This document shows, in pieces, positions 1 through 64,000 of a DNA stretch of 64,000 bases. Each line of letters starts with the position of its first letter. Position 1 is the stretch's first letter. The position numbers and the translations under genes are program-made. A model generated the notes under the pieces. The model ran no database searches. It worked only from the letters and a program-made list of their open reading frames with translations, and was not told where the DNA came from. The DNA is from Candidatus Dormiibacterota bacterium (GTDB taxonomy: Bacteria; Chloroflexota; Dormibacteria; Aeolococcales; Aeolococcaceae): positions 204,015 through 268,014 of the forward strand of contig JAFARE010000001.1 of assembly GCA_019245575.1 (NCBI GenBank), given 5' to 3'.

Positions 1-1
1 C

Positions 2-1020
2 CCGGACCATCCCTGGGTGAAGCAGCATCCCGCCTGGTTCCGCCACCGCGTGGACGGCTCCGTGCGCTACGCCGAGAACCCGCCCAAGCGCTACCAGGAC
101 ATCTATCCCTTCGATTTCGACAGCGAGGACGCGGGCAACCTGTGGGCCGCGCTGCGCGACGTGATGCTGCACTGGGTCCGGCACGGAGTCCGCATCTTCC
201 GGGTGGACAACCCGCACACCAAGCCGTTCCGCTTCTGGAAGTGGCTCATCGCGGAGGTGCGCAGGCAGCATCCGGACGTGCTGTTCCTCGCGGAGGCGTT
301 CACACGGCCCGCCGTGATGCAGCACCTCGCCAAGATCGGCTTCTCCCAGTCGTACACGTACTTCACATGGCGCAACAGCAAGTGGGAGCTCAGCGAGTAC
401 CTGCACGAACTGTCACAAACCGAGCAGGTCGACTGGTTCCGGCCCAACTTCTGGGTGAACACACCGGACATCCTGCACGCGACGCTGCAGCGCGGCGGGC
501 CACCCGCGTTCCGGCTGCGCGCCGTGCTCGCCGCCATCACGTGCCCCTCATGGGGCATGTACAGCGGCTACGAGCTGTACGAGAACACGCCGCTGCGCGA
601 AGGCAGCGAGGAGTACCTCGACTCCGAGAAGTACCAGCTCAAGCCGCGCGACTGGAACCAGCCGCAATCGCTGGGGCCCTTCATCACGCGCCTCAACGAG
701 ATCCGCCGCGGACATCGCGGCGCCATCGCCCAGCTCGACACGCTCCGGCTGCACCATGTCGGCAACGAGGCGATGCTCTGCGTGAGCCGGTCGTCGGTCA
801 CGCGCGATGACGTGCTGCTGCTGGTGGCGAACCTCGACCCCTTCACCTCGCAGGAGGCGACCACATGGCTCGACCTGCAGGCGCTGGGCATCGCCGCGGA
901 CCGGCCCTTCGAGGCGCGCGACGAGCTGACCGGCGCCTCCTACCTCTGGCAGGGCCCGGCCAACTACGTGCGCCTCGATCCCAGCGTGCAACCGGCGCAC
1001 GTGCTCTCCCTGCACCAGCG

Positions 1021-1024
<4 letters not shown>
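2..1024 (+). CDS. glgE: Alpha-1,4-glucan:maltose-1-phosphate maltosyltransferase (GlgE), C-terminal part, truncated by window start
   Basis: Frame open from the window edge; GH13_3-like motifs ([47 protein letters not shown]); followed by treS/maltokinase/glgB. Confidence 0.93.
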
Positions 1025-2720
<1,696 letters not shown>

Positions 2721-2724
<4 letters not shown>

Positions 2725-4244
2725 ACGTGCGCGCGGCCGGCGTCGACGCGATCCTCGAGGACCTGCGTCTGGGCGATGCGCTCGCAGACGTGGGCGCGTA
2801 CATCAACCGGCAGCGCTGGTCCGGCGCGCAGGACACCACCGTGCGAGACGTGATCCTCGAGGACGCCGCGGTGCTGATGGAGCGCGACCCGACTCTGGTT
2901 TTCACCGTCACGCGCGTCACGTATGCCGACGGCCGCGTGCGCCGCTACGCGCTGCCGCTCGGGCTGCGCCCCGTGGGCGACGCGCTCGCCGAGCGAGCGC
3001 CGGCGTTCATGATCGCAACGCTCGCCGACGACGACGGTGGCCGGCTGCTGTACGACGCGCTCGGCGATCCGGCGTACCTGCACTGGCTGTGGCGCGCCAT
3101 TCGTGAGGAGCGGACCGTGACGACACAGCAGGCGTCGCTGCGTTGCGAGCGCACCGGTGTCCCCGGAGTGGAGGAGGTCGACACCCCGTGGGTGCGTGTG
3201 CTCACCGTGGAGCAGAGCAACACCTCGGTCGAGCTCGGTGACTCGATGTTCCTCAAGCACATGCGCCGCGTGGAACCGGGCCCGTCGCACGAGCTGGAGA
3301 TGGCGCGCGCGCTCAGTACAGCCGGGTTCCCGCACATCGCGCCGGTGCTTGCGGACGTCCTGTACGACGCCGGCGACTCCGCGCCCACGCCTCTGGCGCT
3401 GGTGCAGCCCTATCTGCGCAACAGCGCTGACGGATGGGCGCTCGCGCTCACCTCGCTGCGCGACCTCTACGCCGACGCCGATGAGGCGCTGGCCACGGGT
3501 CGGGGTGATCCGGCTGCGGTCGTGCAACAGCAGGGCGGCGCATTCGTCGGCGAGGCGGCGCGGCTGGGTCAGGTGATCGCCGAGATGCACCTTGCGCTGT
3601 CGCGCAGCGGCGATCCCGGCATGCGCACAGAACCGGTGACGGCCGTGCTGCTCAACGGCTGGGCGGACGCCATGATCGCCGACCTCGACGCGCTGCTCCG
3701 CTCCGATTCACCGCTGCTGGAACCGCTGCGCACCGCGCAGCAGGAGGTGCGCCGCAGCTTCGAAGTGCTGCGCGACGCGAAGCCGGGCGGATTGTGCACG
3801 CGCATCCACGGCGACCTGCACCTCGGACAGACGCTGCGCGTCGACTCCGGCTGGATCCTGCTCGACTTCGAGGGCGAGCCGGATCGCACGCCGGCGGAAC
3901 GGCGCGCGCTGTCGTCGCCGCTGCGCGATGTGGCGGGGATGCTGCGCTCCTTCGACTACGCGGCCGCGGTGGCGCTCACCGAGCGCGTGATGCCGGAGAG
4001 CGCGGACTGGGAGGGCCTCATGGCCTTCGGCGACGCCTGGGCGGCGGCCAACCGGCGCGCCTTCTGGTCCGCGTATCTCGAGACGGTCGGCGCCGCGCCG
4101 CTCCTGCCACAGCTCGACGCGGCGCTCGTGATGCGGCGTGCATTCGAGACCCAGAAGGCGGTGTACGAGGCCGGCTACGAGCTCGGCCACCGGCCATCGT
4201 GGGTGGGCATTCCCGTGCGCTTTCTCACCCGGCCGAGCGCGTGA
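2721..4244 (+). CDS. Maltokinase (Pep2/Mak-type)
   Basis: [11 protein letters not shown] and LLDFEGEP kinase motifs; position between treS and glgB; ATGA overlap with treS. Confidence 0.92.
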
Positions 4245-6439
4245 GCACGACCATGGACACCATCGACTGGACCGCCGACATCGCGCGCCTGTCCGATGGC
4301 AGCCACCACGACCCGCACCACGTGCTCGGGCCGCACCCCGTCGCGGGCTCGACCGTGGTGCGCGCGTTCCATCCCGACGCGACGGAGATCGCGGTCGCGC
4401 ATCCCGGCGGCGTGGTGCTGATGACCAAGGTGCACGCGGGCGGCCTCTTCGAGGCGCGCATCGCGGTGCCGCAGCTGGGCGGCTACCGGCTGCGTGTTCG
4501 CACCGAGTCCGCGTCGTGGGAGGCGGAGGACCCCTATCGCTTCCTGCCCACGCTGGGGGAGCTCGACCTCCACCTCATCGGCGAGGGTACGCACCACGAG
4601 CTGTGGCGCCGCCTGGGCGCGCGCGTCATCGAGCACCAGGGTGTGCGCGGCACGGCCTTCGCGGTGTGGGCGCCGAACGCGCGCGGCGTTCACCTCGTCA
4701 GCGACGCGAACTACTGGGACGCGCGAACATGGCCGATGCGCACGCTGGGCGCATCCGGTGTCTGGGAGCTCTTCGTTCCGTACGTGGGCGACGGCACGCG
4801 ATACAAGTTCCGGGTCACGCGCACCAACGGCAACCACGTGCTCAAGGCCGACCCGCTGGCGCGCGCGTCGGAGCGGCCACCGGCAACGGCGAGCATCGTC
4901 GACGACTCGCACTACGCGTGGGAGGACGCATCCTGGATGCGCAGCCGCGCCGCGGCGCAGCCGGTCAACGCGCCGATGGCGGTGTACGAGGTGCACCTCG
5001 GCTCATGGCAGCGCGCCGAGGACAACACCGTGCTCGGCTATCGCGAGCTGGCGCACCGGCTCGCCGACCACTGCCACAGCACGGGCTTCACGCACGTCGA
5101 GCTGCTGCCGGTGATGGAGCATCCCTACGGCGGCTCATGGGGATACCAGGTCACGGGCTACTACTCGCCCACCGCGCGCTACGGCACGCCCGACGACTTC
5201 CGGTACTTCGTCGACCACATGCATCAGCGCGGCATCGGCGTCATCCTCGACTGGGTGCCTGCGCACTTTCCCCGCGACGACTGGGCGCTGGCGCGCTTCG
5301 ACGGAACTCCGCTGTACGAGCATCCGGATCCGCGGCGCGGCGAGCACCCTGATTGGGGCACGTATGTCTTCAACTACGGGCGCAACGAGGTGCGCAACTT
5401 CCTGGTGGCTAATGCGCGCTACTGGGCCGAGGAATTCCACATCGACGGGCTCCGCGTCGACGCCGTCGCATCGATGCTCTACCTCGACTACTCGCGCCGC
5501 CCCGGCCAGTGGCTGCCCAACCGCCACGGCGGACGCGAGCACCTCGAGGCGATCATCCTGCTGCGCGAGGTCAACGAGCAGCTGCCCCGCGACTACCCCG
5601 GTGTGATCACGATCGCCGAGGAGTCAACGGCGTGGCCGGGTGTGTCACGGCCCATCGCCGGCGGCGGGCTGGGCTTCACCTTCAAATGGAACATGGGGTG
5701 GATGCACGACACGCTCGACTACTTCGCGCAGGACTCCGTGTACCGCCGCTACCACCACCAGAAGCTCACGTTCGGCCTCTGGTACGCGTGGTCGGAGAAC
5801 TTCATCCTGCCGCTCTCCCACGACGAAGTGGTGCACCTCAAGGGCTCGCTGCTGGGCAAGATGTCGGGCGACCGCTGGCGCAAGTTCGCCAACCTGCGCG
5901 CGCTGTTCGGCTGGATGTGGGCACACCCGGGCAAGAAGCTGCTCTTCATGGGTGGCGAGCTGGCCCATCCGGGCGAGTGGTCGCACCAGACGTCGCTGCC
6001 CTGGCACCTGCTGGAGTTGCCCGAGCACGGCGGAATGCTGCGGCTGATGACAGACCTCTGCGCGCGGTACCGGGACATCCCCGCGCTGTACGAGCTCGAC
6101 GACAGCTCCAACGGCTTCCACTGGATCGACGCGGGCAACGCCGACCAGAACGTGGTCGCGTTCGTGCGCTTCGACGCCCACGGTCACCCCGGGCTGGCCT
6201 GCGTGGCCAACCTCTCGCCCGTGGTGCACCACGAGTTCCGCATGGGACTTCCGCTGGCGGGGCGCTGGGACGAGGTCCTGAACACCGACGCCGACGCGTA
6301 CGGGGGCAGCGGGCAGGGGAACCTGGGCGGGGTGGAGACGGAGCCGGTCCGCTGGCAGGCCTATCCCGATTCCGTGCGGATGACCCTGCCGCCCCTGGCG
6401 GTGGTGTGGCTGGCGCCCGCGGCGGCCGCGTCAGCCTGA
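4241..6439 (+). CDS. glgB: 1,4-alpha-glucan branching enzyme
   Basis: CBM48 + GH13 motifs (YEVHLGSW, GLRVDAVASMLYLDYSR, EESTAWPGVSRP, LSHDEVVH); GTGA start overlaps maltokinase stop (ORF-track start further upstream is spurious). Confidence 0.96.
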   Translation: MSTTMDTIDWTADIARLSDGSHHDPHHVLGPHPVAGSTVVRAFHPDATEIAVAHPGGVVLMTKVHAGGLFEARIAVPQLGGYRLRVRTESASWEAEDPYRFLPTLGELDLHLIGEGTHHELWRRLGARVIEHQGVRGTAFAVWAPNARGVHLVSDANYWDARTWPMRTLGASGVWELFVPYVGDGTRYKFRVTRTNGNHVLKADPLARASERPPATASIVDDSHYAWEDASWMRSRAAAQPVNAPMAVYEVHLGSWQRAEDNTVLGYRELAHRLADHCHSTGFTHVELLPVMEHPYGGSWGYQVTGYYSPTARYGTPDDFRYFVDHMHQRGIGVILDWVPAHFPRDDWALARFDGTPLYEHPDPRRGEHPDWGTYVFNYGRNEVRNFLVANARYWAEEFHIDGLRVDAVASMLYLDYSRRPGQWLPNRHGGREHLEAIILLREVNEQLPRDYPGVITIAEESTAWPGVSRPIAGGGLGFTFKWNMGWMHDTLDYFAQDSVYRRYHHQKLTFGLWYAWSENFILPLSHDEVVHLKGSLLGKMSGDRWRKFANLRALFGWMWAHPGKKLLFMGGELAHPGEWSHQTSLPWHLLELPEHGGMLRLMTDLCARYRDIPALYELDDSSNGFHWIDAGNADQNVVAFVRFDAHGHPGLACVANLSPVVHHEFRMGLPLAGRWDEVLNTDADAYGGSGQGNLGGVETEPVRWQAYPDSVRMTLPPLAVVWLAPAAAASA

Positions 6440-6596
6440 CACCTTCGCTATTGCTTAACGAGACACCCGGGGGCAGAATGGAGCAACTGATCCACTGGTC
6501 GGGGGAAGCGAGCTAAACGACCGGTCGCACCGAACTGCGACTGGGCACGTCCACCGCCCCGCCGATAGGTTCCGCTACACGGAGAACGCACACGCC

Positions 6597-6974
6597 ATGG
6601 ACACCGAGCAGGCTCGTCAAAGGCTCCTCGCGGAACGCGACCGCCTGGAGGAGGTCCGCCAGGCGGCCGAGCGCCTGAGCGCCGGCGCCCGCGAGGCGGC
6701 GGAGCGCGAGCTCTCCTCGGCCGACCAGCACCCGGCCGAGCTGGCCACGGAGACGATCGAACGCGAGCTCGACCAGTCCGTCGTTCAGCACGCCCGCGTC
6801 GAGCTGGTGGAGATCGAGGCCGCGCTGGCCCGGGTCGACTCGGGCACCTACGGGCAGTGCGAGGTGTGTAGCCAGCCGATCAGCGAGGGCCGCCTGGAGG
6901 CGCTGCCCGCCGCGCGGTACTGCGTCGAGGACCAGGCGAAGGTCGCCAAAGCCGGCCGCAACGGCAGCCGCTAA
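6597..6974 (+). CDS. TraR/DksA-family zinc-finger-like protein
   Basis: N-terminal coiled coil plus YGQCEVCSQPISEGRLEALPAARYC; the fourth Cys position is Asp (CVED). Confidence 0.85.
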   Translation: MDTEQARQRLLAERDRLEEVRQAAERLSAGAREAAERELSSADQHPAELATETIERELDQSVVQHARVELVEIEAALARVDSGTYGQCEVCSQPISEGRLEALPAARYCVEDQAKVAKAGRNGSR

Positions 6975-7792
6975 GCCGCCGGCACCACCGGCGGAGGCCG
7001 GAGCGGCTCCCGCTCCACGTTGACCAGCGCGCCGAGCATCGTCACCTGGCCCAGGAAGAAGAAGTAGGTGATGAGCACCAGCACGAGCGAGAACACGGCC
7101 CCATAGCTCTGCAGGCCGTTGGTCGCGCGGATGTACGCGGGGAACAGCAGCGTGAACGCCTCGAGCAGCGTGCCCGCCAGCGCCGCCCCGGGCAGCACGC
7201 GCAGCAAGCGCTGGCGCCGGTGGGGCACGACGTAGTAGATGGCCGCGTAGATCAGGGTGCCGTCGAGGGCGCCGATCACCACCTGCAGCGCCAGCGCCAG
7301 GCCTCCGGGGAAGCCCGCGGGAAGGATGGAGATGCGCGAGCTCACGGACAGGAGGGTGGAGCTCACCAACAGCGGGATCAGCAGCACGGTGAACACGAAG
7401 ATCATGCCCACCGCCATCAGCCGCTTGCGGAAGAAGGGACGCGAGCGCACCCCGTAGAGGTGGCTGAGCGCGTCGTCCATCGCGCTGAACAGCGCTCCGC
7501 CGCTCCACAACAGCCCGAGAAAGCTGACCACGGCGAGCAGGCCGGTGCGGTCGCGCACCGCGGTGAGCGCGGCGCGAATGTCAGCCCTGTCGGCCGCCGA
7601 CTGGCCCAGGCTGATGATGCGCACCTCGACGGCGCCGGCGAAGCCGCGGTGCCGCAGCAGCAGGCTGAACAGCGTGACCAGCACGAGCACGATGGGGATG
7701 AACGCGAAGAGCGCGTTCCACGAGATCGACGTCGCCCAGCGGGCTGACTGCTCAGCGCGGTAGCGCCGCACCACGCGGGCCACGAGCCTCAT
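6971..7792 (-). CDS. YihY/virulence factor BrkB family membrane protein
   Basis: Multi-pass hydrophobic protein; SWNALFAFIPIVLVL, SGGALFSAMDDALSHLYG, IYYVVPHRR, YGAVFSLVLVLITYFFF. Confidence 0.85.
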   Translation of the reverse strand: MRLVARVVRRYRAEQSARWATSISWNALFAFIPIVLVLVTLFSLLLRHRGFAGAVEVRIISLGQSAADRADIRAALTAVRDRTGLLAVVSFLGLLWSGGALFSAMDDALSHLYGVRSRPFFRKRLMAVGMIFVFTVLLIPLLVSSTLLSVSSRISILPAGFPGGLALALQVVIGALDGTLIYAAIYYVVPHRRQRLLRVLPGAALAGTLLEAFTLLFPAYIRATNGLQSYGAVFSLVLVLITYFFFLGQVTMLGALVNVEREPLRPPPVVPAA

Positions 7793-7828
7793 GCGCAGAT
7801 GGTCGTCCCTGCGCGGCCCGCGCGGACG

Positions 7829-9358
7829 CTAATGGCGGAAGTGGCGCTCCCCGGCGTGCACTACGACCATGCCGAGCGCCTCGGCGGCAGCGACCACCTC
7901 CGCGTCCTTCTTGCTGCCGCCGGGATGGATGACGGCGCGCACGCCGGCACGCCCCAGGGTCTCCAGCCCGTCCGGCATGGGAAAGAAGGCATCGGAAGCG
8001 GCCACCGCGCCGGCGGCCTCCGGCCCCGCCCGGGCGACGGCGAGCTCGGCCGCCTCGACCCGCGACATCTGGCCCGCACCGACGCCGACCGCGCTGCCGC
8101 GGTTCACGATGACGACGGCGTTCGACTTGACGTGCCGGCACACCCGCCACGCGATCAGCAGGTCACGCCACTGCTCGCCGTCCGGTTCCTTCTGCGTCGC
8201 GACCGTCATCGATGCGCGGTCCGTCGACACACGGTCCGGCGTCTGCACGAGGATGCCGCCGTCGATGCTGCGCACGTCCGGCTGGTCGGAGCACGACGGC
8301 CGTTCCGCCACAAGCATGCGCATGCGCTGCTTTGCGCTCACGGTGTCCACGGCGGATTCCTCGATGCCGGGGGAGACCACGGCTTCCAGGAACGTGCGCG
8401 TCAGCTCTGCCGCGGTTGCAGCGTCGACGGGGCGGTTGAGACCGACGATGCCGCCGAATGCCGAGCGCGGGTCGCACGCGAACGCCCGTCGGTATGCGTC
8501 GAGCGCGGAGTCGCCGACGGCGAAGCCGCACGGATTGGTGTGCTTGATGACGCACGCGGCCGGCTCGTCGAACTCGCTCACCAGGCGGCGTGCCGCGTCA
8601 ACGTCGAGCCAGTTGGTGAACGACAGCGCGGTTCCCTGCAGCAGCTGCGCGTGGGCCACGCCACCGGGCGGACCTGCGACTGCGTAGAGCGCTCCCCGCT
8701 GGTGCGGGTTCTCGCCGTAGCGCAGCTCGTGCAGCAGCGCTCCGCCCACCGTCATCTCGCGCGGCATTCCCCCGGCGGCGGCGCGTGCCCGCATGTAGTC
8801 GGCGACATCCGTGTCATAGGCGGCGACGTGCGAGAAGGCATCTGCGGCGAGCTGCGCGCGCAGCCCGGCGCTGACCGCGCCCGTGCTGCGCAGCTCCGTG
8901 ACCACGTCTTCGTACTGCGTGGGCGACACCACCACGGCGACCGAGTCGCTGTTCTTGGCGGCGGCGCGGATCATCGTCGGGCCGCCGATGTCGATGTTCT
9001 CCACGACGGTGGCGTCGTCCGCGCCTGACGCGCGCGTGGCGGCGAACGGATAGAGCGACACGACCACGATGTCGAAGGGCACGAAGCCGTGCTCCTCGAG
9101 CTGGCGCATGTGCTCCGCTTCCGCGCGCCGCGCGAGGATCCCCGCGTGTACGGCGGGGTGCAGCGTCTTGACGCGGCCGTCGAGCATCTCGGGAAACCCG
9201 GTGAGCTCCGACACCGCACGCGCCTCGATGCCGGCATCGGACAGCGCGCGCCGCGTGCCGTCGGTGGCCACGAGCTCGACGCCGCACTCCTGCAGCGCGC
9301 GCGCGAAGTCGACAAGACCCGCTTTGTCGCTCACGCCGATGAGCGCGCGCAGCGTCAC
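7829..9358 (-). CDS. purH: Bifunctional phosphoribosylaminoimidazolecarboxamide formyltransferase / IMP cyclohydrolase
   Basis: [58 protein letters not shown]; in purine operon. Confidence 0.97.
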
Positions 9359-10110
9359 GGCTGCGGCGCGACGCGCGGAATCGCGTCAGGGGCTGTCGAG
9401 GCGGGTGACGCCGCAGGGGCGGAGCCCGACGCCGCGAGTTCCGGGGAGCGGCGGCGGGGGGGCCACCCTGAGGCGGCAGGACCCGCCTCGACATCTATGT
9501 GTATCCGCCTTCCGTCGCGCCGCAGCCGTCCGGAGCTCCAGAGCTCCACGGCGCGTGGCAGCAGGATCCACTCCTGTTCGTGGATTCGCGCGCGCAGTGA
9601 GTCTGCGTCGTCGTGCTCGTGCACCGGCACCGCGGCCTGCAGCACGATCGGGCCGCCGTCGGCCTCGCCGTGCTCGAGCAGCTGCACGGTGCAGCCGCTG
9701 ACCTTGGCGCCGTGCTCCAGCGCGTCCTCGACGGCGTGCATGCCCCCGCCGAATGCGGGCAGCAGCGACGGGTGGACGTTGAGGATCGCGTCGGGGAACG
9801 CATCGAGGAACTCGTCGCTCAGCAGGCGGTCGTAGCCCGCGCACACCACGAGCCGCACGCCGGCGGCGCGCATGCGGGCGACCATGGCGCGGTCGCGGGC
9901 CGCGGCGTCGTTGCTGTGCTCGCGCTGCGGCATCGCGTGTGCCTCCACTCCCCAGGCGCGGGCGATGTCGAGCGCGGGCGCGCCGGTCCGGTTGCACAGC
10001 ACCAGCACGACGGACGCGGGGAAGCCGTCGCGGCCGCAAGCGCGCAGCAGGGCTTCGAGGTTCGTTCCCGCGCCCGACGCGAGCACGCCGACGCGCACGC
10101 GCTCGCTCAC
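9355..10110 (-). CDS. purN: Phosphoribosylglycinamide formyltransferase, with Pro/Ala/Ser-rich C-terminal tail
   Basis: [53 protein letters not shown]. Confidence 0.95.
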
Positions 10111-11132
10111 CGCAGCTGCACCGTCTCCGCGGCGGTCGCGGGCACGACGGTCCCGATGCGGCGCACGCTCATGCCGGCTGCCTCGCTGACGGCGTCAGCC
10201 TGGGCAGCGGGCACGATCACCACCATGCCGATGCCCATGTTGAACGTGCGCCACATCTCCTCCGGATGGATGCCACCGGCCTCCTGCAGCGCGGTGAAGA
10301 GCGCAGGCACGCGCCACGCGGCGCGGTCTATCTCGACCGCCAGACCCGATGGCAGCACGCGAGGGATGTTGTCGATCAGCCCTCCGCCCGTGATGTGTGC
10401 CAGCGCGTGCACGCTCATCCGGCCGCGCAGCTCCGTCACCGGCGCGAGGTACGAGACGTGTGGGGCGAGCAGCAGGTCGCCCAGCGGCGCGTCCGTTCCG
10501 GGCAGCACGTCGTTCCAGCTCAGCTCGCGCTCAGCCGCGATGTGGCGCACCAGCGAATAGCCGTTGGTGTGCAGGCCGCTGCTGGGGAGCCCCAGCACCG
10601 CGTCGCCCTCCCCAACCTCGTGACCGTCGATGATGGCGTCGCGCTCGACGGCGCCCACGATGAAGCCGGCGATGTCGTAGTCACCAAGCGCGTACACGCC
10701 CGGCATCTCCGCCGTCTCGCCGCCGACCAGCGCGCAGCCCGCATCCCGGCACGCGGACGCGATCCCGTCAACCAGCTCCGCGAGCAGCTCTGGCACCAGC
10801 CTTCCTGTGGCGAAGTAGTCGAGGAAGAAGAGCGGCTCGGCGCCGCAGCAGAGGATGTCGTTGATGCAGTGGTTGACCAGGTCGACGCCGATGCCTCGGT
10901 GGCGGTTGACCGCGATGGCGATCTTCACCTTGGTGCCGACGGAGTCCGTGCTCGAGGCCAGCACCGGGTCGCGGTACCGCGCGGGATCGAGCGCGAAGAG
11001 ACCGCTGAACGCGCCAACGCCGCCGAGCACCTGCGCGGTGTGCGTGCCCTGCACCGCTCGCCGGATCAGTGAGACTGCGCGATTGCCCTCATCGATGTCG
11101 ACTCCCGCGTCGGCGTACCGAAGGTCCCCCAT
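10107..11132 (-). CDS. purM: Phosphoribosylformylglycinamidine cyclo-ligase
   Basis: YADAGVDIDEGNRAV, DSVGTKVKIA, GVDLVNHCINDILCCGAEPLFFLDY, AHITGGGLIDNIPRVLP; ATG at 11132 overlaps purF stop. Confidence 0.97.
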   Translation of the reverse strand: MGDLRYADAGVDIDEGNRAVSLIRRAVQGTHTAQVLGGVGAFSGLFALDPARYRDPVLASSTDSVGTKVKIAIAVNRHRGIGVDLVNHCINDILCCGAEPLFFLDYFATGRLVPELLAELVDGIASACRDAGCALVGGETAEMPGVYALGDYDIAGFIVGAVERDAIIDGHEVGEGDAVLGLPSSGLHTNGYSLVRHIAAERELSWNDVLPGTDAPLGDLLLAPHVSYLAPVTELRGRMSVHALAHITGGGLIDNIPRVLPSGLAVEIDRAAWRVPALFTALQEAGGIHPEEMWRTFNMGIGMVVIVPAAQADAVSEAAGMSVRRIGTVVPATAAETVQLR

Positions 11133-12604
11133 CAACCGGCGGTGCCGACCGGTATCTCCAGGGCGAGCTTGTCGGCTTCCAGATGCTCCGGGACGGCCAC
11201 CGGGTACGTGCCCGTGAAGCAGGCGAAGCAGAATCCGTCGCCGTCGGGCTGGCCCATCGCGCGCCGCAGACCGCCGATGCTGAGGTAGCGCAGCGAGTCG
11301 GCGCCCAGCATCGCGCCGATCTCCGCCTCGCTGTGCTCCGCGGCGATGAGCTCGCGCCGCGACGCGATGTCGATGCCCATGAAGCACGGCCACGCGATCG
11401 GCGGCGATGCGATGCGCATGTGCACCTCGCGCGCCCCGGCGCGGCGCAGCTCGTCGATGATCCGGCGCGACGTGGTGCCGCGCACGATCGAGTCGTCGAC
11501 CAGCACGACGCGCTTTCCGGCCAGCACGTGGCGCATGGGATTGAACTTGAGGCGGATGCCCGACTCACGGAGCCGCTGCGTCGGCTGGATGAAGGTGCGC
11601 GTGATGTAGCGCGACTTGATCATCCCCTCCGCGAAGGCCACGCCCGACTCCTCCGCGAAACCGATCGCAGCCGGCGTGCCGCTGTCGGGCAGGGTGATCA
11701 CGATGTCGCCGTCGGCGGGCGATTCCCGCGCCAGCTCGCGCCCCATGGCGCGGCGCGCCTCGTACAGCGACTCGCCCATCATCACGCTGTCCGGCCGGGC
11801 GAAATAGATGAACTCGAAGGAGCACATCGCCCGTCGCGTCGCCGTGTGCGGAATCCTGGTGCTGCGCATGCCCTGCGCGTCGACGGTGACGATCTCACCC
11901 GGCTCGATCTCGCAGATGAAGCTGGCGCCGATGACGTCCAGCGCGCACGTCTCGCTGGCGATGACGTAGCCGCTGCCACCCGGCGCGTCCAGGTCGCCGA
12001 ACCTCCCCAGGCACAGCGGGCGGATCCCCAGCGGATCGCGCGCGGCGACCAGCGAGTCGCGCGTGAGGAACAGCAGGCAGTACGCACCCTCGGCGCGGGG
12101 CAGCGCCGCGCCGAGCACCTCGGCGAGCGAATCCCCCTGCGTGCGCGCCAGCAGCGAGCCGAGCACCTCCGTGTCGCTCGTGGTCTCGAAGCTCGCCCCG
12201 TCCCGCGCCAGCTCGCCGCGCAGGCGGTGCGCGTTGACCAGGTTGCCGTTGTGCGCAACCATCACCGGACCCAGCCGGGGATGCACGAACTGCATGGGCT
12301 GCGCGTTGGGCAGGCGGGGACTTCCCGTGGTGCTGTACCGCGTGTGCCCGATGGCGATGTGCCCGCGCAGGGCGTCGATGTCGTCCTGGTCGAAGACCTG
12401 CGAGACGAGGCCCATCTCCTTGCGCGTGCGGATCTGCGTGCCGTCGCTCACCGCGATGCCCGCGGACTCCTGGCCACGATGCTGCAGCGAGTACAGCCCG
12501 AAGTACGTCAGGTTGGCGACGTCCTCACCGGGATGGAAGACGCCGAAGACGCCGCACTCCTCGTGGAAGTGGTCGTCGAGGACCCGCTGCGCGGTGTTGC
12601 TCAC
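11132..12604 (-). CDS. purF: Amidophosphoribosyltransferase (Bacillus-like, predicted 4Fe-4S type)
   Basis: ECGVFGVF Ntn nucleophile, VLVDDSIVRGTT PRPP loop, Cys in SETCALD, PPIAWPCFMGID and GFCFACFTGTYP; likely GTG start at 12604. Confidence 0.96.
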   Translation of the reverse strand: MSNTAQRVLDDHFHEECGVFGVFHPGEDVANLTYFGLYSLQHRGQESAGIAVSDGTQIRTRKEMGLVSQVFDQDDIDALRGHIAIGHTRYSTTGSPRLPNAQPMQFVHPRLGPVMVAHNGNLVNAHRLRGELARDGASFETTSDTEVLGSLLARTQGDSLAEVLGAALPRAEGAYCLLFLTRDSLVAARDPLGIRPLCLGRFGDLDAPGGSGYVIASETCALDVIGASFICEIEPGEIVTVDAQGMRSTRIPHTATRRAMCSFEFIYFARPDSVMMGESLYEARRAMGRELARESPADGDIVITLPDSGTPAAIGFAEESGVAFAEGMIKSRYITRTFIQPTQRLRESGIRLKFNPMRHVLAGKRVVLVDDSIVRGTTSRRIIDELRRAGAREVHMRIASPPIAWPCFMGIDIASRRELIAAEHSEAEIGAMLGADSLRYLSIGGLRRAMGQPDGDGFCFACFTGTYPVAVPEHLEADKLALEIPVGTAG

Positions 12605-12608
12605 GCGC

Positions 12609-14843
12609 TCAGGCACTGGGCTGCAGCGCCTCTTCATACGCATCGCGCGCGGCCTCGAGCGAGACGTCGAGAACGCCGGAGAACGTGATGCGGCTGCCCC
12701 CCACTGTGCCGAGTGCTCGAAGAGGTACCGAATGTCGAGCTGCCAGGTCCTGCAGCTGCACAAGTGCCTCCCTTGCATAGCTGATGAGAAACCGGGACTG
12801 GCCCTCGCCGAACAGTATACCGGCCGCCTCGAAGGGCGCCCGTTCGCCGTCCGGTGGATGTGTCAGCTCCGCGATCTCGGCGCGGAGCCCGAGGCCGCTC
12901 CAGATGGCGCACTCGGCTGCGGCCACGCCGAGGCCGCCCTCCGCCAGGTCGTGGGCGGAATGCAGCAGGCCGGCGGCGATGGCCTCGCCCACGAAGCTCT
13001 GCACGCGGCGCTCCAGGTCCAGGTCGAGGTCCGGCGCGACCTTGGCGTTGACGCCGAAGCCGAGGCGTTGCAGCTCGCTCGCATCGAGCCGCCCGGCGAG
13101 TGGTCCGGCCACCGCGATCTCGTCGCCCTCGGACGCGAACGCCGCGGCGCAGTGCCGCGCCACATCGTCGATCACGCCGACCATGCCGATGACCACCGTG
13201 GGTGCGATGCGGCTCCGCTCCGACTCGTTGTACAGGCTCACGTTGCCGCTCACCACGGGCACACCCAGCGCGGTGCAGGCGTCGGCGATGCCCGCGATGG
13301 CGTCGTGCAGGTCCCAGTACACGTCGTTGACCTCGGGGTTGCCGAAGTTGAGGCAGTTCGTGAGCGCGACCGGCCGCGCGCCCGTGGCCACAACGTTGCG
13401 CGCCGCCTCGCACACCGCGATCGCCGCTCCGCGGCGCGGAGCGAGCGAGGTGTAGCGGGCGTTGCCGTCGGTGCACATCGCCAGGCCGCGGACTGAGCCG
13501 GGGATGCGCACAACTGCGGCATCGCCCCCCGGTCTCACCACGGTGGCGTCACCCACCTGGTGGTCGTAGGTGCGGAACACGGCGCGGCGGCTGCCCAGGT
13601 TGGGGCTGCGCAGCAGGCGCAGCAATGTCTCCTCCATGGGCCAGGGTGAGGCCCACATGCGGTGCTCTAGGGTCATGGCGCGCTCCGGCCGCGGCCCGGG
13701 GGCGGTGCGCTGCGGCACGCCGTCGACGAGCACGTCCAGAGGCAGGTCGCACACCGCCGCGCCGCCGTCGCGCACCACGAAGCGCTGCTCGGCGACCACA
13801 CGGCCGACGACGTCGGAGTGCAGGTCCCAGCGCTCGAACACCTGCTGCACCGCGTCCACGTCCTGGGGACGCACGACGACGAGCATGCGCTCCTGCGACT
13901 CGCTGAGCATGACCTCGTACGGGGTCATCCCTTGCTCGCGCCGGGCCACGCGCGCGACGTCGATCTCCACGCCGACCCCGCCGCGATGGGCCAGCTCCGC
14001 GGCGCTGCCGCAGAGGCCCGCCGCGCCGAGGTCCTGCATGGCCACGATGCGCGGATCGCCGGCGAGCTCGAGGCACGCCTCCATCAGGCACTTCTCCAGG
14101 AACGGATTGCCCACCTGCACCGCGGGGCGCCGTTCCTCGCTGGAGTCGTCGAACTGGACGCTGGCGAAGCTCGCCCCATGGATGCCGTCGCGGCCCGTGT
14201 CGGCGCCCACCAGAAGCACCGCGTTGCCGGGACCGCGCGCGCTGGCACGCGTCAGGCGCTCACTCGGCACCACACCCACGCACATCGCGTTGACGATGCA
14301 GTTCTCGCGATAGCTCTCGTCGAAGTACAGCTCGCCGCCCACCGTGGGCACGCCGATGCAGTTGCCGTATCCGCCAATCCCGGCAACAACTCCCTCGAAG
14401 AGGTGGCGCTGCCGGGGCTCCTCCAGCGGACCGAAGCGCAGTGAGTCGAGGAGCGCCACCGGCCGCGCCCCCATGGTGAAGATGTCGCGCAGGATCCCGC
14501 CGACGCCGGTCGCGGCGCCCTGGTACGGCTCTATCGCGCTGGGATGGTTGTGCGACTCGATCTTGAAGACGCACGCGAAACCGTCGCCCACATCCACCGC
14601 ACCCGCGTTCTCGCCCGGCCCCTGGAGCACGGCAGCGCCGGTGGTGGGCAGCGCGCGCAGCAGGGGCTTGCTCGTCTTGTAGCTGCAGTGCTCGCTCCAG
14701 AGCGCGCCCAGGATGCCGAGCTCGACGTGGTTCGGCTCGCGCCCGAGCAGGCGCGCCGCGGCCTCGTACTCCGCGCGCGAGAGCGCGACCTCGGCGAGCG
14801 CCGCGTCCGTCGGCGGCGCTGCTCCGGCGGAGATCACGCTCAC
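12609..14843 (-). CDS. purL: Phosphoribosylformylglycinamidine synthase subunit PurL (small type)
   Basis: [57 protein letters not shown] overlap with purQ. Confidence 0.97.
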
Positions 14844-15556
14844 CGCGTCGAGGCCGCGAGCGCGCCGTCGCGCCGCAGCGACCGCGCCACGGAGGTGATC
14901 AGCCGCATGCCGTCGGCGGAGCCGAGCAGCGGCTCGCATGCGCGCTCCGGGTGGGGCATCATGCCGAGCACGTTGTGCGCCGGGTTGACGATCCCGGCGA
15001 TGTCACGCATCGACCCGTTCGGGGTCGCCGCGCCGACGGCGAGGCCGGCGGGTGTGACGTAGCGGAAGACCACGCGCTCATCGCGCTCCAGCTCGTCGAG
15101 GGTCGCCTCGTCGGCGACGTAGCGGCCCTCCCCGTGCGAAACCGGGATCTGCAGCACGTCGCCCACCCGGCACGACGCGGTGAACGCGCAGGAGTCAGTC
15201 TCGACGCGCAGCCACGACGGCTCGCAGCGGAACTGCAGGGACGCGTTGCGCGTCAGCGCGCCGGGGAGCAGATGCGCCTCGCACAGCACCTGGAAGCCGT
15301 TGCAGATGCCCCACGCCAGGCCGCCGCCCTCCGTGAACTCCACGACCGCCTCCATCAGCGGCGCAAAGCGCGCCACCGCGCCGGCGCGGAGATAGTCGCC
15401 GTACGAGAACCCGCCCGGCAGCATCACGCAGTCGGCGCCACGCAGGTCGCGGTCCTTGTGCCACAGCATCACCGCCTCGTTGCCAGACAGCTCCACCGCG
15501 TGCGCACAGTCCCGGTCCGACCACGTCCCGGGGAACACCGCGATGCCGAACCTCAC
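14840..15556 (-). CDS. purQ: Phosphoribosylformylglycinamidine synthase subunit PurQ
   Basis: [51 protein letters not shown] start at 15556 overlapping purS stop. Confidence 0.96.
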
Positions 15557-15828
15557 GATGCGGCAGCCGCCTCCGCGACCGCGCGCACCGCGTCGATGCG
15601 GTAGTCCTCGATCACCGGGTTGCGCAGCAGGCGGTCGCACATCGACTCGACCGCTGCGCGCGCACCCTGCTCGTCGCCGGCGTCCAGCTCCACCTGAATG
15701 TGCTTGCCCACGCGCACACCGTGCACGTCGGCGAAGCCGAGACGGCGCAACCCATCGCGCACCACCAGGCCCTGCGGGTCGTTGACCACGGGCTTGAGGT
15801 GCACGACCACGTCGGCGATGAAGATCAC
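15553..15828 (-). CDS. purS: Phosphoribosylformylglycinamidine synthase subunit PurS
   Basis: VVHLKPVVNDPQGLVVRDGLRRLGF...VRVGKHIQVEL; between purC and purQ; GTG at 15828. Confidence 0.94.
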   Translation of the reverse strand: MIFIADVVVHLKPVVNDPQGLVVRDGLRRLGFADVHGVRVGKHIQVELDAGDEQGARAAVESMCDRLLRNPVIEDYRIDAVRAVAEAAAAS

Positions 15829-16706
15829 GACAGGCGGACGCCGCAGATGCGCTCCGCGGCCTCGCGGTAGCGCTGCGTGGTGCCGCGCACCACGTCGTCC
15901 GGAAGCTCGGGGCCGGGGGCCGTCTTGTCCCACTGCAGCGTCTCGAGGTAGTCGCGCACGAACTGCTTGTCGAACGACACCACGGCCTCGCCCTCACGCC
16001 ACTCGTCTATCTCCCAGAAGCGCGACGAGTCAGGGGTGAGCACCTCGTCGATCAGCGTGAGTGTGCCGTCGATGAAGCCGAACTCGAACTTGGTGTCTGC
16101 GAGGTACACGCCGGCCGCCTCACAGCGCTCGGTGGCGTGCTTGAAGATGGCGAGCGACACATCCTCGAGGCGCTGCGCGAGCTCGGCGCCGACCAGCTCG
16201 CGCAGCCGGGCTCGGGAGATGTTCTCGTCGTGTCCGTCGTCGTTCTTCATCGCCGGCGTGAACCGCGGTTCCGGCAGGCGCGACGACTCCTTCAGCCCGG
16301 CGGGCAGGTCCTCGCCGGCAAGTGTGCCCTGCGTGCGGTACTCCTTCCAGCCGGAGCCGGAGATGAACCCGCGGACCACGCACTCGATGTCGATGCGGTC
16401 CGCCTGAGCCACGTGCATGCAGCGCTCGCGCCACTCCTCGGGCACGCCCTCCGGCAGCGCGGCGCCCTGGTCGGGCAGCAGGTGGTTGGGCACGATGTCG
16501 CGCAGCGAGTCGAACCAGCGCAGCGACATCTGCGTCAGCACGCGTCCCTTATCCGGGATCGGCGTGGGGAGCACGACGTCGAACGCGCTGATGCGGTCCG
16601 TCGCGACCATCAGCAGCGTTCCATCCGCGAGCCGGTACGTGTCGCGCACCTTGCCCCGGCGATACAGCTCGAGACCCGTGATGTCCGCAGCGCTGAGCAC
16701 GCTCAT
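15825..16706 (-). CDS. purC: Phosphoribosylaminoimidazole-succinocarboxamide synthase
   Basis: YRRGKVRDTY, ATDRISAFDVVLPTPIPDKGRVLTQMS, FEFGFIDG.LTLIDEVLTPDSSRFW. Confidence 0.96.
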   Translation of the reverse strand: MSVLSAADITGLELYRRGKVRDTYRLADGTLLMVATDRISAFDVVLPTPIPDKGRVLTQMSLRWFDSLRDIVPNHLLPDQGAALPEGVPEEWRERCMHVAQADRIDIECVVRGFISGSGWKEYRTQGTLAGEDLPAGLKESSRLPEPRFTPAMKNDDGHDENISRARLRELVGAELAQRLEDVSLAIFKHATERCEAAGVYLADTKFEFGFIDGTLTLIDEVLTPDSSRFWEIDEWREGEAVVSFDKQFVRDYLETLQWDKTAPGPELPDDVVRGTTQRYREAAERICGVRLS

Positions 16707-16709
16707 GGT

Positions 16710-18083
<1,374 letters not shown>

Positions 18084-18091
18084 CTGCCCTC

Positions 18092-18097
18092 ATTCTA
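18092..18097 (-). promoter_or_regulatory. Candidate -10 hexamer TAGAAT for the pur operon, 8 nt upstream of purB start
   Basis: Reverse complement of attcta, followed by 8 nt then GTG. Confidence 0.4.
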
Positions 18098-18130
18098 CCG
18101 GCTGGCTTCGCAGCGGCCTTTTGCCGGCCG

Positions 18131-18263
18131 GTGAGGGCGGTGGGCACCTGGCTTGCGGTTGTCGCTGCTTGAACGCCGCTCGGCGTTCAATGCCGCTACC
18201 GTCGGCCGCAGGGACAGCTGCGGCCTCCTTACGCCCTCCAGCCGAGATGCCCACCGCCCTCAC
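18131..18263. repeat. Intergenic inverted-repeat element with perfect 16-bp ends and two internal hairpins
   Basis: gtgagggcggtgggca (18131-18146) versus tgcccaccgccctcac (18248-18263); internal ttgaacgccg-ct-cggcgttcaa (18169-18190) and ggccgcag-ggacag-ctgcggcc (18204-18225). Confidence 0.8.
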
Positions 18264-18295
18264 GCCGCGCAGGTCGAGTGCGAAGCTGACAGGGA

Positions 18296-19075
18296 ATGGC
18301 GGGGCAGGTGATCCGCTCGCTCCATCTTGCTGCGCGGCCGATTGTCATCGCGCATCGCGGCGCCTCCAGGATTGCGCCGGAGAACTCTCTGCCGGCGTTC
18401 GAAGCGGCGATCGAGATCGGCTGCGACGCGGTCGAGCTCGACGTGCGCCGCACCGCTGACGGCGTGCTCGTGCTGCACCACGCGGCAGCGCGGCGGGGCA
18501 CGCCGGTGGCGCGCCTCACCTACCGCGAGCTGGCGCGCCGCTCACGGCATCCGCCGGCGCGCCTGACCGACGCGCTGGATCTGTGCTCCGGGCGCATCGG
18601 CATGGACATCGAGATCAAGGAGCCGGGCATCGAGGCAGAGGTGCTGCGCGTGGTCGCGCAACGGTTTGCCCGCGGCGCGCTTCTGATCACGTCGTTCCAT
18701 GAATCGGTCATCACGTCCGTCAAGCGCGCGGATCCGAGCATCCCGTGCGGCCTGCTGGTCGCTCCGGGTCGTGGCCGCCGGGCGCCGGCCGCGGCGCCCA
18801 TCGAGTGGGCGGCCAGTTGCGGGGCGGACGTGGTGCTGCCGCACCGCCTCCTGGCGCCGACGTGGCAGCTCAGGCCGCGGCGCTCGCGGCACGGCCTCCT
18901 CGGCGTCGCGGATCGCGCCGGGGTGCCGGTGATCCTGTGGACGGTGAACGGCGCCCGTCAGGCGGCGCGGCTCCTCGGCGACGAGCGCGTGGCGGGGATA
19001 ATCACGGACCTGCCCGACCAGGCCTGCGACCTTCGCCGGCGGCTGGGACCCGCCGGCGGTCCGCCCCCACGTTGA
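18296..19075 (+). CDS. Glycerophosphodiester phosphodiesterase (GDPD) family protein
   Basis: IVIAHRGASRIAPENSLPAFEAAIEIGCDAVELDVRRTADGVLVLHH; IDIEIKEPG-like segment; C-terminal PVILWTVNG. Confidence 0.92.
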   Translation: MAGQVIRSLHLAARPIVIAHRGASRIAPENSLPAFEAAIEIGCDAVELDVRRTADGVLVLHHAAARRGTPVARLTYRELARRSRHPPARLTDALDLCSGRIGMDIEIKEPGIEAEVLRVVAQRFARGALLITSFHESVITSVKRADPSIPCGLLVAPGRGRRAPAAAPIEWAASCGADVVLPHRLLAPTWQLRPRRSRHGLLGVADRAGVPVILWTVNGARQAARLLGDERVAGIITDLPDQACDLRRRLGPAGGPPPR

Positions 19076-19151
19076 GTTTCCCTGTGCCCGAACGCGTAAC
19101 CGCCCAAGCGCGCCGTGCGTTCCCCGGTCGAGTGCGCCCGGAGCACCGCCA

Positions 19152-19715
19152 ATGACCCTCCCGCGGGCGTACGAGGATCAACTCGTCGAGAGGGCCAAAC
19201 AGGATGCCGAAGCCTTTGGTGAGCTTTATGACCACTACTTCGGCCAGATCTACAGATTTGTGTACAGCAGGCTCCACGAGCAGGAGGCTGCCGAGGACGT
19301 CACGTCCGAGGTGTTCTTCAAGGCCCTGCGCGCAATCGGGCGGTACCGGCCTTCTGGGCACCCCTTCAGCGCCTGGCTCTACCAGATTGCAGTCAACGCG
19401 ATCAATGACCACTATCGAAGCCGCCGGCCGACGTCGAGCCTGGAGTCGGCGATTGCAGTCCCCGACCCTCAGCGCCCTGTCGCCGAGCGGGTTGCGGACA
19501 GCGCTGAGGCTGCGCGCGTCTGGTCCGCCATCGACTCCCTCCCTCCACAGCAGAGGATGGCGATGACCCTCAAGCTCGGCGAGGACCTCAAGCTGGCCCA
19601 GATCGGCCAGATCATGGGCAAGAGTGAGGGCGCCATCAAGCTGCTGATCCACCGCGGCATGATCGGGGTGCGCCAGCGCCTGGGCGTCGTCGTGAGCGTC
19701 GAGGAGCGTGCCTGA
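19152..19715 (+). CDS. ECF-type RNA polymerase sigma-70 factor
   Basis: Region 2 FGELYDHYFGQIYRFVYSRLHEQEAAEDVTSEVFFKAL; region 4 LPPQQRMAMTLKLGEDLKLAQIGQIMGKSEGAIKLLIHRG. Confidence 0.93.
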   Translation: MTLPRAYEDQLVERAKQDAEAFGELYDHYFGQIYRFVYSRLHEQEAAEDVTSEVFFKALRAIGRYRPSGHPFSAWLYQIAVNAINDHYRSRRPTSSLESAIAVPDPQRPVAERVADSAEAARVWSAIDSLPPQQRMAMTLKLGEDLKLAQIGQIMGKSEGAIKLLIHRGMIGVRQRLGVVVSVEERA

Positions 19716-22033
19716 TGGCCCGCGAGCGGCGCCCGCGGCGCAACAGCCACAACGGGAAGGGCAGCCTGCCACCCCCGTGGCTCTCCGGCTGGTTCGACCC
19801 TGAGCTCAAGGAGCTCTTCGAGAAGGAGCCCGAGCTCTACGAGACCGCCCATCTGCTCCGCGCCTCGCGGCCGGAGGCGCAGCCGGACGACCAGTACCGC
19901 CGCCGCCTCCGTGCGTCCCTGATGGCTGAGGCCGAGGGGGCGGTCGGCCGCCAGGGGCCCCTGCGCCGCTGGTTCATGCCCCGGCCGCGCCATCTCGCCT
20001 GGGGCGGGGCTGCCGCCGGCGTGGCCCTGGTGGCCGCCACTGCGCTCGCCCTCTTCTCGACGCACATGCAGGACCATCAGACCGTCACGGCGTTCTCGGA
20101 CGTGGCGGCGCTTCACTCGGTCAGCCCCGAGCAGGCCGTGACCGTGGCCTTCAACCAGCCGATGGACCACGCCGCCGTGGTCGCCGGGCTACGCATCCAG
20201 CCGGCCACCGAGATCACCACGGCGTGGCAGGGGAACAGCCTCGTGATCACGCCGGTGCACCACTTCGCCGGCAACACGCCGTACACGGTCAGCATCGCCC
20301 AGGCGGCCCTGCGCACCTCCATCGGCACTGTGGCCGCCGCGCCGCTCGTGATCACGTTCGGAACCGCCGCGACCCCGCCCCCCGTGGGCCAGACCAGCAG
20401 CACGCCGGAGCTCCAGCCGGCGCAGCTGGGCCAGGCTGCGAGCGGCAGCGGCGTCGCGTTCGCGCCGGACGGGTCGGTGGTCGCCGAGGCCGGCATCGTC
20501 GGCACCGCCGGCGCCACCGCTCCCCCCTCAGGCACGGCGGCGCCCACGTCGACCCCCACCGCGGCGCAGTCGCCCGCGGCCACCGCCACCGGCTCGGGCG
20601 TGCCGGCCGGACCCGCCCTGGTCTCCTTCGCAGGCCCCGGCGCCCAGCCGGTCGTGCTGGGCAAGGCCGCCGAGGCGGTCGGCTTCTCGCCGGACGGGAG
20701 CCGACTGGCCGTGGCCGAGGCCGCCGGCGAGGGCGCCAGCCAGGTGATCGTCGCGGCGGCAGACGGCAGCAATGCCTCCGTCGTGGCCACCAGCGGCAGC
20801 CCGGTCGTGGGCGTCGCGTGGCCCGGCGCGGGGCGCCTCGTCTATGCGACTTCTGACGCGATACATACGATCGACCTGCCCGGAACAAGCGCCACCGTCA
20901 CGCTGCCGTCCAGCGCCGGGCCGGTGACCGCGCTCTCGCCCGACGGCCGCCACGCATACCTGGCCCCCGCCGCCGGCACCGGCGGGATCCTGCTCGACAT
21001 CGCTGACGGCTCCACCCGGACCCTCACCGGGTCGGTGAGCCAGGTGGCCTTCAGCGGCGACGGCGCCACGGTCGCGTGGGTCGACCAGTCGGGCGGGCAG
21101 CCACGCCTGCTCACCTCGCCGGTTGACCGTGATGCCCCAGCGCCCGTCTCAACGCTCGACCCCGGATCGCAGCTCACCCTGGCCGCGGTGAGCCACGACG
21201 GTGGCGAGGTCGCCTATTCGGTGAGCGGCCCCTCCCAGAGCGAGCAGCTCGTGGTGGCGCAGCTGCCCAGCGGCGCCGCGCTTGCGCTCGGGCCGGCGAC
21301 ACACGTCGCAGCCTTCGCGCCGCAGGGCGGCTCGATCGCGTACGTCGCCGCCGGCGCCTCTGGCTCCGTGGTCGAGCTCGCGCCCATCCCCGGGTATGTG
21401 CGGCCGCCCGCCGCGATGGTCCCCGCCCCCGCGATCGACGCGCTCAACGCCTTCGTCGCCGCCCAGGTGAGCGGCAACGCCGGACGGCTGCACGACCTCG
21501 CCGGCAGCGGCTTCGACCCCGTGGCGCTCACGCCGAAGGGCCTGTCCCGCGCCTACACCATCGACGCGTCCTCCTCGTCGCCCGGGAAGGTGTCGGCCGA
21601 CGTCGACCTCGTGGTCGACCCGACGTCGCATCACCAGGTGACGCGCGTCGCCGCCGAGACCCTCACGCTGACGCGCAGCGCAACGGGCGATGGATACCTC
21701 GTCACCGCGCTGGACGTCGCGGCGCTGCACGACCAGCCGGCAGGGCCGCACGTCGTGCGCGTCGCCGGCGGGCCGAGCGCATCGCACTACGTGGTCCAGG
21801 TCACCTTCGACAGCGACCTTGCCGCGGCCAGCGTGCCCGGCGCCATCACGGTGTCCGACGACAGCGGAACGGTGCTGCACGGGACGACCGTGTACGACGC
21901 CAACACGCGCGTCGCCACGGTGACGCTGGACTCGATGCCCGCCGGGCCGGTCACGGTGAAGGTCGACACGTCGCTGATGGACGTGAGCCGGCAGGCCCTC
22001 GCCGCAACCGTGACCGCCGTCACCGGCGGCTGA
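19715..22033 (+). CDS. Membrane-anchored putative anti-sigma partner with extracytoplasmic Ig-like and beta-propeller-like repeats
   Basis: TGATG overlap with ECF sigma gene; cytoplasmic N-terminus, one TM (AWGGAAAGVALVAATALALF), SbsA/Big_5-like segment (AVTVAFNQPMDHAAVVAGLRIQP), repeated blade-like SPDGS.L/FSGDGATVAW segments. Confidence 0.7.
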   Translation: MARERRPRRNSHNGKGSLPPPWLSGWFDPELKELFEKEPELYETAHLLRASRPEAQPDDQYRRRLRASLMAEAEGAVGRQGPLRRWFMPRPRHLAWGGAAAGVALVAATALALFSTHMQDHQTVTAFSDVAALHSVSPEQAVTVAFNQPMDHAAVVAGLRIQPATEITTAWQGNSLVITPVHHFAGNTPYTVSIAQAALRTSIGTVAAAPLVITFGTAATPPPVGQTSSTPELQPAQLGQAASGSGVAFAPDGSVVAEAGIVGTAGATAPPSGTAAPTSTPTAAQSPAATATGSGVPAGPALVSFAGPGAQPVVLGKAAEAVGFSPDGSRLAVAEAAGEGASQVIVAAADGSNASVVATSGSPVVGVAWPGAGRLVYATSDAIHTIDLPGTSATVTLPSSAGPVTALSPDGRHAYLAPAAGTGGILLDIADGSTRTLTGSVSQVAFSGDGATVAWVDQSGGQPRLLTSPVDRDAPAPVSTLDPGSQLTLAAVSHDGGEVAYSVSGPSQSEQLVVAQLPSGAALALGPATHVAAFAPQGGSIAYVAAGASGSVVELAPIPGYVRPPAAMVPAPAIDALNAFVAAQVSGNAGRLHDLAGSGFDPVALTPKGLSRAYTIDASSSSPGKVSADVDLVVDPTSHHQVTRVAAETLTLTRSATGDGYLVTALDVAALHDQPAGPHVVRVAGGPSASHYVVQVTFDSDLAAASVPGAITVSDDSGTVLHGTTVYDANTRVATVTLDSMPAGPVTVKVDTSLMDVSRQALAATVTAVTGG

Positions 22034-22678
22034 TCAGACCCGGACGAAGAGCGCGCTGACGGGGATGCGCAGCGTCCCGTCGGCGGCCTCATACCGCCGC
22101 GCCGCGTGGTGGCACGCGGATCGCACGTGCTCGGCCATGTCGTGCGGCAGCGCCGCCAGCTCCGCGGCGAGCGGCCCCTGCGTCACCAGCGCCGTCCAAC
22201 AGCTCGCGATTCCGTCGAAGCGCACGACGTCCTGGACCCGTGTCGCGACGCCTTCGGGTGGCGCAGCCAGCACCGAGTCCAGGTAGGCCGACGCGGCGCC
22301 GCATTCCGCCAATGCCGAGCTCAGTGACGCTTCGCAGGGCGGTGGAGCGCTGGGATCCCAGCATGCGATGAGCGCGGCTCCGCCGGGGCCGAGCGCCGCA
22401 CGCATCCATGCGGCTGCACCTGGGTGGAATCCGTGCGTGAACAGACTGCCCGCGCGGTCGCACAGGTCGCGCGGCGCAGGCGCATCCAGGTCGTCAGCCT
22501 CCACGCCGATGACGCGCCCGCCGGGCGCGACCCTCGAGCTGCACGCGCGCGTGAGCTCTCCGCCGTCGCAGAGCACGTCGCACACCACGTGCCCGGGGCT
22601 GATCGCCAGCGCCAGCGCAAGCTGCTCAGCCAGCGGGCGCAGCACCGCCGCTGCGTAGAGCTGCCCGTAGCGCAGCAC
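22034..22678 (-). CDS. Putative class I SAM-dependent methyltransferase-like protein with atypical motif I
   Basis: LALAISPGHVVCDVLCDGGELTRACSSRVAPGGRVIGVEAD, ALGPGGAALIACWDP; Rossmann-like pattern; 4 nt after accC-like stop. Confidence 0.55.
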   Translation of the reverse strand: MLRYGQLYAAAVLRPLAEQLALALAISPGHVVCDVLCDGGELTRACSSRVAPGGRVIGVEADDLDAPAPRDLCDRAGSLFTHGFHPGAAAWMRAALGPGGAALIACWDPSAPPPCEASLSSALAECGAASAYLDSVLAAPPEGVATRVQDVVRFDGIASCWTALVTQGPLAAELAALPHDMAEHVRSACHHAARRYEAADGTLRIPVSALFVRV

Positions 22679-22682
22679 GCGC

Positions 22683-24140
22683 TTACGAGGTGACGGCGAC
22701 GGCTGCGGCGATCGCTGCGGCGCGCGCCGGGTCGCGCACGAGCCGTTGCAGCGCCTGCTGCCGCTCGGCCCACGCGTCCGCCTCGCCGACCAGCTCGGGG
22801 TGCTCCTCGATGAAGTGCGTCGTGTACTCGCCGGCGCGGAACCGCTCGTTGGACAGCACCGCCAGGTGATACGGGATGTTGGTGCGAATGCCGGTGATCA
22901 CGTACTCGAACAGCGCGCGCCGCATGCGGTCGATCGCCATCTCGCGCGAGGGTCCGTGCACGATGAGCTTCGCGATCATGGGGTCGTAGTTGGGCGACAC
23001 CAATCCCGGACCGGCGAGCGAGCTGTCGACGCGGACACCCGGCCCCGCGGGCTCGTGATAGCCGGTGACCTGTCCCGGTGAGGGCAGGAATCCCTTGGCG
23101 TAGTTCTCCGCATTGACGCGGCACTCGATCGCGTGGCCGCGCGGCTGCAGACCGTCCTGCGTGAACGACAGCGTCGCGCCGGCGGCTACGCGCAGCTGCT
23201 CGACGACGAGGTCCACGCCGTACACCAATTCGGTGATCGGATGCTCAACCTGCAGGCGCGTGTTCATCTCCAGGAAGAAGAATTCGCCGCGGCTGTAGAT
23301 GAACTCCACGGTTCCCGCATTGACGTACCCGACTGCGCGCGCCGCGGTGACCGCGGCCTCGCCCATGCGTGCGCGCTGCTCAGGGTCGATGACGGGCGAC
23401 GGCGACTCCTCGATGATCTTCTGGTGCCTGCGCTGCACCGAGCACTCGCGTTCGCCCAGGTGCACGACGTTGCCGTGCCCGTCGGCGATCACCTGGATCT
23501 CGATGTGGCGCGGCTCTTCCACGTACCGCTCCAGGAACACGGTGTCGTCACCAAAGGCGCGCGCCGCGGTGCTGCGCGCCGTCTCGACTCCCTCGCGCAG
23601 CTCGCGCTCGTCGCGCGCCACACGCATGCCGATGCCGCCACCGCCGGCGCTCGCCTTGATGAGCACGGGGTAGCCGACCTCCGCGGCCGCCGTCACCGCA
23701 TCCTCGACACTGCTGAGCGCATCGCTGCCGGGCACCACGGGCACGCCCGAGCTGACCATGCGCGCCCGCGCCGGCACCTTGCCGCCCATCACCGCCATCG
23801 CGTCGGCGGGCGGACCGACAAACGCGATCCCCACGTCAGCGCACGCGCGGGCGAACGCCTGGTTCTCGCTGAGGAACCCGTAGCCGGGATGCACCGCCTG
23901 CGCGCCGGTGCTGCGGGCCGCGTCGATGATCCGGTCGATGACGAGATACGACTGCGCCGACGGGGCCGGGCCGATCTCCACCGCCTCGTCGGCCAGCGTG
24001 ACGAACGCCGCGTTGCGGTCCGCCTCGCTGTGCACCGCCACCGTGCTGACGCCGAGGTCGCGGCACGCGCGGATCACGCGCACAGCGATCTCGCCGCGGT
24101 TGGCCACCAGCACCTTGTCGAACATGCGCGGCGCGCTCAC
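22683..24140 (-). CDS. Biotin carboxylase (AccC-like) subunit
   Basis: FDKVLVANRGEIAVRVIRACRDLGV, HPGYGFLSEN, KASAGGGGIGMR, ERECSVQRRHQKIIEE, FLEMNTRLQVEHPITE. Confidence 0.95.
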   Translation of the reverse strand: MSAPRMFDKVLVANRGEIAVRVIRACRDLGVSTVAVHSEADRNAAFVTLADEAVEIGPAPSAQSYLVIDRIIDAARSTGAQAVHPGYGFLSENQAFARACADVGIAFVGPPADAMAVMGGKVPARARMVSSGVPVVPGSDALSSVEDAVTAAAEVGYPVLIKASAGGGGIGMRVARDERELREGVETARSTAARAFGDDTVFLERYVEEPRHIEIQVIADGHGNVVHLGERECSVQRRHQKIIEESPSPVIDPEQRARMGEAAVTAARAVGYVNAGTVEFIYSRGEFFFLEMNTRLQVEHPITELVYGVDLVVEQLRVAAGATLSFTQDGLQPRGHAIECRVNAENYAKGFLPSPGQVTGYHEPAGPGVRVDSSLAGPGLVSPNYDPMIAKLIVHGPSREMAIDRMRRALFEYVITGIRTNIPYHLAVLSNERFRAGEYTTHFIEEHPELVGEADAWAERQQALQRLVRDPARAAAIAAAVAVTS

Positions 24141-25927
24141 TCGACGTGCACCAGCGGGTCGCGCGGGCTCACCACGTCGCCTTCCTTCACGTACACGTGC
24201 GTGACGGTGCCGCTGCGCGTGGCCGTGATGTCGTTCTGCATCTTCATCGCTTCGAGCACCGCCACGACGTCGCCGAGGTTGACGGCGTCCCCCTGCTTCA
24301 CGTTGAGCTTGAGCAGCAGACCCTGCATCGGCGCGACCACGGTCCCCTCGCGCACGGGCGGCGGTCCCTGCGCCGCGGTGTGAGCGGGTTCCGGCGCGCC
24401 GCCGCCGCCAAACGCGCCGATGACGCGCACCGCGTAGGACTGCCCGTCGACCTCGACGGTGAGCTCGCGCGCGCTCTGCGCCGGGGCCGCCTCGGCTGCG
24501 TCATGAGACTCGACGGCGACCGGTTCGTGCTCGGTCGCGGCCTCCTCGCTCGGTTCGGGCGCCGGTTCGTCGCCGAGTCGCTCCGTTGCCGCCTCGCCGC
24601 GGCGCAGCGCAAGGTACTCGGCAGGGAACAGCGCGAACGTCGCCGCGGCCGTGTCGTCGACGTCGGCGACGCCCTCGCGCTTCAGGGCTCGCCGCGCCGA
24701 TGGCATCGCCGGTTCGAGCAGGTCCGCGGGACGGAGCGTGATCGGCTCCTCCCGGCCGTTGACGAGGCGGCGGATCTCCGCGTCGACCGGGTGCGGCGGC
24801 GAACCGTACAGGCCGAGGAAGTAATCCTTCACCTCCTGGCTGATGGAGGCGTAGCGGTCGCCTTCGACGACGTTGTACACAGCCTGCGTGGCGATGATCT
24901 CGGTGAGCGGTGTCACCAGCGGCGGCGAGCCCAGCTCGCGACGCACGCGCGCGACCTCCTCCTCCACATCGCCGAGCTTTCCCAGCGCATCGCGGTCGCG
25001 CAGCTCCGCGAGCGCGTGTCCCATGGCCGACGGTGGCAGCAATCCGCGCAGCGCTGATGTGTCGAGGCGCATCGCCAGCGCATCCATCACGTCGTTGTAG
25101 TGCGTGAGGTTCTGCTCCAGCGTCAACGCCGCGTCTGCGATGGGATCGAGCGCCAGCCCAGGGTCCACGTCGCTGCCGGCGAAGCCCGCGATCACCGCCT
25201 CGGCTGCGGGCATCGAGGCGCCACCCGCGAGAGGGGAGAGCGCGACATCGATGCGCGACGCGCCGGCGCCGGCGGCGACGTACGACGCGAGCGTGGCCTG
25301 TCCCGTCTGCGCGGCGATCGACACGGCGACGGGGACGCCCGTCGCGCTGCGCAGCGCAGCCACCGTCTCGCCGGCGCGCGCAGCCACGAGCGTTCCCAGC
25401 GGGTCGTGCAGGCACAGCGAGGGATACCCCGCGTCGACCAGCCGGCGTCCCAGCGCGACGACGCGGTCCACGTCGTGCTCCGGCGAGTGGCTGTAAACGA
25501 TCACTCCCTCGGCCTGCTTTCCCGCCTTGTGGATCGCGGCGGCGCAGCGCGTGAGGTTGCGCACGTCGTTGAGCGGGTCGTAGCAGCGGAAGATGTCGAC
25601 ACCGCCGGCCGCTGCCGCCGCGATGAACGCATCCACCACATCGTCGGCGACATGGCGGTGGCCCACCAGCGCCTGGCCCCCGATCATCGCGAGCAGCGGT
25701 GTGATCGGCGCCGCCGCGCGAATGGCGCGCAGGCGCTCCCACGGATCCTCGCCGAGAAAACGCAGCGACGCCTCGAACGTCGAGCCTCCGAAGACGTCCA
25801 GCGCAGCGAAGCCGCATGCGTCGAGCCGCTCGGCGACGGGGACGGCGTGGCGCTGGCGCAGCCGGCTGACCAGGAGCGCCTGCTGCCCGTGGCGGAGCGA
25901 TGTCTCCACCAATTCGAGCCGGGGCAT
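24137..25927 (-). CDS. 5S/pyruvate-carboxylase-B-like carboxyltransferase fused to C-terminal biotin carboxyl carrier domain; canonical metal ligands substituted
   Basis: ECWGGATYDSC-like [56 protein letters not shown]-terminal [11 protein letters not shown] biotinylation motif. Confidence 0.88.
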
Positions 25928-25934
25928 CCGGCGC

Positions 25935-25940
25935 ATTCTA
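25935..25940 (-). promoter_or_regulatory. Candidate -10 hexamer TAGAAT, 7 nt upstream of carboxyltransferase ATG (25927)
   Basis: Reverse complement of attcta. Confidence 0.45.
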
Positions 25941-25984
25941 GCCACCGGTGTCGATCGCCCCCGCGCGGTGGAGTGCGCTGCTGC

Positions 25985-26479
25985 TCAGGCGCTGAAGCCG
26001 GCCGGGAGCTCCACGCTCTCGCGCATGCGCGCCCGCTGCGCGAGAATCGCGCGCTCCACCTCCGGGTCGGCGACGGCGAGGATCTCCGCCGCCAGGTGGC
26101 CCGCGTTGCGCGCGCCCATCTCACCGACGGCGACGGTGGCAACGGGGATCCCCGGCGGCATCTGCGCGATGCTCAAGAGGGAGTCGAAGCCCGCCAGCGG
26201 CGTGGCCGCGAGCGGGACCCCGATGACCGGAAGCGGCGTGATCGACGCGAGGACCCCGGGCAAGTGCGCCGCCGCGCCGGCACCCGCGACCAGCACGCGC
26301 AGTCCTCGAGCCTTCGCCGCGAGCCCGTAGGCGCGCACAACGTCGCCGGCGCGGTGCGCTGACATCACGCCGATCTCCCAGCCGACGCCGTAGCCGTCGA
26401 GCACCTCGCCGCAGAGGCGCATGACGGGAAGATCAGACTTGCTCCCCACCACGATGCCGACGCGCAGTTCAGCGCTCAT
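25985..26479 (-). CDS. purE: 5-(carboxyamino)imidazole ribonucleotide mutase / AIR carboxylase
   Basis: [60 protein letters not shown]. Confidence 0.94.
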
Positions 26480-26482
26480 GTG

Positions 26483-27763
26483 TCAGCGTCCGATCGCGAG
26501 GGCCGTCGCACCGACGGCGCCGATGTCTGCCCGGTACCACATCCCGTCGAAGCGCACGCGTGAGATGTTCGCGTATGCGCACTCCCGCGCGCTCGCCAGG
26601 TCGTCGGCGACGGCCGTGAGGCAGAGCACTCGCCCGCCGGATGTGACCAGCCCGCCCCCGTGCTCACGCGTCCCCGCGTGGAAGCAGAGAACGTCGTCAG
26701 CCACATCCTCCAGTCCCGCGATCACCTCACCGGTGCGCGCGCTCGCCGGATAGCCGGCGCTCGCGGCGACGACACCGACGGCGCAGCCCGTGCGCGACAC
26801 CGCGGTTCCCGGCTGCACGCCGCCACGCGCGCACGCTTCGAAGAGCGGCAGTGCCGGCTCGCCGAGCAGGGGAAGCACCACCTGCGCCTCGGGGTCGCCG
26901 AAGCGGGCGTTGAACTCGAGCACCTGTGGCCCGGAGTCGGTGAGCATGATGCCCGCGTACAGGCAACCGGCGAACGGCGTTCCCCGCTCGCGGAGTGCGT
27001 CGACGCAGGGCTGCAGCACGCGGCGCACGATCAGGTCGACGGGCGCGGCGGGCATCGGCGCCACCGCGCCCATGCCGCCCGTGTTGGGCCCGGTGTCACC
27101 GTCGTGCGCGCGCTTGTGGTCGCGCGATGTCGGCAGCACGCGCACGTTGCGGCCGTCGGTGACGCAGAGCACGCTCACCTCGTCGCCCGCGAGCAGCTCC
27201 TCGACGACCACACGGTCCCCGGCCGCGCCGAACCGCGCCTCCTGCAGGCACGCGTCGACGGCTCCGCGAGCGGCCTCGACCGACTCACACACCACAACAC
27301 CCTTGCCCAGGGCCAGCCCATCCGCCTTCACCACGCAGCGGCCGTTGTGCTCGTCGATGAACGCGTCGACGCGGCCCCGGTCGCTTGCGCTGCCCGAGGC
27401 CCAGCGCGCCGTGGGGATGCCCGCGTCGTCCATCAGCGCCTTGGCGAACGACTTGGACGACTCGATGTGCGCCGCAGCAGCGGTGGGGCCGAACACCGCG
27501 ATCCCGGAATCGAAGCACGCATCTGCCACACCCGCGGCGGCAGCCGCATCCGGGCCGATGACGACGAGGTCCGCCGCACGCTCGCGCGCGAGGCGCGCCA
27601 CGGCGGCCGCGTCGGTGGCGTCGAGGCTCACGTTCTCCGCGATGCGCGCGGTACCACCGTTGCCCGGCGCGACGATGAGCTCGACGTCGTCGCGGCCGCG
27701 CGCGCACGCCCACCCGAGCGCGTGCTCGCGACCGCCGCCGCCGACGATGAGAACGCGCGTCAT
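26483..27763 (-). CDS. purD: Phosphoribosylamine-glycine ligase
   Basis: MTRVLIVGGGGREHALGWA, PGNGGTA, VVKADGLALGKGVVVC, HKRAHDGDTGPNTGGMGAVAP, LEFNARFGDPEAQVVLP. Confidence 0.96.
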   Translation of the reverse strand: MTRVLIVGGGGREHALGWACARGRDDVELIVAPGNGGTARIAENVSLDATDAAAVARLARERAADLVVIGPDAAAAAGVADACFDSGIAVFGPTAAAAHIESSKSFAKALMDDAGIPTARWASGSASDRGRVDAFIDEHNGRCVVKADGLALGKGVVVCESVEAARGAVDACLQEARFGAAGDRVVVEELLAGDEVSVLCVTDGRNVRVLPTSRDHKRAHDGDTGPNTGGMGAVAPMPAAPVDLIVRRVLQPCVDALRERGTPFAGCLYAGIMLTDSGPQVLEFNARFGDPEAQVVLPLLGEPALPLFEACARGGVQPGTAVSRTGCAVGVVAASAGYPASARTGEVIAGLEDVADDVLCFHAGTREHGGGLVTSGGRVLCLTAVADDLASARECAYANISRVRFDGMWYRADIGAVGATALAIGR

Positions 27764-27845
27764 GCGTGCGTAGGGCGGTGCGGCACCAGCGGACACCGAC
27801 CGCGTGCCCCGACGGCCGGTCCCCCCACGTCTCTCGACCACGAGT

Positions 27846-29426
27846 TCACTCCCATTCGATCGTCGACGGGGGTTTGCTCGAGATGTCGTACACGACGCGG
27901 TTCACGCCGGCGACCTCGTTGACGATGCGCCGGCTGATGACGCCGAGCACGTCGTAGGGCACCTTTGCCCAGTCGGCCGTCATGCCGTCCTCGCTCTCCA
28001 CGATGCGGACCGCGACGACGTTGGCGTAGGTGCGGAAGTCTCCCATCACGCCCACCGACGACACCGGCGTGAGGATCGCGAACGACTGCCACACCTTGCG
28101 GTACAGGCCGCTGCGCTTGACCTCGTCGATGACCACCCAGTCGGCGGCGCGCAGCGTCTCCAGCCGCTCCGCCGTGACCTCGCCAATGACACGGATCGCC
28201 AGGCCGGGGCCGGGAAACGGCTGCCGCCACACCATGTCTTCGGGAAGGCCCAGCGCGGATCCGACCGCGCGCACCTCGTCCTTGAAGAGATAGCGCAGCG
28301 GCTCCACCAGCGTGAAGCGCAGGTCCTCGGGCAGCCCGCCGACGTTGTGATGGGTCTTGATCGTCTGCGCGCTGCCCGTGTCGTGTGACGTCGACTCGAT
28401 CACGTCGGGGTACACCGTCCCCTGCGCCAGGAAGCCGATGTCTCCCAGCGAACGCGCCTGTTCCTCGAACACGCGGATGAAGGTGCGGCCGATGCGCCGC
28501 CGCTTCTCCTCGGGGTCGACGACCCCGCGCAGCGCCTCGAGGAACTGGTTGGTCGCGTCGACGTGCACCAGGTTGATGTGGCGCTGCCGCGACATGACGT
28601 CCACCACGCGGTCGCCCTCGCCGCGGCGCAACAACCCGTTGTCGACGAAGACGCAGGTGAGCTGGTCGCCGACCGCGCGGTGCACCAGCGTCGCCGCCAC
28701 CGCGGAGTCGACCCCGCCGCTCAGTGCGCAGAGGACCCGTCCGTCGCCGACGCGCATGCGGATGTCGGCCACGGCCATCTCGATGAACGACGCGGGCACC
28801 CACGTGCCCGCGCAACCGCACACGTTCATCAGGAAGTTGCGCAGCACATCCTTGCCGAGCGGCGTGTGCGCGACCTCGACGTGGAACTGGATGCCGAAGC
28901 GTCCGCTGGGGCCGGCGAACGCCGCGCACGGCGAGTTGAGCGAGTGGGCGATGGGCCGGAACCCGTCGGGCAGGCGCGTGATGATGTCGCCGTGCGACAT
29001 CCACACGGACAGCTCGCGCGGCAGGCGCTCGAACAGCCCGGCGTCATCGTCGACGTTGACCGATGCGTGCCCGTACTCGCGGCGCGTCGCGGGCTGCACC
29101 TCGCCGCCGAGGTCGCGCGCCAGCAGCTGCATGCCATAGCAGATGCCGAGGATGGGAATGCCGAGCTCGTAGACCGCGGGGTCCGGGCGCGGCGCGCCCG
29201 CGTCGTACACCGACGCCGGACCGCCGCTGAAGATGAGCCCGCGAGGCGCGCGGCGCCGCACCTCGTCAGCGCTGATGCCGCCCGGCACCAGCTCGCAGTA
29301 GACCTTCGCCTCGCGCACGCGGCGCGCGATCAGCTGGCTGTACTGCGAACCGAAATCAAGGACGAGAACCGAATCCTGCGCAACCTGGTTGTCGCGCGCT
29401 GGTGCATCTCGCACCAGCGTCGTCAT
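27846..29426 (-). CDS. guaA: GMP synthase (glutamine-hydrolysing)
   Basis: [66 protein letters not shown]-terminal [13 protein letters not shown]. Confidence 0.97.
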
Positions 29427-30583
29427 AGGCCCATGCCGACGCGCTGTTCGCGCTGCTGCACCTTGCCCTCGGTCTTGATGGCGGGGGCGACCACCATCTC
29501 GGTGTCCTGAAACTCCGCGATGCTGCGCGCGCCGCACACGCCCATGGCGCTCTTCAGCGCCCCGACCAGGTTCATGCTGCCGTCGTCGACGTGCGCCGGT
29601 CCGAAGAGGATCTCGCGCAGCGACCCCTTCACCCCGGTGCGGATGCGCGTGCCGCGCGGCAGGTTCGGGTCGGGCGTGGCCATGCCCCAGTGATTGCCCT
29701 TTCCCGCGGCCTCGGTTGCGGCCGCGAAGATCGAGCCGATCATCACGGCGTCGGCGCCACTGGCGAACGCCTTGGCCACATCGCCACCGAGCCGCATGCC
29801 GCCGTCGGTGATGATCGCGACTCGCTCGCCGCTGCGGCGCTGATGGTCATCGCGCGCCGCGGCGCAGTCACTGGTGGCCGTGACCTGGGGAACGCCGACG
29901 CCGAGCACAGCGCGCGTCGTGCACGCCGCGCCGGGCCCGACACCCACCAGCAGCCCCTTGATGCCGGTGTCCATCAGCTCCAGCGCGGTGGCGTAGTCGA
30001 CGCAGTTCCCCGCGACCACGGGGATGTCGACCGACGAGGTGAGGTCGCGGAACGACAGGTGGCGGTACGACTTGCTCATGTGCCGCGCGGTCAGCACCGT
30101 GCCCTGCACCACGAACACGTCACCGCCCGCCTCCTGCACGATCGGCGCCCGCCGCTCCGCATGGGCCGGCACGGTCGACACCGCGCATGGCACGCCGGCC
30201 GCCTTGATCTCCTCGACACGCTGGCCGATCAGCCCGTCCTGCACCGGGGCGGTGTAGAGCTTCTGCAGCAGGACGTTGATCTTCTCGGCCGGCGCCTCGG
30301 CGATCTCCTTCAGCACGCCGGCGGGATCCTCGTAGCGGGTCTGGACGCCGTCCAGGTTCAGCACCGCGAGCCCGCCCAATCGGCCCATCTCCGCCGCGAA
30401 CGCGGTGTCGACCACCCCGTCCATGGCCGCGGCCACGAAGGGGATGTCGAGCCTGCATCCGTCGAGCGCGAAGGAGAGGTCGATCTCCTCGGGGTTGATC
30501 GTGATCCGCCCAGGCACGAGCGCCACCTCGTCGAAGCCGTACGCTCGTCTTGCCCGCTTCGAGCGCCCCAACTCCAACTCCAT
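29423..30583 (-). CDS. GuaB3-family IMP dehydrogenase-like protein
   Basis: [68 protein letters not shown]; no CBS domains. Confidence 0.92.
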
Positions 30584-30589
30584 CAGGGG

Positions 30590-30595
30590 ATTCTA
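30590..30595 (-). promoter_or_regulatory. Candidate -10 hexamer TAGAAT, 6 nt upstream of guaB3 ATG
   Basis: Reverse complement of attcta; ATG at 30583. Confidence 0.45.
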
Positions 30596-30685
30596 TCAAA
30601 CCGGCTGGGGCCGGCCAGCCGCCAAGCGCACCATCTTGGGCCGGAGACCGCCGCCGGCCACCACATGTAGTGGTCCGGCCCGCGA

Positions 30686-31690
30686 TCAACCCCGGAAGAC
30701 CGACCGCCGCTCCATCAGCTCCTCGACGAGTCCGTACTGGATGCGGTCGCGCACCGTGTCGGAGATGCGCATGACCACCGACGGGTCGGCCGCCGCCCCG
30801 GCGTCGTACTCGTCGGTCCGGATCGGCTCGTGGAAGCGGATGCGCCACTTGCTCGGCAGGGGGATCAGCCCCAGCGGCCCCAGCCAGGGCCACGTGGGCG
30901 TCACCGGGAAGTAGGGCATGCCGAAGAGGCGGGCCACGAGCTGGAGGTCGCCGATCATCGGATATATCTCCTCCGAGCCGACCACCGAGATCGGGATGAT
31001 CGGAGCGCCCGCGCGCAGCGCCACCTCGACAAAGCCTCCGCGGCCGAATCGCCGCAGCCGGTAGCGCTCGGAGAACGGCTTGCCGGTGCCCCGCACCCCC
31101 TCGGGGAACACCAGGACCAGCTCGCCCTTGCGCAGCAGGCGGACCGAGTCGTCAGGGTGCCCCAGGGTCTGGCCGGTGCGGCGCAGGAACCACGACAGCA
31201 TGGGCAGACCGCCGAACCACGAAGCGATCAACGCGCGCGTGTATCGGTCAACTGCGTCTAGAACTGCCACCTCGATCATCGCGCCGTCGAAGGGCAGCAC
31301 GCCGGAGTGATTGGAGACGAGCAGGGCCGCGCCGCTGCTCGGCACGTGCTCGAGGCCCGAGGTCTCAACGCGCCAGTATTTCTTGTACAGCAAGCGGAAC
31401 AGCGGTACCAGCGCGTTGGTGAACTCGCGGTCGAAGCCGAAGTCATCGACGTCGTAGTTGCCCCGGCTGTGCGCGCTGCGCACCTCCGCCGCGCGATATC
31501 CGAAGGAGACGATCTCCTGCAGCGACTCGAGGTCGATGACGTCGCGTCCGGTCATCTCGCGCAGGCGCATGGCGAGCGACCCCGTGGCCGACATCGCGGT
31601 CATGGGCAGCTCCTTGCGCATGCGCTCGAGCCGGCTGGGCGTGCGCCGGTGACCGTTGCTGCCGGCGCGTCCCACCGCCTGCTGGGTCAT
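30686..31690 (-). CDS. PlsC-type lysophospholipid/glycerol acyltransferase family protein
   Basis: ALLVSNHSGVLPFDGAMI (NHxxxxD), LVFPEGVRGTGKPF, FGRGGFVEVALRAGAPIIPISVVGSEE; ATGA overlap with SDR gene. Confidence 0.9.
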   Translation of the reverse strand: MTQQAVGRAGSNGHRRTPSRLERMRKELPMTAMSATGSLAMRLREMTGRDVIDLESLQEIVSFGYRAAEVRSAHSRGNYDVDDFGFDREFTNALVPLFRLLYKKYWRVETSGLEHVPSSGAALLVSNHSGVLPFDGAMIEVAVLDAVDRYTRALIASWFGGLPMLSWFLRRTGQTLGHPDDSVRLLRKGELVLVFPEGVRGTGKPFSERYRLRRFGRGGFVEVALRAGAPIIPISVVGSEEIYPMIGDLQLVARLFGMPYFPVTPTWPWLGPLGLIPLPSKWRIRFHEPIRTDEYDAGAAADPSVVMRISDTVRDRIQYGLVEELMERRSVFRG

Positions 31691-32823
31691 GACTGCGCGG
31701 GCGCGCGGCGCGGCTTGCGCCGGCGCCGGACGGGCCGCGTGGGCGCGGGCATCGCGGCGGGGGCGTGTCCATTCCCGGCGGGGCGGCGCGCGCGCAAGAA
31801 CTCCTCGAGCTCGGCCTCGTACTGATAGGCGGGCTCGGCGCGCACGATGTCGCGAACGCGGCGGTTGCGCGCGTGCGCCTGAACGGTCTCGGCCGAGCTG
31901 TGCTGCACCACATCGCCGAGCCGCGCGCACAGCGCGCCGGTGTCGACCACACGCCCGTACTGCAGGAGTCGCAGCAGGTGAGGCGAGAACCCCACCGGCG
32001 CGATGCGCTCCAGCGCCAGCATGGCGAGCGAGCTGCCGATGAAGGGGATCACGGGCAGGTTGACCTTGCCCATCGTCTGCACCGCCTGGCTGAGGAGCAC
32101 GATGCCCGGTCCGGCGACGTTGAACGTGCCCGAGTGGTCCTCGAGCACGACGCGCTCCAGAACACGGACCGCGTCCTCCTCGTCGAGGAACTGCAAACGC
32201 GGGTCGAACCCCGCGATGGTGGGCACGACGGGCAGGTCGAACAGGCGCACGAACGGGGTGTCGTGCGTCGGCCCCAGCACGTTGGCGAAGCGCAGCAGCG
32301 TGACAACCGCGTTGGGCCGGCGCAGGCGGAAGTCACGCACATACGCCTCGACCTCGTCCAGGTCGCGCGTGAACGTGTCCCGCGGCGGCGCCTTGCGCGC
32401 CATGTCCTCCGCCCAGAAGGACGGGTCGTCGGGCTCGCTGCCGTAGATCGCGGTGCTCGACTTCACCACCAGCTTGCGCACCGGGCTGTCGGCTGCGCTG
32501 CAGGCCGCGATCAGGTTCATCGTGCCGATGACGTTGGTCTCGTGCACCACGCGCGCGCTGGCCCGCCGGGGGTCGACGATGAGGCCGGCGTGCACCACGG
32601 TGTCGATGTCCATCGCGTGCAGCAGCTTCCCGATCAGGCTGTGGCGGATGTCGGCGCGCACATAGTCGGTGCGCTTCAGCTCGACCAGCGGGGCGCGCGT
32701 GTCCACCGCAACGATCGCCTCTACCGAGGGGTCCTCCTCGAGACGCCGGGCTAGGTGCGACCCCCAGAATCGCGAAACGCCGGTGATCAGGATGCGCCGC
32801 GGTTCGCCCACGAGACCAGGCAT
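31687..32823 (-). CDS. NAD-dependent epimerase/dehydratase-like (extended SDR fold) protein lacking canonical YxxxK
   Basis: RILITGVSRFWGSHLARRLE, VRADIRHSLIGKLL, VVHAGL, LLRFANVLGP, FLDEEDAVRVLERVV. Confidence 0.85.
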   Translation of the reverse strand: MPGLVGEPRRILITGVSRFWGSHLARRLEEDPSVEAIVAVDTRAPLVELKRTDYVRADIRHSLIGKLLHAMDIDTVVHAGLIVDPRRASARVVHETNVIGTMNLIAACSAADSPVRKLVVKSSTAIYGSEPDDPSFWAEDMARKAPPRDTFTRDLDEVEAYVRDFRLRRPNAVVTLLRFANVLGPTHDTPFVRLFDLPVVPTIAGFDPRLQFLDEEDAVRVLERVVLEDHSGTFNVAGPGIVLLSQAVQTMGKVNLPVIPFIGSSLAMLALERIAPVGFSPHLLRLLQYGRVVDTGALCARLGDVVQHSSAETVQAHARNRRVRDIVRAEPAYQYEAELEEFLRARRPAGNGHAPAAMPAPTRPVRRRRKPRRAPAQS

Positions 32824-32845
32824 CGTACCGCGGGTGGCCGCCCGA

Positions 32846-34102
32846 TCAGGGGTAGATGCCGCGCACCTCGGTGGCTTCGGCGACCTTCTGCACAGCGATG
32901 CGATACGCGGCGTCGCGCAGGGGCACCGCGTCCTGCTCGGCACGGGCGTGCACCTGGTGGTAGCTGCGCATCATCACCTCCTTGAGCCGCGCGTTCACCT
33001 CGCCCGCGGCCCAGAAGTACGCCTGCAGGTCCTGCACCCACTCGAAGTAGGACACGACCACGCCTCCGGCGTTGGCAAGGATGTCGGGCAGGACGAGCGC
33101 GCCGCGGTCGTTGAGGATCGCATCCGCCTCCGGATCGACGGGTGCGTTGGCGCCCTCGGCGATGACGTGCGCGCGCACGCCGGCGGCGTTGGCGCCGGTG
33201 ATCTGGCCCTCGACCGCGGCGGGCACCAGCACGTCGACGTCCAAGCGGAGCAGCTCGTCGTTGCTGATGCGATCGGCGGCGCCGTAGTCCTCGATGTGGC
33301 CTCCTTCCTCTTTAAGAGTGCGCAGCGCGACGAGGTCGAGGCCGTCACCCCGGTAGCAGCCGCCCGACGTGTCGGACACCGCCACCACGCGCATGCCCGA
33401 CGCCGCCAGCAGCTCGGCGGTGACGCATCCGACCTTGCCGAAGCCCTGCACGGCCACGGTTGCGTCCGAGGGATCGAGCCCACGGTCGCGCATCGCCTGC
33501 ACGGTGACCGTCGACAGGCCGCGGCCGGTGGCGCCGGAGCGCCCCTCGGATCCGCCGATCGCGGTGGGCTTTCCCGTGACCGCGGCGGGCACCGAGTACC
33601 CCGCGTGCATCGACAGCGTGTCCATGATCCACGCCATCACCTGCGGCCCGGTTCCGAGGTCGGGCGCCGGGATGTCACGGTCGGGTCCGACGATGAGCGA
33701 TATCTCGGTTGTGAAGCGCCGCGTCATACGCTCCAGCTCGGTGAGTGACAGCTGTTTGGGGTCGCAGATGACGCCGCCCTTGGCGCCGCCGAACGGCAGC
33801 TCCACCACCGCGGACTTCCACGTCATGTACATGGCGAGGGCGCGGACGTCGTCCAGTGTCAGGGCCGGATGAAAGCGCAGACCGCCCTTGGCCGGGCCGC
33901 GCGCGATGTTGTGCTGGACGCGGAACCCGGTGAAGACGCGAAAGCTGCCGTCGTCCATCTCCACGGGAAAGTGGACCACCAGCTCTCGCTTGAGCTCGCG
34001 CAGGACGCTGCGCAGGGAATCCTCCAGTCCCAGCGCGTCCGCAGCGGCGTCGAACTGTCGCTGCGCGATGCTCAGCGCGGTGCGGGCCGGTGCGAGCGCC
34101 AT
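32846..34102 (-). CDS. Glu/Leu/Phe/Val dehydrogenase (glutamate dehydrogenase)
   Basis: GFRVQHNIARGPAKGGLRFHP, ALAMYMTWKSAVVELPFGGAKGGVICDPK, VQGFGKVG, VPAAVEGQITGANA. Confidence 0.95.
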   Translation of the reverse strand: MALAPARTALSIAQRQFDAAADALGLEDSLRSVLRELKRELVVHFPVEMDDGSFRVFTGFRVQHNIARGPAKGGLRFHPALTLDDVRALAMYMTWKSAVVELPFGGAKGGVICDPKQLSLTELERMTRRFTTEISLIVGPDRDIPAPDLGTGPQVMAWIMDTLSMHAGYSVPAAVTGKPTAIGGSEGRSGATGRGLSTVTVQAMRDRGLDPSDATVAVQGFGKVGCVTAELLAASGMRVVAVSDTSGGCYRGDGLDLVALRTLKEEGGHIEDYGAADRISNDELLRLDVDVLVPAAVEGQITGANAAGVRAHVIAEGANAPVDPEADAILNDRGALVLPDILANAGGVVVSYFEWVQDLQAYFWAAGEVNARLKEVMMRSYHQVHARAEQDAVPLRDAAYRIAVQKVAEATEVRGIYP

Positions 34103-34108
34103 GCGCCG

Positions 34109-34114
34109 ACTATA
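34109..34114 (-). promoter_or_regulatory. Candidate -10 hexamer TATAGT, 6 nt upstream of glutamate dehydrogenase ATG
   Basis: Reverse complement of actata; ATG at 34102. Confidence 0.5.
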
Positions 34115-34370
34115 CGAGTCCGCGTCGTCGCTCACCGCTGTCGGCGGAAGTTTTCCACAGCGCAGTCGCCGTCAGGAGTCGTCTCAGGGGTGTCACTGCA
34201 GCGCGACGAGCGACTGAAATCTGAGTGAAATCGACGTTTCACGTTGACAATCGTGTGTGCAGGCACCATGCTATGCGCGATCGACAGGACGTTTGCACAC
34301 CTCCTGTCACAAACGTCGGACAGCGGTCCGGGTCGATCTGGCGGACCGTCTACACGGAGGCCCATGTCAT

Positions 34371-35000
34371 ATGGCCAGAACCAGGCGTCGAAGAGGCGGC
34401 ACAGTGAGAGCCGTCAAACGCACCGTGAGGCGCGTGAGGTCGACGGCGAGTCGTCGCGCTCCCGCCGCCGGTGGCGACATCGTCAAGACCCTGGTCAGGG
34501 AGCTCGAGCGCCGGCTCTCTGCCATCGAGCGAATCGTCGCCCGCCTCGAGGGCAACGTCCGTCGTGCCGCGACGCGGACCACGGCGAAGCGCGCCACCGC
34601 CAAGCGCAGCACCGCGAAGCGGCGCACGACGGCGAGGCGCAGCACCGCCAAGCGCACCACGCGGCGCCGCACCGGCACCGCGAAGCGCGCGGCGGCCAAG
34701 CGGACGACGCGCCGCAGCACCGCGAAGCGCAGCACCGCCAAGCGGCGCACCACGGCGAAGCGGGCAGCGGCGAAGCGCCCGGCTCGTCGCACAGCGAAGC
34801 GCACCACGGCCAAGCGCACCACCGCAAAGCGGACCACAGCCAAGCGGGCGGGCGCGAAGCGCACGACCGCGAAGCGCAGCACCGCGAAGCGCGCGGGCGC
34901 AAAGCGCAGCACCGCGAAGCGCGCGGGCGCGAAGCGCGGCGGCCGCAAGGCGGCAGCGGCAGCACCGGCCTCGCCGGTTCCGGCCCCCGCGGCCGGCTGA
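34371..35000 (+). CDS. Histone H1-like Lys/Arg-repeat nucleoid-associated protein
   Basis: Short N-terminal helical/coiled-coil segment (DIVKTLVRELERRLSAIERIVARLEGNV) followed by KRTTAKR/KRSTAKR pentapeptide repeats; gagg-type SD upstream; terminator downstream. Confidence 0.8.
   Translation: MARTRRRRGGTVRAVKRTVRRVRSTASRRAPAAGGDIVKTLVRELERRLSAIERIVARLEGNVRRAATRTTAKRATAKRSTAKRRTTARRSTAKRTTRRRTGTAKRAAAKRTTRRSTAKRSTAKRRTTAKRAAAKRPARRTAKRTTAKRTTAKRTTAKRAGAKRTTAKRSTAKRAGAKRSTAKRAGAKRGGRKAAAAAPASPVPAPAAG
34566..34945 (+). repeat. About 15-nt periodic coding tandem repeat (accacggcgaagcgc-type) encoding TTAKR units
   Basis: Visible periodic repetition in DNA and protein. Confidence 0.85.
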
Positions 35001-35022
35001 CGCAACAGCCACAAGAACTGGA

Positions 35023-35049
35023 AAGGCCCCCGGAGCGTCCGGGGGCCTT
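35023..35049. terminator. Intrinsic-terminator-like hairpin after H1-like gene
   Basis: aaggcccccgga-gcg-tccgggggcctt (12-bp perfect stem) followed by ctcttt. Confidence 0.85.
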
Positions 35050-35067
35050 CTCTTTGTGCAGCGATCC

Positions 35068-36102
35068 TCAGCGGCGGCTGAGCGCGGCCCGCAGCGCATC
35101 GGCCGCACCGCGCGCCTCTGCGCCGCTCACACCGAGGTGGGTCACGCAGCGCACCTCGCGTTCGCCCATCACCGTGATGAGCACACCCGCGGCCGCGGCG
35201 CGGCGCGCCACATCCACAGCGCCGTCCTTCACCGCCAGCATCACGATGTTGGTCGGCACTGACGGACGGCGCACCTCGACATCAGGGCAGTCCTGCAGCG
35301 CCGCGACGATGACGGCCGCGTTCGCATGGTCCTCCGCCAGACGCTCCACGTTGTGCTCCAGCGCATACAGGGCGGCGGCAGCCAGCACACCCGCCTGACG
35401 CATCCCGCCACCGAGGCGCTTGCGCCATCGCCGCACCTCGCCGATGACCGCGCTGTCACCGGCGACGGCCGATCCCACGGGCGCGCCGAGACCCTTGCTG
35501 AAGCACACCGACACCGTGTCGCACGCCCGCACCAGCTCGGCCGGCGCGCACTCCAGCGCCATGGCGGCGTTGAAGAGGCGGGCGCCGTCGCAGTGCACGC
35601 GCAGGCCGCGCTCGTGAGCCACCGCGGCGCACGCATTGATGCGTTCGGCGTCGATGGCGGCACCGCCGCGGCGGTTGTGCGTGTTCTCGACGCACCACAG
35701 GCGCGACACGGGGGAGTGGATGTCGTCCCCACGCACGGCGCCCGCCAGCTGCTCCGGTGAGGGCACGCCCTCGTCGGCGTCGAGCGTGCGCAGCTGCACT
35801 CCCGCGACGACGGCGGAGCCGGCCGCTTCGTAGAACACCACGTGCGCCTGCGCGTCGGCGATCACCTCATCACCGGGCCTGGTCTGCGCGGCCACCGCGG
35901 TGAGGTTGCCCATGGTCCCGCTGGGCACGAACACGGCCGCATCCTTTCCGAGCCGCGCGGCGATCTCCGCCTCCAACCGGTTGACGGTGGGATCCTCACC
36001 CCACACGTCGTCGCCGAGCTCCGCGTCCGCCATGGCCGCGCGCATGCCCGCGTCGGGAAGGGTCAGCGTGTCACTGCGGAGATCGATGACGTTCGTGGGC
36101 AC
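35068..36102 (-). CDS. Low-specificity L-threonine aldolase / beta-eliminating lyase family
   Basis: VIDLRSDTLTLPDAGMRAAM, GDDVWGEDPTVNRLE, ENTHNRRGGAAID, CFSKGLGAPVGSAVAG (PLP Lys). Confidence 0.93.
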   Translation of the reverse strand: MPTNVIDLRSDTLTLPDAGMRAAMADAELGDDVWGEDPTVNRLEAEIAARLGKDAAVFVPSGTMGNLTAVAAQTRPGDEVIADAQAHVVFYEAAGSAVVAGVQLRTLDADEGVPSPEQLAGAVRGDDIHSPVSRLWCVENTHNRRGGAAIDAERINACAAVAHERGLRVHCDGARLFNAAMALECAPAELVRACDTVSVCFSKGLGAPVGSAVAGDSAVIGEVRRWRKRLGGGMRQAGVLAAAALYALEHNVERLAEDHANAAVIVAALQDCPDVEVRRPSVPTNIVMLAVKDGAVDVARRAAAAGVLITVMGEREVRCVTHLGVSGAEARGAADALRAALSRR

Positions 36103-38086
36103 TGGTGCTGCTCCCGGCTGGATCCAGCCCGCGAGTGTGCACCACATCGAGACGCGCACGCCGCGCTCCGGCCCGGCGCGCCTCCCCCGCCATCGCGGTG
36201 CGGTTGCGGCCAGCGCGCTTGGCGCGGTACAGCGCCGCGTCCGCGAGTGCGAGCAGCTCGCCCGCGCTGTCGGTGTCCTCGGGATACGCCGCGCCGCCGA
36301 CGCTGACCGTCAGCGGCAGCTCCGTGCCGTCCGGCAGCGTCACGCGCATAGCGCTGACGGCGGCGCGGATCTTCTCGGCAACGATGTGCGCGTCCGCCGC
36401 CGTGGTGTTCGCCATGACGACCGAGAACTCCTCGCCCCCGTATCGCGCGGCCAGGTCGGATCGCCGCACGCTCGAGAGCAGCGTCTGCGCGAATGCGGCG
36501 AGGGCCGTGTCACCAGCCTGGTGGCCGTGCGTGTCGTTGAGCGCCTTGAAGTGGTCGATGTCCAGCATCAGGATCGCGAGAGGGGCCGCAAGACGCTCCG
36601 ACAGCGCCACCTGCTGGCCCAGATAGTCGACCAGGAAACGGTGGTTGTACAGCGACGTCAGGTCGTCGATGCTCGCCTGCCGCTGCACCACCGCAAGGAA
36701 GCGGTACCGCTCCAACCCGAGCGCCACCTGCTCCGCGGTTGAGCTGACAAGGTCGACGTCGGTCTCGGCCAGCGTCCTCGTGGCGCATCCGACCGCCAGC
36801 ACGCCGTGCACGTGCTTGCCCACTCTGAGCGGGGCGACACAGAACTCGCGCAGACCGAACCTGGCTTCGTCGCTCGCGGGCAGCGCATCGACGAGCAGCG
36901 CTCCGTTGGCCGTGTACCGATGGCCGGCGCCGAGGGGCCCGTCACCGCTCAGCAGGCCGTCGAGGTCCGCGTGCGGCATGCCCTGCACAACCGTGAACGG
37001 GTCACTCATCTCGGACCCCGTGACCACGATCATCACCGCGTCGACGTCGAGGTTGGCGTGCAGCTCGGCGCACACGTTGCGCAGCGATGTCTCGAGCGGC
37101 TGCGACGCGCTCATCTGCGTCGCCACGGCGGCGCGGGCAGCGGTTGCCCGCATGGTGGCGCGCAGCCGGTTGCGCATCTCCTCGAACGTGGCGCCCAGGC
37201 GTCCCAGCTCGTCGTCGGAGCCGGTCGGCACCGGCTCGTCGAAGTCACCGCGCCCCATCGCCGCCACGGCGCGGTCCAGGCGGCGCAGCGGCTGCTGCAG
37301 GCTCGACTGCACAACCGCGACGATGATCAGCAGCGCGCCGAGGATCACCGACACCACGAGCAGCGCCGGCTGCCATCCCTGCACGAGCGCGGGCACGGAC
37401 GTCGACACGACGAGGCTGAAGCCGCCGCCGACGGGTGCGACGGCGACGGCGAGGTCACCCGAGATGGCGGGCGAGACGGCGGCGGTCTGCGAGTCGCGCA
37501 CCAGCGCCAGTCCCGCGGTGTCGGCCGTCGTGGCGATGCTCCGCCGAAGGGCTTCGAGGAAGGCCGCGGTGATGGGACGCGCGACCATTGCGCTCGCCGG
37601 CCCCTGCACCGGGGCGGATGCCACCATCCACGCACCGCCTGACGCGTCTGCGATGGTGCCCGCGCCGGTGCGCACGGCCGACTGCAGCGCGGCGAGCAGA
37701 TGCGGATCCGGCCCGGCGGACGATCCATCCTGCACAGCGACGGTCTCTCCCGCCGCGGTTGTGACGGCGAGCACGTCCTCCGCCTCGTTCACGCTCTCGT
37801 CCTGGCGGAGCTGCGCCGTGAGCGCGGCCGGCGCCGTGCCGGCTGACACGCTGCTCAACTGGCGAGCCACCCCGCCGGCGTAGGCCTGCAGCGAGCTGCG
37901 CTGCACCCCGACGAGGTTGCTGACGATGCCTGCCTTGTCCGACGCGCGCTGCAGCGCCTGTGTCGTGGTTGCGGCGCGCGCCAGCAGCAGCGGCAGCACC
38001 GCGACCATGGCGCCCGCCACCAGGATCACCGCTGCGAACTTGACGGTGAATGAGAACCGCGGCCGCCGCGGGCGAACCTGACCCAC
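36071..38086 (-). CDS. Membrane diguanylate cyclase: extracytoplasmic sensor, HAMP, GAF, GGDEF
   Basis: N-terminal TM, second TM followed by HAMP (QPLRRLDRAVAAMGRGDFDEPVP), GAF-like region, DDLTSLYNHRFL...DIDHFKALNDTHGHQAGD...YGGEEFSVV. Confidence 0.93.
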   Translation of the reverse strand: MGQVRPRRPRFSFTVKFAAVILVAGAMVAVLPLLLARAATTTQALQRASDKAGIVSNLVGVQRSSLQAYAGGVARQLSSVSAGTAPAALTAQLRQDESVNEAEDVLAVTTAAGETVAVQDGSSAGPDPHLLAALQSAVRTGAGTIADASGGAWMVASAPVQGPASAMVARPITAAFLEALRRSIATTADTAGLALVRDSQTAAVSPAISGDLAVAVAPVGGGFSLVVSTSVPALVQGWQPALLVVSVILGALLIIVAVVQSSLQQPLRRLDRAVAAMGRGDFDEPVPTGSDDELGRLGATFEEMRNRLRATMRATAARAAVATQMSASQPLETSLRNVCAELHANLDVDAVMIVVTGSEMSDPFTVVQGMPHADLDGLLSGDGPLGAGHRYTANGALLVDALPASDEARFGLREFCVAPLRVGKHVHGVLAVGCATRTLAETDVDLVSSTAEQVALGLERYRFLAVVQRQASIDDLTSLYNHRFLVDYLGQQVALSERLAAPLAILMLDIDHFKALNDTHGHQAGDTALAAFAQTLLSSVRRSDLAARYGGEEFSVVMANTTAADAHIVAEKIRAAVSAMRVTLPDGTELPLTVSVGGAAYPEDTDSAGELLALADAALYRAKRAGRNRTAMAGEARRAGARRARLDVVHTRGLDPAGSSTSAHERHRSPQ

Positions 38087-38088
38087 CC

Positions 38089-38721
38089 TCAGCGGCCACC
38101 TCGTGAACGCATCAGCGTCAGGCCGGCGGCGGCCGCGCACAGCGCCAGCGCGAGCGAGGCGGCGAGCGTGAGCCATGCCGCCAGGCCGGAACCCGCGATC
38201 GGACGCAGCAGCGAGGCGGGGCTCGCGAGACCCGGGCCGGCGGCGACAACCGGTGGCGGGAGTTGCGTCTGCGCCGGGGGCGACGGACGCGCGGTGGCCG
38301 CGGGTGCGCCTGCGTGCGGCCGCTGCGCACGGTGCGATGCGGCAAGCGACGCCGCGAGAGCCGTGACGCGCACCCGTGGCGGCGACGGCGGCTCAACCCG
38401 AGTGGCGACGCCGGTGCCGGCCGTCGACCGGGGCTGAGCGGTGAGATTCGCGGGGCCGGCGCGCTGAGCATGCACCGCTGCCCGAGACGCTTGCGCTCGC
38501 CGCGACCGCTCGCGCTCGGCGCGAATGTGGCCTGGGCGATGGTGCTCGTGGTGCGCGGCAGCGCGCTCGTCGCGCGTCTCTGCCGCCGCGTGCAGTGGGT
38601 GCGTCCCACCCACCGTCGCCGCCAGCGACGCAGCAGCGAGCAGCGGAAGCATCGCGAGGCGTGCGTGCACTGCGCTCATTCCTGTCGTGAAGCGCGGAAC
38701 CGGCCGCGTCAGACGCCGCAA
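38089..38721 (-). CDS. Hypothetical secreted/membrane-anchored protein: signal peptide, His/Arg-rich and Pro/Ala-rich linker, C-terminal TM
   Basis: N-terminal hydrophobic segment LAMLPLLAAASLAATVGG, HHEHHRPGH cluster, C-terminal GLAAWLTLAASLALALCAAAAGL + MRSRGGR. Confidence 0.6.
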   Translation of the reverse strand: MRRLTRPVPRFTTGMSAVHARLAMLPLLAAASLAATVGGTHPLHAAAETRDERAAAHHEHHRPGHIRAERERSRRAQASRAAVHAQRAGPANLTAQPRSTAGTGVATRVEPPSPPRVRVTALAASLAASHRAQRPHAGAPAATARPSPPAQTQLPPPVVAAGPGLASPASLLRPIAGSGLAAWLTLAASLALALCAAAAGLTLMRSRGGR

Positions 38722-38839
38722 CCCGGCCGGAAATCGAATGCCATCGTAGATACGCCGTCCGGGGCGGGTGTGACCGGCATGTCACAGATTCAGCCCATGT
38801 CGCCGACCTCCTCCGCGAGGCGGCGAACAGGGGATGACG

Positions 38840-38845
38840 TAGGCT
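38840..38845 (+). promoter_or_regulatory. Candidate -10 hexamer TAGGCT, 6 nt before GTG start at 38852
   Basis: taggct-tcaccc-GTG. Confidence 0.4.
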
Positions 38846-38851
38846 TCACCC

Positions 38852-39391
38852 GTGCCCGCGGTTGTCATCAGCTTCGTCGACGGCGAGGTGCTGCATGCTG
38901 AGACACCGGAGATCACATTCGACCTCGCGGTCCTCGAAGCGGAGTTCCGCAGCGTCGACCCCAATGGACAGCGCGCGCTGTTTCCGGTGAGCGCGATCCG
39001 TCAGATGCTGGTCGGCGAGCCGCGCGAGGCGCCGTCCGCGGACGTCCTCGAGGGGTGGGACCGCGCCGCGTTCCACTTCATCGACGGGCAGGTGATGCGC
39101 GCCTCGATCAGCCCTGATGCGTACCTCGGACGGCATGGGGGCGTGTGGACGATCGTCGAGGCGGACACACATGAGGTGCGCACCATCGCCGTCCCCTACA
39201 CCTCGCTCAAGGGCGTGTTCCACATCCGGCAATGGGACAGCCGGCCACTGGGAGAGCGCGCCGAGAACGGACGCCTCGACCAGCTGGCGCGCATCCTCGC
39301 TGAGCGCGAAGCGGGCGCGACAGGCACTGCGGCTATGCCGCAGCGCAGGGCGCTGCTGAGCCGCATGCGCCGGCCGCACGGCGGCACATAG
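38852..39391 (+). CDS. Conserved-looking hypothetical protein with internal duplication
   Basis: Two related halves: VVISFVDGEVLHAETPE... and AAFHFIDGQVMRASISP...; GTG start. Confidence 0.75.
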   Translation: MPAVVISFVDGEVLHAETPEITFDLAVLEAEFRSVDPNGQRALFPVSAIRQMLVGEPREAPSADVLEGWDRAAFHFIDGQVMRASISPDAYLGRHGGVWTIVEADTHEVRTIAVPYTSLKGVFHIRQWDSRPLGERAENGRLDQLARILAEREAGATGTAAMPQRRALLSRMRRPHGGT

Positions 39392-39469
39392 GACTGTTAC
39401 CGCTCGGCTACACCAGGTTCCCAATCCTCAACGGGCGCTCGCCCGGTGACGTGTTACCGTAACTGAGCC

Positions 39470-40510
39470 TTGCCGTCGTCCCTCGCGACGGTCGACACGG
39501 TGGCCGGCCAGGACGCGCCGCCGTCGCTGACCGAACGCTTTTTCAACCGTCGCACCCTCGCATCGCTCCTGATTGCAGCAGCGATCGTCGGCGTTGCGGT
39601 GTGGCGCGCGCCCATCAACTGGGCCGACGCGTGGAACAAGATCCGCCATGCCGACCCGCGCCTGTACATCGCCGCGCTGCTCATCTTCTATGTGTCCTTC
39701 GGCATCCGCGCCATCCGCTGGCGCGTGCTCCTGCGCAACGCGGGCGACGACCACCCGGCGCAGTCGCTGATCGCGCCCGTCATCACGTCCTTCTTCGTCA
39801 ACTGCGTCGTGCCCGCGAAGATGGGCGACGTCTATCGCGCCTACATGGCGCGCGCGCGGCTGCAGATCTCCGGATCCAAGGCCTTCGGCACGATCATCGC
39901 CGAGCGCCTGCTCGACCTGTGCGTGCTGATGGCGATGCTCATCGCGGCAGGTGCCGTGGTGTTCCACAAGAAGGCGCCGGGCGCGCTGGTGCCGTACGTC
40001 ATCGTCGGCACGCTGGTGTGCATCGCCGGTGTCGGCGTGCTGCTCACGATGCGGGCCGGACGCGGGCAGCGCGTCCTGCGGCTGCTGCCCGAGGCCATCT
40101 TCCACCGCTACGAGTCGTTCCGCCTGGGCACGGTCCACTCGTTCGGTCGCTACCCGACGCTCCTGGTGCTCACCGTCATCGTGTGGATGTGCGAGTCGGC
40201 GCGGCTCGCCTTCGTGGTGTTCGCGCTCGGGGACGGCAACCTGCTCGGCCCGTCGCAGTTCCTGCTCATCGCGCTCGTGGCGGCGCTGCTGACCACGGTT
40301 CCATTTCTTCCCGGCGGCATCGGCCTGGTCGAGGCCGGGATGGTCGGCGTGCTGATCGCCGTCGGCGGCGTCAGCCAGCAGGTGGCGATCTCCATCGCGC
40401 TGCTCGACCGCAGCATCAGCTACGGCAGCCTGGTCGTCTTCGGCTTCATCGTCTTCCTGTTCACGCACATCACCGCGCCGCGCGTACACACCGCCACCGC
40501 CCGCGGGTGA
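39470..40510 (+). CDS. Lysylphosphatidylglycerol synthase TM region/UPF0104-type flippase-like membrane protein
   Basis: Multi-TM; FGIRAIRWRVLLRNAG, ITSFFVNCVVPAKMGDVYRAYMA, TTVPFLPGGIGLVEAGMVGVL, ERLLDLCVL. Confidence 0.88.
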   Translation: MPSSLATVDTVAGQDAPPSLTERFFNRRTLASLLIAAAIVGVAVWRAPINWADAWNKIRHADPRLYIAALLIFYVSFGIRAIRWRVLLRNAGDDHPAQSLIAPVITSFFVNCVVPAKMGDVYRAYMARARLQISGSKAFGTIIAERLLDLCVLMAMLIAAGAVVFHKKAPGALVPYVIVGTLVCIAGVGVLLTMRAGRGQRVLRLLPEAIFHRYESFRLGTVHSFGRYPTLLVLTVIVWMCESARLAFVVFALGDGNLLGPSQFLLIALVAALLTTVPFLPGGIGLVEAGMVGVLIAVGGVSQQVAISIALLDRSISYGSLVVFGFIVFLFTHITAPRVHTATARG

Positions 40511-41421
40511 GGGCGCTCGTCACTGGCGGCGCCGGCTTCATCGGCTCGCACCTGGTCGACGCGCTGCTGCGCGACGGCCACGACGTCGCCGTGGTCGACG
40601 ACCTCTCGCGGGGCCGGCGCGAGCATGTTGACGCAGCAGCGCGCCTCGTCGAGCTCAGCCTTTCCGACCCCGAGCTGGATTCGGTTGTGGGTGAGCACCG
40701 TCCCGACGTGGTGTTCCACCAGGCAGCGCAGATCGACGTGCGCCGTTCCGTGGCCGACCCGGTGGCGGACGCCGAGTGCAACGTCGTGGGGACGGCCAAC
40801 CTTCTGCACGCATGCGCGGCGCACGGTGTGCGCCGCGTAGTGTTCGCGTCCAGCGGCGGCGCCATCTACGGCGACACCGACGACCTGCCCACATCCGAGG
40901 CGCATCCACTCCAGCCCCAGTCGCCCTACGGCACCAGCAAGCTCTGCGCCGAGGCGTACGGAGACACATACCAGCGCATGCGCGGCCTGGAGTTCGTGGC
41001 GCTGCGCTACGCCAACGTCTACGGCCCGCGCCAGGATCCCCACGGCGAAGCGGGCGTGGTCGCGATCTTCGCGCAGCACCTGCTCCGCGGGGAGCGGGCG
41101 GTCATCAACGGTGACGGCCGCCAGACGCGCGACTACGTGTACGTGGACGACGTGGTCGCGGCCAACCTGGCCGCGGTCTCCGCGGCCCCGGCCGGCGCGT
41201 TCAACATCGGCACGGGAGTGGAGACCGACGTCAACACCATCCACGCGCTGCTGGCGCGCATCTGCGGCGCCGAGGCGGAAGCCGAGCACGGTCCGGCGAA
41301 GCCCGGCGAGCAGCGCCGCTCCTGCCTGGACATCGCGCGGGCTCGCGCGTCGCTCGGGTGGTCGCCCGCGGTGGCCCTCGAGGAGGGCTTACGCCGTACT
41401 GCCGGCTACTTCCGGGGCTGA
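40507..41421 (+). CDS. NAD-dependent epimerase/dehydratase (UDP-glucose 4-epimerase-like)
   Basis: RALVTGGAGFIGSHLVDALL, VVFASSGGAIYG, SPYGTSKLCAEAYG (YxxxK), LRYANVYGPRQDP; GTGA overlap. Confidence 0.94.
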   Translation: MRALVTGGAGFIGSHLVDALLRDGHDVAVVDDLSRGRREHVDAAARLVELSLSDPELDSVVGEHRPDVVFHQAAQIDVRRSVADPVADAECNVVGTANLLHACAAHGVRRVVFASSGGAIYGDTDDLPTSEAHPLQPQSPYGTSKLCAEAYGDTYQRMRGLEFVALRYANVYGPRQDPHGEAGVVAIFAQHLLRGERAVINGDGRQTRDYVYVDDVVAANLAAVSAAPAGAFNIGTGVETDVNTIHALLARICGAEAEAEHGPAKPGEQRRSCLDIARARASLGWSPAVALEEGLRRTAGYFRG

Positions 41422-41826
41422 CACCATCAGGCTGGACCTGGCCTCCTCGAGGCAGCGCGCCGCGTGCTGCTGCAGCGCGTCCACGGCGGCGTGCATGCCC
41501 GTGGCTCCCGCGTAGCCGGGGCTCTGGCGCAGCCGCAGCGACCAGCTCAGCTCGTCGACGGCGACGCTGAGCAACGCGTGCGCCGCCGCCGCCGCATCGC
41601 TCAGCGCGTGCGTCTCGACCTGCTGGAGCAGCTGGCCCGCGCCGTCGAGTCGGCGCCGCAGGGCACGGTCAGGCGTCTCATCCGTCGCGGCGAGGGCCGC
41701 GTCAAGGGCGCTGCGCAGCAGCGCGTTCGAGTCGACCGGCCGCGAAGCGATGCTGCCGCCGAGCATTCGATACGCGCCGTACAGCAGCACCACGGCGACG
41801 ATGCCGGCGATCACATAGGGCAGCAT
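41389..41826 (-). CDS. Hypothetical protein with N-terminal TM, 3' end overlapping epimerase gene
   Basis: MLPYVIAGIVAVVLLYGAYRML then soluble helical domain; complete ORF in the gap to infA. Confidence 0.6.
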   Translation of the reverse strand: MLPYVIAGIVAVVLLYGAYRMLGGSIASRPVDSNALLRSALDAALAATDETPDRALRRRLDGAGQLLQQVETHALSDAAAAAHALLSVAVDELSWSLRLRQSPGYAGATGMHAAVDALQQHAARCLEEARSSLMVSAPEVAGSTA

Positions 41827-41862
41827 GCTGATGCTCAGGCCGCAGCGCCGAGCGCTCCGCGG

Positions 41863-42075
41863 CTACTTGTAGCGGAACGTGATGCGGCCCCTGCTGAGGT
41901 CGTACGGACTCAGCTCGACGCGCACCCGGTCGCCGATGAGGATGCGGATGTAGAACTTGCGCATCTTGCCGGACGTGTACGCGAGCACCTCCTGGCCGGT
42001 TTGCAGGCGCACCTTGAACATCGCATTGGGCAGCGGTTCGACGACCGTCGCGTCCATCTCGATCGTCTCCTCCTT
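41863..42075 (-). CDS. infA: Translation initiation factor IF-1 (start codon uncertain; frame remains open to ATG at 42219)
   Basis: [70 protein letters not shown]. Confidence 0.93.
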
Positions 42076-42228
42076 GACGTCGGTCGCCGTCCCGTCCGTC
42101 GCCGTGTTGGTGCGCCGGTTGGGACTGCGGCGGCGGGTTCCGCCGGGCCGGGGAGGGCGTCGGGCCAAGCTGTTCTCCAGGTTTGCGCGAGACTGCGTGC
42201 TGCCGCCCGAGGGTAGCATGGCGGCGAG

Positions 42229-45200
42229 ATGGCCACGGCGAACACTCATCCATTTCTCGACGCCCTGCGCGATCGCGTGCTCGTGTTCGACGGCGCGATG
42301 GGCACGAGTCTCCAAGCCGCAGCGCCGACCATCTCGGACTTCGGCGGCCCTGCGCTGGAGGGCTGGATGGACGGACTCGTGCTGCACGCGCCGCACATCG
42401 TCGAGCAGGTGCACCGCGGCTTCCTCGAAGCCGGATGCGACGCGATCGAGACGTGCTCGTTCCAGGCGTCGAGCCTGCGCCTGAGGGAGTGGGGCCAGGA
42501 GGCGCGCACGCGCGAGCTCAACGAGACCGCCGCGGCACTGGCGCGCCGGCTGTGCGACGAGCACTCGACGCCGCAGCAGCGCCGCTTTGTGGCCGGAAGC
42601 ATCGGACCCACCGGGTTCCTTCCCGCGTCCACCGATCCCACTCTGGGCAACGTCACCTTCGACGCGCTGGTCGCGTCATTCGCCGAGCAGGCGACGGGCC
42701 TCCTGAACGGCGGCGCCGACTGCCTCATCATCGAGACGGCGCAGGACATCCTCGAGGTCAAGGCCTCGGTGTTCGGCGCGCGCGCGGCGATGACCGCCAC
42801 CGGCATCGGCGTCCCCGTCATCGCGTCGGTCAGCCTCGACACCACGGGACGGATGCTGCTCGGCACCGACGTCGCCGCGGTGCTCACCATCCTGGAGTCG
42901 CTGCGCGTCGACGTGGTCGGCCTCAACTGCTCGACCGGCCCGGACTACATGCGCGAGCCGATGCGCTACCTGAGCGAGCACAGCACAGCGCCGCTCTCGT
43001 GCATCCCCAACGCAGGGCTGCCGGTCAACGTCGACGGCCAGGCCTGCTACCTGCTCGAACCCGCCCCGATGGCCGACCAGCTGGCCCGCTTCGTCCACGA
43101 GCAGGGAGTGAGCATCGTCGGGGGATGCTGCGGCAGCACGCCCGGGCACATCCGCGAGCTCGTCTCCCGGGTACGCAGCATCCCGCGCGCCGATCGGCAC
43201 GTCGACACCAGGCCGCGCCTCGCCAGCGCCATGCGCGCATACGACCTGCGCCAGCAACCGGCCCCGCTGTTGATCGGCGAGCGCGTCAACGCTCAGGGGT
43301 CGCGCGCGGTGAAGCGGCTCCTGCTTGCCGATGACTACGACGGCGTGCTCGCGGTGGCGCGCAACCAGGTCGACGGCGGCGCGCACGCCCTCGACGTGTG
43401 CGTCGCGCTGACCGAACGCGCCGACGAGGCCGCGCAGATGCAGACGCTGGTCAAGACGCTGCAGGCGAGCGTCGACACACCGCTGGTGATCGACAGCACC
43501 GATGCCGACGTCATCCGCGCGGCGCTGGAGGCCAACCCCGGCCGGGGCGTCGTCAACAGCGTCAACCTGGAGAACGGACGCGCGCGCTGCGACGCGGTGC
43601 TCCCCCTGGTGCGCGACCACGGCGCGTGCGTCATCGCTCTCACCATCGACGAGGAGGGCATGGCGCGCACCGCGGAGCGGAAGCTGGCGGTGGCGCGCCG
43701 CATCCATGACCTCGCATGCGGCGAATTCGGCCTGGCGCCGGAGCAGCTGCTCTTCGACGCGCTCACGTTCACGCTGGCGACCGGAGAGCAGGAATGGGCC
43801 GCCTCCGCGCACGAGACGATCGAGGGCATCCGCGCCATCAAGCACTCGCTAACGGGAGTGCTCACGGTGCTCGGCGTGTCCAATGTCTCATTCGGGCTGC
43901 CCCCGAAGGCCCGGCCGGTGCTCAACAGCGTCTTCCTGCACCACTGCGTGGAGGCCGGACTCGACGCCGCCATCATCAACCCGGCCCACATCACGCCGTA
44001 CGCGGAGATCGAGCCGCAGGCGCGCCGTCTCGCGGAAGACCTGATACACAACCGCTCGCCCGACGCGCTCACGGCGCTCATCGCGCACTTCGAAGGGGGC
44101 GGGGACACCGCAGCGGTGAACACCGACGCGGTCGATCGCTACGCAGGCATGACGCCGGCTGAGCGCATCCACGCGCAGATCCTGCAGCGCCACAAGGAGG
44201 GCATCGAGGAGCAGATCGACCTCGCGCTGCAGGAGCGTGACCCGGTCGCGGTGCTCAACCAGGTGCTGCTGCCGGCGATGAAGGACGTGGGCGACCGCTT
44301 CGGCGCCGGTGAGCTGATCCTCCCGTTCGTGCTGCAGAGCGCCGAGGTGATGAAGCGAGCGGTGGCGCACCTGGAGCAGTACCTCGAGAAGCGCGAGGGC
44401 TACACCAAGGGCAAGGTTGTGCTCGCCACCGTGTACGGCGACGTCCACGACATCGGCAAGAACCTGGTCAACACGATTCTCAGCAACAACGGCTACACGG
44501 TGTTCGATCTGGGCAAGCAGGTGCCGCTCACGACGATCATCGACAAGGCGCAGGAGGTCGACGCGGACGCCATCGGCCTGTCGGCGCTGCTGGTCAGCAC
44601 CAGCCGGCAGATGCCGCTCTGCGTCAAGGAGCTCGACGAGCGCGGGCTGACGTACCCGCTCATCATCGGCGGCGCCGCGATCAATCGCGGCTTCGGCCGG
44701 CGCATCCTCTTCCTCGACGCGGACCGCATGTACCAGCCGGGCGTCTTCTACTGCAAGGACGCGTTCGAGGGGCTCTCCACGGTGGACCAGCTGCTCGACG
44801 CGACGCGGCGCGAGGACCTGGTGCACCGGCTGCGAGAGGAGGCGCTGGCCCACCGCGACCGCGAGCGCGACAAGCAGGAGCGGCGCGCCGCGACGGTGGC
44901 GTCCAACGGTGCGGCGCCGGCGCGGAGCACCACGCGCACCGACGCGCCAATTCCCGACGTCCCCTTTTGGGGCGCCCGCGCGTTGCGCGACATCCCCATC
45001 TGGGAGGTGCACCGCTTCATCGACCGCAACTCGCTGTTCAAGATGAGCTGGCAGTTCCGCGGCGTGCGCGACCCCGAGGTGTGGCAGCGCCTGCTCGCCG
45101 AGGAGCTGGAGCCGCGCCTGCAGCGCTCGATGGACGAGGCGGAGCGCGAGGGCTGGCTGCAGCTGCAGGCCGTGTACGGGTACTGGCCCGCTCTCGCGGA

Positions 45201-45783
45201 CGGTGACGCCGTCGTGGTGTACGACCCGGACGACATCGACCGTGAGCTGGGGCGCTTCAACTTCCCGCGCCAGGGCGCGCAGAACCGTCTCTGCCTGGCC
45301 GACTACGTGCGCCCCGTGGAGCTCGCCGCAGACGGCGAGCGCGACGTCGTCGCGCTGCAGGTCGTCACCACCGGGCCGCGCGCGTCGGAGCGGTCCAACG
45401 CGCTGCAGGCGGCCGGCGAGTACGACGACATGCTGCGTGTGCACGGGTTTGCGACACAGATGGCAGAGGCCACCGCGGAGTACGTGCACCAGCAGATCCG
45501 CCGCGAGCTGCGCCTGGGCGAGGACCAGGGGCGCCGCTACTCATGGGGCTACCCTGCGTGCCCGGACCTCGAGGACCATCAGGTGCTCTTCCGCATCGTG
45601 CCCGCGGACGACATCGGCGTGACCCTGACGTCGGGCCACCAGCTCGTGCCCGAACAGTCGACCGCCGCCATCGTCATGCACCATCCCGAAGCACGGTATT
45701 TCGCCGTATACGGCGCATCCGACGCCGCAGATGACGCCGCGCCGGGCGCGCCGGAGCCGGCGTTGTCAGCGCAGAACGACTAG
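42229..45783 (+). CDS. metH: Cobalamin-dependent methionine synthase, full length with activation domain
   Basis: [23 protein letters not shown] (zinc Cys), [26 protein letters not shown] (B12 DxHxxG), SAxL.LVST, C-terminal [12 protein letters not shown]. Confidence 0.97.
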
Positions 45784-45853
45784 CCTTCAGCGCCCTGCAG
45801 CCGGCGCGGAGCGACTGAACTCAGCTTCTGTCGGCTGCGGGACGCGTGGATAC

Positions 45854-45989
45854 GAGAGGGCTGCGGCACCATCTTCGCGGCGAGTTCTCGAGGCCGGAGG
45901 GCGAGCGCGAGAATGCCGAAGGCTAGCTTGCGCGCGAGCCCGGAGGCCGAGAGGTGTTTGAGCAAGCGAAGGTGGTGCCCGGCCCTCTC
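45854..45989. repeat. Intergenic imperfect inverted-repeat element downstream of metH
   Basis: gagagggctgcggcaccatcttcgc (45854-45878) versus gcgaaggtggtgcccggccctctc (45966-45989), about 21/25 complementary; additional ctagccttc/gaaggctag (45780/45918) and gcagccg/cggctgc (45797/45832). Confidence 0.7.
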
Positions 45990-46022
45990 TGACCAGGTTG
46001 TCCGTCACCGAGCAGCGAAGCG

Positions 46023-46316
46023 TCAGTCCTCGTAGCGACGGATGCGCGCGTCCTCTGCCCCGTGCTCGCTCTGATAGAGCTTGCACGTCTCCGGTTCACC
46101 GATGCACGGCGGCAGCGGATGGCGTCCGGTGAAACGGTGCGTGCGACGGTCGACGTGACAGTCCGCCTTGTAGCGGGTCAGCATGCCGAACGGTCCCGCG
46201 CGCTCCTTCAGGATCTGCTCGAGGTAGGGGCAGCGGCGGTGGCGGACCGGCGCTGCGGCGCGGGCCGGCGAGCGTTGCCGGTCACGTCGCGGCGGGGGTG
46301 GCGGCTCCGCTCGCAT
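46023..46316 (-). CDS. Small four-Cys hypothetical protein
   Basis: Complete ORF just downstream of response regulator; C...C...C.......C spacing in CPYLEQI...KADCHVDRRTHRFTGRHPLPPCIGEPETCKLY. Confidence 0.6.
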   Translation of the reverse strand: MRAEPPPPPRRDRQRSPARAAAPVRHRRCPYLEQILKERAGPFGMLTRYKADCHVDRRTHRFTGRHPLPPCIGEPETCKLYQSEHGAEDARIRRYED

Positions 46317-46347
46317 GCTCGTTCAACGTGACCGCGATGACGCCCGC

Positions 46348-46713
46348 TCAGGAGGCGAGCATCGACTGGATGCGCGAGGCGAGCTCCTTGATCTTGAAGG
46401 GCTTGGCCAGCGTCTGCACGTTGCCGTAGGCCTCGAGCTTCGGCGCCGTCGAGGCGTTGACCAGCGCGCTGACCACCAGCACCTTGGGCCCGTTGCCGTG
46501 GTCGGCGCGAATCTTCTCCAGCACCTGCGTGCCGCTCAGGTCGCCCGGGAGCATGAGGTCGAGGAGCACGAGGTCAGGCTGGAATTCTTTGAACACCGTG
46601 AGGCCTTCGTCCCCACTCTTGGCCACCTTCACCTCGTAGCCCTCCATGGTGCAGAGGAGCGACTCGATGTCGGCGAGCGCGTAATAGTCCTCGATGATCA
46701 GGACCTTCTTCAT
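46348..46713 (-). CDS. Stand-alone receiver-domain response regulator
   Basis: KKVLIIEDYYALADIE, DLVLLDLMLPG, VLVVSAL, LAKPFKIKEL. Confidence 0.93.
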   Translation of the reverse strand: MKKVLIIEDYYALADIESLLCTMEGYEVKVAKSGDEGLTVFKEFQPDLVLLDLMLPGDLSGTQVLEKIRADHGNGPKVLVVSALVNASTAPKLEAYGNVQTLAKPFKIKELASRIQSMLAS

Positions 46714-46822
46714 CTCTTCACTCGCTCAACCATGTGTGCCCGGCGACCGGTGAGCATAGCACGGGCCCGCGAGACGCCTTTTCGCCGGCGCAAGCCGTGC
46801 GCGACGCCGTCGTCGCCGTCGC

Positions 46823-47989
46823 TCAGAGCCTCCGGTCGATGACGGTGGCGGTCCCCAGACCGCCCCCGCAGCACATCGTCTGCAGACCGTATCGAGCATC
46901 ACGCCGCTCCAGCTCGTGCAGCAGCGTGGTCATCAGCCGGGCGCCGCTCGCGCCCAGTGGATGGCCGAGCGCGATGGCGCCACCGTTGACATTGACCCGA
47001 TCCATGTCCGGGTGGTGCTCCTGCTCCCACGCCAGCACCACGGGGGCGAATGCCTCGTTCACCTCGAAGAGGTCGATGTCCGCGATGCGCAGACCGGTGC
47101 GCTGCAGCACGCGCGCTGTGGCCGGGATCGGCCCCGTCAGCATGGTCACCGGGTCGACGCCGACGACCGCCTGCGCGACGATGCGCGCGCGGGCCTTCAT
47201 GCCCAGCTCGGCGGCGCGCTCCGCGGACATCAGCAGCACGGCTGCGGCGCCGTCAGTGATCTGCGACGAGTTGCCCGCGTGCAGGATGCCGTCGGGACGG
47301 AACGACGGCTGCAGCTGCGCGAGCACGTCGACGGTCGTGTCTGGCCGGATGCCCTGGTCCTGGCTGACGACGTGGCCGTCGCCGTTGGCGCCGACCACCA
47401 CGGGCGCGATCTCGCGGTCGAAGTAACCCTGTGTCTGCGCAGCGGCCGCGCGCCGCTGCGACTCGACGGCGAACGAGTCGGCGTCGCCGCGGCTGATGTG
47501 CCATTGCTCCGCGATCATCTCCGCGGCCAGTCCCTGCGGCACGAGGTTGTACTGCTCGAGCAGCTCCGGAGGAAACGGTGTGCCCGGGCCCTGCAGCACC
47601 GTGCTGCCCATGGGCACGCGGCTCATGCTCTCGACTCCCGTCGCGATGGTGATGTCGCACGTGCCCGACTGGATGAGGTTCGCTGCGAAGTGAATCGCCT
47701 GCTGCGACGAGCCGCACTGACGGTCCACGGTCGTCGCCGGCACCTCGACGGGGAATCCGGCCGCGAGCGCCGCCTGCCGCGCGACGTTGACGCTCTGCTC
47801 ACCCGTCTGGCTCACGCAGCCCATCACGATGTCGTCCACCAGCGCCGGGTCCAGACCGGCGCGGCTGGTCACCTCGTTGAGCACGTGCGCCGCCAGCAGC
47901 ACCGGGTGCACATCGCGCAGGTCGCCGTTCTTCTGTGAACCGCGTCCCAGCGGTGTGCGAACGGCTTCGACGATGACCACGTCTGTCAT
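46823..47989 (-). CDS. Acetyl-CoA C-acyltransferase (thiolase)
   Basis: VVIVEAVRTPLGRG, DRQCGSSQQAIHFAA (active Cys), NEAFAPVVLAWE, NVNGGAIALGHPLGASGARL, MCCGGGLGTA. Confidence 0.95.
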   Translation of the reverse strand: MTDVVIVEAVRTPLGRGSQKNGDLRDVHPVLLAAHVLNEVTSRAGLDPALVDDIVMGCVSQTGEQSVNVARQAALAAGFPVEVPATTVDRQCGSSQQAIHFAANLIQSGTCDITIATGVESMSRVPMGSTVLQGPGTPFPPELLEQYNLVPQGLAAEMIAEQWHISRGDADSFAVESQRRAAAAQTQGYFDREIAPVVVGANGDGHVVSQDQGIRPDTTVDVLAQLQPSFRPDGILHAGNSSQITDGAAAVLLMSAERAAELGMKARARIVAQAVVGVDPVTMLTGPIPATARVLQRTGLRIADIDLFEVNEAFAPVVLAWEQEHHPDMDRVNVNGGAIALGHPLGASGARLMTTLLHELERRDARYGLQTMCCGGGLGTATVIDRRL

Positions 47990-48045
47990 ATTGCCGGTCT
48001 CCCTCGATCCGCCCGAAGCGTAACAGGAAGGCTCTGAGCGGCCGC

Positions 48046-48762
48046 TCAGGATCCCGCGCGCACGAACTCGGCGAAGAGGCGCCGAGACCACTCCATGCGG
48101 GTGTACAGGTCCTCGGGATGGCACTGCAGCGCGACGAGGAAGCCACGCGCCGGATCCTCGAGCGCCTCGACCACGCCGTCGGGCGAGCGCCCCGTCACGG
48201 TGAGCGGCGGCGCCACCGCGTGCACTCCCTGGTGGTGGCGGCTGTTGACCATAACTGTCTCAGCGCGCGTGATGTCGTGCAGGCGCGACCCCGGCTCCAC
48301 GCGCATCTCGTGCAGGATCTCGTGGTCACGCCCGCTGTTCTTGTGCTGCAGCGTGCCCTCGACCTGCACATTCAGGTCCTGCCACAGCGTGCCGCCCAGT
48401 GCGACATTCAGCACCTGGAGGCCGCGGCAGATGGCCAGCAAGGGCTTGCCGTCGTCGAGCGCCCAGTGGACCAGCTGCGTCTCCACGGAATCCAGCTCGG
48501 GCGCGGCGTCGACGTTGCAGTCGGCACGCTCGTCCTCCCCGTACAGCGCGGGCTGCACGTCGGGGCCTCCCGCGACACAGACCGCGTCGCAGCGTTCGTA
48601 GAGAACCCGCATCGCGTCGGGCTGTCCTCCCAGCGGCAGCGACATCACCGCGGCGCCCGCTCCTTCCAGCGCGTCGTAGTACGCGCGGTTGCGCATGAGC
48701 ACCGGCGGCAATTCGCCGTCCTCGTATGGGCGCAAGGTGATGCCGACGACGGGTGTTGCCAC
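48046..48762 (-). CDS. Gamma-glutamyl-gamma-aminobutyrate hydrolase / peptidase C26 (PuuD-like)
   Basis: PVVGITLRPYED, CVAGGPDVQPALYGE, PLLAICRGLQVLNVALGGTLWQDL, VNSRHHQGV, ALQCHPEDL. Confidence 0.92.
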   Translation of the reverse strand: MATPVVGITLRPYEDGELPPVLMRNRAYYDALEGAGAAVMSLPLGGQPDAMRVLYERCDAVCVAGGPDVQPALYGEDERADCNVDAAPELDSVETQLVHWALDDGKPLLAICRGLQVLNVALGGTLWQDLNVQVEGTLQHKNSGRDHEILHEMRVEPGSRLHDITRAETVMVNSRHHQGVHAVAPPLTVTGRSPDGVVEALEDPARGFLVALQCHPEDLYTRMEWSRRLFAEFVRAGS

Positions 48763-48763
48763 G

Positions 48764-50095
48764 CTATGAGGTGAAGCTGAAGTGGCCCAGGTGCACCCAC
48801 GGGCACAGCACGCCGCTCTCACCCTCCTCCAGCTCGAGGATGCGATCTCGTGAGATGCCGCGCACGTCCGACAGCGCATCGACGATGCTCTGGGTGAAAC
48901 GCAGGTCGCGCACGGGCCGTCCCAGCTTCCCGTTCTCGATGAGAAACGCGCCGTCACGCGTCATGCCGGTGATGATGGTGTGCAGGGGGTGCACGTCGCG
49001 CACATACCAGAACCGCGTCACGTAGAGCCCGCGCTTCACGGAGCCGATCAGGTCCTCCACGGTGCGGTCGCCGGCATCCATGCGCATGTGCAGCGCGAGC
49101 GGCCCCCACGTGTTCGGCTGCGGCAGCGAGTGGCCTGTGGAACGGACGCCGTCCCGCCGGGCGGTCGGCGTGTCGTATACGACGCCGGCGCACACACCCC
49201 GCTCGATGAGCGGGACGACCGCGCTGGACACCCCCTCGGCGTCGAAGGGATGGGGGAACAGCGCCGCGTCCTTGCAGTCGTCGACGATCGTCACCGAGTC
49301 GCTCATCAGCTTCTCGCCGAGACGCATGAACGAGCGGTGCTCCTGCACGGCGAGCGCGCTGAAGCCGACCCAGGAGAGATGCCCGAGCAGGTCGGACACC
49401 GCGTATGGAGACGCCACCACCTCGTACGTGCCGGGGTCGATCGGTTGCGCGTCCTGGTTGCGCATGCACGTGTCCACCGCCTCGTGCGCCAGCGCGTCGA
49501 TGTCGACCGCGTCCACGTCGGGCGAGTGCCGTGCCGCGTAGCCCGATCCCTTGTCGCCGCGCACCACGGTCACCATGCTCGCCTGCGTCGACGTGGCTTC
49601 GCGGCGGACGCCCTTGGTGTTGTGCACCGCGGTGGTCGACGTCTGCGTGCTCATGGCGCCGTACGCCAGCAGCCCGTGCGCGGCGGCATGCCGCGTCAGC
49701 CGGGCGACGAGCTCCGCGCGCACCTCCGGCGACGCGGCATCGGTGGCGGCGCTGTAGGCGACAGGGGAGTCGGAGCCGCCGTCGGGCTCCGGCAGCGGCG
49801 TCACGTCGGCGGGCGCGGACCAGTGGCGCGCCTGCTCGGCGGCATGCGCGACGCGCCGCACCGCATCGTCACCGCGGCCGCCGCCCTCGGCGACGCCGAC
49901 CCGGTTGTCGCCGAGCACGCGCGCGCGCAGACGGAGCGACGTCTCGGCCACGCTCTGGTGGATCACGTTGCCGGCGAAGCGCGTCAGCTCGAGGCGCGTC
50001 GCGTACGCGATCGCCTCGCCCTCCGGCGCGGTGATCACCTCGAGCAGCGAGGCCGCGGCTGCCGCGGCGACACCGCCGTCAGCGAGCACGCTCAT
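48764..50095 (-). CDS. TldE/PmbA-family protein (TldD partner)
   Basis: LRARVLGDNRVGVAEGGG, NTKGVRREATSTQASMVTVVRG, GSVKRGLYVTRFWYVRDVHPLHTIITGMTRDGAFLIENGKL; lacks HExxxH. Confidence 0.9.
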   Translation of the reverse strand: MSVLADGGVAAAAAASLLEVITAPEGEAIAYATRLELTRFAGNVIHQSVAETSLRLRARVLGDNRVGVAEGGGRGDDAVRRVAHAAEQARHWSAPADVTPLPEPDGGSDSPVAYSAATDAASPEVRAELVARLTRHAAAHGLLAYGAMSTQTSTTAVHNTKGVRREATSTQASMVTVVRGDKGSGYAARHSPDVDAVDIDALAHEAVDTCMRNQDAQPIDPGTYEVVASPYAVSDLLGHLSWVGFSALAVQEHRSFMRLGEKLMSDSVTIVDDCKDAALFPHPFDAEGVSSAVVPLIERGVCAGVVYDTPTARRDGVRSTGHSLPQPNTWGPLALHMRMDAGDRTVEDLIGSVKRGLYVTRFWYVRDVHPLHTIITGMTRDGAFLIENGKLGRPVRDLRFTQSIVDALSDVRGISRDRILELEEGESGVLCPWVHLGHFSFTS

Positions 50096-51534
50096 CGCGC
50101 GGGCTCGACACGCACGTTGCGGAAGCGGCAGGGCGCCGCGCCGTGTCCCACGTGCATCAGCTGCGACGGCTGGCCCTTGCCGCAGTTGACCACGCCGTAC
50201 ATGCGCCATTCATCGGGTCCGGCGACGGCGTCACACGACCCCCAGAACTCCGGCGTGCGCCCGCTGTACACGGCGTTGCGCACCAGCCGCGTGCGCTTGC
50301 CGTCGACGATCTCCCAGCCGTTCTGCGTGCCGAACTGGAAGTTGAGGCGCACGTCGTCGATGCTCCAGGAGCGGTTGGTCTCCAGGTACACGCCGTGCTC
50401 GGTGCCGGCGATCATCTCCTCGAGGCTCGACTCCCCCGGCTCGAGGTTGATGTTGGTCATGCGGATGATGGGCAGGCGCGACCATCCGTCACCACGCATC
50501 GTCCCGTTGCTCTCCTGGCCGATCACGGCCGCGGTCTCACGCGACGTCAGGTATCCGGTGAACAGCCCCCGGTCGACCAGCAGCGTGCGCTGCGCCGGGG
50601 TGCCCTCGTCGTCCCAGCCGAAGGTGCCGAGGCCGGTGGGCCGGGTCGCGTCCGCCGTCATCGTCACCGAGTCACTGCCATAGCGGAAGCTGCCCAGCAG
50701 CTCGGGAACGAGGAATGACGTGCCCGCATACGCGGCCTCGTGGCCGAGCACGCGGTCGAGCTCGGTGGGATGGCCGCACGACTCGTGCACCTGCAGCGCT
50801 GCCTGCGTGCCGTCGAGGATCACCGTCATGACGCCCTCGGGGCAGAGGTCGGCGGTGAGCAGCGCCGCCGCCTCCTCGGCGATGCGCTCCGCGTTGCCGG
50901 GCAGGTCGAAGCCCTCGATGGCCTCCCAGCCGGCGCACAGCTGGTGGCGCCCGAAGCTGTTGGGGAAGCTGCGCATCTGGAACTCGTTCTCCGCGGTCGC
51001 GGTCACGTCCATGCCGCCGCCCGACTCGATGATGGTCTGCGCCAGCCGCGAACCCTCGGTGCTGGCGAAGAACCGCTCCTCGCGCACGAACTCCAGCGAG
51101 CACTCCCGGACCGTGACGCCGCCGACCCGGCCCATCGCCTCGTCGGTGCTCATGAGCAGCTGCAGCTTGTCGCCCAGCGACACGGTGAATGGGTCGCGCT
51201 GCACCGGGGTGCGGTACTCGCCGGTGCGCGCCGGGTGCGGCGCCAGCCGCACCGGCTTGTTGTTGACGCGCGCGGAGGCGCGCGCGATGTGCACGGCGCG
51301 CCGCGCGGCCTCCTCGATGTGCTGCGCGTCCAGCTCGTCGGTGGCCGCGTAGCCCCAGCAGCCGGCGGCGAGGACGCGCACGCCGATGCCCTCGTCGTCC
51401 GACGTCGCCACGGTCGAGACGGCGCCGTTCTTGACCACGATGTTCTCGACGGTGCGGGCCACAACGCGACAGTCGGCGAAGTCCGCGCCGGCGGCGGACG
51501 CTGCATCGAGAGCGCGCTCGGCCAGATCTCGCAC
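50092..51534 (-). CDS. TldD-family metalloprotease
   Basis: QAALQVHESCGHPTELDRVLG (HExxxH), TRPTGLGTFGWDDEGTPAQRT, RMTNINLEPGESSLEEMIAG; ATGA overlap with TldE. Confidence 0.93.
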   Translation of the reverse strand: MRDLAERALDAASAAGADFADCRVVARTVENIVVKNGAVSTVATSDDEGIGVRVLAAGCWGYAATDELDAQHIEEAARRAVHIARASARVNNKPVRLAPHPARTGEYRTPVQRDPFTVSLGDKLQLLMSTDEAMGRVGGVTVRECSLEFVREERFFASTEGSRLAQTIIESGGGMDVTATAENEFQMRSFPNSFGRHQLCAGWEAIEGFDLPGNAERIAEEAAALLTADLCPEGVMTVILDGTQAALQVHESCGHPTELDRVLGHEAAYAGTSFLVPELLGSFRYGSDSVTMTADATRPTGLGTFGWDDEGTPAQRTLLVDRGLFTGYLTSRETAAVIGQESNGTMRGDGWSRLPIIRMTNINLEPGESSLEEMIAGTEHGVYLETNRSWSIDDVRLNFQFGTQNGWEIVDGKRTRLVRNAVYSGRTPEFWGSCDAVAGPDEWRMYGVVNCGKGQPSQLMHVGHGAAPCRFRNVRVEPAR

Positions 51535-51594
51535 CGCGCGCGAGTATGACGCCCGGGCCTGCGGCAACGCGCCGGAGAGCGCGCCAAGCGCGCC

Positions 51595-51600
51595 TATACT
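51595..51600 (+). promoter_or_regulatory. Candidate -10 hexamer TATACT upstream of sensor kinase gene
   Basis: tatact in the divergent tldD/kinase region; start codon about 34 nt downstream. Confidence 0.35.
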
Positions 51601-51634
51601 CGGAACACGACGATGCGGGCCCGGTGGTGACAGC

Positions 51635-54202
51635 GTGATCCTCGACCCTCGCCGGCGCTTCCGCGACCGGCTCCTCATCGGAATGGTCGGCGTGGCGCTG
51701 CTGCCCCTCGCCGCCTTCGCGGTCCTGGCCGCCGTCGACCTGGACTCCATCGGCAAGAGCACGGCCGAGGCCGCCCAGGGCACGATCCTGCAGGACGAGC
51801 AGGCCCGCCAGCAGTCGACCGTCGCGGGTCACGCCGGGCTGATCGACCAGCGCATGGACGACATCGCCGCGGAGCTGGGCAAGCTGGCCGGGGCCACCGC
51901 CGTCCAGCTCGCGGCGACCCAGGGCGGGGGCGTGCCATCCGGCGTGTCCTACGGCGGGGCGCTCTTCACCCCGGACTGCGCGGGACAGACTGCCTGCTTC
52001 GTGCTCCCGGCCAACCCCGCCGCGGCCGACCTGCGCCTCTACGCAGCCACCGGGGCCGCGCCCGTGCTGGGGCAGATGCAGGCGTTCCACGAGCACTTCC
52101 CCGAGGTGCAGTCGGTGTGGGTGGCGAACTCCGACGACACGGCGATGCGCACCGTGCCGGGCTTCGACGTGCCCGCGGCGATCGTGGCCGGCCGCGTCGA
52201 CCCGGCCGATCCCCAGCAGCGCTACCGCAGCGACCTCTTCGCCCGGGCCCAGGCTCGATACACCTCCTCCGGGTCCGCGTGGGTCGACCCCACGGCGCCG
52301 GCCGGGCTCGGCGGCGCCCCCTACTGGACCGACCCGTACCCGCTCCTGGGAACCGGCGCGCTGGGGATCACCGCCTGGATGCCGCTGCGTGACGGCCACA
52401 CCTACGTCGGGGTCGACGTCGACGCCGTGCGGCTGTTCAACGCGGCGCTCGCATCCACGGCCAGCACACCGCTGCCGCCGGCCTCATACCCGTTGCTCCT
52501 CAGCAGCGACGGCACCGTCCTCTACGCCGGGGTGGGGCTCGGCCAGGATCTCGGCCTGACCTCCGATGTCACCGGCGCGCCCCTGCCCCTGTCGTCCAAG
52601 CCGGCGCTCGAAGCGCAGCTCAAGCGCGTCGAGGCCACGGGCCAGCCGCCGCAGGGCCCGATCAGCACCAAGCTCAGCGGCGTGGTGAAGGACGTCTTCA
52701 CCGCTCCCGTGTACGCCGGTCGGTGGGTGCTGGCCCGACCCGTGCCCCTGAGCGACCTGCAGCCCGACCTCAGCGGCCTGACCACCGGGGTGACCGCCGG
52801 GGTCCGCCGGCTCTTCCCGCTGGTGGTGCTGCCCGCACTCGTCCTCCTCCTCGGCCTGGCCTTCGTGGCGGCCACGTTGCTGTCCCGCCGCATGGTGGGT
52901 CCGGTCCGGCACCTCACCGTGGCCGCGGAGCGGCTGGCCCAGGGCGAGACCAGCCGGCCGGTGCCGCCGCAGGGCGCCGACGAGGTCGGGGTGCTGGCCG
53001 CCGCCCTGGAGCGGATGCGGCGCGAGATCAACGGCTCGCGCGAGGCGATCCTCGCCGCGGCCGCCGAGCTCGAGGAGCGCGTCGCCCTGCGCACCAGCGA
53101 GCTGCGCGCCCGCAACGACGAGCTGGTCGCGCTGAACGACCTCGCCGGCTCGCTCACCCGCTCCCTGGAGCCGCACCACATCCTCGAGGATGCCCTCCAG
53201 GCGGTCCGAGCCATCCACCCACTCCGGTCCGGCCGCGGCTACGTCATCGAGGGAGAGGCGCTGAACCTCGCCGCGGGGTGGCCGGGGGAGCCCGCCGCCG
53301 GCAGCGGCGGCGCGGCAGCGGTCGAGGCGCTGGCCGCAGCCTGCGTCCGGCAGGCCCGCCCGCTCCGCCGGCGCGCCGCCGACGGCGTGCTCCTCGGCTG
53401 GCCGCTGGCGACGCGCGAGGGCATGGTCGGCGTGCTCGCCGTGCACAGCGAGGAGATGCCCACCTCGGACAAGAGCCGCCTTCTGCAGGCGGTGGCCGAC
53501 CAGGTGGCGCTGGCGCTGCGCACCTCCCTCCTCTCCGCGGCGGGGCGGGAGCACGCGGTCCTCGAGGAACGCACGCGCCTGGCGCGCGAGATCCACGACA
53601 CCCTGGCGCAGCAGCTCACCGGCATCGTCATCCAGCTGGAGGCGGCGGAGACGCTCGTCGAGCGAGGCTCGGACCAGGGGCGGCAGTCGGTGGAGATCGC
53701 GCGGGACCTGGCCCGGGCGGCTCTGCAGGAGGCGCGCCGATCGGTGTGGAACCTCCGCCCCGCGCCGCTGGCCGCCACCGGCCTGATGGCGGCGCTGGAG
53801 CGGGAGCTCCGCGCCTGGGAGGCACGGAGCGGGATCAACGCGCGGTTCAAGACGCGCGCCGTGTCCGCCCGGCCGGCGCTGCAGCCGGCGGCGGAGGTCG
53901 CGCTGCTGCGCACCCTGCAGGAGGCCCTCTCCAACGTGGCCCGGCACAGCGGAGCCACCTCGGTGACGGTGACGCTGCGCGGGGGCGGCGAGGAGATCGC
54001 GCTCAGCGTGCACGACAACGGCGCCGGCTTCGACCCGGCCGCAGAGCCGCCCCGGGGCGACTGCTTCGGCATCGAGGGCATGCGCGAGCGCGTCCGGCTC
54101 GCCGGGGGCACGTTCGCGGTGCTCAGCACGCCCGGCGGCGGCACCGATGTCACAGCCCGCCTCCCGCTGGCCGAGGCCGCCCCCGTTGCGGCGGGCGCAT
54201 GA
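51635..54202 (+). CDS. NarL-type sensor histidine kinase with extracytoplasmic Cache-like sensor, HAMP, GAF, HisKA_3/HATPase
   Basis: TM helices, HAMP (RRMVGPVRHLTVAAERLAQGETS), LAREIHDTLAQQLTGIVIQLEAA, HDNGAGFDP, FGIEGMRERVRLAGGTF; likely GTG start. Confidence 0.93.
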   Translation: MILDPRRRFRDRLLIGMVGVALLPLAAFAVLAAVDLDSIGKSTAEAAQGTILQDEQARQQSTVAGHAGLIDQRMDDIAAELGKLAGATAVQLAATQGGGVPSGVSYGGALFTPDCAGQTACFVLPANPAAADLRLYAATGAAPVLGQMQAFHEHFPEVQSVWVANSDDTAMRTVPGFDVPAAIVAGRVDPADPQQRYRSDLFARAQARYTSSGSAWVDPTAPAGLGGAPYWTDPYPLLGTGALGITAWMPLRDGHTYVGVDVDAVRLFNAALASTASTPLPPASYPLLLSSDGTVLYAGVGLGQDLGLTSDVTGAPLPLSSKPALEAQLKRVEATGQPPQGPISTKLSGVVKDVFTAPVYAGRWVLARPVPLSDLQPDLSGLTTGVTAGVRRLFPLVVLPALVLLLGLAFVAATLLSRRMVGPVRHLTVAAERLAQGETSRPVPPQGADEVGVLAAALERMRREINGSREAILAAAAELEERVALRTSELRARNDELVALNDLAGSLTRSLEPHHILEDALQAVRAIHPLRSGRGYVIEGEALNLAAGWPGEPAAGSGGAAAVEALAAACVRQARPLRRRAADGVLLGWPLATREGMVGVLAVHSEEMPTSDKSRLLQAVADQVALALRTSLLSAAGREHAVLEERTRLAREIHDTLAQQLTGIVIQLEAAETLVERGSDQGRQSVEIARDLARAALQEARRSVWNLRPAPLAATGLMAALERELRAWEARSGINARFKTRAVSARPALQPAAEVALLRTLQEALSNVARHSGATSVTVTLRGGGEEIALSVHDNGAGFDPAAEPPRGDCFGIEGMRERVRLAGGTFAVLSTPGGGTDVTARLPLAEAAPVAAGA

Positions 54203-54798
54203 TCCGCGTCCTCGTCGCCGACGACCACCCCGTGGTGCAGCACGGCCTGTGCACGATGCTCGAGCTGGAGGACGACATCGATGTGGTGGGCCGCGCCGCG
54301 GACGGCGGCGAGGCGGTGAGCCAGGCGTTCAGCCTGCACCCGGACGTGATCCTGCTCGACGTGCAGATGCCCGTGATGGACGGCATCGAGGCGCTGCGCC
54401 GCATCCGCGCGCAGGACCCGGAGGCGCGCGTGATCGTCCTCACCACGTACCGTAACGAGGACTACATCTTTCCCTCGCTGCAGGCCGGCGCTCGCGGCTA
54501 CCTGCTCAAGGACGCGACGCGCGAGGAGCTGGCCGGCGCCATCCGGCAGGTCGCGGCCGGCGAGTCGCTGCTCGACCCCGCGGTGGTGCGCGCCGCCGCG
54601 GATCATCCCCAGCTCACCGCGCGCGAGCGCGACGTGCTGCGCCTCATGGCGGACGGCCTGAACAACTCGGAGATCGCCGAGCGTCTCTTCGTCAGCGAGA
54701 ACACGGTGAAGACGCACGTGAGCAACATCTTCGACAAGCTCAACTGCCGCGACCGCGCCGCCGCCGTGCTGGCCGCTTGGAAGCGCCACATCATCTGA
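54199..54798 (+). CDS. NarL/LuxR-family response regulator
   Basis: IRVLVADDHPVVQHGL, DVILLDVQMPVMDG, LTARERDVLRLMADGLNNSEIAERLFVSENTVKTHVSNIFDKL; ATGA overlap with kinase. Confidence 0.97.
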   Translation: MIRVLVADDHPVVQHGLCTMLELEDDIDVVGRAADGGEAVSQAFSLHPDVILLDVQMPVMDGIEALRRIRAQDPEARVIVLTTYRNEDYIFPSLQAGARGYLLKDATREELAGAIRQVAAGESLLDPAVVRAAADHPQLTARERDVLRLMADGLNNSEIAERLFVSENTVKTHVSNIFDKLNCRDRAAAVLAAWKRHII

Positions 54799-54832
54799 CG
54801 GCCGCGGAGGCGGGGGCTCTTCCGGGCCTGAA

Positions 54833-54838
54833 TACAAT
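54833..54838 (+). promoter_or_regulatory. Candidate -10 hexamer TACAAT, 6 nt upstream of hom ATG
   Basis: tacaat-tcggcg-ATG. Confidence 0.5.
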
Positions 54839-54844
54839 TCGGCG

Positions 54845-56137
54845 ATGCAGGCGTCGCTCGGCATCGGCATGCTCGGACTGGGCACGGTGGGCAGCGCGGT
54901 TGCGGCACGGCTCATCGGCGAATGGGAGATGCTCGGCGCGCGCGCCGGCGTCACGCCCGTGCTCCGCCGCGTCGCGGTGCGCGACCTGACGCGAACGCGC
55001 GACGTGGACCTGCGCAACGTCGAGCTCACCTCGGATGCGCAGGCGCTGGTGGACGATCCCGCCGTGGACATCGTCGTCGAGGTGATGGGCGGTGTGGAAC
55101 CGGCGAGGTCCCTCATCTCGCGAGCGCTGCAGCGCGGCAAGACGGTGGTGACCGCGAACAAGGCGGTGATCGCCGAATCCGGGCCGGCGCTCGCCGGGCT
55201 GGCCGCCTCGCACGGCGCCGGCCTGTGGTTCGAGGCGGCCGTGGGCGGGGGCCTGCCCATAGTGGCACTGCTCCGCGCGTCCCTCGGCGCCGACGTGGTG
55301 CGCGGCGTCGACTCCATCGTCAACGCCACCACCAACATCATGCTCACGCGCATGCGCGAGGAGGGCGTGCGCTTCGAGACCGCGGTCGCCGAGGCGCAGC
55401 GCCGTGGCTTCGCGGAGGCGGATCCCAGCTCCGACGTCGACGGTTGGGACGCCGCCTACAAGCTCGTGATCATGTCGTGGCTGGCGTTCGGCGTCCACGT
55501 GGAGCCGGAGGCGGTGGACCGCCGCGGCATCAGGGATGTGCGCCTGCACGACCTCGCGTACACGGGACAGCTCGGCTACTCGGTGAAGCTGGTCGCGCAT
55601 GCCGAGCGTGCGGTGCGCTCCGGTGCGGTGCACCTGCGCGTGCGTCCCACCGCGGTCCCGGCGGACCACCCGCTGTACGCCGTGGATGATTCAGACAACG
55701 CTGTCATCATCTCGAGCGACCTCGCGGACACGGTGATCCTGTCCGGCCTCGGAGGCGGCGGCGCGTCGACTGCCAGCGCCGTCGTGTCCGACGTGGTGCA
55801 GGCGGCGCGAACCCGGGGCTGCCCGCCGGCCGCGCCGCTCACGGCCGAGCCCGTGTTGCTCAGTGACGAGGACGTGGAGGTGGCCGGCTACCTGCGGCTC
55901 ATCGTCGACCCGTCGGGCGAAGCGCAGGCGGCGGCCGTGCAGATGCTCGAGGACCGCGGCGTCCCGGTCACGGCCGCGTTCGACAAGCCGCCACTCGACG
56001 GCCCATTCCCGCAGCTGCTGCTGCTGACCGGCGCCGCTCCTCGAGCGGTGCACGACCGAGCCCTCGAGACACTGGACACGCTGCCTGTGGTGCGCGAGAT
56101 CGCGTGCGCGATGGACCGCATCGAGAGCGCGGCGTGA
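54845..56137 (+). CDS. hom: Homoserine dehydrogenase
   Basis: IGMLGLGTVGSAVAARLI, VTANKAVIAESG, FEAAVGGGLPIVALLRASL, NATTNIMLTRM, DPSSDVDGWDAAYKLVIM. Confidence 0.96.
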   Translation: MQASLGIGMLGLGTVGSAVAARLIGEWEMLGARAGVTPVLRRVAVRDLTRTRDVDLRNVELTSDAQALVDDPAVDIVVEVMGGVEPARSLISRALQRGKTVVTANKAVIAESGPALAGLAASHGAGLWFEAAVGGGLPIVALLRASLGADVVRGVDSIVNATTNIMLTRMREEGVRFETAVAEAQRRGFAEADPSSDVDGWDAAYKLVIMSWLAFGVHVEPEAVDRRGIRDVRLHDLAYTGQLGYSVKLVAHAERAVRSGAVHLRVRPTAVPADHPLYAVDDSDNAVIISSDLADTVILSGLGGGGASTASAVVSDVVQAARTRGCPPAAPLTAEPVLLSDEDVEVAGYLRLIVDPSGEAQAAAVQMLEDRGVPVTAAFDKPPLDGPFPQLLLLTGAAPRAVHDRALETLDTLPVVREIACAMDRIESAA

Positions 56138-57183
56138 GCCGCGGCGTCATCGCCGCATACGCTGAGCTGCTGCCGGTCGACGATCACACCCCGCGCCTGT
56201 CGCTCGGCGAGGGTGGCACGCCGTGCGTCGAATCGCGCGTCATCGGGCCGCGCCTGGGCCTCGGCTCGCTGCACCTCAAGCTCGAGGGCCTGAATCCCAC
56301 GGGCTCGTTCAAGGACCGGGGCATGGTGGTCGCCGTGGCGCGCGCGCTTCAGGCGGGGGCGACCACGCTCGTGTGCGCGTCGACCGGGAACACGAGCGCA
56401 TCCGCCGCGGCGTACGGCGCGCGCTTCGGGCTGCGCACCGCCGTGGTCGTGCCCCACGGACGCGTGGCCTCGGGCAAGCTGCTGCAGGCGCAGGTGCACG
56501 GCGCCACAGTCGTCGCGGTCGACGGGGGCTTCGACGCCGCACTGCGCATCGTGCGCGAGCTCGCCACCCGGCCCGATGTGGCGCTGGTGAACAGCGTGAA
56601 CCCATTTCGCCTGGAGGGGCAGAAGACCGCAGCGTTCGAGGTCGTCGACGACCTTGGCGACGCTCCCGACGTTCTGGCCATTCCTGTCGGCAACGCGGGG
56701 AACATCACCGCATACTGGCGGGGATTCCGCGAGTATCACGGGCTGGGCCGCTGCTCTCACCTGCCGCGGATGCTGGGGGCGCAGGCGTCGGGCGCGGCGC
56801 CCCTGGTGCGCGGACGGGTGGTGGAGCACCCCTACACCGTGGCAACGGCGATACGCATCGGCGCTCCCGCGTCGTGGCAGGGCGCGGTCGACGCGCGCGA
56901 CGAGTCCGAAGGGCTCATCGACGCCGTGGACGACTCCGAGATCCTGGCGGCGCAGTGGCGCCTGGCCCAGGAGGAGGGCGTGTTCTGCGAGCCCGCGTCG
57001 GCCGCGTCGGTGGCGCTGCTCGAGAAGTGCGTAGTCTCCGGGGCGGTGGCGCCGGGGACGCACGCGGTGTGCGTCATCACCGGCAGCGGACTGAAGGACC
57101 CCGACGCGATGAGCGGCAGGCTCACCGAACCCGTGACCGTGACGGCAAGCGCGGCCGAGGTGGCGGCGGCGCTCGGGCTGTGA
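56134..57183 (+). CDS. thrC: Threonine synthase
   Basis: LHLKLEGLNPTGSFKDRGMVVAVARAL (PLP Lys), CASTGNTSASAAAYGARFG, IPVGNAGNITAYWRGFREY; GTGA overlap. Confidence 0.96.
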   Translation: MSRGVIAAYAELLPVDDHTPRLSLGEGGTPCVESRVIGPRLGLGSLHLKLEGLNPTGSFKDRGMVVAVARALQAGATTLVCASTGNTSASAAAYGARFGLRTAVVVPHGRVASGKLLQAQVHGATVVAVDGGFDAALRIVRELATRPDVALVNSVNPFRLEGQKTAAFEVVDDLGDAPDVLAIPVGNAGNITAYWRGFREYHGLGRCSHLPRMLGAQASGAAPLVRGRVVEHPYTVATAIRIGAPASWQGAVDARDESEGLIDAVDDSEILAAQWRLAQEEGVFCEPASAASVALLEKCVVSGAVAPGTHAVCVITGSGLKDPDAMSGRLTEPVTVTASAAEVAAALGL

Positions 57184-57196
57184 GGGAGCCGCGCGC

Positions 57197-58096
57197 ATGC
57201 GGGTGAAGGTCGCGGTGCCCGCGACGGTGGCCAACCTCGGCGCAGGATTCGACGTGTTCGCGATGGCGCTGCAGCTGCAGAACGAGGTGAGCGTGGCCTC
57301 GAACGACAGCGGCGCGCTGACCATCGACCCGGGCGCGGACGCGCCCGGCGAGCTGTGCGACCCCGAGCGCAACCTCGTGACGCGCGCGTTCATGCATGCG
57401 GAGCGAGCGCTCGGGGTGGAGCATGCGGGCGCGGATTTCACGTGGGTGACGCGCATCCCCATGTCACGTGGGCTGGGTTCCAGCGCCGCCGCGGCGCTCG
57501 CGGGTGTGCTCAGCGCCGTGGCGCTGCACCACGCGCCATGGGACGAGCACGACGTCATCGACTGCGCTGCCGCTCTTGAGGGCCATCGCGACAACGCGGC
57601 GGCCGCGCTGCTGGGCGGGCTGGCGGTCTGCGCCCCCGGAGCACAGGCGGTGCGCATCGACGTCCCTGACGAGCTGCGCGCGGTGCTGTTCCTGCCCGAG
57701 CAGACACTGCCGACGCAGGCGTCGCGCGAGGTCGTGCCGCGCCAGCTGTCGCGCGACGATGCGGTCTTCAACGCCTCTCGGTGCGCGCTGTTCGTGCGCG
57801 CGCTCATGGCGCGGGACTGGAACTCGCTCGGTGTCGCGATGGAGGACCGCTGGCACCAGGCAGCGCGCAGCGCGCTCGCGCCGCACGTGCCGCGGCTCAT
57901 CGAGGCCGCGCGCGAAGCGGGGGCCGCGGGCGCCGCCCTCGCCGGAGCCGGCCCATCCGTCATCGCGCTCGTCACCGGCGACCACTCGCCCGTCGAAGCG
58001 GCGATGCGCGACCGCGCTGCCGCAGAGGGCGTGTCCGGCACGACGCTGGTGCTCCCGCCGCGCAACTTCGGCGCGCGCGTCGACGTGCGCCCGTGA
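57197..58096 (+). CDS. thrB: Homoserine kinase
   Basis: VKVAVPATVANLGAGFDVFAMAL, IPMSRGLGSSAAAALAGV, ALAGAGPSVIAL (GHMP family). Confidence 0.95.
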   Translation: MRVKVAVPATVANLGAGFDVFAMALQLQNEVSVASNDSGALTIDPGADAPGELCDPERNLVTRAFMHAERALGVEHAGADFTWVTRIPMSRGLGSSAAAALAGVLSAVALHHAPWDEHDVIDCAAALEGHRDNAAAALLGGLAVCAPGAQAVRIDVPDELRAVLFLPEQTLPTQASREVVPRQLSRDDAVFNASRCALFVRALMARDWNSLGVAMEDRWHQAARSALAPHVPRLIEAAREAGAAGAALAGAGPSVIALVTGDHSPVEAAMRDRAAAEGVSGTTLVLPPRNFGARVDVRP

Positions 58097-59313
58097 CCCG
58101 GGTGGTGCAGAAGTACGGCGGCACCAGCGTCGCCAGCCCGGCGCGGCTGCGTCGCGTCGCGCGCCGCGTGCGCGACGCCGCGGCGGGCGCGCAGGTCGTC
58201 GTCGTCGTCAGCGCCATGGGCGAGACCACCGACGAGCTGATCGCACTGGCGCACAGCGTGAGCACGGACCCGCCGTCACGCGAGATGGACATGCTGTTGA
58301 GCAGCGGCGAGATCATCACCGCGCCACTGCTTGCAATGGCGCTGGAGGCGGCGGGCACGCGGGCTGTCTCGCTCACCGGGCCGCAGGCCGGCATCCGCAC
58401 CAGCCGGGCGCACCGCACCGCGCGCATCGTCGACATCGTGCCGCAGCGCGTGCTCGACGAGCTCGACGCCGGCAAGGTGGTGGTGGTGGCCGGATTCCAG
58501 GGCGCCACCGAGGAGCTCGACATCACGACGCTGGGACGCGGCGGCTCCGACACCTCGGCGGTCGCGCTGGCGGTGGCCGTCCGCGCTCAGCGCTGCGAGA
58601 TCTTCACCGACGTGTCCGGCGTGCACACCGCGGACCCGCGCCTCCTTCCCGAGGCGCGCGTGATCCCCGTGATCACGTACGAGGAGATGCTGGAGCTCGC
58701 GGCGGCCGGCGCGCGAGTCATCCATCCGCGCGCGGTTGAGATCGGCGAGGCGTACGGGATGGAGATCCGGGTACGCTCGACGTTCGACGAGCACCCGGGC
58801 ACGACGATACGCAGCGTCGCGAACGCGAACATGGAAGAACGCCAGAAGGTGCGCGGCATCGCGCACGAAACCGATGTCGCCAAGGTGACGCTCCTGGGCG
58901 TGCCCGACAGCCCCGGTGTGGCCGCGTCAATATTCGGACCCCTGGCCGACGAGCACATCGCGGTCGACATCGTGGTGCAGAACGTGTCACACGCGGGCAC
59001 GACGGACGTGAGCTTCACCGTGCCGGAGAGCGACCTGCGCCGCGCGCAGCAGATGCTCGACGGCGTGGCCAAGCAGGTGCGCGCCAGCGGCTTCTCCGCC
59101 ACCGCCGACATCGCCAAGGTCAGCGTGGTGGGCACGGGCTTGCGCGGCACGCCCAGCGTCTTCGCGCAGATCTTTCGCGCGCTCGCCGAGGCGGGCATCA
59201 ACATCCAGATGATTTCGTCGAGCGAGATCCACGTGACCTGCATCATCGACCGGGCGCGCGTGCGCGACGCCGTGCGCGCGCTGCACGCCGCCTTCGAGCT
59301 GGAGTCGATCTAG
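58093..59313 (+). CDS. lysC: Aspartate kinase with C-terminal ACT domains
   Basis: VVQKYGGTSVASPARL, VVVVSAMGETTDELI, GRGGSDTSAVALAV, EIFTDVSGVHTADPR; GTGA overlap. Confidence 0.96.
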   Translation: MTRVVQKYGGTSVASPARLRRVARRVRDAAAGAQVVVVVSAMGETTDELIALAHSVSTDPPSREMDMLLSSGEIITAPLLAMALEAAGTRAVSLTGPQAGIRTSRAHRTARIVDIVPQRVLDELDAGKVVVVAGFQGATEELDITTLGRGGSDTSAVALAVAVRAQRCEIFTDVSGVHTADPRLLPEARVIPVITYEEMLELAAAGARVIHPRAVEIGEAYGMEIRVRSTFDEHPGTTIRSVANANMEERQKVRGIAHETDVAKVTLLGVPDSPGVAASIFGPLADEHIAVDIVVQNVSHAGTTDVSFTVPESDLRRAQQMLDGVAKQVRASGFSATADIAKVSVVGTGLRGTPSVFAQIFRALAEAGINIQMISSSEIHVTCIIDRARVRDAVRALHAAFELESI

Positions 59314-59319
59314 GCGCGC

Positions 59320-60405
59320 ATGCTCAGCGTGGGAATCGTGGGGCTGCCCAACGCCGGCAAGTCGACGCTGTTCAACGCGCTGACCAGCGCCGGCGCGCAG
59401 GTGGGCAACTACCCCTTCACCACCATCGATCCCAACACGGGTGTGGTGCCCGTGCCGGACGAGCGGCTGCAGCGGCTGGCCGACCTGTTCCGTCCGCCGC
59501 GCGTGATCCCGGCGACCGTCACGTTCACCGACATCGCGGGGCTGGTGCGCGGCGCCAGCCGGGGCGAGGGCCTGGGCAACCGCTTCCTCGGCCACATCCG
59601 CGAGGTGGACGCGGTGGCGCTGGTGGTGCGCGACTTCGACGACTCCGATGTCAGCCACGTGGAGGGCGCCGTCGACCCTGTCCGCGACATCGACGTCGTC
59701 GAGCTGGAGCTCCAGCTCGCGGACCTGGAGTCGGTTGGCCGCCGCCTGGAGCGTACCGAGCGCAGCGCGCGCCTGCAGAAGGAGAAGGAGGAAGAGCGCA
59801 TCGAGCTCCTGCGCCGCGTCGCCGCGCACCTCGACGGGGGCAATCCCGTGCGCACCATGCAGCTCAGCGACGAGGAGCGCGCTGCGCTGCGCGAGCTGTT
59901 CCTGCTCACCGCAAAGCCGCTCCTGGTGGTGGTCAACGTCGACGAGCAGCGGGCTGAGGCACCGGTCGACCGGCGACTCGGCGACCGCGCAGCGGCGTCG
60001 GGTGGCGAGGCGGTTGCCGTGTCAGCGCGCATCGAGTCCGAGCTCGCCGAGCTTGATGAGGACGACCGCGCGGCCTTCCTGCACGACATCGGACTGGCCG
60101 AGCCCGGCCTGCACCGCGTCGCCCGCGCGGCGCACGGCCTGCTGCGGCTGCTCACGTTCTTCACCGCGGGGGAGAAGGAGGTGCGCGCCTGGACGCTGCG
60201 CACGGGCGGCACGGCGATCGACGCCGCCGGTGTGATCCACACGGACTTCGCGCGCGGTTTCATCCGCGCCGAGGTGGTGGCGGTGGACGACCTCCTGGCT
60301 GCGGGTTCGACGCTGGCCGCGCGCGAGCAGGGCAAGCAGCGGCTCGAGGGCCGGGATTATATGGTGCGGGACGGCGATGTCGTCCACTTCCGCTTCAACG
60401 TATGA
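59320..60405 (+). CDS. ychF: YchF/OLA1-family ATPase
   Basis: GIVGLPNAGKSTLFNALTSAGAQVGNYPFTTIDPN, FTDIAGLVRGASRGEGLGNRFL, C-terminal TGS-like DFARGFIRAEVV. Confidence 0.96.
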   Translation: MLSVGIVGLPNAGKSTLFNALTSAGAQVGNYPFTTIDPNTGVVPVPDERLQRLADLFRPPRVIPATVTFTDIAGLVRGASRGEGLGNRFLGHIREVDAVALVVRDFDDSDVSHVEGAVDPVRDIDVVELELQLADLESVGRRLERTERSARLQKEKEEERIELLRRVAAHLDGGNPVRTMQLSDEERAALRELFLLTAKPLLVVVNVDEQRAEAPVDRRLGDRAAASGGEAVAVSARIESELAELDEDDRAAFLHDIGLAEPGLHRVARAAHGLLRLLTFFTAGEKEVRAWTLRTGGTAIDAAGVIHTDFARGFIRAEVVAVDDLLAAGSTLAAREQGKQRLEGRDYMVRDGDVVHFRFNV

Positions 60406-61169
60406 GCGTGAGCGCAGACGCGACGCTCGACGCTCCATTCCTCTTGCAGCTCGATCCGCCCGCACCAGGGGTGGTCAACATGCGCCGCGACGCGGACCTG
60501 TTGGACAGGTGCAATCACGGCGCGATCACGGGCGCGCTGCGCCTGTACGGCTTCGCCCCGGCCTGCTTGAGCCTGGGGCGGCTGCAGCCCTCCGGCGACG
60601 TGGACATGGAAGCGTGCGCGCGTGCCGGCGTGGACGTGGTGCGCAGGCCGAGTGGCGGAAGGGCGGTCCTGCACTACGCGGAGGTGACGTACGCCGTGGT
60701 CTGCAGTGTGTCGGACGAAACGTTCGGCGGCGGCGTGCTCGACTCGTGCGCGCGCATCCATGGCGCAGTCGCTGCCGGCCTGCGCGCATTGGGAGTGGCG
60801 ACGGTTGCGCAGGCGCCGGCGCGCGACGTGCGCCGCGCGGCGCGCGCCGCCGCGCGCTCCGCCGACTGTTTCGCCGTGCCCGGCGCCCACGAGCTGGTGG
60901 ACGCCCAGGGGCGCAAGGTGGTGGGAAGCGCGCAGGCGCGGCAGGGAGCGGCGCTGCTGCAGCACGGCAGCGTGCTGCTGCGCGCGCCCGATGCGTCGCG
61001 CTACCTGCGCGCGGCGCGCCGCGCGCCCGACGCTGCTGGTGTGAGCGACATCCTGGGGCGCGACGTGCGGCGCGAGGAGCTCGTGCGGGCGCTGGTGACC
61101 GGGTTCGCGGCGGCACTGGGGACTCGCCTACGGCGCGACTTGCAGGAGACCTTTGCCCGGGACACTTGA
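60402..61169 (+). CDS. Lipoate-protein ligase A / LipM-like octanoyltransferase family protein
   Basis: RRPSGGRAVLHYAEVTYAVVC, DCFAVPGAHELVDAQGRKVVGSAQARQGAALLQHGSVLL. Confidence 0.88.
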   Translation: MSVSADATLDAPFLLQLDPPAPGVVNMRRDADLLDRCNHGAITGALRLYGFAPACLSLGRLQPSGDVDMEACARAGVDVVRRPSGGRAVLHYAEVTYAVVCSVSDETFGGGVLDSCARIHGAVAAGLRALGVATVAQAPARDVRRAARAAARSADCFAVPGAHELVDAQGRKVVGSAQARQGAALLQHGSVLLRAPDASRYLRAARRAPDAAGVSDILGRDVRREELVRALVTGFAAALGTRLRRDLQETFARDT

Positions 61170-61192
61170 CACCACAGCATCATGTGTTCATA

Positions 61193-61347
61193 CTGCCGCC
61201 AAGCCACAAGATGTTGGGCTGCACCTCCTCCGTCAAGTGGCTCCTCGGCAGCGGGCGCCGGGTTCCTGCCCACCGCTCCGGCTTCGCGACTCCGCTGAGG
61301 CCGTGCCATCCGGTGGCCCGCTGCCAGCCTCCCTTCGGGGGAGGCTG
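61193..61347. repeat. Intergenic multi-stem element with overlapping alternative stems and a terminal hairpin
   Basis: ctgccg-cca-agccac/gtggct-cct-cggcag (61193-61251); ggcagcgggc/gcccgctgcc (61247/61316); cagcctccc-ttcgg-gggaggctg (61325-61347). Confidence 0.7.
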
Positions 61348-61418
61348 AGCAGCCGCCGCAGCGACGTCGCACCTCGTCTGAGGCTCCGGGCGACGCCTGC
61401 TACGCTTCGTGCGATTCG

Positions 61419-61847
61419 ATGGCGAAGAAGACGCGCAAGCAGAAGCAGCGCGCTGCCGCGCGTCGCGGCGCGCCCCAGACGCCCGTGCGCGGACCCGCGC
61501 AGGAGCCGCGCATCGGCGACGCGGCGTGGCCGCCGGACGCGTCGACCGAGACGGTGGGCGCCGTGGCCCAGGCGATTCCGCGCGACGCTCCCCTGGACGC
61601 GCCGCGGCGCCGGGTCGAGCGGCTCTCGCCCGCCGCGCCGGCGCCGCCGGGTCGCGCGCCGCGCCAGTCACGTGTGCCGGCGAACGCTGCGGCTATATTC
61701 CAGCCGCTCGAGTCGGAGGACGCGGCAATTCCATTCGACCGCGTGCCCTACGTCCCCGCAGACCTGCGCCGCGTCGCGGTGATGGCCGTCTGCATGGTCG
61801 TGCTCATCGTCATCGCGGCGGTCATCGTCAGCCACGTGGTGAGCTGA
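61419..61847 (+). CDS. Small hypothetical membrane protein: basic N-terminus, Pro-rich linker, C-terminal TM
   Basis: MAKKTRKQKQRAAARR... C-terminal VAVMAVCMVVLIVIAAVIVSHVVS. Confidence 0.65.
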   Translation: MAKKTRKQKQRAAARRGAPQTPVRGPAQEPRIGDAAWPPDASTETVGAVAQAIPRDAPLDAPRRRVERLSPAAPAPPGRAPRQSRVPANAAAIFQPLESEDAAIPFDRVPYVPADLRRVAVMAVCMVVLIVIAAVIVSHVVS

Positions 61848-61852
61848 GCCGC

Positions 61853-63028
61853 GTGCGCGTCATCCTCTACACAGGGAAGGGCGGGGTGGGCAAGACCACT
61901 GTCGCCGCGGCGACGGCGGTGCGCTGTGCGCGGCTGGGATATCGCACGCTGGTCATCAGCACGGACGCGGCCCACAGCCTCGGTGACAGCCTCGACCGCG
62001 AGGTCGGCGAGCACCCCACGGAGATGGCACCGAACCTGTGGGCTCAGGAAGTCAACGCGCTGCACGAGCTGGAGGAGCACTGGGAGCGCATCCACGCGTA
62101 CCTCACCGCGCTGTTCACGTCGCAGGAAGGCGTCGACGACATCGTCGCCGAGGAGCTCGCCTCGCCGCCCGGCATGGAGGAGGTGGCGAGCCTCATGCAG
62201 ATCAAGCACCACAAGAGCGATGGGCGCTTCGACGTGCTCATCGTCGACTGCGCGCCCACGGGTGAGACGCTTCAGCTGCTCGCGTTTCCCGATGTGGCGC
62301 GCTGGTACCTCAACAAGATCTTTCCCATCCAGCGCACCATCGCCAAGGTGGCGCGCCCCGTGGTGCAACCGTTCACCAAGATCCCGCTGCCAGGCGACGA
62401 GATCTTCGGCCACGTCAAGGACCTGCTGCTCGACCTGGAGGGGATGAAGAAGATCCTGGGCGACCCCAAGGTGTGCTCCGTGCGGATCGTGCTCAACCTC
62501 GAGAAGATGGTGGTGAAGGAAGCTCAGCGCGCCTTCACGTACCTCAGCCTCTACGACTACCTGACCGACATGGTGGTGGTCAACCGCATGCTTCCGCCGG
62601 AGGTGACGGACGACTACTTCGATGCCTGGCGGCGCGCGCAGCAGCGCTATTCCGAGGTGGTGGACCAGGCCTTCTCGCCGATCCCGATCATGCGCACCAA
62701 GCTGTTCGACCACGAGATCGTCGGCCTCGACCGGCTGACCGAGATGGCCGAGTCCATCTACGGCGATGAGGATCCCGCGCAGATCTACTATCGCGCCGTG
62801 CCGCAGAAGCTGCAGAAGGTCGGCGACCGTTACGTGCTGCGCCTGCAGCTGCCCTTCGTGGGCAAGGAGGACGTGGACATCACGCACCGGGAGGGCGAGC
62901 TGTACATCACGGTTGGGCCGTACAAGCGGGAGATCTCGCTGCCCCGCGTGCTCAACGGCAAGAAGGTGACGCGCGGCAAGCTGGAGGAGGGCATGCTCTC
63001 GGTGACGTTCGCGGACGCGCGCGCATGA
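61853..63028 (+). CDS. ArsA/GET3-family ATPase with C-terminal HSP20-like domain
   Basis: ILYTGKGGVGKTTVAAATAVRCA, STDAAHSLGDSLD, IVDCAPTGETLQLLAFPD, C-terminal LQLPFVGKEDVDITHREGELYITVGPYKREISLP. Confidence 0.93.
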   Translation: MRVILYTGKGGVGKTTVAAATAVRCARLGYRTLVISTDAAHSLGDSLDREVGEHPTEMAPNLWAQEVNALHELEEHWERIHAYLTALFTSQEGVDDIVAEELASPPGMEEVASLMQIKHHKSDGRFDVLIVDCAPTGETLQLLAFPDVARWYLNKIFPIQRTIAKVARPVVQPFTKIPLPGDEIFGHVKDLLLDLEGMKKILGDPKVCSVRIVLNLEKMVVKEAQRAFTYLSLYDYLTDMVVVNRMLPPEVTDDYFDAWRRAQQRYSEVVDQAFSPIPIMRTKLFDHEIVGLDRLTEMAESIYGDEDPAQIYYRAVPQKLQKVGDRYVLRLQLPFVGKEDVDITHREGELYITVGPYKREISLPRVLNGKKVTRGKLEEGMLSVTFADARA

Positions 63029-63276
63029 CGGAGGCATTCCACATGAACCCGGCGCGCGTGATGGAGGAGGCCTCGCACCTGCTGGGCACGTCGTTGAGCG
63101 ACGTCGTGCCGCCGCAGGCACAGACGCACCTGCTCAACGCGCAGCGGGAGCTGCTCCTCGCGCTCGCCGTCACCATCGAGCACCACACGTCGCGCGCATC
63201 GGGGCAGGGCCGTCGCCGCGGCAGCACCGGGGCCAAGAGCACAACCAAGCGGCCACGCAAGGTCGAGCTCGACTGA
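63025..63276 (+). CDS. Small hypothetical protein with basic C-terminal tail
   Basis: ATGA overlap with ArsA gene; complete ORF. Confidence 0.6.
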   Translation: MTEAFHMNPARVMEEASHLLGTSLSDVVPPQAQTHLLNAQRELLLALAVTIEHHTSRASGQGRRRGSTGAKSTTKRPRKVELD

Positions 63277-63295
63277 CGCTGCGCCCAACACCGCG

Positions 63296-64000
63296 GTGAG
63301 CGGACCCGGCGCCTACCTCAGCGTCATCCTCTACACCCTGCCCGGCGCTGTCGTGGGACTCGTCATCCACGAGCTGGCGCACGCGGCGCTCTCGCTGCGC
63401 GCGGGAGACATCTCGCCGCGGCGCGACGGACGCATGACGCTGGATCCCCGCCGCCACCTCGATCCCTTCGGCGTGCTCGCCCTCGTCGTCGCCGGCTTCG
63501 GCTGGGGCCGGCCGGTGCACCTCGACCCGGCGCTGCTCCGCTCGCGCGGTCAGCGCGCAGCGGTCGCGGCGGCTGGGCCGCTGGCGCACCTCGCTGTCGC
63601 CGCGGTGTTCGCCGTGGCGGCGCGCGTGGCGCAGCTCGCGTCCGGGATCGACGTCGGCGGCTTCGTCATGCAGGCGCAGACGAGCGCGCCGGCGATCCTC
63701 CTCGGCGTGCTGCTCCAGGGGTTCTTCATCAATGTCGCGCTCTTCGTGTTCAACGCGCTGCCGCTGCCCGGGCTCGACGGGTTCGCCGTGCTGCGCAGCC
63801 TCCTGTTCACGCGCATGCCGCGCGTGTTCCAGCTCCTGGAGATCAACCGCTTCGTCGTCTACGCGCTCGTGGTGATCGTCGCGGTGGCGGTTCCGGAGGC
63901 GACCGGCGGCGCTGTCAATCCCTTCGCCGCGATGACGGTGGGCGCGGCGACGCTGCTCTTCTCGCACGCGGTGGAGCCGGGGGTCAGCCCGATCTTCCCG
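63296..64000 (+). CDS. Site-2 protease (M50) family protein, truncated by window end
   Basis: GTG start read directly from sequence; VIHELAHAA (HExxH) and FNALPLPGLDG (NxxPxxxxDG); no stop before the window edge, so it is absent from the ORF track. Confidence 0.88.
   Translation, partial: MSGPGAYLSVILYTLPGAVVGLVIHELAHAALSLRAGDISPRRDGRMTLDPRRHLDPFGVLALVVAGFGWGRPVHLDPALLRSRGQRAAVAAAGPLAHLAVAAVFAVAARVAQLASGIDVGGFVMQAQTSAPAILLGVLLQGFFINVALFVFNALPLPGLDGFAVLRSLLFTRMPRVFQLLEINRFVVYALVVIVAVAVPEATGGAVNPFAAMTVGAATLLFSHAVEPGVSPIFP

Follow-up and report, generated by a model that had tools for sequence, protein, structure and literature searches.

In the class Dormibacteria, a BldN-like ECF sigma factor and the membrane protein encoded directly behind it constitute a pair with a distinct sensor layout and a non-zinc head that lies outside all of the family models searched. 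We consider it likely that this pair is an autoregulated system in which the membrane-bound partner serves as the anti-sigma factor and the sigma factor drives a cell-wall regulon. The pair is located in a 64-kb stretch of DNA (hereafter “the window”) from a member of Candidatus Dormiibacterota. The operon, the topology and domain folds of the partner, the class-wide conservation, the invariant promoter, the excess of its motif, and the association of that motif with particular genes were all computed here. Dormibacteria are a soil class that is almost unstudied, almost uncultured, and without genetics. The class now gains a testable circuit of sensor, sigma factor, promoter, and targets, and because the promoter is invariant, the regulon can be predicted for each Dormibacteria genome. 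We regard this testable promoter and regulon as the most valuable product of the analysis. Further, the findings link BldN-type sigma factors to cell-wall synthesis beyond the Actinobacteria.

The operon and its distribution

The locus is laid out as follows:

19095..19121, + strand: ECF promoter CGTAAC-N17-CGTT, predicted to be autoregulatory; GTAAC starts 56 nt 5' of the sigma ATG
19152..19715, + strand: BldN-like ECF sigma factor, 187 aa; Pfam Sigma70_r2 and Sigma70_r4_2, with sigma2 at about aa 25-92 and sigma4 at about aa 122-170
19715..22033, + strand: non-zinc, anti-sigma-like membrane partner, 772 aa; its start overlaps the sigma stop by 1 nt

The preliminary description of this DNA had placed an ECF sigma factor and its partner, translationally coupled through TGATG, at 19152-22033. 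Both statements hold. The sigma factor matches only the Sigma70_r2 and r4 models of Pfam, with no sigma3 domain, which is the domain content of an ECF factor; both open reading frames are present, and the TGATG at 19713-19717 has one base common to the sigma stop and the partner start. With regard to ECF group, the nearest NCBIfam model is that of the BldN family (TIGR02952), although the score of 136.7 bits falls below the curated cut-off of 206.45. The closest match in the Protein Data Bank is BldN itself, in its complex with RsbN (6dxo_A; E 3e-32; 115 bits vs 95 for SigW).

Of the 110 Dormibacteria genomes, 103 encode the full-length partner, including 36 of the 37 of high quality, and its named bearers are Candidatus Dormiibacterota, Dormiibacter among them. 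In the seven class genomes that have no partner match, the sigma gene lies at or near a contig end (four genomes) or falls under the sigma threshold (three). Among 301 genomes of the phylum, no full-length partner was detected outside Dormibacteria; the out-of-class matches covered only a propeller or only Ig, or else were large Big_5 proteins, and we rejected them as family members. Conservation of the pair throughout the class, together with the 1- or 4-nt overlap of the two genes at most class loci, shows that the pair is neither a product of chance nor an artefact. Pairs of orthologous sigma factors are on average 60% identical; in the partner the mean pairwise value is 44% for the head, 42% for the first Ig domain, 27% for the propeller, 28% for the NTF2-like domain, and 35% for the second Ig domain. 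BldN and RsbN likewise combine a conserved sigma factor with a rapidly evolving partner (PMC4255298).

Sigma factors of Patescibacteria (L098-L109) are 36-44% identical to that of the window and mostly adjoin short partners of about 150-180 aa, which may represent minimal anti-sigma factors of a similar kind.

The sequence GTAAC-N17-CGTT occurs only once in the 64-kb window, at 19096-19121, where 0.03 matches are expected in the whole window. In 89 of 92 non-redundant loci it is located 44-62 nt 5' of the sigma start (shuffle mean, 0.045), and other spacings were never encountered there. A conserved motif 5' of the sigma factor's own gene is the expected signature of autoregulation, and it suggests that the operon is controlled in this manner.

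Architecture of the membrane partner

We modelled the partner with AlphaFold2 (AF2) using 82 orthologues (pLDDT 84.2; pTM 0.63). The following segments (all on the + strand) were delineated:

19796..19942, + strand: cytoplasmic three-helix head, aa 28-76, the proposed sigma-binding domain; from alignments, with AF2 helices at 29-35, 39-50, and 59-76 at low pLDDT (~55-70)
20003..20059, + strand: single transmembrane segment, aa ~97-115; hydropathy in 82/82 orthologues, AF2 helix 100-115 at low pLDDT
20090..20365, + strand: first Ig-like domain (Big_5), aa 126-217; Pfam PF13205, E 2.6e-12, well above the cut-off; AF2 pLDDT mostly >90
20408..21394, + strand: seven-bladed beta-propeller, aa 232-560; 28 AF2 strands by our own count; TolB by profile and fold
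20501..20608, + strand: Thr/Pro/Ala-rich disordered loop within the propeller, aa ~263-298; AF2 pLDDT ~47-65 between propeller strands, with variable length in the alignment
21422..21718, + strand: NTF2-like (ketosteroid-isomerase fold) domain, aa ~570-668; Foldseek 3hx8, 2z77, and 4ovm, prob 1.00, TMt ~0.5-0.56, E ~0.02-0.06
21752..22024, + strand: second Ig-like domain, aa 680-770; Foldseek CopC TMt 0.74, SbsC domains rmsd 2.4

The absence of the zinc-coordinating HxxxCxxC motif and the presence of one transmembrane segment, both read earlier from the single sequence, extend to the whole family: the motif occurs in none of the 82 orthologues, and hydropathy identifies the membrane segment in all of them, in agreement with the AF2 helix. 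The window's partner contains no cysteine at all and has no zf-HC2 or RskA domain according to Pfam. RsbN defines the anti-sigma class ASDIII, which has a membrane-anchored cytoplasmic domain of three helices, helices 1 and 2 binding sigma4 and helix 3 binding sigma2. The AF2 model of the window's partner may have a layout of this type: three helices are followed by the transmembrane segment, at a head pLDDT of ~55-70. The alignments reveal two conserved stretches in the head, DPEL...F and DP.FR..LR..L. No match to the head was found among the known anti-sigma family models searched, and a head profile run against the Protein Data Bank failed to retrieve the 6dxo chain of RsbN even when E values up to 10 were allowed; we therefore do not claim homology of the head to RsbN.

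The genome of the window encodes other ECF sigma factors with membrane partners. A second BldN-like ECF (L180:3024-3931, contig C40) is paired with a membrane protein of 108 aa that has no ectodomain. Another ECF sigma factor (L183:2345-3546, contig C17) is followed by a 224-aa protein having a possible cytoplasmic head, a segment of transmembrane or Tat-like character, and, outside the membrane, a Rieske [2Fe-2S] domain; it is a possible redox-sensing anti-sigma factor. Comparison of the head with these two partners gave no significant match (probability 11.6% for L183 and 0.4% for L180). A third (L182:2400-4195, contig C5) shows translational coupling to a single-TM protein of 408 aa that has no Pfam match and a propeller-like look.

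In the ectodomain, Pfam confirms the Big_5-like segment, and the suspected PD40/TolB-like repeats do form a propeller. From a single sequence the latter is weak (PD40, WD40, and TolB at E 0.01 to 1e-5), but with the 82-member profile it is clear, TolB being the best natural match (E ~3e-18). TolB is also the top Foldseek match to the modelled fold (E 8e-11; AF2 pLDDT mostly >90). Domain parsing of an AlphaFold model, which had been proposed as a check, thus yields both the propeller and the Ig folds. The preliminary description needs revision at two points. The Thr/Pro/Ala-rich segment is not a linker that follows the propeller, but a loop between its strands. The C-terminal Ig-like segment exists, with a CopC/SbsC-like fold, but an NTF2-like domain ahead of it had been overlooked. 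Modelled separately, this C-terminal pair reaches a pLDDT of 95.8. At the level of sequence, the C-terminal region has no match in the Protein Data Bank, and both domains were assigned from fold; low-scoring matches of the region to lectins and GFP were set aside as chance. We found no description of an Ig-propeller-NTF2-like-Ig architecture in anti-sigma factors in the literature, of which our coverage was partial. Taken with the conservation and the operon structure, the fold supports well the view that the partner is an anti-sigma-like sensor of the non-zinc type, anchored in the membrane and bearing Ig and propeller domains outside it, for which the binding of the sigma factor is a prediction.

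Predicted regulon and proposed mechanism

Over the Dormibacteria genomes, CGTAAC-N17-CGTT occurs 583 times vs 188 for the reversed pattern, which served both as the control for counts and as the source of decoy sites. In 176 out-of-class genomes of the phylum the corresponding counts are 552 and 1373. The excess is present in the class and absent from these other genomes; it therefore accompanies the sigma/partner pair.

Among the 46 non-sigma sites with DNA fetched, from eleven genomes, 17 have a peptidoglycan gene just 3', with 28-110 nt between CGTAAC and the start codon. These genes comprise nine transglycosylases/class A PBPs, three LytR-CpsA-Psr (LCP) proteins, one L,D-transpeptidase, and four glmS; the tally recognised Transgly, LytR_cpsA_psr, YkuD, or glmS genes. 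None of 30 decoys from fourteen genomes lies at a wall gene (Fisher p 5e-5, which is indicative only, because the genome sets for sites and decoys overlap without being identical and related genomes are not independent). The decoy ORFs encode GH94, an epimerase, CofD, and similar proteins, with no wall synthesis among them. The remaining 29 of the 46 sites are not 5' of recognised wall genes, and part of the non-sigma sites will be chance occurrences. The window's own genome has few motif sites. Among them are sites 5' of the sigma gene, of glmS, and of a gene for a secreted protein, the latter two genes starting 41 and 35 nt, respectively, past the start of CGTAAC; glmS is the sole wall gene, and it is in other Dormibacteria genomes that the PBP and LCP targets were identified. 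Two TGTAAC sites in this genome (L212 and L214) were dropped, as they are inside long ORFs.

Lipoproteins also recur at motif sites. A conserved single-TM protein of 63-64 aa, with no assigned function, recurs 3' of the motif in several genera (L291:1536-1724, L282, and L278), and a serpin gene in another genome (G002, L233) is found 61 nt 3' of a copy.

It is common for an ECF sigma factor to be held by a membrane anti-sigma factor encoded next to it. Under the mechanism that we propose, the two genes would form one autoregulated operon, and the N-terminal three-helix head would tether the sigma factor to the membrane. The ectodomain, with its Ig, seven-bladed propeller, NTF2-like, and second Ig domains, would monitor the state of the cell wall, and a wall signal would release the sigma factor via conformational change or regulated proteolysis. 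The free sigma factor would then transcribe from CGTAAC-N17-CGTT promoters, raising its own operon together with class A PBPs/transglycosylases, LytR-CpsA-Psr proteins, L,D-transpeptidase, glmS, secreted proteins, and lipoproteins. We infer the sigma-binding role of the head, the wall signal, the route of release, and the identity of the sigma factor that reads the promoters. The idea that the ectodomain senses an envelope ligand, put forward earlier, is likewise one that we infer, now with the predicted peptidoglycan regulon behind it. As to proteolysis, the candidates in the genome are M50 homologues only. One Peptidase_M50 (site-2-protease-like) match is on the same contig, at 63353-63877 of the window, and the genome's strongest M50 is on contig C32.

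Might the partner be an anti-sigma factor and yet some other ECF, for instance the C40 paralogue, read the motif, so that the wall regulon does not belong to the window's sigma factor? The genome has several further ECF sigma factors, one of which scores 127.8 bits against the BldN family model. However, it is the window's sigma gene that the motif precedes with such constancy, the exact GTAAC-N17-CGTT was not found on the C40 contig, and the motif excess tracks the class that bears the pair; this explanation is accordingly improbable. We give still less credence to the notion that the partner is a co-activator, or a membrane tether required for sigma activity, and no inhibitor. It would accommodate the lack of a sequence match to known anti-sigma families, but the gene order, the overlap, the topology, and a small, helical head in the cytoplasm are all typical of anti-sigma partners, and BldN, the closest solved relative of the sigma factor, is inhibited by such a protein (PMC8103513).

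A more serious contender, albeit one that we do not favor, is that the regulon serves growth or development, as that of Streptomyces BldN does, and that wall synthesis is tuned in normal growth, not under stress. The BldN-like sigma factor and promoter and the high conservation of the sigma factor accord with this possibility, and glmS and PBPs are growth genes too. On the other hand, a large, variable ectodomain paired with a conserved sigma factor suggests the sensing of an external state, and the Streptomyces SigE stress response controls this very set of PBP, LCP, and L,D-transpeptidase genes (PMC6767563). Returning to the anti-sigma sensor and its cell-wall regulon, we tentatively raise a broader idea: the system could be a class-defining form of wall surveillance, in which a lineage-wide ECF sigma factor and an undescribed sensor architecture read the status of the wall directly and BldN-type promoters drive peptidoglycan synthesis. 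If this is true, BldN-type signalling started as wall control, and its developmental use in actinomycetes came later.

Comparison with known systems

The closest counterpart is the BldN-RsbN system of Streptomyces, which supplies the nearest solved relative of the sigma factor, a nearly identical promoter, and a non-zinc, membrane-anchored anti-sigma factor. To our knowledge, RsbN has no ectodomain as large as the Ig-propeller-NTF2-Ig assembly of the Dormibacteria partner. RsbN blocks BldN using three helices (PMC8103513, PMC7406223), and rsbN is BldN-dependent and diverges much faster than its sigma factor (PMC4255298). BldN recognises CGTAAC-N16-CGTTGA (PMC2375139); the spacer is thus 16 there and 17 here. 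Beyond the ectodomain and the spacer, the systems differ in that the window's sigma factor scores below the BldN-family cut-off, that no similarity of the head to RsbN was found by the head profile, and that BldN targets chaplins, rodlins, and bldM, whereas the predicted targets here are wall-synthesis genes.

The SigE envelope stress response depends on the CseB/CseC two-component system and is not known to be governed by an anti-sigma sensor encoded alongside. In Streptomyces coelicolor, the SigE regulon includes PBPs, L,D-transpeptidases, and LytR-CpsA-Psr proteins (PMC6767563), and the predicted target set parallels it, in that PBP, L,D-transpeptidase, and LCP genes have predicted promoters. 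The sigma factor is a different one, however, and the SigE promoter is AAC...TC.

Elsewhere in the phylum, a locus of another class (L199:398-3065) has a similar layout: an ECF sigma factor precedes a single-pass partner whose anti-sigma domain is N-terminal and whose ectodomains are Big_5 and LGFP. Its sigma-binding head differs, being of the zinc type (ZAS/ASDI; zf-HC2/RskA_N), and no such domain is present in the Dormibacteria partner. Finally, members of ECF57 also tie a propeller-type sensor to an ECF sigma factor. In that group C-terminal WD40-like repeats are fused to the sigma factor itself (PMC8999054), whereas in Dormibacteria the propeller is extracytoplasmic and is carried by a separate partner.
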